Assembly (NCBI GenBank): GCA_020523885.1
Contig: JAJAPY010000025.1
Span: 1-37,912 of the forward strand
Reading direction: 5' to 3'
DNA length: 37,912 nucleotides
DNA from: Candidatus Liberimonas magnetica
Lineage (GTDB): Bacteria > Elusimicrobiota > Endomicrobiia > Endomicrobiales > JAFGIL01
Shown: one piece after another, positions 1 to 37,912 of the stretch
Layout of the letters: every line of letters starts with the position of its first letter
Numbering within the stretch: the stretch's first letter is position 1
The notes under the pieces: model-generated
Told to the model about the DNA's origin: nothing
The model's database searches: none
The model's input: only the letters and a program-made list of their open reading frames with translations
Translations under genes and position numbers: made by a program

Positions 1-3000
1 TGCCTGATATTCCTGATAAACCCGATAGGCCGGAGATTCCTGATAAGCCTGACAATCCTGATATACCTATTGAACCGGAGATGCCTGATATTCCTGACAA
101 ACCGGATAGACCGGATACTCCTTCTCCTCCGGCTGATCCTGTTAAACCAGATATTCCAGGGATTCCTGATAACCCAGATAAACCCGACAATCCTGATATC
201 CCGGTTGAGCCGGATATTCCGGATATACCTGACAAACCGGATAGACCGGATACTCCTTCTCCTCCGGCTGATCCTGTTAAACCAGATATGCCTGATAAGC
301 CTGACAATCCGGATAGGCCGGATAGGCCTGCTCCGCCGGCTTCTCCTGTTAATCCGGATATGCCGGATGTACCTGATAAACCAGTTGCACCTGATATGCC
401 TTGTAAGCCTGACAATCCTGATAAACCGGAGATGCCTGATATTCCAACCCCGCCGGCTTCTCCTGTTAATCCTGAGATGCCTGATATTCCTGATAAACCC
501 GATAGGCCGGAGATTCCTGATAAGCCTGACAAGCCTGATATACCTGATAAACCTGACAAACCGGAAATGCCGGATAGACCTGATAAGCCTGCTCCGCCGG
601 CTTCTCCTGTTAATCCGGATATACCGGATAGGCCTGACAGACCGGATAGGCCTGATACTCCGGTCTCACCTGATATTCCTGTCGCACCGGAGATTCCTGA
701 TATTCCTGACAAGCCGGATAGACCGGATACTCCTTCTCCTCCGGCTGATCCTGTTAAACCAGATATGCCTGATAGGCCTGATAACCCTGATATACCAGAG
801 ATTCCTGTTGCACCTGAGATTCCTGATATTCCTGACAAGCCGGATAGACCGGATATACCTGACACTCCTACTCCACCGATTGATCCAGTCAAACCGGAAA
901 TCCCAGATACACCTGATAAGCCGGTTTCACCTGATATGCCTGATATGCCTGATAGGCCTGATAGGCCTGACAAACCGGATATGCCGGAGATCCCTTCTCC
1001 GCCAGATAGTCCCGCTAAACCTGATATACCTGATAATCCTGATAAACCTGATATACCTATTAAACCGGAGGTTCCGGATACACCTGATAGGCCTGATATT
1101 CCTGATAGACCTGATATGCCGGATAGTCCTGCTCCGCCAGCTTCTCCTGTTAAACCAGAGGTTCCGGATATACCTGATAAACCAGTTTCACCGGATATGC
1201 CTGATAAACCGGATATTCCGGACAATCCTGACAAACCGGATATACCGGATTTACCTTCTACGCCGGCTGACCCTGTTAATCCGGATAGGCCTGATAAGCC
1301 CGACAAGCCTGATATGCCTGTCTCACCAGAAACTCCTGATAAGCCAGATAATCCGGATTGACCTGTCGCACCTGAAATTCCTGATAGGCCTGACAAACCG
1401 GATAAACCGGATAGACCTACTCCACCATTTTGCCCAGTCAAACCGGATATACCGGATAGGCCTGATAGGCCTGACAAACCGGATAAACCAGTTTCGCCTG
1501 ATATACCAGATATTCCTGATATACCTGATAAACCGGATATCCCTGACAAACCGGATATTCCGGATATGCCCGCTCCGCCGGCTGACCCTGTTAAACCTGA
1601 AATTCCGGATAAGCCTGACAAACCGGATAGGCCTGTCTCACCGGAAACTCCTGATAAGCCAGATAATCCGGATATCCCCGTAGCACCGGATATGCCGGAT
1701 ATTCCCGATAAACCGGATATCCCTGACAAACCGGATAAACCGGAGATTCCGGATATGCCCGCTCCGCCGGCTTCTCCTGTTAATCCGGATATGCCTGATA
1801 AGCCCGACAAGCCGGATATGCCTGTCTCACCGGAAACTCCTGATAAGCCAGATAATCCGGATATCCCCGTAGCACCGGATATGCCGGATAAACCAGATAG
1901 GCCAGATAATCCGGATAAGCCTGACATTCCTTCTGTACCGGCTGCCCCTGTTAAACCTGATATGCCGGATATGCCTGTCGCACCGGAGATTCCTGATATT
2001 CCTGTCGCACCGGATATGCCGGATAGGCCTGACATGCCGGACAGGCCTGATATTCCTGATAAACCGGATATGCCGGATATGCCTGCTCCGCCGGCTTCTC
2101 CTGTTAATCCGGATAGGCCTGATATTCCTGATAAACCGGTTTCACCGGATATGCCGGATAGGCCTGACATGCCTGATAAACCTGATATTCCTGTCGCACC
2201 GGATATGCCGGAGATTCCTGACAAGCCTGATATGCCGGATACTCCTTCTCCACCAATTGATCCCGTTAAACCAGATATTCCTGATATGCCGGATAAGCCG
2301 GATAAACCGGAGATTCCTGTCTCACCAGATATTCCTGATATACCCGACAAGCCGGATAAACCGGAGATACCAGATATGCCTACTCCACCTTCAGCTCCAG
2401 TTAAACCTGATATGCCGGATAAACCAGTAGCACCGGATATTCCAGATAAGCCTGATAGGCCGGATATGCCTGATATCCCTGATAAACCGGAGAGGCCGGA
2501 TAAACCAGACATTCCTTCATTGCCGGGTGTCCCAGTTAAACCTGATATGCCTGATATTCCTGACAAGCCGGATAAGCCGGATACCCCTGTCGCACCGGAT
2601 ATCCCTGATATCCCAGATAAGCCAGAGAGACCGGACAGGCCGGAGAGGCCTTCTTCGCCGGCTAATCCCTGTAAACCTGATATGCCTGATATTCCTGATA
2701 AACCTGATAAGCCGGTTTCACCTGATATTCCTGATATGCCTGATATTCCTGATAAACCTGATAAGCCGGATACCCCTTCATCGCCGGGTGTTCCTGTTAA
2801 ACCGGAGATTCCTGAAATTCCTGATAACCCTGATAAACCTGATACCCCCGTCGCACCGGATATCCCTGATATCCCAGATAAGCCAGAGAGGCCGGAGAGG
2901 CCGGATATGCCTTCTCCGCCGTCTGCTCCAGTTAAACCGGATATGCCGGATAAACCAGTTGCACCGGATATTCCAGATAAACCTGATAGGCCGGATATGC

Positions 3001-4300
3001 CTGACAAACCTGATAGACCGGATATTCCGGATACCCCTTCATCGCCGGGTGTTCCTGTTAAACCGGAGATCCCTGATAAGCCCGATATGCCTGATACACC
3101 TGTCGCACCTGATAAGCCGGATATTCCGGAGATTCCTGATATTCCAGACAAACCTGAGAGGCCGGATATGCCTGACAAGCCGGATATTCCGGAGATTCCT
3201 GCTCCACCGGCTTCTCCCTGTAAACCAGACAGGCCGGATATGCCTGACAAGCCGGTTTCACCGGATATTCCCGATACTCCGGATACGCCGGATAAACCGG
3301 ATATCCCTTCTAAGCCGGATATGCCTGAAATTCCTGACAAGCCGGATAAGCCTGACATCCCTTCTGCGCCAATTGTTCCGGTTAAACCTGATATTCCTGA
3401 AATGCCGGATAAGCCTGACAAACCGGATGTACCAATCGCACCTGATAGGCCTGATATGCCTGATAAACCTGAAATTCCTGACAAGCCGGATAAGCCTGAT
3501 ATTCCCGAAATTCCAGCTCCGCCGGCTTCTCCTGTTAATCCGGAGATTCCTGATAAACCCGATAAACCCGTTGCACCTGATATTCCGGATATCCCTGATA
3601 AGCCTGATAAACCGGATGTACCAATCGCACCTGATATGCCTGATATGCCTGATAAACCTGATATTCCTGACAAGCCGGATAAGCCTGATATTCCCGAAAT
3701 TCCAGCTCCGCCGGCTTCTCCTGTTAATCCGGAGATTCCTGATAAACCCGATAAACCTGTTTCACCTGATATTCCGGATATTCCTGATAAGCCGCTTATA
3801 CCAGATATTCCGGTTTCTCCCTGTGTTCCTTGTATTCCAGATAAGCCAGATAGGCCGGAGAGGCCGGAGAGGCCGGAGAGGCCTTCTCCGCCAGCTAATC
3901 CTTGTAAACCTGATAGTCCTGATATTCCTGATAAACCTGATAAGCCGGTTTCACCTGATATGCCGGATAAGCCTGATAGGCCGGATAAGCCTGATAGGCC
4001 GCTTACACCTTCTGGGCCTGTCAGTCCTGATATTCCGGAAATAGAACACGGTAATCCAGATATTCCTGACAAGCCGGATAAGCCTGATATTCCTGACACA
4101 GAACACTCTAAGCCTGATATTCCTGACAAGCCGGATAAACCTGAAATACCTGACACAGAACACTCTAAGCCTGATATTCCGGATATTCCTGATAAGCCGG
4201 ACAAACCTGAAATTCCTGTTTCACCGGATATTCCGGTCGATCCCGATATTCCTGATATTCCTGATATTCCCGTCAAGCCGGTTAAGCCCGATAAACCGGA
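1..4300. repeat. 9-bp periodic repeat tract coding for Gly-X-Ser triplets
   Basis: The whole tract has a 9-bp period (forms of CCTGATAAG and CCGGATATT on the plus strand), which equals one Gly-X-Y triplet on the minus strand. Longer blocks recur almost unchanged, for example around 95-155, 225-290 and 705-765, around 1635-1695 and 1825-1885, and around 3460-3545 and 3640-3735. This suggests expansion by unequal exchange of multi-triplet blocks. The period stays in frame throughout. Confidence 0.9.
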
Positions 4301-4858
4301 TGGTGCTACATTAGGGCTCCAGGTCGGAGCTGCGGCACCGTTACTCGTCAATACATATCCGGGCGTTCCGGGTGCTAAAAAGCCTGTTACATTTGAACCT
4401 GATTGGTATGGGATAGCTCCGACTGATCCGCCGGTTAGATTGTTAGTGAAAGTAGCTGTTGTTGCGAAAAACGAGTAAGGGGAGGTGGTAAATTGTTCTC
4501 TGGGTACAAGAGCAGAACCTTCTACTACTATTTCCAGCCAGTATGTGCCGCCACCCCAGTCAATGGCAGCAAAATTATATCCGAGCCCATTCTGAGAACC
4601 GAGCTGATATGAAAATATCCCTGTGCTTATTGTTACATTCCTTGCGTCACTTGACCATATAAGGTTACCGCTCGTAGCTGCGTCATAAATTCTGAATTCA
4701 ATGGATTTTACATCGCTCACAGGTTGGCCGTTCATGCGCAATCTGCCCTGATAATTAACAGTATTAGGTGTAGCGCAGTAGCTATCAGTTATAAATAATA
4801 GCGCTAAAGACAGCACTAGCAATAAAACAAAAGTTATGGAAGCTTTTTGTTTTTTCAT
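1..4858 (-). CDS. Giant collagen-like Gly-X-Y surface protein, C-terminus beyond window
   Basis: The frame starts at an ATG at 4858 and stays open to the left edge (about 1,619 codons), so the C-terminus is outside the window. I read the triplets across the repeat and found no stop. Residues 1-29 look like a signal peptide (MKKQKASITF, then a hydrophobic run ending near SYCA). Residues about 30-140 form a head domain with NYQGRL, FRIYD and LIWS motifs, shared with the fibre protein ending at 9000. From about residue 186 to the edge nearly every third residue is Gly, mostly as GLS, GIS, GLT and GET with almost no proline. Three Cys-containing phase breaks (GLECSVSG twice, GLPCSISG) lie near the start of the repeat. 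AGGA sits about 8 nt before the ATG. The protein is probably secreted or surface-attached. Whether it forms a true collagen triple helix is uncertain because imino acids are scarce. Confidence 0.88.
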   Translation of the reverse strand, partial: MKKQKASITFVLLLVLSLALLFITDSYCATPNTVNYQGRLRMNGQPVSDVKSIEFRIYDAATSGNLIWSSDARNVTISTGIFSYQLGSQNGLGYNFAAIDWGGGTYWLEIVVEGSALVPREQFTTSPYSFFATTATFTNNLTGGSVGAIPYQSGSNVTGFLAPGTPGYVLTSNGAAAPTWSPNVAPSGLSGLTGLTGISGISGISGSTGISGETGISGLSGLSGISGISGLECSVSGISGLSGLSGISGLECSVSGISGLSGLSGISGLPCSISGISGLTGPEGVSGLSGLSGLSGLSGISGETGLSGLSGISGLSGLQGLAGGEGLSGLSGLSGLSGLSGIQGTQGETGISGISGLSGISGISGETGLSGLSGISGLTGEAGGAGISGISGLSGLSGISGLSGISGISGAIGTSGLSGLSGISGISGATGLSGLSGISGLTGEAGGAGISGISGLSGLSGISGLSGISGLSGAIGTSGLSGLSGISGISGLTGTIGAEGMSGLSGLSGISGISGLEGISGLSGVSGVSGISGETGLSGISGLSGLQGEAGGAGISGISGLSGISGLSGLSGISGISGISGLSGATGVSGISGLSGISGLTGTPGDEGVSGISGLSGLSGISGLSGLSGISGATGLSGISGLTGADGGEGISGLSGLSGLSGISGISGATGVSGLSGLSGISGISGLTGTPGDEGVSGLSGLSGISGISGISGETGLSGLSGISGISGLQGLAGEEGLSGLSGLSGLSGISGISGATGVSGLSGLSGISGISGLTGTPGNEGMSGLSGLSGLSGISGISGLSGLSGISGATGLSGISGLTGAEGGVGISGISGLSGLSGISGISGETGISGLSGLSGISGISGLTGSIGGEGVSGISGLSGISGISGATGISGLSGMSGLSGISGETGLSGISGLSGLTGEAGGAGISGISGLSGISGLSGMSGLSGISGATGISGISGATGISGISGLTGAAGTEGMSGLSGLSGLSGLSGISGATGISGLSGLSGVSGETGISGLSGLSGISGLTGEAGGAGISGISGLSGLSGISGLSGISGISGATGISGLSGLSGVSGETGLSGLSGLSGISGLTGSAGGAGISGISGLSGISGLSGISGISGISGETGLSGLSGLSGLSGISGLTGQNGGVGLSGLSGLSGLSGISGATGQSGLSGLSGVSGETGISGLSGLSGLSGLTGSAGVEGKSGISGLSGLSGISGLSGISGETGLSGISGTSGLTGEAGGAGLSGISGLSGISGLSGVSGTSGLIGISGLSGLSGISGLAGLSGGEGISGISGLSGLSGLSGISGISGETGLSGVSGISGLTGSIGGVGVSGISGLSGLSGISGISGATGISGISGLSGLSGISGLTGSAGGEGVSGLSGLSGISGISGATGISGETGVSGLSGLSGLSGISGLTGEAGGAGLSGLSGISGLSGLSGISGLSGLSGISGLSGLSGISGISGLTGEAGGVGISGISGLSGLSGLQGISGATGLSGTSGISGLTGEAGGAGLSGLSGLSGLSGISGLTGSAGGEGVSGLSGLSGISGISGSTGISGLSGLSGLSGIPGISGLTGSAGGEGVSGLSGLSGISGISGSIGISGLSGLSGISGLSGLSGISG

Positions 4859-4939
4859 AACTTAATCCTGGTCATTCTACGACATCATTTCATCAAAAAA
4901 CTAATGTTTAAATGTTCAGCACACTTCTTGTTCAATAAT

Positions 4940-4967
4940 AGTATAATATATAGTTTTTTTTTTGCAA
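4940..4967 (-). promoter_or_regulatory. Sigma-70-like promoter of the collagen-like gene
   Basis: Read on the minus strand, TTGCAA (4962-4967) and TATACT (4940-4945) are separated by 16 bp. They lie about 80 bp before the ATG at 4858, which leaves a short AT-rich leader. Confidence 0.6.
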
Positions 4968-5354
4968 GGGTTATTTAAATATTTTTTTGCAAGTCTATTG
5001 TTATAGGCATTAAGTTGCCTAACCCTCATTTTTTCAACTTCAAGTTTAGAAATTTATCACCTCTAGATCTCACACACTAAAAAATTTGGGTTTTCTGCAA
5101 ATTCTTTAGACTGATATTCTAGCAAAATACTGGAAAAATTAATACGGAGATTATTACAGGAAAACATTTGAAAAATGTTTTCTTATTTATATATTATACA
5201 TATATAATGTTGACACAAGTTAGTCATTCTATAGCCTTCCAAAACAAATCCGAAAATTATGGCAGTATCTGCATTGAAACAACTAAGTGTTTGGATTGTT
5301 ATTCAAATGTGTAGAGTGGTAACAATAACAAATCGTATCGGATTGGCAAGAATA
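4968..5354. other. Gene-free AT-rich spacer
   Basis: This spacer of nearly 390 bp separates the aldolase-like gene from the collagen-like gene. Apart from the hairpin at 5160-5182 I see no convincing gene or repeat. A short open frame from 5259 has no ribosome site or recognisable product. Confidence 0.5.
5160..5182 (-). terminator. Perfect 10-bp inverted repeat, possible terminator
   Basis: GAAAACATTT and AAATGTTTTC are perfect inverted repeats around a 3-nt loop. They lie about 170 bp downstream of the aldolase-like gene. The stem is AT-rich and the following T-run is weak on both strands, so a terminator role is only plausible. Confidence 0.4.
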
Positions 5355-6353
5355 TCAGCTGACTTCGTCTATCATTTTATCGTAAAATTCAACATATTTG
5401 TCTTTATTTTCACCAGATCTCCACTTGATGGCTTCTCTGGGATGCTGGTTCAACTGGCCAGTTAACATATATGGGATGCTGTACCCCCAGTCAAGTGAAT
5501 TCTTCATGGGCAACATAACTTTTTCCGCACATTCAAGAACCGGCCTTAAATGAAACCTGGGATTTTTAAGAAAACCTACAATGAGCTCAGTCGAGCAATT
5601 CCCTGCGCCTCTACCCATACCAGACAAGGTTGAATCCAGCCTGCTTGCTCCGGTAACCAGGGCCTCTACTGTGTTTGCAAAAGCAAGCTGCTGGTTGTTA
5701 TGGGCATGAATTCCGACCTCTTTTCCGCTCCCTTTAAGTACACTAAGAAAAAGTTTGGTCAAATCCCTTACCTGCTCCGCATAAAGCGACCCGAAACTAT
5801 CTACAATATAAACCGCGCTGGCAGGCGTTTTTGATATAACTTCCAAAGCTTCGGTTATTTCTTTTTCTCCTACAACACTTATAGCCATTAGTTGTAGGCA
5901 TGTTTCATAGCCCTTGTCATTGGCGTCCTGTATCATATCCACAGCGGTAGGTATCTGGTTGATGTAGCAGGCCACCCTGATTAGATCGATAACACTTTTT
6001 TCCTTTGGCAGGAGGTCTTCGTGATAATCCGTCCTTCCTGCATCAGCCATGACCGAGAGTTTAAGCCCGGTCTTGTTGTCTTTGACTATTTCTCTGATAT
6101 CGTCTTCGTCGCAGTATTTCCATTTCCCAAAATTTGTTTTTGAAAATATTTTTTTTGACGATTTATACCCGATTTCCATATAATTGATCCCTGCTGAAAC
6201 ACAGGTTTCATAAACAGCTTTTACGAATTTATCGTCAAATTTATGGTCATTAATAAGCCCGCCGTCCCTTATCGTACAATCCAATATTTTAATATCCGGC
6301 CTATACGTAAGTAAAGTCCCCTTTTTGTCCTTATCCATGTTGTTGTCCGGCAC
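5355..6353 (-). CDS. DRE-TIM (HMGL-like) aldolase family enzyme
   Basis: This 332-residue protein has the DRE-TIM metallolyase signature DCTIRDGG at residues 25-32 and the metal-binding motif HAHNNQ near residue 220. A GMGRGAGN motif follows. These mark the family of 4-hydroxy-2-oxovalerate aldolase, isopropylmalate synthase and HMG-CoA lyase, all cytoplasmic enzymes that make or break C-C bonds next to a carbonyl. I cannot assign the substrate. The start is GTG at 6353, supported by GGAGGT four bases upstream. An in-frame ATG at 6338 is the weaker alternative. It lies 15 bp after the PorV-CsgG gene, so the two are probably cotranscribed. Aldolases of this type also occur in polysaccharide clusters, so a role in surface sugar precursors is possible but unproven. 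Confidence 0.8.
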   Translation of the reverse strand: MPDNNMDKDKKGTLLTYRPDIKILDCTIRDGGLINDHKFDDKFVKAVYETCVSAGINYMEIGYKSSKKIFSKTNFGKWKYCDEDDIREIVKDNKTGLKLSVMADAGRTDYHEDLLPKEKSVIDLIRVACYINQIPTAVDMIQDANDKGYETCLQLMAISVVGEKEITEALEVISKTPASAVYIVDSFGSLYAEQVRDLTKLFLSVLKGSGKEVGIHAHNNQQLAFANTVEALVTGASRLDSTLSGMGRGAGNCSTELIVGFLKNPRFHLRPVLECAEKVMLPMKNSLDWGYSIPYMLTGQLNQHPREAIKWRSGENKDKYVEFYDKMIDEVS

Positions 6354-6368
6354 TAATACCTCCGTTCC

Positions 6369-7775
6369 TTATTTAACTTCTTTTAAAAGCCTCTGTAACA
6401 AGCCATCTGTCATAAGTTGTACCTGGTCAGGGGTAAGCTCTTTACAGAAAGCCTTATCCGAATAGATTATTTCGCTGGTCTCAACATCCAGAACGCTTAT
6501 CGTAAGAAGGTAATGAGCGCCGAGTTTGCCGAACGTCCCTGAAACGATCTTGTTGACATTAAGCAGTTTGCCCATCTTAACAGCGCACTCATTTGAAGTA
6601 CAACCTGTCTGCTGCAAACCCTGTTCAGCCAGCACCTTTTCCATGTTGTTCCTGTCAACTATCTTGTACCTTTTTGACTTGACAAGGCTCGACCTGAATA
6701 TCTCCGTAGTAAAAGTTGCCTCTGACATTGATATAGGCGCAAGAGCCTGAAAATCCAGCACAGCCACGTTAAGCTGTTTTCCCTTTATGTCTTTTTCTGC
6801 CGTACCCTGTTTAGTTTCTTCTTTTTTAGAAACAGCTGGAGCCGGCGCTTCCGCTTCTTCTTCCGGCAAACCAAACTTCAGCCCCAAAGAAACCATATGC
6901 GTATAACCTAAATCACCGAACGTATCCATAGCGTAATCAAGGGTGTACTTTGAGATTTTTAATCCAAAACCCGCCGTTACACCTGCCAGGGCCTCAAAGT
7001 TAGCCGAAGCCTTTGTTTTATACCCCGCTCTTATCGCAAAGTTCCTAGTAATAAAACCCGGGACATACTCTATACCGGCATGTATATCCGCATCTTCATC
7101 CGATGAAGATACCAGATCGACATCTAATATGAAGTTTTCCATTTTATAAGCACAGCCGAACCTTAATATCTTTGGGAGCTCTTCAATTTCATTCCTGAAT
7201 TTCACTTCTCCGCCATAGTTTTGTGCTGCAAGGCCTATATTTATATTATTAAAAAGGCTGAAAAAAACGCCGAGATCGCCTACCAAGGACGAGCTCTGCT
7301 CATCTTCTATTTTAGACGCTACTTGTTTTAAGTTCAAACCAAAGGATACAACTCCAAACTTTTTTGCATAAGTAAGGCATGTATTCATATCAGTTGCGCT
7401 GTAGGTCTGGTTCAGAGCATTTCCTGAAATGTCATATTTATTTATATTGCCTGATCCCAGGTAATTAACACCGATGCCTAGCACTCCGCCAAATCCTTCA
7501 TGGCAATATGCGGCGTAATCAAATGATATATCCTGAAACCATAAAGCGTGCATCAGGGTCAACTCAGCATTTCCTTTTATTTGAGTAAGCCCCGCCGGGT
7601 TCCAGTATATGGCATTTATCTCATCTGATACACCTGTATAGGCGCTCCCCATAGCAACAGCCCTTGCCCCAAGCCCGAGTTTTAAAAACTGAGCGCTTGC
7701 CATTTTATTTGCTGCAAACGATAAAGATATGCATAAAATTTGAATAAGAAAAGTCAATGCTATTTTTCTTATCAT
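6369..7775 (-). CDS. PorV/PorQ-type outer-membrane barrel fused to CsgG-like domain
   Basis: I place the start at ATG 7775, preceded by AGGGAG and followed by a signal peptide (MIRKIALTFLIQ to SFAA). The frame is open to 7826 without a better site. Residues about 23-300 match PorV/PorQ proteins of type IX secretion: LGLGARAVAMGSAY, a YWNPAGL motif, and repeated amphipathic strands. A charged linker (about 303-330, EEEAEAPAP and following) leads to a CsgG/TolB-like alpha-beta domain with VAVLDF, YKIVDRNNMEKVL and a GCTSNECAVKMGKLL segment. The barrel should sit in the outer membrane with the C-terminal domain periplasmic. This fusion is unusual, since PorV normally ends with the barrel. It follows the small FlgD/T9SS-like gene and precedes the aldolase-like gene. 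Confidence 0.82.
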   Translation of the reverse strand: MIRKIALTFLIQILCISLSFAANKMASAQFLKLGLGARAVAMGSAYTGVSDEINAIYWNPAGLTQIKGNAELTLMHALWFQDISFDYAAYCHEGFGGVLGIGVNYLGSGNINKYDISGNALNQTYSATDMNTCLTYAKKFGVVSFGLNLKQVASKIEDEQSSSLVGDLGVFFSLFNNINIGLAAQNYGGEVKFRNEIEELPKILRFGCAYKMENFILDVDLVSSSDEDADIHAGIEYVPGFITRNFAIRAGYKTKASANFEALAGVTAGFGLKISKYTLDYAMDTFGDLGYTHMVSLGLKFGLPEEEAEAPAPAVSKKEETKQGTAEKDIKGKQLNVAVLDFQALAPISMSEATFTTEIFRSSLVKSKRYKIVDRNNMEKVLAEQGLQQTGCTSNECAVKMGKLLNVNKIVSGTFGKLGAHYLLTISVLDVETSEIIYSDKAFCKELTPDQVQLMTDGLLQRLLKEVK

Positions 7776-7814
7776 CAATAACTCCCTTTTTACTCTCTCA
7801 CCTCTCTTATAAGG

Positions 7815-7935
7815 CAGGGTGAGCAAGCAATGCTAAGAAAATGCCTTTTGGCAACGACTTGAACTTTTAGGAGTTGCCAAAGTGAAGTGAGCCTGCAACG
7901 GCGAACGTCTTTTCGTGCATTGTTTGCTCACCCTG
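7815..7935. repeat. Nested inverted repeat (about 120 bp)
   Basis: The outer arms 7815-7832 (CAGGGTGAGCAAGCAATG) and 7918-7935 are inverted copies with one mismatch. An inner pair, TTTGGCAAC (7847-7855) and GTTGCCAAA (7873-7881), nests inside. The element fills the gap between the small FlgD/T9SS-like gene and the PorV gene. It may be an mRNA-processing hairpin, an attenuator or a small palindromic mobile element. It shows no 7-nt period. Confidence 0.7.
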
Positions 7936-7941
7936 TACATT

Positions 7942-8502
7942 TTACCTTATTATCCCAAACTTCCCTTTAGCTTTTTCGCCGTTTGCATTCGTGATTAAAT
8001 ATATGTATATACCGCTTGAAACTTTAGCGCCGTTTTCATCTATGGTGTCCCATTGGTAATAGTCAACAGTTGCGTCATTTTTGTTTATGGTCTTTACAAG
8101 CATTCCATTATATGTATATATTTTTATTGTTACCTTATGTGTTAGTTTTTTGAAAGTTATAGTGCTTGCATCAAACAACCCGCCGCTTCCAGGTTTTAGC
8201 GGGTTGGGATAAACAAAAACACTGTTTAGATCAGTAGTTGGGGGAGGAAGGACCACAGTTTGTTGCTGAGCAGCAGAACCTGAATCTGCTTTAAAAGACG
8301 GGCTCTCGGCATTACCGGATGCAGTTTGACCTACTGTGGCAACAACCTGGTAACTTGGAGAAGTGCCTGTGCCTCCTGCAGCTGTCATAAGAGGCCCTGT
8401 CAATATATAATTCGTTCCAACCATGGCTGCAGCAAAAAGTACCGGTACGATAAAAAGCATTAATACCGTAGTAGAAGTCGGTTTTCTAAAGCTAAAAAAC
8501 AT
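7942..8502 (-). CDS. Small secreted protein with FlgD/T9SS-type C-terminal domain
   Basis: This 186-residue protein has an N-terminal hydrophobic signal or anchor (about 12-30). It then has an SPSYQVVATVGQ segment typical of short exported proteins, a Pro/Gln linker, and a C-terminal Ig-like domain (about 93-186). That domain carries VYPNP, an IKIYTYNGMLVKTI strand pair and a GIYIYLI strand. This is the pattern of FlgD_ig/Por-secretion C-terminal domains, which act as sorting or attachment modules in type IX secretion. AGGAG lies 7 nt before the ATG. It is placed between fibre-type genes and the PorV-type barrel gene, which fits export through a T9SS-like route. That route is inferred. Confidence 0.72.
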   Translation of the reverse strand: MFFSFRKPTSTTVLMLFIVPVLFAAAMVGTNYILTGPLMTAAGGTGTSPSYQVVATVGQTASGNAESPSFKADSGSAAQQQTVVLPPPTTDLNSVFVYPNPLKPGSGGLFDASTITFKKLTHKVTIKIYTYNGMLVKTINKNDATVDYYQWDTIDENGAKVSSGIYIYLITNANGEKAKGKFGIIR

Positions 8503-8513
8503 ACAAAGCTCCT

Positions 8514-8546
8514 AACCAAATCCCACCTACGCGGTGGGACACGGTT
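8514..8546. repeat. REP-like palindrome, copy 1
   Basis: AACC...TCCCACC (8521-8527), a loop TACGC, then GGTGGGA...GGTT. The right end touches the stop codon of the gene ending at 8546. A second copy with the same stem sequence but a different loop is at 37789-37821. It may act as a terminator or transcript-stabilising hairpin, but no T-run follows. Confidence 0.7.
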
Positions 8547-8977
8547 TATTTCATTTTTATAAATACTCTGCCGTCGCTGAGGATATAGCCTACGAAAACT
8601 CCGTCTTTGGTTCTCACTTCCCTGTCACTCAGATTAACCATATCTTTATTAACTCTTAATTTGCCCATAAGCGCAACTAAAATGTGGCCCATCTCCATCT
8701 CGTCATCCGTTTTATTGTCCGGCTTATCGCCCACAAATCCCGGTTTGCCTGAACATATCCCTAAAAGGGCGTCGCCTTCAACATATTTCCTTGCCCTGCC
8801 GGTCCTGACGTTAAGCCCGACTATATCTCCTGGCATTACTGACCCGCTTTCTTTCTCAAACCACTCAGCGTAATCAGCTCCGGAAGATACTAATATCTTA
8901 TCCTTTTTTCCTACGGGAATTAAAATACTACAAACAGAAATTATGATAAAAAAACCAAATATTATTCCGCTTTTCAT
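8546..8977 (-). CDS. Small exported protein resembling Peptidase_G2 autoprocessing domain
   Basis: This 143-residue protein begins with a signal or anchor (about 4-22). It contains GADYAEWFE, PGDIVGLN, GDALLGICSGKPGFVGD and a final VFVGYILSDGRVFIKMK. By eye this order resembles the Peptidase_G2 intramolecular chaperone domain found at the end of phage appendage and fibre proteins, where it helps trimerisation and is cut off. Here it is a separate gene 22 bp after a fibre-like gene, so a split fibre/chaperone arrangement is likely. No clear ribosome site precedes the ATG at 8977, so coupling to the upstream gene is possible. The family assignment is from memory of motifs and is tentative. Confidence 0.6.
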   Translation of the reverse strand: MKSGIIFGFFIIISVCSILIPVGKKDKILVSSGADYAEWFEKESGSVMPGDIVGLNVRTGRARKYVEGDALLGICSGKPGFVGDKPDNKTDDEMEMGHILVALMGKLRVNKDMVNLSDREVRTKDGVFVGYILSDGRVFIKMK

Positions 8978-8999
8978 AAAAATGTAAAACTCGGAAATT

Positions 9000-11069
9000 T
9001 TACGGATAGGGATTTGTGACTGTATAGGTAACTACAACACCATATAATCTCACAATATTTCCACCTGTAGCAGGATGCATATAAACATGGACATAATAGG
9101 TATTTGCCGTATTATCTATTTGTGCACTTACAATGGTTGATGTATTTTGTGATGTAAGACTGGTGGCTCCTGTAAATGATACTTCTGCCATATTTGTCCA
9201 AACACCAGAACCAGTAAAATCAAACTTATACATATCTACAAGTACTTTATCTGTTGCTTGAACCGTAGAAAATATTGCTTTTAAATTAGTAACTATAGCG
9301 CCATTAGGAAGACAAAGAGGAGCGATCCCATTTATATCTTGCGCCCCATTGATTGTAACATACCCTCTGGTTGAAATGCTTACCATTCCGGAAGTAAATC
9401 CAATAAAGGTAGTAGCAGGTATCGTATAATACCTCGTAACAGCTGTCATAGAATACCCGCCTGCATTTATTTCACCTACAGCCTTTATAGAATACGCTGG
9501 TGTCGGGAGAGTGCCTATGCCAAGATAACAGCCTCCTCCCAGCCACACAGAAGTTGACGGTGAAATAATCGAAACCGATTGGTTAAATATAGTAGATGAG
9601 GAAAATTTAACAAGCCCATTAAATGTGCTTTTATCAACAGTATAAATACCTTTTAACATGCTAACATTGCCTGAAAATGTACTTTTTCCGGCTACGGTCA
9701 TTGTCGCAGTATTTATACCTTGACCTGCCGTTAAAGTCCTCCCCAAAGTGCAGGGCCCGCTGACAGACAAATTATTGTTCACAGACAAATTTCCTGCAAC
9801 ATTAACCTGGTTATTTACAGATTTGAGAGTCAAAGTTGTATTATTGCTTTGAATATTATTAGCATGGACATAACTTGAAACAAATACGGCATTTGATACC
9901 GTCATTGACGACGCATATATGCCTTGATTTGCTGTCGTAAGTTTTGCAAATGTATTCGCACCATTAAATGTATTATTTAAATTTAATATTCCGCTTCCGC
10001 CGGATATTGATGAATCCACATAGCTTTTCGTTGCGGCTTCCTGTGCATTTGTCGGATCTGCAAGGCTGATGATTTTTTTACTCGTCATATCAAGAGTTCC
10101 GCCGATACTTACATTGCCAGTGACACCCAGGGTACCTGATACTGAGGCAGAGGTTGAAATCGTAACCATTTTTGTAAATGTGTTCTGACCAGAATAAGTG
10201 TTTGTGGAATAAATCACGCCGTTATTTCTTGGGACATACTTGGCTGAGATTGAGTCCGAGCCGCCTTCGTAATGAGTTACCGCATGAGGAGCCGGCGCAA
10301 GCCCGGTATGAGTATGTATGCCGCCGATAGGAATACTGCCTCCTGTACTTAGAAGCAGCCAGTACGGATTAGAGGTGCTTATTATAGTATTATAGATAGC
10401 AAAATTTAAATCACTTTTTGTTATCGTTCCGTTTTTTATATGTGTTGAAGTGACTACTTCTGCAGCATCGTTCCTTATGAACTGAGACCCGTGCAATCCG
10501 TCGACTTTATCCGCATTAAAACCTTTTGCGCTTGCGTCGATATTTGAAGCCAGGTCGCTTACCGTAATCGTTCCGTCAATAATTTGATAGCTTCCTATAG
10601 TGTTTGCCCCTACGCCGTTATCAAGCCCGGTGGGTTTATTTTTCACGTCAGCCCAGTTCACGCTTTGAGCAAAAACAGCGGTTGAGGCCTTTAACGAATA
10701 AAACGAATACGCGGTAGGAACAAGCCTGTACCTGGGGCTCAAGGTCTCATTGCCTATGGTCACAGAAAGCCAGCAAGGATAACTGAATTCAATATTCAAC
10801 GGCGTTACCTCGCCCAGGTAAACATTGTAAAACCCGCTTGAATCCAGAGTTACCGTCTGAGTTTCATTCCACAAGACCGTACCGTCCGTCCCTAAATCGT
10901 ATATCTTAAAAATTATTTCCTTGGAGCCTGTTACGGCCTGGCCGGATGCATTGGTTAGCCTTCCCTGAAAACCTATGAGTTTGGGGACTGCGCAATAGAG
11001 TTTTAGGAAACTGCCTGTAAAAAGTAGTGTAAAAATCGTTAATACGATAAAACGGGATTTTCTTGCCAT
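9000..11069 (-). CDS. Secreted tail-fibre-like surface protein
   Basis: This 689-residue protein has a signal peptide (about 1-27), then a head domain (about 28-135) with GFQGRL, FKIYD, TVLWNE and PTAYSFYSLKAS that matches the head of the collagen-like protein. The middle holds phage-fibre-like segments: ADKVDGLHGSQFIRND near 185, and later short repeats built around LSVNNNLSVSG and FSGNVSM. The C-terminal 150 residues look like a beta-sandwich (YYTIPATTF, VLVDMYKF, YYVHVYMHP). AGGAGGG stands 6 nt before the ATG and a near-consensus promoter lies upstream, so this starts the surface-protein operon. A surface fibre or adhesin role is inferred from architecture. No catalytic motif is visible. 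Confidence 0.75.
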   Translation of the reverse strand: MARKSRFIVLTIFTLLFTGSFLKLYCAVPKLIGFQGRLTNASGQAVTGSKEIIFKIYDLGTDGTVLWNETQTVTLDSSGFYNVYLGEVTPLNIEFSYPCWLSVTIGNETLSPRYRLVPTAYSFYSLKASTAVFAQSVNWADVKNKPTGLDNGVGANTIGSYQIIDGTITVSDLASNIDASAKGFNADKVDGLHGSQFIRNDAAEVVTSTHIKNGTITKSDLNFAIYNTIISTSNPYWLLLSTGGSIPIGGIHTHTGLAPAPHAVTHYEGGSDSISAKYVPRNNGVIYSTNTYSGQNTFTKMVTISTSASVSGTLGVTGNVSIGGTLDMTSKKIISLADPTNAQEAATKSYVDSSISGGSGILNLNNTFNGANTFAKLTTANQGIYASSMTVSNAVFVSSYVHANNIQSNNTTLTLKSVNNQVNVAGNLSVNNNLSVSGPCTLGRTLTAGQGINTATMTVAGKSTFSGNVSMLKGIYTVDKSTFNGLVKFSSSTIFNQSVSIISPSTSVWLGGGCYLGIGTLPTPAYSIKAVGEINAGGYSMTAVTRYYTIPATTFIGFTSGMVSISTRGYVTINGAQDINGIAPLCLPNGAIVTNLKAIFSTVQATDKVLVDMYKFDFTGSGVWTNMAEVSFTGATSLTSQNTSTIVSAQIDNTANTYYVHVYMHPATGGNIVRLYGVVVTYTVTNPYP

Positions 11070-11161
11070 TTTAAACCCTCCTGGAATTCTTAAGCTATTG
11101 TTTTTGTTAATCGTTTATTTTAATTTCGGCCCGCTAAAAAACTATTTTATTTTACACGAAA

Positions 11162-11190
11162 AGTATATCAGTATTAGCAATAATTGTCAA
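11162..11190 (-). promoter_or_regulatory. Near-consensus sigma-70 promoter of the surface-protein operon
   Basis: On the minus strand, TTGACA (11185-11190) and TATACT (11162-11167) are spaced by exactly 17 bp. The fibre gene ATG is about 90 bp downstream. Confidence 0.85.
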
Positions 11191-11207
11191 CACATTTTCA
11201 ATGTGTT
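11189..11207. promoter_or_regulatory. Palindrome overlapping the -35 box
   Basis: AACACATT, a 3-nt centre, then AATGTGTT is a perfect 8-bp inverted repeat overlapping the edge of the -35 hexamer. It could be an operator for the surface operon, or a weak terminator for metF, whose stop is 32 bp away. The sequence cannot separate these. Confidence 0.5.
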
Positions 11208-11238
11208 TTTAGTCACATAATTAATCGCCTCTGTTAGT

Positions 11239-12105
11239 TTATTTAGATTTTTCAAGGATTTCTGGGATATATTCTTCCAGACCGATAGCCATTATATGCA
11301 CACCGTCAGCACATTTTCTTAATTCTCTTATCATTTCGGCGCAGATATTTATCCCCTCTTTTAACGGGTCTTTTGCTTTTTCTATTCTTTCAACAGCCGC
11401 CTTTGGAATGTTAACTCCGGGAAGCCCTGCCATAATTTTTATAAATTGGGCAGATTTAAGAAGAATAACTCCTGGCATTATCTTTGTATTTAAATGCTTT
11501 GTTTTTTCAAGGAATATTTTGTATTGTTCAATGTCATAGACCGGCTGGGTTTGAAAAAATACGGCGCCTGCATTTATCTTTTTTTCCATCATCATTATTT
11601 GAAGCTCTATCGGGTCAGCTGTCGGGTTTACTACCGCCCCAAGACAAAACCTCGGAGAGCCTTTTAATTTTTTGCCTGCCATATCAACTCCTGATTCAAG
11701 GGTCCGGGCAGCTTTCAAGAGCTGGGTTGAATCAAGGTCATAGACAGGTTTTGCATCTTTGTATTCGCCAATGCTGTTGTGGTCTCCACTTATGATCAAA
11801 ACGTTTTCTATGCCTAAAACGTATGCGCTTAAGAGGTCTGATTGAAGAGCTATGCGGTTCCTGTCGCGGCAGGCCATCTGAAGGATAGGCTCATACCCTT
11901 TTTCTTTTAAAAGCCTGCACGTGGCAAGAGAGCCGAGCCTCATGGATGCGCGCTGGTTATCCGTCACGTTTATACCGTCAACTAAAGAACCTATCAAGTC
12001 AGCACGTCTTAGCAGGTCTTCGACATCAACACCTTTGGGAGGAAAGAGCTCTGCGGTAATTATAAATTCGTTTGACTTCAGTTTCTGGCAAAGTTTGCTT
12101 GTCAC
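11239..12105 (-). CDS. metF: Methylenetetrahydrofolate reductase catalytic subunit
   Basis: MetF reduces 5,10-methylene-THF to 5-methyl-THF using FAD in a TIM barrel. Visible landmarks are ITAELFPPKG at the barrel start, GINVTDNQRASMR, the conserved ISGD, GAVVNPTADP and FFQTQPVYD. I choose GTG 12105 (VTSKLCQKLK) because GGAG lies 8 nt upstream. The frame runs on to an ATG at 12168, but that part is encoded by the intergenic repeat. The resulting 288 residues fit the short MetF of acetogens. It follows metV on the same strand, the pairing known for the MetVF type of reductase, which takes electrons from partners other than NAD(P)H. This places the gene in methyl-branch one-carbon metabolism or methionine supply. 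Confidence 0.92.
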   Translation of the reverse strand: MTSKLCQKLKSNEFIITAELFPPKGVDVEDLLRRADLIGSLVDGINVTDNQRASMRLGSLATCRLLKEKGYEPILQMACRDRNRIALQSDLLSAYVLGIENVLIISGDHNSIGEYKDAKPVYDLDSTQLLKAARTLESGVDMAGKKLKGSPRFCLGAVVNPTADPIELQIMMMEKKINAGAVFFQTQPVYDIEQYKIFLEKTKHLNTKIMPGVILLKSAQFIKIMAGLPGVNIPKAAVERIEKAKDPLKEGINICAEMIRELRKCADGVHIMAIGLEEYIPEILEKSK

Positions 12106-12135
12106 AAAATAGTCTCCACAGTATTGATAATTTAA

Positions 12136-12243
12136 TGCAAATTGAAAATTGCAGAGTGCAAAATACAAATTTTAACTACCTTTAAATTATTTTTAATTCT
12201 TGTTTTGCAGTTTCAATTTTTCAATTTGCATTTTGCAATTTTC
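12136..12243. repeat. Heptamer hairpin array A (metV/metF spacer)
   Basis: The left arm at 12136-12166 is a run of degenerate 7-nt units (GCAAATT, GAAAATT, GCAGAGT, GCAAAAT). The right arm at 12203-12243 is the inverted form of the same words. The loop is AT-rich. On the mRNA the purine-rich arm comes first. Confidence 0.8.
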
Positions 12244-12253
12244 ATTAGTATTT

Positions 12254-12898
12254 CTACAGTTTCCGGCTATTATCTAATTTTTTTGGCTTAGAGTGTTTTC
12301 TCGGTTCCATAAAAACCTTAAAAATATTTTCTTTTTTATTTATCTTGTTTAATTTATTATATATCAGCACCCACGCACAATCCAGTTCAGGGTCAACCTC
12401 GCATTTGCCGTTTACAGCGCCGCCGCACGGGCCGTTCATAAGGCTCTTTGCGCATCTTGCAACAGGGCATATCCCTCCGGTACTGTCTATGATACACTGC
12501 CCGCATATGGAACAAAACTCGTTATAAACGCCGATGCGTTCTATACTGCCCACAAAAACAGGGTCTAATGCCGGTAATAAAGGTTTATCCACTATCTTTT
12601 CTATCGCCTGAACCCCTCCTCCGCACGCAAGGACAAGTAGCGCTTCGCTTCTTTTAACTTCTGGCAATTTCGCCAGGTCCTTTTTTACTATGCGCATATC
12701 GCACGGCGTATCAAGGACGATAAAACCCGTAACTTCCTTGTTTTCTTTTTTTAACTCTTCTATCATATTTTTTACCTGTTCTTCGCCGCCGGTCTGGCAT
12801 TTGGCAGCGCAGGCAGCACACCCTACTACAAATATTCTTTTATAGGATTTTATGTTGGAAAGGATTTCGCTGAAAGGTTTTGAGGTAGTTATTATCAT
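12254..12898 (-). CDS. metV: MetV, cysteine-rich partner subunit of methylenetetrahydrofolate reductase
   Basis: This 214-residue protein matches the zinc- or iron-binding MTHFR C-terminal family. It has GCAACAAKCQTGG at about 26-38, a DTPCDMR segment, LACGGGVQ, then a dense Cys cluster with CSICGQCI, GICPVARCAKSL and NGPCGGAVNGKC. In acetogens MetV forms a complex with MetF and links it to electron donors. It stands directly upstream of metF, which supports that role. The initiating ATG at 12898 has only a weak AGGCG before it. The last 20 residues are lysine-rich and variable. Confidence 0.9.
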   Translation of the reverse strand: MIITTSKPFSEILSNIKSYKRIFVVGCAACAAKCQTGGEEQVKNMIEELKKENKEVTGFIVLDTPCDMRIVKKDLAKLPEVKRSEALLVLACGGGVQAIEKIVDKPLLPALDPVFVGSIERIGVYNEFCSICGQCIIDSTGGICPVARCAKSLMNGPCGGAVNGKCEVDPELDCAWVLIYNKLNKINKKENIFKVFMEPRKHSKPKKLDNSRKL

Positions 12899-12944
12899 TT
12901 TGCGCCTATTTTGAGTCCGTTGAAAAAGTCATCAACGGTCTTGA

Positions 12945-13026
12945 TCCCAGTGATTTTAAACTGCGATTACAGTGATACATCAACGATAAATAATCACTGG
13001 CATCTTGCAGTTAATCACCGTAATCA
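12945..13026. repeat. Heptamer hairpin array B (pth/metV spacer)
   Basis: Words based on GATTACA and GTGATTA form arms at 12965-12976 (GATTACAGTGAT) and 13013-13024, inverted with one G-T mismatch. The array reaches the pth stop codon, whose TGA (13024-13026) belongs to the first unit. Array J uses the same words. Confidence 0.75.
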
Positions 13027-13614
13027 AAGATTGTTGGGGTTTTCCAACACTCTTATTTTTGATACAGCTTTGGCAAACCCAAGTTTAAAGATATTTGAAA
13101 CCACGTTTAAGGCTTCTTCAACCATAGGTTTTACCAGAAGATTTTCATCCCTGGTAAATTTCCCAAGGACGAAATCTTTCGGGTCAGTGTTTAATTCAAC
13201 AGGTCCTAGGCCGAGCCTGAGCCGCGGGAAATCCGGCGTAGCCAGATGTTCTATTATTGACTCAAGGCCGTTATGCCCGCCTGAAGACCCCCTCTCCCTT
13301 AACCGTAGCTTCCCCAGAGGGATAGCAAAGTCGTCAACGACAACAAGCATCTGGCTGGGCAGGATATTGAAATATTCCAGCAGCTGCCTTACAGCCAGGC
13401 CTGAATTGTTCATGAAAAGCACAGGTTTTACCAGGATAATTTTGTTCCCGTCAGTATAAAACGAAGATAGCTCAGCTATAGCATGGAACTCCTTCCATTT
13501 TTGGTTTTCTTTTTCAGCCAGCAGTTCAACTACCCTAAATCCTATATTGTGGCGCGTTTTCTTATATTTTTCGCCCGGGTTGCCAAGTCCAACAATAATT
13601 TTAATATCAGCCAT
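13024..13614 (-). CDS. pth: Peptidyl-tRNA hydrolase
   Basis: Pth releases tRNA from peptidyl-tRNA that drops off the ribosome. The 196-residue length is usual. Family landmarks are present: VGLGNPGEKYKKTRHNIGF with the catalytic His, the FMNNSG loop, VVDDFAIPLGKLRLR with the catalytic Asp, and GSSGGHNGLESI. It follows rplY, as in many bacteria. No clear ribosome site lies upstream of the ATG at 13614. The gene is bounded by heptamer arrays on both sides, and its TGA stop is the first triplet of array B. Confidence 0.96.
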   Translation of the reverse strand: MADIKIIVGLGNPGEKYKKTRHNIGFRVVELLAEKENQKWKEFHAIAELSSFYTDGNKIILVKPVLFMNNSGLAVRQLLEYFNILPSQMLVVVDDFAIPLGKLRLRERGSSGGHNGLESIIEHLATPDFPRLRLGLGPVELNTDPKDFVLGKFTRDENLLVKPMVEEALNVVSNIFKLGFAKAVSKIRVLENPNNL

Positions 13615-13630
13615 AAATTAATGGAAAACA

Positions 13631-13706
13631 GGGTCAAGGGGCAAAGGGTCAAGGGTTTAGGAAAGTCTTTTATAATCCTTGCTACTTGACCCTTTACCCT
13701 TGACTC
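13631..13706. repeat. Heptamer hairpin array C (rplY/pth spacer)
   Basis: Arms 13631-13655 (GGGTCAA GGGGCAAA GGGTCAA GGG) and 13685-13706 (inverted, about 22 bp) are made of the unit GGGTCAA with small variations. The loop is about 29 nt. The array fills nearly the whole rplY-pth gap. Confidence 0.85.
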
Positions 13707-13713
13707 TGAGGTT

Positions 13714-14433
13714 CTATTTTTTTTGTTCTTTTTCTTTCGGAGCAGGCGCCGCTTCTGCGCCTTCTTCTTCTTTATCTTTCTTGCCCTTACTTATAACTTC
13801 CGGCTCCATAGGAGCGGCTGCGGCTGCAGCACCCTCAACTCCAGCTTCTGCGGCAACCGGAGCAACTTCCTCTATCTTCATCGGAGCAACTACGTTGACT
13901 AAAAGGCTGTTCGGGTCGTTCAACACTTCAACGCCTTCTATCTTCGGCAGGTCTTTGACGGACACGCCGTTGCCGATCTGCAGGTTTGAAACGTCGATAT
14001 CGATATACGCTGGAATATCGGTGGGCAGGCATTTAACTTTTAATTCGCGCACCGTATACTCTAATATTCCGCCTGCATCCTTTACTCCCGGAGCAACGCC
14101 TACTATATGTAAAGGCACGTTTATTTCTATCTTCTGTTTCATGGAGACCGCCATAAAATCGACATGGCTGAGGGTGTGGTCAAGGAGGTTCCTCTGCAAT
14201 TCTTTTATAATCACAGTCTTTTTATTACCCTCGATATTTAAGTCGATAAGGACATTCTTGCCCACTCCTGAATGAAGGAACTTATCGAACTCTTTAGCGT
14301 TAACTGCAACATGGGTTGTTTTTTCTCCATGCCCGTAAAAAACTCCCGGCACTTTTCCTTCTTTTCTTAATGTTTTCAAAGTATTCTTGCTTTTTAATTC
14401 CCTTGGTTCTACTCTCAACTCTACTCTGTCCAT
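13714..14433 (-). CDS. rplY: Ribosomal protein L25/TL5 (Ctc family)
   Basis: L25 binds 5S rRNA in the large subunit. The 239-residue length is that of the long TL5/Ctc form. An N-terminal 5S-binding domain (about 1-95, with GKVPGVFYGHG and HVDFMAV) is followed by the C-terminal TL5 domain (about 96-185, LHIVGVAPGVKDAGGIL and CLPTDIPAYIDIDVSNL). A low-complexity Ala/Glu/Lys tail follows from about residue 195. AGGAGG lies 8 nt before the ATG. The order prs, rplY, pth is a common bacterial arrangement. Confidence 0.96.
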   Translation of the reverse strand: MDRVELRVEPRELKSKNTLKTLRKEGKVPGVFYGHGEKTTHVAVNAKEFDKFLHSGVGKNVLIDLNIEGNKKTVIIKELQRNLLDHTLSHVDFMAVSMKQKIEINVPLHIVGVAPGVKDAGGILEYTVRELKVKCLPTDIPAYIDIDVSNLQIGNGVSVKDLPKIEGVEVLNDPNSLLVNVVAPMKIEEVAPVAAEAGVEGAAAAAAPMEPEVISKGKKDKEEEGAEAAPAPKEKEQKK

Positions 14434-14454
14434 TGTTGTATCCTCCTAAAATAT

Positions 14455-14513
14455 GGTAGACGGGAGAAGGTAGATGGTAAACGGGTGATACCGTCTACCG
14501 TCTACCGTTTACC
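14455..14513. repeat. Heptamer hairpin array D (prs/rplY spacer)
   Basis: Arms 14455-14485 and 14491-14513 are inverted copies built from GGTAGAC, GGTAGAT and GGTAAAC. Only 5 nt separate the arms, so this would be a tight hairpin. Arrays E and F share the words. Confidence 0.87.
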
Positions 14514-14526
14514 TTTTGTAATTATT

Positions 14527-15456
14527 TTACACAAACAGTTCGTTTATCGACTCGTTATTATAGATGCGCCTTATGGCTTCAGCAAGCAGCGGGGCCACGG
14601 ATAAGACAACTATCTTATCCGCTTTTTTATCCCCGAGAGGGATAGAATTAGTTATTATCAATTCCTCCAGTTCGGACTCATTTATCTTCTGCAGCGCTGA
14701 ACCTGAAAGCACTCCGTGAGTACACGCGGCATAGACTTTTTCTGCTCCTTCTTTTTTTATGGCGGCAACTACCTTGCACAAAGTCCCTGCTGTATCAACG
14801 ATATCGTCTAAAATTACCGCTGACCTTCCCTTTACCTCTCCTATAATATTCATTACAGCTGCTTCATTTGCCCTGGGCCTTCTTTTATCAATGATTGCAA
14901 GGTCAGCGTCAACCCTTTTTGCAAAGGCCCTTGCGCGTTCCACCCCGCCTGCGTCCGGAGAAACGACTACGAGGTCTTTTATTTTTTTTCTGTTAAAATA
15001 TGACAGGATAACAGGCGCTGCATAGAGGTGGTCGACAGGTATGTCAAAGAACCCCTGGATCTGGCCTGCATGAAGGTCCATGGCCAAGATCCTGGTTACG
15101 CCTGAAGCTACCAGCAAATTTGCTACCAGTTTTGAAGTTATCGGGACCCTCGGCTCTGCTTTTCTGTCCTGCCTTGCATACCCGTAATACGGGAGGACCG
15201 CGGTGATCCGTTTTGCCGAAGCACGATGCAGGGCATCGGTTATAATCAACAGTTCCATCAAGTTTTCGTTTACGGGCGTACATGTAGGCTGTATTATGAA
15301 ACAGTCTTTCCCCCGCACATTCTCATCGATCTTTACCCTGATCTCGCCGTCGCTAAACCTGTTTACGAGAGCCCTGCCTAGATTAATATTCAACTTTTTT
15401 ACTATCTCTTTTGCCAGCTCTTTATTTGCATTTCCGGAAAAAACTTTTAGGTCCAT
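14527..15456 (-). CDS. prs: Ribose-phosphate pyrophosphokinase (PRPP synthetase)
   Basis: Prs makes PRPP from ribose-5-phosphate and ATP for nucleotide, His and Trp synthesis. The chosen start is ATG 15456 (MDLKVFSGN), with AGAGG about 8 nt upstream. An upstream in-frame ATG at 15516 would translate the intergenic array and is rejected. The 309-residue product has the class I landmarks: FSDGEIRVKI, YYGYARQDRK (flexible loop), MDLHAGQIQGFF, VVSPDAGGVERAR, DKRRP and the PRPP-binding motif ILDDIVDTAGT. It sits between glmU and rplY, a conserved neighbourhood. Confidence 0.96.
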   Translation of the reverse strand: MDLKVFSGNANKELAKEIVKKLNINLGRALVNRFSDGEIRVKIDENVRGKDCFIIQPTCTPVNENLMELLIITDALHRASAKRITAVLPYYGYARQDRKAEPRVPITSKLVANLLVASGVTRILAMDLHAGQIQGFFDIPVDHLYAAPVILSYFNRKKIKDLVVVSPDAGGVERARAFAKRVDADLAIIDKRRPRANEAAVMNIIGEVKGRSAVILDDIVDTAGTLCKVVAAIKKEGAEKVYAACTHGVLSGSALQKINESELEELIITNSIPLGDKKADKIVVLSVAPLLAEAIRRIYNNESINELFV

Positions 15457-15474
15457 TTTAGTAACCTCTTTTAT

Positions 15475-15547
15475 GGTAAACGGGAGACGGTAAAAGGTAA
15501 ACGGTGCAAAAACCACCCATTTACCATCTACCTTCTACCGTCTACCC
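15475..15547. repeat. Heptamer hairpin array E (glmU/prs spacer)
   Basis: Arms 15475-15505 and 15519-15547 are inverted runs of GGTAGAC, GGTAGAA, GGTAGAT and GGTAAAC. The right arm overlaps the last codons of glmU, and the glmU TAG stop (15535-15537) is part of a GGTAGAA unit. Confidence 0.88.
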
Positions 15548-16572
15548 TTGTTTTTTATTTGCTTGCCCAGCCTTATATTAGAAAAAGGGCCTATGTTCGA
15601 ATTGCTTTTTACGTTTGAACCCCGGACATGGGAATAAACGATGCACACATCATCCTGGATCCTTGAATCCTCTATAACCGAATAAGGCCCGATAGTGCAG
15701 TTTCTTCCTATTACGGTTTCCCCGCTTATGACCGAACCCGGGTGAATCGTTGTATCCCGGCCTATATCTACTTTAAAATCAATATAAGTGTTTGACGGGT
15801 CTATTATAGTAACACCTGAGTGCATCAGTTCTTTATTAATTCTCTGTCTTAATATGCTTCCTGCACAGGAAAGCTGTACCCTCGTATTTATCCCGAGTAG
15901 CTCATCTTCTTTTGCCCGGGGCCAGCTCCCTACCTTTTTGTCCATATTGTTCAATATTGAAATAGCGTCAGTCAGATAATATTCTTTTTTTACGTTATCG
16001 GTTTTTACTTCGTTTAGGGCTTCCCAGATCAAAGGGCTTTGAAAACAGTATATGCCGCTATTTATCTCTTTTATCTTCCTTACAGATTCGGAGGCATCTT
16101 TTTCTTCTATTATAGCTGCCACCCGGCCGTTTTTTGACCTTGAGATCCTGCCGTAACCGTAAGCATCCTCAACTAGAGCTGATAAGACCGTAGCAGAGTT
16201 GTTTTCTTTTTCATGAATCTGTATAAGAGCCTTTAATGTAGCAGGGTTTACCAAAGGGACATCTGCGCTTATTACAAGTATATCTCCCTTATATTTCTTT
16301 AAGTATTTCTCTGCCTGTTGCAAGGCATGGCCTGAGCCGAGCTGTTTTTCTTGTTCAACGAACTTTAGATCTTCGTTCGAAAGTTCCTTTTTTACCTGAT
16401 TTGCGCCATGGCCTACTACGACATAAATAGCTTCCGGCTCTAAAGATTTTACAGTATCTAACACCCACCTGATAAGAGGCCTTCCTCCCAAGCCGTGCAA
16501 AACCTTAGGAACGGAGGACTTCATCCTTGTTCCTTCACCTGCGGCTAAAATTACTACAGCTAATTTCTTCAT
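15535..16572 (-). CDS. glmU: UDP-GlcNAc pyrophosphorylase, GlmU lacking most of its acetyltransferase domain
   Basis: The N-terminal uridyltransferase domain (about 1-228) is intact: LAAGEGTRMKSSVPKVLH, QLGSGHALQQA, ISADVPLV, GYGRI and the EINSGIY strand. A left-handed beta-helix starts (about 240-330, IDPSNTYIDFKVDIGRDTTIHPG, then GPYSVIEDS) but stops after NIGPFSNIRLGKQIKNKGRR at 345 residues. E. coli GlmU has 456 residues, and the missing part carries the acetyltransferase active site. The last four codons and the stop are written in array E words, so the truncation coincides with the array. The protein should still make UDP-GlcNAc from GlcNAc-1-P. Acetylation would need another enzyme. 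Its promoter is at 16644. Confidence 0.9.
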   Translation of the reverse strand: MKKLAVVILAAGEGTRMKSSVPKVLHGLGGRPLIRWVLDTVKSLEPEAIYVVVGHGANQVKKELSNEDLKFVEQEKQLGSGHALQQAEKYLKKYKGDILVISADVPLVNPATLKALIQIHEKENNSATVLSALVEDAYGYGRISRSKNGRVAAIIEEKDASESVRKIKEINSGIYCFQSPLIWEALNEVKTDNVKKEYYLTDAISILNNMDKKVGSWPRAKEDELLGINTRVQLSCAGSILRQRINKELMHSGVTIIDPSNTYIDFKVDIGRDTTIHPGSVISGETVIGRNCTIGPYSVIEDSRIQDDVCIVYSHVRGSNVKSNSNIGPFSNIRLGKQIKNKGRR

Positions 16573-16643
16573 TTATTATTTTGCCCTAATCCACATTTTA
16601 TTTTTAAATACTTTCTAAAAAAACAGCTCATAATCAGGTACAT

Positions 16644-16652
16644 ATTATAGCA
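16644..16652 (-). promoter_or_regulatory. Extended -10 promoter of the glmU operon
   Basis: On the minus strand TGCTATAAT gives an extended -10 (TATAAT at 16644-16649). The -35 region is poor. It lies about 70 bp before the glmU ATG. Confidence 0.6.
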
Positions 16653-16682
16653 AAAATAGAAGAAACACGAAAATCAGAGATT

Positions 16683-16709
16683 GTTGAATCCCGCTGGGCG
16701 GGATTCAAC
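16683..16709 (-). terminator. Hairpin at the end of the sensory operon
   Basis: GTTGAATCCCGC (16683-16694), loop TGG, and GCGGGATTCAAC (16698-16709) form a perfect 12-bp stem. It overlaps the TGA stop of the double-receiver kinase gene. There is no strong T-run, so it may be a processing or Rho-related end rather than a classic intrinsic terminator. Confidence 0.65.
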
Positions 16710-18231
16710 GACCTTCTATCGGAAGGGTAAAAATAAACTTACTGCCTTTTTCCAAACCTTCTGATTCTACCCAGATTTTTCCGTTATGCAGTTCAATTAT
16801 TTTCTTGCATATGGAAAGCCCTAAGCCGAACCCCCCTGCATCTTTTTTGAACGTTTGATTAATACGGTAAAACCTGTCAAAGACAGCCTCCAGATTCTCT
16901 TTTGCAATTCCCATGCCGTTATCTTCAACGGTAAACTTTACCCCGCCGTTTGTTTTTTCAAACCATACGGCTATTTTTCCCGATTCCTGCGTATACTTTA
17001 TTGAATTTGTCAAAAAGTTCGTTAAAACACGTTTTATTTGTTCATAGTCACAGTTGACCATAATATCAGCTGCCTGGTAAGTATTGCCGGTTAAAGAAAC
17101 CTGTTGAACGATATCTATCTTTTTGTTACTGGCTAATGATTCTGTTTCCTTTACGGCTTCCTTCATTATCTTAATAACGGGCGTATCTTTATTTTCCAAT
17201 TTCCAGCAACCTGCCTCAATTTTTGCGCAATCCAGCATGTCGGTTATAAGAGCCCGTATCCTTTCTGTATTTCTTTTGATTATTTCTAACAATTCATTGC
17301 TTTGTTTAATTTTGTCTATTAGTTTCCCTTCATCATCCACATCTTCCTTGCTCATAATTATTTCAAGGGCGCCCGAGATCGCCATAAGGGGCGTCCTAAG
17401 CTCATGTGTTATCATCGATAAAAATTCAGCTTTTAACTTGTCTAATTCCTTTAAACTAACTAATTGAGATTTTAATTGTTTTGTTTCATAAGCTTTTGCT
17501 ATTAAAAGCGACAGTTCATTTATATTGAACGGTTTATTAATATAGTCATAAGCGCCTTTTCTTAAACTTTCAATAGCGGTTTCCATGGTCCCGTAACCTG
17601 TTGCTACTATCACCTCTATCTCCGGTTTTATCTCCTTTATTTTTTCAAGAACTTCAATACCGTCAATGCCGGGCATTTTTATATCCGTGATGACAATATC
17701 TATTTCCTGCTCATCAACTTTTTGAATGCCTTCTTTCCCGTTCTGCGCGGTTTTGACCGTGTAACCTTCTTTTTGTAAAGCATAAGAAATCATATCTCTT
17801 ATACCCTGCTCGTCATCAATAATAAGCACTTTTACATCGTTTTTTATTAACATGTTTTTTTTCCTTTTGCTTAATGCTTCCTGCATTATTTTAATTATTT
17901 CTTCCGTGTTAAAAGGTTTGTACAAACAGGTATATACCCCTAATTTTGTTGATTCAGATTCCAGTTTAAAATCGCTGTCAGAACTACTGCTGGTAATTAT
18001 TACAATTTGTTCCGGCTTAATCTGTTTTATCACTTTGAGCACTTCCATTCCATTCATATTCGGCATATGGATATCAAGAATAACAATATCAAACACCTCT
18101 TTTTTGAATATTTCTATGCCTTCTATCCCGCCGCAGGCATCTGAGACAATAAATCCTTTTGGCTGCAAAAGGAATTTTAGTAAGTCTCTAATCCCCTGCT
18201 CATCGTCAATTATCAATACTTTATTATTCAT
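16705..18231 (-). CDS. Double-receiver histidine kinase
   Basis: This 508-residue cytoplasmic protein has two receiver domains, then a kinase. REC1 (about 4-122) has acidic pocket DD at 9-10, phosphoacceptor D53 in ILDIHMP and the Lys in YKPF. REC2 (about 133-250) has D183 in ITDIKMP and NKPF. HisKA follows with MITHELRTPL (H276), and HATPase_c carries DNGMGI and GFGLGLSI, so the kinase looks complete. There is no membrane segment or DNA-binding domain. It is the last gene of the operon, 5 bp after the soluble kinase, and could receive phosphate from the two other kinases in a relay. No output regulator is encoded next to it. Confidence 0.9.
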   Translation of the reverse strand: MNNKVLIIDDEQGIRDLLKFLLQPKGFIVSDACGGIEGIEIFKKEVFDIVILDIHMPNMNGMEVLKVIKQIKPEQIVIITSSSSDSDFKLESESTKLGVYTCLYKPFNTEEIIKIMQEALSKRKKNMLIKNDVKVLIIDDEQGIRDMISYALQKEGYTVKTAQNGKEGIQKVDEQEIDIVITDIKMPGIDGIEVLEKIKEIKPEIEVIVATGYGTMETAIESLRKGAYDYINKPFNINELSLLIAKAYETKQLKSQLVSLKELDKLKAEFLSMITHELRTPLMAISGALEIIMSKEDVDDEGKLIDKIKQSNELLEIIKRNTERIRALITDMLDCAKIEAGCWKLENKDTPVIKIMKEAVKETESLASNKKIDIVQQVSLTGNTYQAADIMVNCDYEQIKRVLTNFLTNSIKYTQESGKIAVWFEKTNGGVKFTVEDNGMGIAKENLEAVFDRFYRINQTFKKDAGGFGLGLSICKKIIELHNGKIWVESEGLEKGSKFIFTLPIEGR

Positions 18232-18236
18232 GTTTT

Positions 18237-19535
18237 TTATGTTTTAGGTAATTTTATTATAAAAGTAGTTCCTTTACCTACTTCACTTTCAACTTCGATC
18301 GTCCCGTTGTGCTTCTGGATTATCTCAAAAGAGAGGCTCAAACTTAATCCAATGCTCTTAACCGTAGCCGCTGTTTTAGAGAACGGTTCAAATATGTGTT
18401 TCTTTGTTTCCTCCGTCATCCCCATACCTGTGTCAGCTAAAGCTATCTCGATATGGGTTTCTGTCTGTCTAGTTGCTATTGATATTTTCCCGGTTTCAGG
18501 CATAGAGCGCATCGCGTTAGCGCACAAATCTATTATCACTTGCTGTAGCTGGTTCTTATTCACTTGGATAAACGGCAAATTACTGCCATACTCCTTTGTT
18601 ATTTCTATTTTGTTTAATTTTGCCTGAGCTTCTATCAGTGGAATTGTCTGTTCAATAGTTTTATTTATATCGACGGTTTCTTTTCCTGTCTTTTCTGCTC
18701 TGGAGAATATCAATAGATCTCCTACGAGTTTCTTGCATCGTTGCGCTTCCCGCTCTATTGATTTTAAAGGCATATATAAGGGGTTATCTTCTTTTATATC
18801 ATTGGCAAGGACCTGAGCAAACCCCAAAATCACTCCCACCGGGTTGTTCATCTCATGAGCTACGCCACCGGCTAATTGCCCTATGACTCCTATCTTCTCT
18901 GAATGAATAAGCTGGGTCTGAAGTTTATTTTTTTCCACTTCTGCCTGCTTACGTGCAGTAATATCCCTAAATATTCCTATCAGATAAGTTTTGCCATTTA
19001 TTGTTACAGGAGATGAACTAATATCCGCATAGATAACATTCCCGTCTTTTCTTTTTATCGGAATATTTTCCGCCAATATTCTTTCTGTTCTAGCTAGTTC
19101 TTTAAATTGTTCTACAACATACGGCATATCTTTTTCAGGATGGATATCCACAACCCCCAGGGTTTTAATCTCTTCCAAGTCATACCCCGTCATCTTGCAT
19201 ATCATGTTATTACCCATAAGGAATTTCTGAGTTTGCGGGTCCGCAACCAGTATCCCATCCATGGCATTTTCAAAAATACATCTGAATTTTGCCTCGGATT
19301 CCTTTAGTTCTCTAGTCCTTTCCTCAACTTTTTGTTCTAAGGTTTTACTATACCCTTTTATTTCTTCGACATAATTTTTGATGTCATCGATCATCATATT
19401 TATGCCCATTGCAAGCGAATCAAGGTCATCATTCCTGCCTGAAAGTTTAATTTGTACAGAGTAATCCCCTCTCTCCACTTTCATAATTGTTTCGATTATT
19501 CCACTTATACGGTCTTTTTCTATTCCATTATCCAT
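18237..19535 (-). CDS. Soluble PAS histidine kinase with degenerate ATP lid
   Basis: This 432-residue protein has an N-terminal HAMP-like helix region (about 9-75) with no transmembrane segment, a PAS domain (about 80-195), HisKA with VAHEMNNP (H228) and HATPase_c. The N box (CANAM) and G1 box (DTGMGM) are present. The G2 region reads KSIGLSL where its neighbour has GTGLGLSL, so two lid glycines are replaced. The domain is otherwise very similar to the membrane kinase at 19939-21741, so a duplication is likely. Kinase activity may be reduced, and it could serve as a phosphatase or partner in a heterodimer. AAGGA precedes the ATG, which is one base after the STAS-like stop. Confidence 0.88.
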   Translation of the reverse strand: MDNGIEKDRISGIIETIMKVERGDYSVQIKLSGRNDDLDSLAMGINMMIDDIKNYVEEIKGYSKTLEQKVEERTRELKESEAKFRCIFENAMDGILVADPQTQKFLMGNNMICKMTGYDLEEIKTLGVVDIHPEKDMPYVVEQFKELARTERILAENIPIKRKDGNVIYADISSSPVTINGKTYLIGIFRDITARKQAEVEKNKLQTQLIHSEKIGVIGQLAGGVAHEMNNPVGVILGFAQVLANDIKEDNPLYMPLKSIEREAQRCKKLVGDLLIFSRAEKTGKETVDINKTIEQTIPLIEAQAKLNKIEITKEYGSNLPFIQVNKNQLQQVIIDLCANAMRSMPETGKISIATRQTETHIEIALADTGMGMTEETKKHIFEPFSKTAATVKSIGLSLSLSFEIIQKHNGTIEVESEVGKGTTFIIKLPKT

Positions 19536-19536
19536 T

Positions 19537-19926
19537 TTATTCCTTCAGCCAAGCAAGAGCATCTTCCCTGTTCTTGAAAAATTTATTATTTTTCCTTTTT
19601 GTTATGCTTATAACAAAAGATGCTATCACTCTGGCAACAGGATGCATTCCGAATACAGCAACCTTTCCGACTTTTTCATGGTCAGACACTTCCTGCCGTA
19701 TCTTTCTTGCTTCCGGCGATTGCTTCCCGCACCTGTTAATGTCTATAAGAAGATTTACCTTTCCTTGGGCCATATTTATAAATTTGACTTCAACTTCTCT
19801 CATTGCAGCCGCCATCTTTTCATCTGAATCCCCTGCAGCAGTAATATAGAGAATATTATCTTCGCCAGAATAAATCTTAGTTTCTCCTACCCAAATTTCT
19901 CTTTCACTTACTTCCCTTAGTTCCAT
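19537..19926 (-). CDS. SpoIIAA/STAS-like protein
   Basis: This 129-residue protein has the SpoIIAA-like layout: a core strand VNLLIDINRCG, a helix with SPEARKIRQEV, KVAVFGMHPVARVIASFV, and the typical end FFKNREDALAWLKE. Members of this family act in partner switching or bind small lipophilic ligands. It lies between the membrane kinase (12 bp away) and the soluble kinase (1 bp away), so it is cotranscribed and probably a regulatory partner of the kinases. I see no adjacent serine kinase or phosphatase of the SpoIIAB/E type. Confidence 0.75.
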   Translation of the reverse strand: MELREVSEREIWVGETKIYSGEDNILYITAAGDSDEKMAAAMREVEVKFINMAQGKVNLLIDINRCGKQSPEARKIRQEVSDHEKVGKVAVFGMHPVARVIASFVISITKRKNNKFFKNREDALAWLKE

Positions 19927-19938
19927 TTTTTACTCCAT

Positions 19939-21741
19939 TTAATTTATCGGCAATTTTATCCTAAACACAGACCCTTTGCCTGCTTCACTTTCTGCTTCGA
20001 TCGTACCGCTGTGGTTTTCAATTATCTCAAAACACAGGCTCAAACCTAAGCCTGTTCCTTTACCTATTTCCTTCGTTGTAAAAAACGGCTCAAATATGTG
20101 CTTCTTTACATCCTCAGTCATCCCTGTGCCTGTGTCTGACACATCTATCTCAATACGGGTTTCTACCTGCCTTGTGGTTATTGTTATCTTACCGCCTTGA
20201 GGCATAGCGTCCATTGCATTATTGCATAAATTTACTATAACCTGCTGAATCTGGTTCTTGTTTACAACAATATGGGGTAAATTAGCTGCATAACTCCTTG
20301 TTATTTTTACATTTTTTACTTTTGCCTGAGCATCTATTATAGATATTGTCTCTTCGATAGTTTCATTTATGTTGGTATTCTCTTTCTCTGTCTTTCCTGC
20401 CCTGGAGAACGTCAATAAATCTCCTACGAGTTTCTTACATCTTAGAGCTTCCCGCTCTATTGATTTTAACGGCATATATAAGGGGTCATTTTCTTTTATG
20501 TCGTTGGCCACCACCTGCGCAAACCCCAAAATCACTCCCATAGGGTTGTTTATTTCGTGAGCTACGCCGCCTGCTAACTGCCCTATAGCTGACATTTTAT
20601 CCGCCTGCATAAGCTGTCTTTGAAATTTTTCTTTTTCTTTTTCTGCCTGCTTGTGTTCAGTAATATCTTTGTCTATTCCACGATAGCCTTTTATATTGCC
20701 CTGTTCATCTAATAAGGGGACACCATTGGTAAGAAGGCAGACTTGTATGCCATTCTTGGATAGGTTCCAGTTTTCTAAGTCTTTGATCGGTTCTTTATTT
20801 TTTATTATTTCAGAAAATATTTTACCTATCCTTTCTGCTTCCTTTGGCAGCATCAAATCAAAGGGGGTCTTCCCGATGAGCTCTTTTTCGGTATAACCCA
20901 AAATATCTTCAACCTGATTTGAGCAAAATGTGTACACCCCCTTTTCGTCAACCTCCCAGATCCAATCAGCCATGCTAAAAGCGATATCTTTAAAACGTTT
21001 TTCGGATTTATTAAGTTCTCTTGCTCTTTCTTCCAGCGCTTCCTTGGATTTTTTCAGATCTTTCGTCATCTTATTAAAAAAATTACTCAGGATTCCCAGC
21101 TCATCTTTAGATCTACTCTTTACTTCATAATCTAAATTGCCCTGAGCAATTATTTTAGTGGCGGAAATTAAATTTTTTATCGGAGAATTAATATATGTAT
21201 TTACTATTAAGGTAACCGCAACAATTACAAACAGTATTATAGCCAACGAAACTATGAGCATTATTTTTCGCAGTTCATTTAGTTTATCATTAAACGAAAC
21301 TAAAGAGATCGCGACTTTCACTTTGCCGATCTTTTCTTTTTCAGATTTTCCTTCGATATTCAGGAGCATTTCTTCTCCTGTGTTTGCTGTTTGATTCTCG
21401 CCTAATATCGCAGTTGAAAATTCCTTGATCGGCTCATCTGCTGGTTCCTTTCCGGCATTAACCAGAGTAATCCCTTTATCATCTTCAACCTTTACAAAAA
21501 CTATATCTTTCTGACTTAAAACATTGCTTGCCAACCTGTTAAGTTCTTCTTTATTTAAAGTTAACACCCCATATACACAATTCATTGCAAGGTTATCTAC
21601 TAAAGAATTTACCCTCTCGCTCAACTCTATTTCTAACCCTTTTTTTTCGTGGTGCACACTAAACCAGCCTAAAAAAGAAGTAGCAAGTATAGTCAAAACA
21701 ATGCCGGTTAGAAAAAGTTTTGTTCTAATGGCGAGGTTCAT
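19939..21741 (-). CDS. Membrane sensor histidine kinase (HAMP-PAS)
   Basis: This 600-residue protein has transmembrane segments at about 9-29 and 160-182 around a periplasmic sensor domain, then HAMP (about 183-235), PAS (about 250-362), HisKA with VAHEINNP (H395) and HATPase_c with NNAMDAM, DTGTGM and GTGLGLSL. All kinase boxes are intact. Its ATG overlaps the stop of the binding-protein gene (ATGA), which is strong evidence of coupled translation. The likely arrangement is that the periplasmic binding protein meets the ligand and signals through this sensor. A copy of its first codons remains downstream of the other binding-protein gene at 24749. Confidence 0.92.
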   Translation of the reverse strand: MNLAIRTKLFLTGIVLTILATSFLGWFSVHHEKKGLEIELSERVNSLVDNLAMNCVYGVLTLNKEELNRLASNVLSQKDIVFVKVEDDKGITLVNAGKEPADEPIKEFSTAILGENQTANTGEEMLLNIEGKSEKEKIGKVKVAISLVSFNDKLNELRKIMLIVSLAIILFVIVAVTLIVNTYINSPIKNLISATKIIAQGNLDYEVKSRSKDELGILSNFFNKMTKDLKKSKEALEERARELNKSEKRFKDIAFSMADWIWEVDEKGVYTFCSNQVEDILGYTEKELIGKTPFDLMLPKEAERIGKIFSEIIKNKEPIKDLENWNLSKNGIQVCLLTNGVPLLDEQGNIKGYRGIDKDITEHKQAEKEKEKFQRQLMQADKMSAIGQLAGGVAHEINNPMGVILGFAQVVANDIKENDPLYMPLKSIEREALRCKKLVGDLLTFSRAGKTEKENTNINETIEETISIIDAQAKVKNVKITRSYAANLPHIVVNKNQIQQVIVNLCNNAMDAMPQGGKITITTRQVETRIEIDVSDTGTGMTEDVKKHIFEPFFTTKEIGKGTGLGLSLCFEIIENHSGTIEAESEAGKGSVFRIKLPIN

Positions 21742-22652
21742 TCTTCGAAAACCTCAGAAGCATATTTAGGCATATCACCGGATAACTTTATTCCGATTTT
21801 TTTAGCTGCGATAAGGTTTAAAGATAGCCTGGTTTTTCTGGGAAAAGCCAGTGGAATAGTGCCCGGTTTTTCACCTTCAGCAATTTTTAAAGCTATCTCG
21901 CCGCTTTGCCTGCCGATATCATTAAAATCACAATCTAACGAAAAAAGTGCTCCGGCTTTTGTATAAGGCGAGGAAAGCCCGATAACCATATATCTTTTTT
22001 CAAAACTATCAGATAGCAGGTATTTTACTGACTCAGCAAAATATATGCTGGAATCCGGAACCATTAAAAAACAATCTATCTGCCAGGATAGCTCTTTAAG
22101 CGCTCTCGGAAAATCCTTTACGGAACTAACTTCTTTGCTAATAAGTTCTAAACCCAATTCCGTACAGGTTTCCGATATTTTTTTATATTCCCCGGATTCT
22201 TTTGTTGAATAAATAAAACCGATTTTTTTAGTCCCGGGAAAGATTTTCACAGCTTTTTCCAGTTTTATCTTAGGGGAAATATTAATCGATACTCCTGCAA
22301 TATTCTGACCTGTATCTTTTTCATCCTCAAGAGACATCGAAAATACCACGGGAATATTTTTTATTTTTTCCTTTGCCAAATTTAAAGCTCGTGTTCCAAT
22401 AGCAAGAACTATATCCGATTTTTCCCTGCTTATTTTTGAACAAATCAGTTCAGGGGGCTCTTCTTTCAAATGATGCTCAAAGGACAATAAAGCTATTTTC
22501 TTTTCATCAAAATATTTCTTAAATCCTTCCCACGCTTCCTGATACGGTTTTTCATCTGATGAAAAAATAACAGAAACTGATACGCGGTTGACACCAAAAC
22601 ACAAAGAAGTCAAAAATATTAATAACACTATAAGAGACCATAGTTTTGTCAT
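21738..22652 (-). CDS. Periplasmic substrate-binding protein (ABC_sub_bind family), copy 2
   Basis: This 304-residue protein has a signal peptide (about 1-20, ending CFG). It has the ABC_sub_bind (PF04392-like) pattern: SVIFSSDEKPYQEA, DIVLAIGTRAL, IPVVFSMSL, KKIGFIYS, CFLMVPDSSIYF, GLSSPYTKAGALFSLDCD and DIGRQSGEIALKI. No ABC permease or ATPase is encoded nearby. Instead the gene overlaps the sensor kinase by four bases. It is about three quarters identical by eye to the copy at 24746-25663, with the C-terminal half most alike. A sensory rather than transport role is inferred. Confidence 0.88.
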   Translation of the reverse strand: MTKLWSLIVLLIFLTSLCFGVNRVSVSVIFSSDEKPYQEAWEGFKKYFDEKKIALLSFEHHLKEEPPELICSKISREKSDIVLAIGTRALNLAKEKIKNIPVVFSMSLEDEKDTGQNIAGVSINISPKIKLEKAVKIFPGTKKIGFIYSTKESGEYKKISETCTELGLELISKEVSSVKDFPRALKELSWQIDCFLMVPDSSIYFAESVKYLLSDSFEKRYMVIGLSSPYTKAGALFSLDCDFNDIGRQSGEIALKIAEGEKPGTIPLAFPRKTRLSLNLIAAKKIGIKLSGDMPKYASEVFEE

Positions 22653-22705
22653 TTTTATTTACTTATTTATATTCTCAGTTTAGAATTGTTTCACAAATAT
22701 CGGGT

Positions 22706-24670
22706 TTAAAACTCCTGAGATAACGTTAGTGTCGCCCTTCTTCCAATCTTCTGGTTTGCTATTGGATACTCGTCATATTTTGTATCAAATAAATCTGCTA
22801 TAGCAAGCGATAGTTCAGTGCCTGATGCTATCTTATAGCCGAGATAAGTATTTGCTATGGTATATGCCGCAGCATTTCCGCCGCCGCCCCAGCTAGAAAC
22901 ATATTTCCATACGGTAGCATCCACGTAGTTTACGGAAAGACTGCAAGTAATGCCGTTATTGAAGCTCGCAGTTAGTTTAGCATTTGCCGTGTTCTTCGGC
23001 GTATTCATAAGAAAAGTCCTGAAATCCGCAGAGGGATTGGCTGTAAGCTCCTTTTGCTCAATATAGGTGTAGTTGACCAGGCCGCTCAGCCATTTCGTGA
23101 ACAAATACTTCAACTCTGCTTCGTAACCTGTAACCTGGACTTCGCCGCCGTTGGCAAAGTCTATAGTCCTTGGAATCGTCATTCCTGGCACAGGCCAAAT
23201 AGACGTGGTATTGGTGAAAATAAAATCCTTCACGTTCATGACATAGGCGTTTACTTCAATGCAAACATCGGCTATCATACCCCGGTAGCTTGCCTCATAA
23301 GACTGCATTTTCTCCGGCTTTAAGCTCGGGTGGCCGGAAACATCGTAGTAAAGCGTAGGAGTAACATATATCCTTGTGTAATAATATGATTCGATAAAAT
23401 CCGGGTTGCGGTATGCAAGGCCCTGGGTGATAAGGAAACGGTGATTCTTTCCCCAAGGATAGAACATCAGGCTTAGGCGGTTTGCATAAAAAGGATCTGG
23501 GGTTTCGTCTCTTTTATCGTACCGCATTCCGCCGTTTAAAGTAAACCAACTGGTTATTTTATACGTGTTGTCAAAATACACCCCGGACTGGTTCTGATAC
23601 TTTTTTCCATCTAAGGCGGTGTCATAAATATTTTGTTCTGTTGCAGCGCCCCAGACCAGAGTATCGCGCTCAAAGAGATTTACGGTATTCTGTGCTTCAA
23701 GTTTACTTCTTTTTGTCATAGATTCACCTGTAGACTGAGTTGTGGACCCGAATGAGTACCCGCCTCTCAAGTCCTGATCTATAGTGTAAGCGGTTATCAG
23801 TATATCAGGCTTATTAACCTTATATTGAAGATTTGCCAGAGAATTGCCGTGGCCGGCAAAATTCATAACACCGGTACTTTCGTATTCAATTTCAGATTTT
23901 ACCGCATGCGACCCTCCTCCCCACAATGAAAGTTTTGAATTGTTGTTGATGTTATAGTCCACCGCTACCCTACCCGAATATCTCTGTTGGGTCGGGTTGC
24001 TGGAATAGGCAGGCCTTCCGTAATTATCGCGTTGATCGTAAAAACCCGAAATACGGTAATCTATTTTATCATTTATTGCCCCGCCGTACCGCAGGGAGCC
24101 AAGATAAGTGTTATATTCGCCTCCTGTTACAGAGGCCAGGCCGCCTTCGGTGTCTTTGAGGCTTTTGGTAATGACATTAATAACACCCGCCATGGCATTG
24201 GCGCCGTACAATAAAGAGCCGGGGCCTTTCATTACCTCAATGCGGTCAATTTCGTTCAATGCAACCGGGAGACTGGTGAAAAGACCGTCTTGATATGTGC
24301 CCGGCCCCCACGGCATGCCGTTTACAAGCAGGAGGATTTTATTCATGGGCAGTTTGTCTAAACCCCTTAAACCGCCGATGTGCATACTCCCCGCCGTGCC
24401 ATGACGAATATTCAATCCCGGAACCATGGTCAGCGCCTCTCCTAACTGGGTGGCGCCGGAAAGCTTAATATCCTCTGCTGTGACAATATACATCACTGCG
24501 GGTGCTTCGGATATCCTTTGTTCTGTCTTACTTGCAGTTACCACGCCTACGTTCATAAACAAAATATCCTCTGAACTTATCTCTTTTGCTTCACCATTAA
24601 TAGCACATAATCCGGCCCCTGCTAATATATAAAACAAACTTTCCAAAACTGTTGCCTTTTTAAAAAACAT
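22706..24670 (-). CDS. TonB-dependent outer-membrane receptor, copy 2
   Basis: This 654-residue protein has a signal peptide (about 1-28), a possible TonB box region (ILFMNVGVVTAS), a plug domain (about 50-165, EAPAVMYIVTAEDI, IDRIEVMKGPGSLLYGANAMAGVINVIT) and a beta-barrel ending in an aromatic residue (LTLSQEF). The plug resembles BtuB/Cir-type receptors. Substrates of that group include corrinoids, iron chelates and small organics, and I cannot choose among them. AAGGAG lies 5 nt before the ATG. It is much less like the other receptor (25686-27698) than the two binding proteins are like each other. Confidence 0.93.
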   Translation of the reverse strand: MFFKKATVLESLFYILAGAGLCAINGEAKEISSEDILFMNVGVVTASKTEQRISEAPAVMYIVTAEDIKLSGATQLGEALTMVPGLNIRHGTAGSMHIGGLRGLDKLPMNKILLLVNGMPWGPGTYQDGLFTSLPVALNEIDRIEVMKGPGSLLYGANAMAGVINVITKSLKDTEGGLASVTGGEYNTYLGSLRYGGAINDKIDYRISGFYDQRDNYGRPAYSSNPTQQRYSGRVAVDYNINNNSKLSLWGGGSHAVKSEIEYESTGVMNFAGHGNSLANLQYKVNKPDILITAYTIDQDLRGGYSFGSTTQSTGESMTKRSKLEAQNTVNLFERDTLVWGAATEQNIYDTALDGKKYQNQSGVYFDNTYKITSWFTLNGGMRYDKRDETPDPFYANRLSLMFYPWGKNHRFLITQGLAYRNPDFIESYYYTRIYVTPTLYYDVSGHPSLKPEKMQSYEASYRGMIADVCIEVNAYVMNVKDFIFTNTTSIWPVPGMTIPRTIDFANGGEVQVTGYEAELKYLFTKWLSGLVNYTYIEQKELTANPSADFRTFLMNTPKNTANAKLTASFNNGITCSLSVNYVDATVWKYVSSWGGGGNAAAYTIANTYLGYKIASGTELSLAIADLFDTKYDEYPIANQKIGRRATLTLSQEF

Positions 24671-24749
24671 TTTTACTCCTTTTCCACCTTATGCAATAGA
24701 TAGGAAGTTTGCATGTATTTGGGGTCAGGTCTTGCATGTCGAGGTTCAT
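24660..24749 (-). pseudogene. Vestigial start of a duplicated sensor-kinase gene
   Basis: After the copy-1 binding-protein gene, ATGAACCTCG repeats the first ten bases of the membrane kinase gene in the same overlapping position. It then departs and runs 29 codons to a stop inside the TBDR2 start. This marks the edge of a tandem duplication. The mini-frame could still couple translation to the next gene. Confidence 0.6.
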
Positions 24750-25663
24750 TCTTCGAAAACCTCCGACGCCTCTTTAAGTATATCATCAGACAATTTTATT
24801 CCGACCCTTTTAGCAGCAATACGGTTTAACGAAAGTCTGGTTTTTCTAGGAAAAATTAACGGGATACTGCCGGGTTTTTCACCTTCAATAATTTTTAACG
24901 CTATTTCACCGCTTTGCCTGCCGATATCATTTAAATCGCAATCTAGGGAAAAAAGTGCCCCGGCTTTTGTATAAGGAGAGGAAAGCCCGATAACCATATA
25001 TTTTTTTTCTAAACTATCAGACAACAGATGTTTTACTGATTCTACAAAATATATGCTGGAATCCGGGATCATTAAAAAACAATCTATCTGCCAGTCTATT
25101 CCTTTAAGTGCACCGGGGAATTCCTTTGCGGAACCAACCTCTTTGCTGACCAGTTCTAAACCCAATTCCTTACAGGTTTCTGAGATTTTTTTGTATTTCA
25201 AGGATTCTTTTGTAGAATATATTAAGCCTATCCTCTTAATCCCGGAAAAGATTTCCTTAGCTTTTTCAAGTTTCAGCTTAGCCGGGATATTCATTGCCAC
25301 TCCTGTAATATTCTCACCCCTATCCTCTTCGTTCCCAAGAGACATTGAAAACACTACAGGAATATCTTTTATTTTCCCCTTTACCGAATTCAAAGCCCGC
25401 ATTCCAATAACAAGGACTAGATCCGGTTTTTCCTTGTTTATTTTTGAAGAAACCAGTTCAGAGGGCTCCTTCGACAAATGATGCTCAGAGGGCCTTAAAG
25501 CTATTTTATTCTCATCGAAAAATTTCTTAAATCCTTCCCAGGATTCCTGATACGGTTTTTCATCCGATGAAAAAATTACAGAAACCGATACCTGTTTAAC
25601 ACCAAAACATAAAGAAGCCGAAAATAGCAGCCATACAATTATAGGCCAAACTTTTGTTTTCAT
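24746..25663 (-). CDS. Periplasmic substrate-binding protein (ABC_sub_bind family), copy 1
   Basis: This 305-residue paralogue of the protein at 21738-22652 shares the signal peptide layout, SVIFSSDEKPYQES, IPVVFSMSL, RIGLIYSTKES, CFLMIPDSSIYF, GLSSPYTKAGALFSL and the EVFEE end. Differences cluster in the N-terminal lobe, which might change ligand preference. It lies 22 bp after TBDR1. The upstream remnant CTAAGCTGAGAAT, shared with the other copy, and the downstream kinase vestige show that the duplicated unit reached from the end of a receptor gene to the start of the kinase gene. Confidence 0.88.
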   Translation of the reverse strand: MKTKVWPIIVWLLFSASLCFGVKQVSVSVIFSSDEKPYQESWEGFKKFFDENKIALRPSEHHLSKEPSELVSSKINKEKPDLVLVIGMRALNSVKGKIKDIPVVFSMSLGNEEDRGENITGVAMNIPAKLKLEKAKEIFSGIKRIGLIYSTKESLKYKKISETCKELGLELVSKEVGSAKEFPGALKGIDWQIDCFLMIPDSSIYFVESVKHLLSDSLEKKYMVIGLSSPYTKAGALFSLDCDLNDIGRQSGEIALKIIEGEKPGSIPLIFPRKTRLSLNRIAAKRVGIKLSDDILKEASEVFEE

Positions 25664-25685
25664 TTATACTTTTATCATTCTCAGC

Positions 25686-27698
25686 TTAGAATTTGTAACT
25701 TGCCTGTATATTTATTCTTCTTCCAAGTTCTTCCGAAGTTGACAGGTCGCCTGCAGGGATCAAACCTGTACCCGGTACACCCTCATAAAAGTTTTGATCG
25801 AACAGGTTAAACGCGCTTAGGGACGCATATATCCTGTCTTCTATAAATGCATAGCCTACACATAGATTCACAATTGTGTATGCTTTAAGACTGATCAGGG
25901 ATTCCGCCTGAGCTGCGTTGATGTAGTCATAAACAATGCTATCCACCCATTGCCCTGATAAATTTGCAGAGATGCCGTTTCTAAACTTCATGTCAAACCC
26001 GGCATTTACCCTGTTCTTTGGGTCATCCTGGCGCACCCAGTCTTTCTCATTTGTAAGGTTAGTGCCTGTGTTATCTTCTTTCTCTCTGGTTTGGGCATAC
26101 GTGTAATTCAACGTGCCTTTAAGCCAATCTGTAAATAACACATTGAAGCCAAGCATAGCTCCCACATTGTCGGCACCGCCGCTATTTTCAAAAGTAGTTG
26201 TAACGGACACTCCTGTTGGATCTATGGCATCTCTTGCTACAATAAAATCAGAATACTGGTTGTAGAATACCCCAACTTTCCCCTCTATAGTACTCAGCTT
26301 GTATCTATACTCTGCCTGGTATGCCGTGACCTGTTCCGGGCTAAGGTTCTGGTTGCCCAAAATTATGGCGGTGATGGGAACGAAAGCGCCTGCAAGAGGG
26401 TTAAACACAAGGCTTGTTGTCGTGCGGTCAAAATATGATTCCACAAGAGTCGGGTTGCGAAAAGCCTTGCTTACTGAACCTAAGATTGATTGGTCTTTGT
26501 TTATAGCATACAACAGAGCTCCCCTTGTAGAAACCTGGCTCTTTATAAGAGGATGGCTGTCATACCTGGCGCCCAGCACTAATTTTAATTGGTCCGTCAT
26601 CTGGTACTGGTCCTCCGCAAAGACTCCGTATATGTCCTGGGCATGGTCAGAGGATACGATTTCATTTTTTTGCATTCCTAGATTGCGGTAGTCAAGCCCC
26701 CAAACCAAGGAATGCGTGTTCCCGATTTCAAACGAATGCTGTAATTCCACATCAAAATTTGTTGTCTTAAAATACCAGACATCGCTCATAACCGGAAACT
26801 TTATAGACATATCAGCGTTTTTGACATAGGAGCGTATGCTAAGGGTTCCTAAGGTATATGCGGCCTGCGCATAATCATTATTATATCCGGAAGGGTTAAC
26901 CCCTACTCCCACGTTTTCACCACCGAAGAATTTTTGATTTAAGCCGTAGGCCCTGCCTGCCGAAAAAGAGAGTTTGCTTTTCTCCGATATTTTATAATCA
27001 ACAAGGGCATTGGCCCTGGATACCTGCCCGGCATCTTTAAGGGGCGTATCTTTCCATTCATCCAGTTTATCAAAACCTGCCGATACTTTATAGTCAACTT
27101 TTTGTGTAGTCTTTCCGTGAATGATAGATGTATTGAATAAGCTGGGAGTTCCTCCCCGCACATTGATATTTGTCCCGTTTATCTGTTCCGGTGTCTTGGT
27201 AATGATGTTTATTATCCCTGAATATGCATTGGCACCGTAAAGTGATGACCCGGGGCCGTTTATGATTTCTATACGCTCAATTTCATCCAGGCCGATTTGT
27301 TGCTGGTCCCATAACACAACGTTGTAAACGTCCCAGTCAATAGAGCGTCCGTCAATCATTACGAGCAGGAAATTGTTGTTCCCCTCATGGAAACCGCGTA
27401 TAAACACAAACCTATTCCTTGAGGAAATACTCGTGAGGTCTATGCCTGCTACCATCCGGATGGCCTCAGGAATGTTTGTTGCGCCGCTGTCTCGTATTTC
27501 TTGAGCTGTCACGACTTCAACCGAAGCCGGAGCTTCTGTCACAGGCTGTTCTCTTCTTGAAGCCGCTATAACTGACGGTATCTCCATAAAAAACAACTGC
27601 TCACCGCCTTGTTCCTCGCTATCTCCATAAGAAACCTGCGGGACAAAACAAAAACAAGCACAAACCAATGATGCAATGAGCCAAAACTCTTTTTTCAT
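25686..27698 (-). CDS. TonB-dependent outer-membrane receptor, copy 1
   Basis: This 670-residue protein has a signal peptide (about 1-25), a TonB-box-like LFFMEIPSVIAAS, a plug (EAPASVEVVTAQEIRDSG, IERIEIINGPGSSLYGANAYSGIINIIT) and a barrel ending QASYKF. It is the first gene of the eight-gene sensory operon. AAAGGAG is 6 nt before the ATG and two palindromes lie just upstream. It probably passes a ligand across the outer membrane to the adjacent binding protein. The ligand is unknown, and no TonB/ExbBD genes are in the window. Confidence 0.93.
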   Translation of the reverse strand: MKKEFWLIASLVCACFCFVPQVSYGDSEEQGGEQLFFMEIPSVIAASRREQPVTEAPASVEVVTAQEIRDSGATNIPEAIRMVAGIDLTSISSRNRFVFIRGFHEGNNNFLLVMIDGRSIDWDVYNVVLWDQQQIGLDEIERIEIINGPGSSLYGANAYSGIINIITKTPEQINGTNINVRGGTPSLFNTSIIHGKTTQKVDYKVSAGFDKLDEWKDTPLKDAGQVSRANALVDYKISEKSKLSFSAGRAYGLNQKFFGGENVGVGVNPSGYNNDYAQAAYTLGTLSIRSYVKNADMSIKFPVMSDVWYFKTTNFDVELQHSFEIGNTHSLVWGLDYRNLGMQKNEIVSSDHAQDIYGVFAEDQYQMTDQLKLVLGARYDSHPLIKSQVSTRGALLYAINKDQSILGSVSKAFRNPTLVESYFDRTTTSLVFNPLAGAFVPITAIILGNQNLSPEQVTAYQAEYRYKLSTIEGKVGVFYNQYSDFIVARDAIDPTGVSVTTTFENSGGADNVGAMLGFNVLFTDWLKGTLNYTYAQTREKEDNTGTNLTNEKDWVRQDDPKNRVNAGFDMKFRNGISANLSGQWVDSIVYDYINAAQAESLISLKAYTIVNLCVGYAFIEDRIYASLSAFNLFDQNFYEGVPGTGLIPAGDLSTSEELGRRINIQASYKF

Positions 27699-27722
27699 GA
27701 CTGCTCCTTTAATGATTCATTT

Positions 27723-27761
27723 ACCTTATTAATAAGGTTTTTTTCAATTTTAATTGAAAAA
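27723..27761. promoter_or_regulatory. Two adjacent perfect palindromes before the sensory operon
   Basis: ACCTTATTAATAAGGT (27723-27738) is a perfect 16-bp palindrome. Next to it TTTTTCAATT and AATTGAAAAA (27740-27761) form a second inverted repeat. Both lie 25-63 bp before the TBDR1 ATG. They may be operator sites or leader hairpins. Confidence 0.6.
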
Positions 27762-27874
27762 TATTGCTGATTTAACGAATGGGTCATTGCCGGGCTTGAT
27801 ATGACAATCCGGTTAAAACTTAAATGCCTTTCTGGATTCACGTTTTCACAGAAATGACAATCTAAAGTAATATA

Positions 27875-28041
27875 ATATTGATTGCAAATATTTTGCGTTA
27901 ACTTATTTAAAAATCAATATATTTAATTAAATATTTTTAACCTATTTAGGAAGGAACCTAAACTAACTTATTAAAGTCTCTAAAATATGCTATATTTTCC
28001 ATATATAAACTTAATCCACAATGTTATCCACATTATCCACA
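27875..28041. other. AT-rich tract with a cluster of DnaA boxes
   Basis: Two perfect TTATCCACA boxes lie head to tail at 28024-28032 and 28033-28041. A one-mismatch box TAATCCACA lies at 28012-28020. All point the same way, next to more than 100 bp of very AT-rich DNA. This is the make-up of an origin or a DnaA-controlled site. No dnaA, dnaN or other origin gene is present, so I do not call an origin. Confidence 0.55.
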
Positions 28042-28045
28042 GGCA

Positions 28046-28825
28046 TTAATTTTGCATATTCCAAATTATTCTAATACCTTCTAATGTTAGTTCAGGAATT
28101 ATAGCTTTTACTTCCTTTATATCACTTGTTATCAAAGGTGCCAACCCTCCGGTTGCTATAACCTTTGGTTTTGGCATCTCCTTACTGATTTTAGCTATTA
28201 TTGCTTCAACTAAGCCTACATATCCGTAATAAATGCCTGATTGTATTCCAGAAATAGTTGATTTTCCAATTATATTTTTTGTTTTCTTTATTTCGACTAA
28301 CGGCAATTTAGCTGTTTTTCTTGCCAGAGACTCTGCTGATACTAAAATACCCGGGACAATAGCTCCGCCAAGATATTCCCTATTTTTACTGATACAATCA
28401 AAAGTCGTGGCAGTTCCAAAATCTACTACTATTATCGGACCGCCAAAAAACTCATAGGCTGCAACTGCATCCGCTATCCTGTCAGCGCCTATCTCTTTTG
28501 GATTATCATATGAGATTTTCAGGTATTTTTGATTTATTGCTTCAACAAAAAACGGTTTTTTACCAAAATATTTATTTGATACTTCTTCAAAGGGGTCATT
28601 TAAGTATGGAACAACGCTTGCTATTGCGGCCGCTTTTATATTTTTATATTCTATCAAAGAATACCTGAGCAGGTCAAGAATCCTTAAAGCATATTCATCT
28701 GAAGTGCTGTTCGGGTCTGTAGCCAGCCTCCATATCTTGGCCGGGCCCTTAAGTGCTCTACCTGACTTTATTTTAAAAACACCTAAAGTTATATTAGTAT
28801 TTCCAATGTCTATGGCTAAAAGCAT
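28046..28825 (-). CDS. coaX: Type III pantothenate kinase
   Basis: CoaX phosphorylates pantothenate in the first step of CoA synthesis. The 259-residue protein has the family's ASKHA motifs: DIGNTNITLGVF at the start, the GADRIADAVAAYEFFG segment, VVDFGTATTFDCI with the catalytic Asp, and GGAIVPGI. The ATG at 28825 has no clear ribosome site. Array F ends five bases before it. It is the last gene after the fumarase genes, and its stop is 4 bp from the DnaA box cluster. Confidence 0.94.
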   Translation of the reverse strand: MLLAIDIGNTNITLGVFKIKSGRALKGPAKIWRLATDPNSTSDEYALRILDLLRYSLIEYKNIKAAAIASVVPYLNDPFEEVSNKYFGKKPFFVEAINQKYLKISYDNPKEIGADRIADAVAAYEFFGGPIIVVDFGTATTFDCISKNREYLGGAIVPGILVSAESLARKTAKLPLVEIKKTKNIIGKSTISGIQSGIYYGYVGLVEAIIAKISKEMPKPKVIATGGLAPLITSDIKEVKAIIPELTLEGIRIIWNMQN

Positions 28826-28830
28826 TTTTT

Positions 28831-28898
28831 CGGTAAAAGGTAGCTGGTAGATGGCAGACGGTTTTGCCGTTTCCCTTCTACCGTTTCCCGTTTACCCC
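28831..28898. repeat. Heptamer hairpin array F (fumB/coaX spacer)
   Basis: Arms 28831-28861 (GGTAAAA GGTAGCT GGTAGAT GGCAGAC) and 28867-28898 (inverted) share the words of arrays D and E. The right arm contains the TAA stop of the fumarase beta gene (28892-28894). The loop is 5 nt. Confidence 0.85.
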
Positions 28899-29419
28899 TC
28901 AAAAATATTATTTCCATTCACATCATTCGCCACTATTACAGGAAAATCTATCACTTCAAGTTTATGGATAGCTTCCGTTCCCAAGTCTTCAAAAGCTATT
29001 ATTTGGGAGCTTTTCACTTTTTTAGATAAAAGAGCCCCTATCCCGCCTGTAGCCGCAAGATAAACTGCACTATTTTTCTTCATAGCGTATACAACTTCAT
29101 CTGACCTGGGCCCTTTCCCTATAGTAGCTTTTAACCCTAAACTTAAAAGTAAAGGTGTATATTTATCCATCCTGTTTGACGTCGTAGGCCCGCAGGAGCC
29201 TATTATTTCGCCGGGTTTTGCAGGGCACGGCCCGCAGTAATAAATAACAGAGTTTTTTAGATCAAAAGGCAGGACTTGTTTTTTTTCTATTATTTCCACA
29301 AGCCTTTTGTGTGCCGCATCCCGGGCTGTATAAATCGTGCCTGAAAGCAAAATGCTGTCGCCAACCTTCAACTCACTTATTTTTTCTATTAATTTTGATA
29401 CAGTTAGGTTTCGTTCCAT
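28892..29419 (-). CDS. fumB: Fumarate hydratase class I, beta subunit
   Basis: The beta (C-terminal) chain of two-subunit class I fumarase or tartrate dehydratase interconverts fumarate and malate with the alpha chain. The 175 residues show GDSILLSGTIYTARDAAHKR, YYCGPCPAKPGEIIGSCGPTTSNRMD, IGKGPRSDEVV and VYLAATGGIGALLS. In most genomes it is adjacent to alpha. Here a foreign-looking gene and two repeat arms separate them. No clear ribosome site precedes the ATG. The symbol denotes the beta subunit, not the E. coli anaerobic isozyme. Confidence 0.92.
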   Translation of the reverse strand: MERNLTVSKLIEKISELKVGDSILLSGTIYTARDAAHKRLVEIIEKKQVLPFDLKNSVIYYCGPCPAKPGEIIGSCGPTTSNRMDKYTPLLLSLGLKATIGKGPRSDEVVYAMKKNSAVYLAATGGIGALLSKKVKSSQIIAFEDLGTEAIHKLEVIDFPVIVANDVNGNNIFEG

Positions 29420-29428
29420 ATTATTTTT

Positions 29429-29458
29429 AGCGTAGAGCGTATAGCATTTAGCGGATAG
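29429..29458. repeat. Heptamer array G, downstream arm
   Basis: Four units AGCGTAG, AGCGTAT, AGCATTT and AGCGGAT. It is the inverted counterpart of array H at 30047-30080. The two arms bracket the unknown gene at 29481-30041. Confidence 0.82.
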
Positions 29459-29480
29459 AAAATCAAACGTCCTTAAAAAT

Positions 29481-30041
29481 CTATTTTTGTGATCTTTTCT
29501 GTTTATCCTTTAGTTTTTTGTTTTGTATTTTTAATTTTTTAATTTGCTTCTCTAATTTCTCTTGCTCACTTATATAAGTTTTACAAACAAAGGTTTCAAT
29601 ATTATCTATTTGCTGTTCTACTAATTCTTCCTTATTATTAAACTTTCTTAACTCTGTCTTATTTTTTATATCGTTATGATATCTATATCTTCGAAATCTA
29701 TCTCCTATACAATTCCAAGCATTACAAATTAAAGGTATAAGACTTATTAATGAAGCAATAGAACCTGCTATGTATAACAACTCTAATCCAGTTTCATGCT
29801 CAAAAACAATAATACGATTATTGTTTTTATCTTCAACCAGCCATGCTGAACGATTAACATTAATACTATTAATACTAATGTTCGGAGTATGCTTTAAATA
29901 CTCAACTAATTCATGATAATCTGAACTATGGACACAGTTTTCACGAAATTTAACTGAAATAATATTTTTTAAAATTTTTATTTCAAACAATTTTTTAGCA
30001 GCATTAAATCTTTCTAAAAATTCTTGTCTTCTGTAATCCAT
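29481..30041 (-). CDS. Unknown membrane/coiled-coil protein lodged between fumarase genes
   Basis: I do not recognise this 186-residue protein. A mostly polar N-terminal half (about 1-85) is followed by one hydrophobic segment (about 88-108, LYIAGSIASLISLIPLICNAW). A basic patch (RFRRYRY) follows, then a Lys/Glu/Gln-rich coiled coil to the end (about 150-186). Its base composition is clearly more AT-rich than the neighbouring genes. AGGA lies 5 nt before the ATG. It interrupts the usual fumA-fumB pair and lies inside the loop of a heptamer hairpin whose arms are at 29429-29458 and 30047-30080. Insertion is therefore likely. A membrane effector is one guess among several and has no direct support. 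Confidence 0.7.
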   Translation of the reverse strand: MDYRRQEFLERFNAAKKLFEIKILKNIISVKFRENCVHSSDYHELVEYLKHTPNISINSINVNRSAWLVEDKNNNRIIVFEHETGLELLYIAGSIASLISLIPLICNAWNCIGDRFRRYRYHNDIKNKTELRKFNNKEELVEQQIDNIETFVCKTYISEQEKLEKQIKKLKIQNKKLKDKQKRSQK

Positions 30042-30046
30042 AATAT

Positions 30047-30080
30047 CCTATCCGCTATACGCTCTACGCTATCCGCTCTA
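30047..30080. repeat. Heptamer array H, upstream arm
   Basis: On the minus strand this reads AGCGGAT, AGCGTAG, AGCGTAT, AGCGGAT, the inverted partner of array G. It begins with the TAG stop of the fumarase alpha gene (30078-30080). Confidence 0.85.
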
Positions 30081-30920
30081 AATAATTTCCGTTATCCTTC
30101 TAAGCGAATGGCACTGCATGCTGACGGCAACGGGTAGCGATGCAATATGGCACGGGGCGGTTTCTATGTGCACTGCCAACGCGGTAGTGTCGCCTCCAAG
30201 GCCCATGGGTCCGATGCCTGTCTTGTTTATTTCTTTTAGAAGATCATCTTCAAGTTTGGCATAAATAGCGTCTTTTGAATACCGGCCGATTTCCCGTAAC
30301 AATGCTTTTTTTGATAAGAGGGCAACACTTGAGAAGCTTCCTCCGATACCTATGCCCACTACTAAAGGAGGGCAGGCATTGATACCTTTTGTCTTTACAG
30401 TGTCTAAAACAAATTCTTTTATAGCTTCAAGACCGCTTGACGGCGGAAGCATGACAAGCCTGCTTGCATTTTCAGTCCCGCCGCCCTTGGCCAGAAGCGT
30501 CACCTCAAGCTTATTCCCGGGCACTATCTCAGTATAAATTACAGCCGGCGTATTGTCATTACTATTAATTCTTTTTAAAGGATCGCTCACAATTGATTTG
30601 CGCAAATACCCATCTTTATACCCGATAGCCACGCCTTTATTTACCGCTTTTGACAGGTCCTCTCCGGTTATTTCCACATCCTGTCCGATTTTCAAAAATA
30701 TCTCCGCAATACCGGTATCCTGGCACAGGGCTATGTCCCGGTTTTTGGCAAGCCTTGCGTTTTCAAGGATCTGCCCGAGTATAGTTTTTGCGCTCTCGTT
30801 TTTTTCTTTTCCGAAAGAATCCTGCAAAGCTCTCCAGACATCTTCCCCAAGAAAATAATTTGCTTGTTTGCAAAGACTTTCAACTGTTTGAGTGATTTTA
30901 TTTGAATCTATCTGACGCAT
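30078..30920 (-). CDS. fumA: Fumarate hydratase class I, alpha subunit
   Basis: The alpha chain holds the labile 4Fe-4S cluster of class I fumarase. The 280-residue protein contains ALCQDTGIAEIF, NACPPLVVGIGIGGSF and HIETAPCHIASLPVAVSMQCHSLRR, which provide the expected Cys ligands, plus LAKGGGTENASRL. It follows the malic enzyme gene, so fumarate, malate and pyruvate interconversion are encoded together. The ATG at 30920 has no strong ribosome site. The symbol denotes the alpha subunit. Confidence 0.93.
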   Translation of the reverse strand: MRQIDSNKITQTVESLCKQANYFLGEDVWRALQDSFGKEKNESAKTILGQILENARLAKNRDIALCQDTGIAEIFLKIGQDVEITGEDLSKAVNKGVAIGYKDGYLRKSIVSDPLKRINSNDNTPAVIYTEIVPGNKLEVTLLAKGGGTENASRLVMLPPSSGLEAIKEFVLDTVKTKGINACPPLVVGIGIGGSFSSVALLSKKALLREIGRYSKDAIYAKLEDDLLKEINKTGIGPMGLGGDTTALAVHIETAPCHIASLPVAVSMQCHSLRRITEII

Positions 30921-30932
30921 AAATTCAGCGAT

Positions 30933-31019
30933 AAGCGGTAAGTTGTAAGGATTAAGTAAAACCTTTTTGCTGTCTTGTTTATATCTTAATTCTTACCGCT
31001 TAATCCTTAATCCTGATTA
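30933..31019. repeat. Heptamer hairpin array I (maeB/fumA spacer)
   Basis: Arms 30933-30956 (AAGCGGT AAGTTGT AAGGATT AAG) and 30985-31019 (inverted, GATTAAG/CGGTAAG words) flank a loop of about 28 nt. The right arm starts at the TAA stop of the malic enzyme gene (31017-31019). Confidence 0.82.
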
Positions 31020-32357
31020 CAAATGTATCTTCGACTTCTTTATCAGCCCTGTCTTCATCATGGTTTTAGTGATGGCACGGCTTCTTACTATCATTTCCCT
31101 TGCTTGTTTATACAGCTGGCCTTTGGACAGTTTTTTCTGGGCAACCTTTTGTTCTATAGCCTTTATCCCGACGCTTGCAGCAACCCTTGGATAAATCTCC
31201 CAGTCATCCATTGTAGGGAGTATCTTTTCAGGTGAAAGCTGGTTTGCCTTTATGCAATTGGCAAGCTCGTTGGATGCGGCTATGCACATTTCATCTGTTA
31301 TAGTATTTGCCCGTACATCCAGGGTACCGCGGAAAACACCGGGAAATCCCAGCGAATTGTTTACCTGGTTTAAAAAATCGCTTCTTCCTGTTGCGACTAT
31401 GGCGGCTCCTGCTTCTTTAGCTTCCCAGGGCCATATCTCCGGCACCGGGTTAGCGCATACAAAGACAATAGGGTTTTTTGCCATTTTAGCTATCCACTCT
31501 TTCTTTATCACATCCGGGCCCGGGGTGGATAATGCTACAACTATATCTGAATTTTCCAAAGCTTCAGGTATCTGGCCTATAACGTTTTGGCTGTTCGTTA
31601 TAGAACACATCTCCCACTTTTCATTATATTTACCTTCAAGATCGGTCCGGCCTTTATGTAAAGTACCTTTTGAATCTGTCATAATTATTTTGCCGGGGTT
31701 AGCTCCGTACGTCATAAGAAGCCTTGCTATACAGATATTTGCCGCACCTGCGCCTACAAGGGCGACCCTGGCATCGGCTATTTTTTTATTTACTATCTTT
31801 AATGCATTGATAAGGCCTGCAAGAGTGACCAGAGCAGTTCCCTGCTGGTCATCATGCCAGACAGGTATCCTGCATTCTTTTCTCAATATGTTCAAAATGG
31901 GGAAACATTTCGGCTGTTCTATGTCTTCAAGGTTGATCCCGCCAAAAGACGGCTGCAAAAGCTTGACCGTAGCAATAATAGTGTCTTTATCTTTTGTATC
32001 AAGGCATAGAGGGACAGCGTCAACACCGCCCAGGTATTTAAACAGGATAGCTTTGCCTTCCATGACAGGAAGCCCGGCTTCAGGCCCGATATCTCCAAGC
32101 CCAAGGACCCTTGTGCCGTCAGATACGACCGCGATAGTGTTCCATTTGCATGTATATTCATAAGCAAGCTCGAGGTTTGCCTCTATTTCCTTACAAACCT
32201 TTGCTACTCCCGGGGTATACCAGACGGAAAAATCGTTCATATCATTTATTCGGCATTTCGGGACTATCTCCATCTTCCCCTTGTAAAAAGAATGAAGCCT
32301 GCTTGATATCTGGGATGGCCTTTGAGCATTTTTTATCAATGTTTTTGAGTTTTTCAT
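31017..32357 (-). CDS. maeB: NAD(P)-dependent malic enzyme
   Basis: This enzyme decarboxylates malate to pyruvate. The 446-residue form lacks the phosphotransacetylase-like tail of long MaeB. It has FSVWYTPGVAKVCKEI with the catalytic Tyr, LGLGDIGPEAGLPVMEGKA, FKYLGGVDAVPLCLDT, the metal site around GINLEDIEQPKCF, WHDDQQGTA, and the Rossmann motif VALVGAGAANICIARLL. Cofactor preference cannot be read by eye. AGAGG is about 8 nt before the ATG. It leads the run maeB, fumA, unknown, fumB, coaX. Confidence 0.94.
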   Translation of the reverse strand: MKNSKTLIKNAQRPSQISSRLHSFYKGKMEIVPKCRINDMNDFSVWYTPGVAKVCKEIEANLELAYEYTCKWNTIAVVSDGTRVLGLGDIGPEAGLPVMEGKAILFKYLGGVDAVPLCLDTKDKDTIIATVKLLQPSFGGINLEDIEQPKCFPILNILRKECRIPVWHDDQQGTALVTLAGLINALKIVNKKIADARVALVGAGAANICIARLLMTYGANPGKIIMTDSKGTLHKGRTDLEGKYNEKWEMCSITNSQNVIGQIPEALENSDIVVALSTPGPDVIKKEWIAKMAKNPIVFVCANPVPEIWPWEAKEAGAAIVATGRSDFLNQVNNSLGFPGVFRGTLDVRANTITDEMCIAASNELANCIKANQLSPEKILPTMDDWEIYPRVAASVGIKAIEQKVAQKKLSKGQLYKQAREMIVRSRAITKTMMKTGLIKKSKIHL

Positions 32358-32376
32358 ATAACCTCTAACCTCTTTT

Positions 32377-32524
32377 AAATTAAACTTCGTTTAATTTTGA
32401 TTACAGTGATGAAAACCCTGATTACGGTGATTAACTACAGATTACATTGATTAATCCTCGTCGAAGTATCACTGTAATTGCAGTTATCAATCACTGTATC
32501 AGGGCTTAATCACTTTAATCAGTC
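32377..32524. repeat. Heptamer hairpin array J (upstream of malic enzyme)
   Basis: Long arms 32399-32455 and 32469-32524 are inverted runs of GATTACA, GTGATTA and similar units, the vocabulary of array B 19 kb away. Next to it AAATTAAAC/GTTTAATTT (32377-32397) is a separate perfect 9-bp stem. Confidence 0.8.
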
Positions 32525-32542
32525 TAATGTTTTTTATTAAAC

Positions 32543-32602
32543 AAAAAATGCCGAAAACCATTATAGAATCAGCTCTTTGTTTCTATTAATGGTACCCGGC
32601 AT
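32543..32602 (-). terminator. Intrinsic terminator after the GAF/HD-GYP gene
   Basis: A long imperfect stem pairs 32548-32568 with 32580-32602 (ATGCCGGGTACCATTAATAG on the minus strand) and is followed by a T-run (32543-32548). It lies 5 bp after the stop of the HD-GYP gene. Confidence 0.85.
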
Positions 32603-32607
32603 CTATA

Positions 32608-33681
32608 TTATGATTTGTTCTCCACAAATTCTTTTATGAGCAGGTCAATTATTTGAGGGTCAAACTTGGTTTCTTTGCCAAGTTTTATCATCTGATTTAT
32701 ACGCTCAGGGTCTATGCCGCCTATATGCATCTCATCTATTATTTCAGCTATCGCCACGATCCTTGCTCCCAAAGGTATTTTATCTGCGGCTAAGCCGTCA
32801 GGGAAACCCGTGCCGTCATAATTTTCATGATGATGCCTGATGATCGGAACTGCGCCTTTAAGCAGATTTATGTTCTTGACCATCTCAGAACCCAGTTTTG
32901 GATGAGTTGTTTCAGGGTCCATGTCACGAACGGTGATAACGCCCTGCTGGATCGAAATATCAAGCTTGACATTGAGTATTCCGATATCGTGAAGCAAAGC
33001 ACCGTAGTAAAGGTTTTTATATTCCTGGCCTTCAAGCCCCAGCTGTTTTCCGAGCGATGTGGCAAGCTGTGCAACCCTCCAGCAATGGCCTAAAAGTTTA
33101 GGGTTGCGCGACTCTATGGCAGTTATCAATATTTCAATTATATTAACGAAAAAATTCCTCTGGTCTTCGCTTGACCTTGCATTGTTTATGCTTACCGCAG
33201 CAAGAGATGCAAGGCTCTCTAAAATATTCAGGTCATTTTCATCGAATTGGGCACTTTCTTTTTTGTTTAAAACTTCCATAACGCCTACAAGCTGGTCATC
33301 AATGAGCATCGGCACACAAAGGATAGATCTTGTTATAAATCCCGAGCTGTGGTCTATCTTTCCGGTAAAGCGGGGGTCGTGGGCAGCGTCATTTACGATT
33401 ATAGGCTTCCTTTCCTGCGCGACCAGGCCCGCAATGCCCTGGCCGACCTTAACTTTCAGCTTCTGTATGACTCCGCCTTTTTCGCCGCTGGCCACCTTAA
33501 ACGAAAGAAATTCCTTGTCGTCATCAAGAAGCATTATAGACGAAGCTTCCGAATCAAGCAGCCTTTCGCCGACCGAACCTATGCGTTTAAGAAGGGTATC
33601 CACATCAAGAAGCGAAGATATGCTTTTTGCTATATCAAATATTTCCTTGAGGTCTTTGGTTGAATTATTGTTTTTATCCAT
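32608..33681 (-). CDS. GAF and HD-GYP-type phosphodiesterase
   Basis: This 357-residue soluble protein has an N-terminal GAF domain (about 21-170, ending SLAAVSINNAR) and a C-terminal HD domain. Its signatures are HDIG at 231-234, HPKLGSEMV, and HHHENYDGTGFPDGL near 282-296, where GFP replaces the canonical GYP. The family hydrolyses cyclic di-GMP, or senses it if degenerate. The metal ligands appear to be present. It starts 3 bp after the PilB/GspE ATPase gene, so it is probably coupled and may tune pilus or secretion activity. The GAF ligand is unknown. Confidence 0.88.
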   Translation of the reverse strand: MDKNNNSTKDLKEIFDIAKSISSLLDVDTLLKRIGSVGERLLDSEASSIMLLDDDKEFLSFKVASGEKGGVIQKLKVKVGQGIAGLVAQERKPIIVNDAAHDPRFTGKIDHSSGFITRSILCVPMLIDDQLVGVMEVLNKKESAQFDENDLNILESLASLAAVSINNARSSEDQRNFFVNIIEILITAIESRNPKLLGHCWRVAQLATSLGKQLGLEGQEYKNLYYGALLHDIGILNVKLDISIQQGVITVRDMDPETTHPKLGSEMVKNINLLKGAVPIIRHHHENYDGTGFPDGLAADKIPLGARIVAIAEIIDEMHIGGIDPERINQMIKLGKETKFDPQIIDLLIKEFVENKS

Positions 33682-33684
33682 TTT

Positions 33685-35406
33685 TTATTGTGCAGAGCCT
33701 AATACTTCTTCCATTGTGGTAACCCCCATCGTAACCTTTACGAGCCCGTCTTCTAAAAGCGTCCTCATACCGTTTTTCCTGGCAAGTTCTCTTATCGGGC
33801 CGGCTGCTATTTCGCTGAGCAAAAGCCTTCTTATCTCGTCATCCATTACAAGAAGCTCGTGAATACCTGCCCTTCCTTTGTAGCCTGTACCCCTGCACAC
33901 ATCGCAGCCGCGGCCTTTATAAAGAGTGGCATTTGAAGTATCTATCTTATACTGCTGAAAAACCTTTAAATATTCTTCAGTCATCTGTATTTTTTGTTTG
34001 CATTCTCCGCATACCCGCCTTACCAGCCTTTGTGCCAGAACACATTCTACAGAAGACGATATTAAGAATGTCGGCACACCCATCTCATGGATCCTGGCCA
34101 CTGCACTGGGAGCGTCGTTCGTGTGGATTGTGGAAAAAACCAGATGTCCTGTCATGGCTGCTTCCATGGCTATCTGAGCCGTTTCTTTGTCTCTTATTTC
34201 ACCTACCATTATAACATCCGGGTCCTGGCGCAAAAATGCGCGCAGGGCAGCCGGAAAATCAAAACCTATTTCCTGGATAACGTTAACCTGGACGATGCCT
34301 GGCAGGTTATATTCCACGGGGTTTTCAGCTGTCAGGATTTTAGAATCCGGTGTGTTTATAGAATTTAAAACAGCATACAGAGTCGTTGATTTTCCTGAAC
34401 CGGTAGGCCCGCAAACAAGAACGAGACCATAAGGTTTTGTCACGCAGACCCTTAATTTCTCCTGTGTGTCTTTTAGAAACCCTAGTTTTTCAACATCAAC
34501 CCGGACAGATGCGCGGTCTAACACACGCATTACGCAGGATTCTCCGAAAACAGTAGGGAGTATGTTAACGCGAAACTCAACCGGATTTCCTTTTGCGACG
34601 ACCTGGATACGTCCGTCCTGCGGCCTGCGGCGTTCGGTTATATCCATTTGCTCGGTCATTATTTTGATCTTGGCTATAAGGGCATTCCTGAAACTGTAAG
34701 GTATCTGAAAAGAGGACTCCGTCAAATTTCCATCTATCCTGTAACGACAGATAAACTTGTTCTCGAACGGCTCTATATGTATATCTGATGCTTTCTGCTG
34801 TAGGGCGCTTATAATTATAGCATTGACTAATTTTTCCACTTCAGGGGCCGAGGCGTCTATCTCTGCCACGTCGAGTTTTTCTTCGACTTTCCCGACGCTT
34901 ATTTCTTCTTCCCCTTCTTTTAAACCGCTTATGATCTGGTCAACTTTTGGAAGGGACGTAGCCATCCCGTAGGTTTTTTCTAATATTTTAGATATATCTT
35001 CAGGCAGGGCTAAATAAGGCTGGACTTCAAAATTTGTCCTTAATTGTATGTCTTCTATGACAAAAAAATCCCTCGGGTCTGCCATAGCTACGAAAAGGAC
35101 ATTATCTTCTTTTACAAAAGGGATAGCCCTGTGGCGCTTGGCTGCAGCTTCGGGAATAACCTTTACCGTTTCCGGGTCAATTTCTATATCATCCAGATTT
35201 ACTGCTTTTACGTTCCATTCCTGCGACAGTGTCCGGAGTAAGTCGACCCTGCTCATCAGGTTCAAGCGGACCACTGCGGATTGCAGGGGTTCATTTGTTT
35301 TTTTTGTCTCTTCAAGAGCTTTATTAAGCTGCTCTTCTGAAAGTATCTTATTATCCTGAAAAATCTCTTTTACGGTTTTTCTTCTGACCGAACCTTTCGT
35401 AGCCAT
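33685..35406 (-). CDS. Type IV pilus/type II secretion assembly ATPase (PilB/GspE)
   Basis: This 573-residue ATPase powers pilus extension or type II secretion at the inner membrane. It has an N-terminal GspE_N/MshEN domain (about 10-145), then the catalytic core: Walker A GPTGSGKST (333-341), Asp box motifs around AENPVEYNLPG, Walker B VIMVGEIRDKETA, the His box TGHLVFSTIHTNDAP, and a four-Cys zinc motif (CGECKQKI, then CDVCRGTGYKGR). AGGAG is about 9 nt before the ATG. Without neighbouring pil or gsp genes I cannot choose between PilB and GspE. Confidence 0.94.
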   Translation of the reverse strand: MATKGSVRRKTVKEIFQDNKILSEEQLNKALEETKKTNEPLQSAVVRLNLMSRVDLLRTLSQEWNVKAVNLDDIEIDPETVKVIPEAAAKRHRAIPFVKEDNVLFVAMADPRDFFVIEDIQLRTNFEVQPYLALPEDISKILEKTYGMATSLPKVDQIISGLKEGEEEISVGKVEEKLDVAEIDASAPEVEKLVNAIIISALQQKASDIHIEPFENKFICRYRIDGNLTESSFQIPYSFRNALIAKIKIMTEQMDITERRRPQDGRIQVVAKGNPVEFRVNILPTVFGESCVMRVLDRASVRVDVEKLGFLKDTQEKLRVCVTKPYGLVLVCGPTGSGKSTTLYAVLNSINTPDSKILTAENPVEYNLPGIVQVNVIQEIGFDFPAALRAFLRQDPDVIMVGEIRDKETAQIAMEAAMTGHLVFSTIHTNDAPSAVARIHEMGVPTFLISSSVECVLAQRLVRRVCGECKQKIQMTEEYLKVFQQYKIDTSNATLYKGRGCDVCRGTGYKGRAGIHELLVMDDEIRRLLLSEIAAGPIRELARKNGMRTLLEDGLVKVTMGVTTMEEVLGSAQ

Positions 35407-35442
35407 TAACGAAGCTCCTAGATATTATTAAATAACAGCTAA

Positions 35443-35471
35443 ATTATATCTGATATTTCTTTAAAAATCAA
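35443..35471 (-). promoter_or_regulatory. Sigma-70 promoter of the ATPase/HD-GYP operon
   Basis: On the minus strand TTGATT (35466-35471) and TATAAT (35443-35448) are 17 bp apart, about 40 bp before the ATG at 35406. Confidence 0.8.
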
Positions 35472-35518
35472 GAGACCTAATACCAGATATTTATTGCGCC
35501 AAGTTCAAAAGGTTAATA

Positions 35519-35617
35519 TTGCACATTCCCTTAAGTTATTTTCACGGCAAAGCTGTCCTGATTGATAATAAGGAATATGAAGATATAAAAATAAAACAAA
35601 AAACTGGACTATCCTGA
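35519..35617 (+). pseudogene. Remnant of an antitoxin gene
   Basis: One frame reads GKAVLIDNKEYEDIKIKQ before a TGA at 35615-35617, just before the RelE-like ATG. The spacing and the end sequence look like the tail of a RelB/Phd-type antitoxin. The start is not recognisable. Confidence 0.4.
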
Positions 35618-35620
35618 AAA

Positions 35621-35889
35621 ATGAACTTGAATTATAAAATTGAAATCAGTTCAATTGCCTAATACGATATTAAACATCTATCCCGCTCAAACAGTCACCT
35701 CCTTATCCAAATCTCCAAAGAAATAGATTCTCTTACCAAAAATCCTTTAGCCGGTAAACCTCTTAAAGGGAATAAAAAAGGTTGTTCTCCTTACGCCATG
35801 GCGACTACAGGGTTATTTACGAAGTTTTTGCCTTCAAAAAAACCGTTTTAATTATCAGAATAGGCCATAGGAAAGATATTTACAGATAA
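35621..35889 (+). pseudogene. Inactivated RelE/ParE-type toxin gene
   Basis: The frame from ATG 35621 reads MNLNYKIEISSIA, then a TAA stop, then DIKHL, EIDSLTKNPLAGKPLKGNKKG. After one lost base the next frame continues RHGDYRVIYEVFAFKKTV and LIIRIGHRKDIYR to a TAA at 35889. The parts line up with a full RelE toxin (about 88 residues) carrying one nonsense codon and one frameshift. It is the only plus-strand coding trace in the window and is probably a fossil of a lost toxin-antitoxin pair. Confidence 0.8.
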
Positions 35890-35926
35890 TTCATTAATTA
35901 TTTAAGGAAAGTCTGAATGGTTTATT

Positions 35927-36977
35927 TTAAAACTTGATATCTAAGCCGAATTTGAGCGAATCGCCGAGGTCGCCTTCGGGGGTCCAGGCAAGGTTTATGC
36001 CTAAGGTTTTGTTATAGAGCATTCCAAGGCCGGTTCCTAAGCCGGATAATCCGCCTGCCTGCATGCCGGTTCGGTATCCCGCACGAATTGGGAACTCTAA
36101 TCTTTCACCGCTTTTAACTGTATACTCAGCTCCTGCGCTCACGTAGATGTCGCTGTCATTTGGATAGTTAATGTCTGCTCCTAACGTCAAATCACTGTTT
36201 AACTTATACACTCCGCCGGCTTTAACTGTCATCGGCAGGAAATCCGCTTCATCTATGAATTTTATCTTTGTTCCCAGGTTCTGTATAGCTAACCCTATAT
36301 CTACTTTATCTGTTGCCATGTACAGTCCCGCCGATATCTATTCCGTAGGCTGACGCCTGCTCGTTTTCTATCTTTGAGCTTATCATCTTCGCATTTATAC
36401 CTAGGCTTAAAAAATCACCCGCTTCCCTTGCATAAGCTACCCCTACAGCCATATCCGCTGCGCTATACGTTCCGAGCATATTCCCGCTCGTATCCGTTCT
36501 TGTTATGTCCGTAACGCTTAACATCGTAACATTTACACCTATCGCGCTGTTGTTGTTCACTGGCAGGGCTATGGATCCATTGAATGATAACTTTGCATTT
36601 GGATTTGTTGTACCAATACCTAAATTACCCGCGAAATAATTGTTTCCTGTGCCGCTTGAAATTATTATACCAGTTTGACTGATGTTTCCTATAACATTCA
36701 ATTTTGAAGCTGGACTTCCTGTCCCTATACCTACGTTGCCGGATAAGCGATAGACAACGGTTCCGCCAGAGGTTTCTGTCCAGTCTGTATCACCACCGGA
36801 CTGCCAACTGGCAAGGCCGCTGCTGCTGCATTTTAGGACATAGCCATCTATTGTAGTGCCGCCTCGTATTTGTATCTGGCCGTTTACATCGAGTTTGGCT
36901 GTGGGGCTTGATATGCCTACCCCTATATTACCATTTTTTACAACAAATGACCCAAATAAAAAAAGAGCTAATTTTAC
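35927..36977 (-). pseudogene. 5'-truncated, frameshifted fibre/PorV-type gene
   Basis: The open frame begins right after a stop in the terminator at 36957-36987 and has no start codon or signal peptide. It encodes fibre-like units (NIGVGISSPTAKLDVNG, NVGIGTGSPASKLNVIG, NLGIGTTNPNAKLSFNG), then a PorV-type barrel (AADMAVGVAYAREAGDFLSLGINAKM). At about 36320 an extra G shifts the frame. The second part, from ATG 36319, continues MATDKVDIGLAIQNLGTKIKF to LGDSLKFGLDIKF. Removing one base restores a single reading. The last 80 bp are nearly identical to the gene entering at the right edge (37828). Confidence 0.75.
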
Positions 36978-36987
36978 TTAGCCCTTT
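36957..36987 (-). terminator. Intrinsic terminator after the PIN-domain pair
   Basis: On the minus strand AAAGGGCTAA and TTAGCTCTTT form a 10-bp stem with one G-U pair, followed by a run of T. It ends the PIN/small-protein transcript and abuts the truncated fibre/PorV frame. Confidence 0.8.
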
Positions 36988-37003
36988 CTTTATGTTTATG
37001 AAC

Positions 37004-37177
37004 TTATGCAGCCTTAGTTTTTTTCTTAATAAATTTTAAACCGTACTTTTTTATTATCTCCTCAGCTTCTCTGTGACGCTTGCTAATCCTTTCTTCCATA
37101 GATAGGTTTTTCTCTTTTTCATATATTTTTAACCTTATTTCGTGTATTTGCCTCATTGGTTCCGGTTCTCTCAACAT
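37004..37177 (-). CDS. 57-residue partner of the PIN-domain protein (probable antitoxin)
   Basis: A short charged protein running from MLREPEPMRQIHEIRLKIYE to KKYGLKFIKKKTKAA, predicted mainly helical. AGGAGGT lies 9 nt before the ATG, and the ATG is one base after the PIN stop, so translation is clearly coupled. The gene is convincing from ribosome site, position and the terminator that follows. I do not recognise a family. The antitoxin role is inferred from pairing with a PIN toxin. The toxin-first order is unusual. Confidence 0.75.
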   Translation of the reverse strand: MLREPEPMRQIHEIRLKIYEKEKNLSMEERISKRHREAEEIIKKYGLKFIKKKTKAA

Positions 37178-37178
37178 A

Positions 37179-37649
37179 TCAGTCTACCTCCTGTGGTGTT
37201 AATATCTCTATAGTTTTATATCCCATAAGCTCATTAACCGCAATAACACCTTTTTTTGTTTTTAATTTAACCATGTGCTCAAAATTCCAGCTCATTACAA
37301 TGTCCATCCCGTTAACTGTAGCAACTGCAATATGCAGCGCATCATCACGATATTTTAGCGGAATTAACCCTTCTTCTATATATTTTTCCGCAAGTATTTC
37401 TGTGTCTTTATCAGCTTTTAAAAGCCCTAATCCCGTACCTTTTACTACCTGAAATAATAATTCTTTTATATCTTTTGGTGCCTGCTCTATTTCTTTTAAT
37501 ACCTCATCAGAAATATAACCTTCGTAATCCCCTCTTTTTATGCAGCCAATAATATCTTTTGTAGACATTATTTGAAGCTCGAGATTTTCCCTGTCACTTA
37601 TGGCAAAATTTAATATTGACGTATCTAAATATAATTTTAATTTCTTCAA
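37179..37649 (-). CDS. PIN-domain protein, VapC-like toxin
   Basis: This 156-residue protein has the acidic PIN residues: LYLDTSILNF with the first Asp, SDEVLKEIEQ with a Glu, YRDDALHIAVA with an Asp, and a late WNFEHMV. PIN toxins of this kind cleave RNA, often tRNA or rRNA. The start is TTG at 37649, with GGGAG about 10 nt upstream and an extended -10 promoter at 37685. It forms a two-gene unit with the 57-residue protein. Confidence 0.85.
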   Translation of the reverse strand: MKKLKLYLDTSILNFAISDRENLELQIMSTKDIIGCIKRGDYEGYISDEVLKEIEQAPKDIKELLFQVVKGTGLGLLKADKDTEILAEKYIEEGLIPLKYRDDALHIAVATVNGMDIVMSWNFEHMVKLKTKKGVIAVNELMGYKTIEILTPQEVD

Positions 37650-37684
37650 AAACGTTTCTCCCTTACATATTTACATTTGATAAT

Positions 37685-37693
37685 ATTATACCA
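37685..37693 (-). promoter_or_regulatory. Extended -10 promoter of the PIN-domain pair
   Basis: On the minus strand TGGTATAAT provides an extended -10 (TATAAT at 37685-37690), about 35 bp before the TTG start. No good -35 is visible. Confidence 0.65.
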
Positions 37694-37788
37694 AATTCTT
37701 TTGCCTTTTATTTGCATTTTGACAAAAATATAAATATCCGGGTAAATCGATATCTATGCAAGAGCATTTTTGGGTATTCTTTTATCTG

Positions 37789-37821
37789 AACCATATCCCA
37801 CCGCGCAGGTGGGACATGGTT
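37789..37821. repeat. REP-like palindrome, copy 2
   Basis: AACC...TCCCACC (37796-37802), loop GCGCA, then GGTGGGA...GGTT. Same outer sequence as 8514-8546 with a different loop. It lies 7 bp after the stop of the gene entering from the right. Confidence 0.7.
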
Positions 37822-37827
37822 CACAGT

Positions 37828-37912
37828 TTAAAACTTTATGTCCAATCCGAATTTGAGCGAATCGCCGAGGTCGCCTTCCGGGGTCCAGGCAAGGTTTATA
37901 CCTAAGGTTTTG
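37828..37912 (-). CDS. C-terminus of a second PorV-type barrel protein
   Basis: Only the last 27 codons are in the window (KTLGINLAWTPEGDLGDSLK to DIKF and a TAA stop). The residues are the same as the end of the frameshifted gene at 35927, and the DNA differs at only a few positions. It is a recent paralogue whose main part lies to the right. Confidence 0.8.
   Translation of the reverse strand, partial: KTLGINLAWTPEGDLGDSLKFGLDIKF

Follow-up and report, generated by a model that had tools for sequence, protein, structure and literature searches.

A probable mosaic surface fibre of the MAT-like kind, with a collagen shaft of phage type, in Candidatus Liberimonas magnetica

The mosaic adhesive trimer (MAT) fibres of Bdellovibrio bacteriovorus are prey-recognition fibres of a predator; all 21 Bdellovibrio MATs have a conserved β-rich domain of about 130 aa right after the signal peptide and varied tips, and the paper describing them mentions no collagen shaft (PMC10769870). 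Among phage collagen fibres, EPclA has been proven to form trimers with a triple helix and has a C-terminal trimerisation domain (PMC3368898). The bacterial collagens studied by experiment rely on Pro, Thr and charged residues, and no self-assembly into superstructures has been observed for prokaryotic collagen-like proteins (PMC8968730).

The window, i.e., the whole stretch of DNA analysed here, is a complete contig of 37,912 bp (JAJAPY010000025.1) of the 3.39-Mb Ca. Liberimonas magnetica genome, which is in 29 contigs. A collagen-like gene at its left end is read here as encoding a secreted, most likely homotrimeric surface fibre, a MAT-like mosaic whose collagen shaft is of the phage type; we assign this reading a probability of roughly 0.6. 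The gene is a single minus-strand frame (window 2-4858) of 1,619 aa with an ATG start, 7 bases upstream of which the sequence reads AGGA, a Shine-Dalgarno-like element (4866-4869, minus strand); no stop codon is present before the frame runs off the contig end. It is laid out as a signal peptide, a head of about 110 aa, a linker of about 50 aa and a Gly-X-Y repeat that begins at aa 188 and occupies window 2-4297 on the minus strand. An earlier note had described a very long, proline-poor collagen-like tract continuing past the edge, and this description holds: the repeat has 473 triplets, with 6 prolines among 1,432 residues (1 at position X and 5 at Y), and the frame is still open at the contig end.

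No frameshift or stop was found across the 4.86 kb of this frame. The DNA pattern for (G[LIMF]S)3 had 177 matches versus 0 expected in shuffles, which excludes a chance origin of the repeat. All four Gly codons are in use in the tract (145/154/141/29), and 17 comparable modules are about 87% identical at codon positions 1 and 2 and 59% at position 3; therefore, the tract is no recent slippage product. Some of its segments are recent copies, as indicated by a 95-bp exact repeat and a 189-bp period at 95%. The contig starts within a 55-bp exact internal repeat (1-55 being identical to 478-532), so the assembly most likely broke at the repeat. Since the window is the whole contig, there is no neighbouring sequence to supply the C-terminus; when the genome's contigs were searched for it, neither the repeat nor the tip of the C9 paralogue (see below) was found on any other contig.

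It is extremely improbable that the tract is an artefact of assembly or reading, such as repeat copies collapsed in assembly or a gene that in truth lies on the opposite strand. The contig end does fall in the repeat, in one of the 55-bp exact copies, but the unbroken frame, the ribosome-binding site, signal peptide and conserved head at its start, the divergence of codon position 3 with conservation of positions 1 and 2, and an independent complete paralogue on another contig (C9) all argue otherwise; the plus strand also has long open frames, yet these lack the conserved head and are interrupted by stops. The plus-strand frames lie opposite the collagen tract in window 1-4478, read PDIPDKPDRP... 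for 970 aa and more, and are artefacts of the codon composition of the repeat. An automatic gene caller could take them for a proline-rich protein.

Residues 1-28 (MKKQKASITFVLLLVLSLALLFITDSYC; 4775-4858, minus strand) are a predicted signal peptide, judged from basic residues at the start with a hydrophobic stretch behind them and from a helix at residues 3-26 in the AlphaFold model. The head domain follows at aa 29-136 (NYQGRL...PREQFTTSPYSF; 4451-4774, minus strand) and is β-rich. In the NCBIfam profile search, aa 1-187 matched only NF053851 (Bdello_MAT_N), the model for the N-terminal domain of the Bdellovibrio MAT fibres, with E=9.6e-6 and 25.5 bits against a curated cut-off of 60. A second fibre protein encoded in the window (9000-11069) matched the same model with E=1.5e-6 and 28.1 bits (cut-off 60), and in a search of the whole genome these two genes were the best two places. 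The model was also matched by 19 of 20 aligned members of the head family (best 7.5e-12), and the head is common to many proteins and genomes of the order. Thus the head is in the right place and of the right size for a MAT N-domain, yet below the family cut-off; because 25.5 and 28.1 bits fall short of 60, it is called MAT-like and not MAT, and by profile similarity it appears to be a remote relative of the Bdellovibrio domain. The head had no convincing family match in Pfam and no match by sequence among solved structures. Its AlphaFold model showed β strands at low confidence (pLDDT 57), and Foldseek searches with this model against PDB and viral structures gave no match at E<=0.001, the best E values being 0.07 and 0.008.

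The linker, aa 138-187 (TNNLTGGSVGAIPYQSGSNVTGFLAPGTPGYVLTSNGAAAPTWSPNVAPS; 4298-4447, minus strand), is of the phage-tail-fibre type as judged by its identity to viral structural proteins. Relatives were found in 92 viral stretches, many of them structural-protein segments at 60-69% identity; the linker was 64% identical to an annotated tail fibre in phage record MW202520.1 and 68% identical to that of the C9 paralogue in the same genome. Its viral contexts were varied. The linker was considered as a specific partner of viral Gly-X-Y tracts and rejected in this role: a Gly-X-Y run soon after it was seen in only 2 of 114 frames, both of them Gly-rich stretches, and it is accordingly taken as a general fibre linker. 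Two regular-expression sketches of the linker matched none of the 68 viral frames with Gly-X-Ser (GXS) tracts described below.

The N-terminal part of the shaft (aa 188-274; 4037-4297, minus strand) is broken by three 4-residue inserts, CSVS, CSVS and CSIS, at aa 233-236, 252-255 and 271-274, and every insert contains a single cysteine. Gly then occurs without exception in 448 consecutive triplets, from aa 275 to aa 1619 at the contig end (2-4036, minus strand), and 71% of this part is Gly-(Leu/Ile/Val/Met)-Ser. The commonest triplets of the shaft are GLS (163), GIS (151), GLT (26) and GVS (19), GLS and GIS together making up 66%. Charged residues are few, with 1 basic and 47 acidic among the 1,432 residues of the tract, and acidic/Gly modules, GLTGEAGGAG, recur between hydrophobic blocks. 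The acidic marker had no significant regular spacing; the only periodicity above shuffles was a rhythm of hydrophobic triplets of about 7 triplets, which segmental duplication could cause. At pLDDT 35, the AlphaFold model of one repeat chain carried no usable information. Sequence searches of PDB matched the repeat to type I collagen, the GAPGSQGAPGLQ fibril 8zxl and internalins, and these matches were rejected as reflecting only Gly-X-Y or low complexity.

Like Scl1/Scl2, Lcl and BclA, which are Gly-X-Y rods displaying a globular part, the shaft matches Pfam PF01391 (Collagen triple helix repeat), at 611 bits versus a cut-off of 27.2. The NCBIfam Lcl model was also matched at 697 bits, above its cut-off of 500, and both scores would suit a conventional bacterial collagen-like adhesin unrelated to MAT fibres. 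We consider this unlikely, since the Lcl and Scl scores arise from 8-12 placements on the repeat, the N-terminal 187 aa match MAT_N only, and the bias to Pro, Thr or charge reported for such proteins (PMC8968730) is missing. Stabilisation by Pro/Hyp, Thr or charge pairs at X and Y is typical of studied bacterial collagens, not a strict requirement of the PF01391 family, and was not seen in the shaft. Scl1/Scl2, Lcl and BclA have Pro/Thr or charged X and Y residues and other globular domains, and the similarity is confined to the repeat. An adhesin of this kind is also disfavoured by the diderm nature of the cell and by the lack of an LPXTG anchor in C9; any LPXTG of the collagen-like protein itself would fall in the C-terminus beyond the contig. 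The Lcl and Scl matches were rejected as repeat-driven. The equivalog cut-offs of NF046116 (Lcl; 697 vs 500 bits) and NF038329 (SclB; 586 vs 325) were passed by repetition alone, and annotation pipelines may misname long Gly-X-Y proteins as Lcl or SclB.

Searching IMG/VR for five consecutive G-[Ile/Leu/Met/Phe]-Ser triplets returned at least 120 matching stretches, and at least 68 viral loci had frames carrying GXS tracts, in which GFS, GIS, GYS and GLS dominate and proline is mostly below 1%. Such tracts occur across viral loci L069-L148, with up to 790 triplets in the 3,275-aa frame of L069. The triplet type is thus, by sequence comparison, already abundant in viruses and not unique to this shaft. 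The likeness to viral collagen-like fibres (IMG/VR L069, L130, L106 and L090; PHROGs 6320 and 5073) extends to the near-absence of proline, Ser at Y, the great length of the proteins and the linker family, which is also viral. The viral tracts differ in being often broken, the longest uninterrupted run in the 68 loci having 117 triplets versus 448 in the shaft, and in favouring Phe and Tyr; the secreted head was not found on viral GXS fibres. PHROG tail-fibre families matched the repeat strongly, with scores inflated by low complexity. Among the 341 genomes of the phylum scanned, the GXS pattern was genuine only in the genome studied here and absent from the other 340 sampled; a match in genome G075 was rejected because it is read from the strand opposite a Lys/Pro/Glu repeat. 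Where further collagen-like proteins turned up, in the phylum or in named genomes, their triplets were of other kinds, such as GPQ, GDK and GIQ.

The wide occurrence of this triplet type in viral contigs bears on a further proposal of the earlier note, that a hydrophobic X with a small Y departs from known bacterial collagens and might form a polyglycine-II-type bundle or another Gly-every-third fold. A bundle of many short left-handed helices was not supported. Gly at every third position and the near-absence of proline would permit the conformation, but short Gly-rich helices joined by interrupting turns were not found in aa 275-1619: the 448 triplets run without a break and give no turns, so that a bundle is unlikely, and the accompanying modules are those of trimeric fibres. 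The single-chain AlphaFold model also had no bundle, although a pLDDT of 35 excludes nothing. Overall, we regard a polyglycine-II fold as quite unlikely, somewhat more so than a conventional adhesin.

In a collagen triple helix, the X and Y side chains point outward, and the rise is 0.286 nm per residue. A triple helix of this shaft would accordingly expose about 350 Leu/Ile per chain, and the helices might pack sideways into fibrils or a matrix, making the product a sheath or biofilm material and not an adhesive fibre. This is the main rival to the mosaic surface fibre and, while improbable, deserves more weight than the conventional adhesin, the polyglycine-II bundle, a prophage fragment or an artefact. 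The alternation of acidic/Gly modules with hydrophobic blocks would agree with such packing, but the acidic marker is not regularly spaced to a significant degree, the discrete tip of the C9 paralogue fits single fibres, and superstructures have not been observed among prokaryotic collagen-like proteins (PMC8968730). More broadly, we tentatively raise the idea that a distinct assembly with Gly at every third position is formed by the proline-free Gly-(Leu/Ile/Phe/Tyr)-Ser tracts that abound in viral fibres and reach at least 448 unbroken triplets in this cell; with the same reserve, this might consist of triple helices stabilised through lateral hydrophobic contacts and hydrogen bonds of Ser, or of another multi-chain fold. 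If true, there would be a collagen class needing neither proline nor charge pairs. In the literature searched, we found neither an experiment on triple helices with hydrophobic X and no proline nor an experimental characterisation of a proline-free Gly-(hydrophobic)-Ser collagen class.

Five head-bearing places were found on four contigs, namely the collagen-like protein, the second fibre gene of the window, and the paralogues C9, C2 and C16; the head is constant and the C-terminal parts differ, as in the MATs. The second fibre gene (9000-11069, minus strand) encodes 689 aa with the same head, 31% identity over the N-terminal region and a different shaft. C9 is complete at 573 aa and has the head, the same linker, a GLS/GIS shaft with one insert (GLPCAISG) and a C-terminal domain of about 150 aa. 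This domain was 39% identical to the C-terminal end of a tailspike-like viral protein (L304) and 43% identical to the end of a cellular protein of the phylum with a different repeat shaft (L359), and had no match in deposited phages, PHROGs or PDB. Its presence on two other shafts suggests, at the level of sequence, that it behaves as a movable tip. The L359 protein (genome G282) is a fibre-like frame of AVDTxKLATDAVT repeats with the C9-type tip at its end. C2 has the head, GIGTTSP...LDVNG repeats and a weak match to phage tail collar, and C16 has the head with another C-terminal part and adjoins a PorV/CsgG-like gene. In those paralogues that were scanned, S74 domains were not detected.

Compared with the B. 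bacteriovorus MATs (Bd2133, Bd3182 and Bd2439; PMC10769870), the proteins described here are alike in the order of a predicted signal peptide and, immediately after it, a β-rich head whose sequence resembles the MAT domain remotely, in forming a set of paralogues that keep the head and vary in shaft and tip, and in having modules of the phage-fibre type. They are unlike MATs in that the head match is under the family cut-off and the shaft is Gly-X-Y, or of GIGTTSP-type repeats in C2, in place of a trimeric β-helix/β-prism; in addition, no S74 was seen, the host is not known as a predator and the C-terminus of the collagen-like protein lies beyond the contig. EPclA and EPclB of E. coli O157:H7 likewise have a collagen shaft after a head, together with a known C-terminal trimerisation domain, and differ in being prophage-encoded, with a phage-fibre head, an α-helical coil and a different C-terminal domain (PMC3368898).

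Several genes near the fibre genes deserve mention. Window 6369-7826 (minus strand; Pfam) encodes a PorV-like outer-membrane protein with a fused C-terminal domain of the CsgG/LpoB kind, and such genes lie near head-domain fibre genes at two loci, this one and L364:3-1184 beside C16; the protein may be part of fibre export or anchoring. Window 7942-8502 (minus strand; Pfam) encodes a small secreted protein that ends in a FlgD_ig/CHU_C-like domain. It was 38% identical to L009:6202-6771 (E=2e-35), and homologues lie downstream of the second fibre gene of the window and also of the C9 fibre gene. Directly downstream of the second fibre gene, window 8546-8977 (minus strand) encodes a free-standing protein of 143 aa with a weak match to Peptidase_G2 (23.2 bits vs cut-off 25), an intramolecular-chaperone domain with autoproteolytic cleavage; possibly, it is a separately encoded fibre chaperone. 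A search for SprA of the type IX translocon gave no match, and the control was equally silent.

Other genes in the window encode MTHFR, peptidyl-tRNA hydrolase, ribosomal protein L25, ribose-phosphate pyrophosphokinase, TonB receptors and a T2SS ATPase. They belong to the housekeeping and envelope functions of a diderm cell, and no phage gene was recognised among the flanking genes of the window; therefore, the locus does not look like a prophage. The viral-type linker and shaft might suggest the tail-fibre gene of a prophage fragment, but on the side covered by the contig the gene does not lie among phage structural genes, it has a predicted signal peptide and a cellular head that is common to many genomes of the order, and the same head type occurs at five places on four contigs. 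A prophage origin is, in our judgement, very unlikely.

The mosaic surface fibre is preferred because NF053851 is the only NCBIfam match of the head and has its best two genome places in this window, because the linker and GXS shaft are nearest to viral structural proteins, and because the five head-bearing proteins have different shafts and tips, the C9 tip recurring on two other shafts. The MAT plan of Bdellovibrio and the proven trimeric phage collagen fibres provide the precedents, and the housekeeping and envelope neighbours are not those of a phage. Counted against this reading were the MAT_N score, far under its cut-off at 25.5 versus 60 bits, the pLDDT of 57 for the head model, the missing Foldseek support and the silence of the MAT paper on collagen shafts. 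The protein would be taken across the inner membrane by its signal peptide, and the β-rich MAT-like head would sit at the cell surface, joined through the phage-tail-fibre-type linker to the Gly-(Leu/Ile)-Ser shaft. As a triple helix, the part of the shaft covered by the contig would measure about 410 nm at the collagen rise, and the shaft as a whole about 400 nm or more. The three chains may be held together by interchain disulphides between the cysteines of the inserts, which lie at the head end of the shaft. Beyond the contig edge, a C-terminal trimerising and binding tip, such as the one in C9, would contact other cells or surfaces; both the tip and the trimerisation are proposed by analogy with this one paralogue. 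The sequences themselves show the frame, its modules, the regularity of the repeat, the paralogues and the relatives, whereas the trimer, the triple helix, the display at the surface and the adhesive role are presumed.

If this reading is right, the chimeric fibre plan of Bdellovibrio would also exist in another bacterial group, collagen shafts included, and fibres with a constant head and varied phage-like parts would be a more general bacterial tool for contacting cells. The tract itself, with hundreds of triplets and almost no proline or basic residues, is a natural extreme test of what a collagen-like repeat needs.
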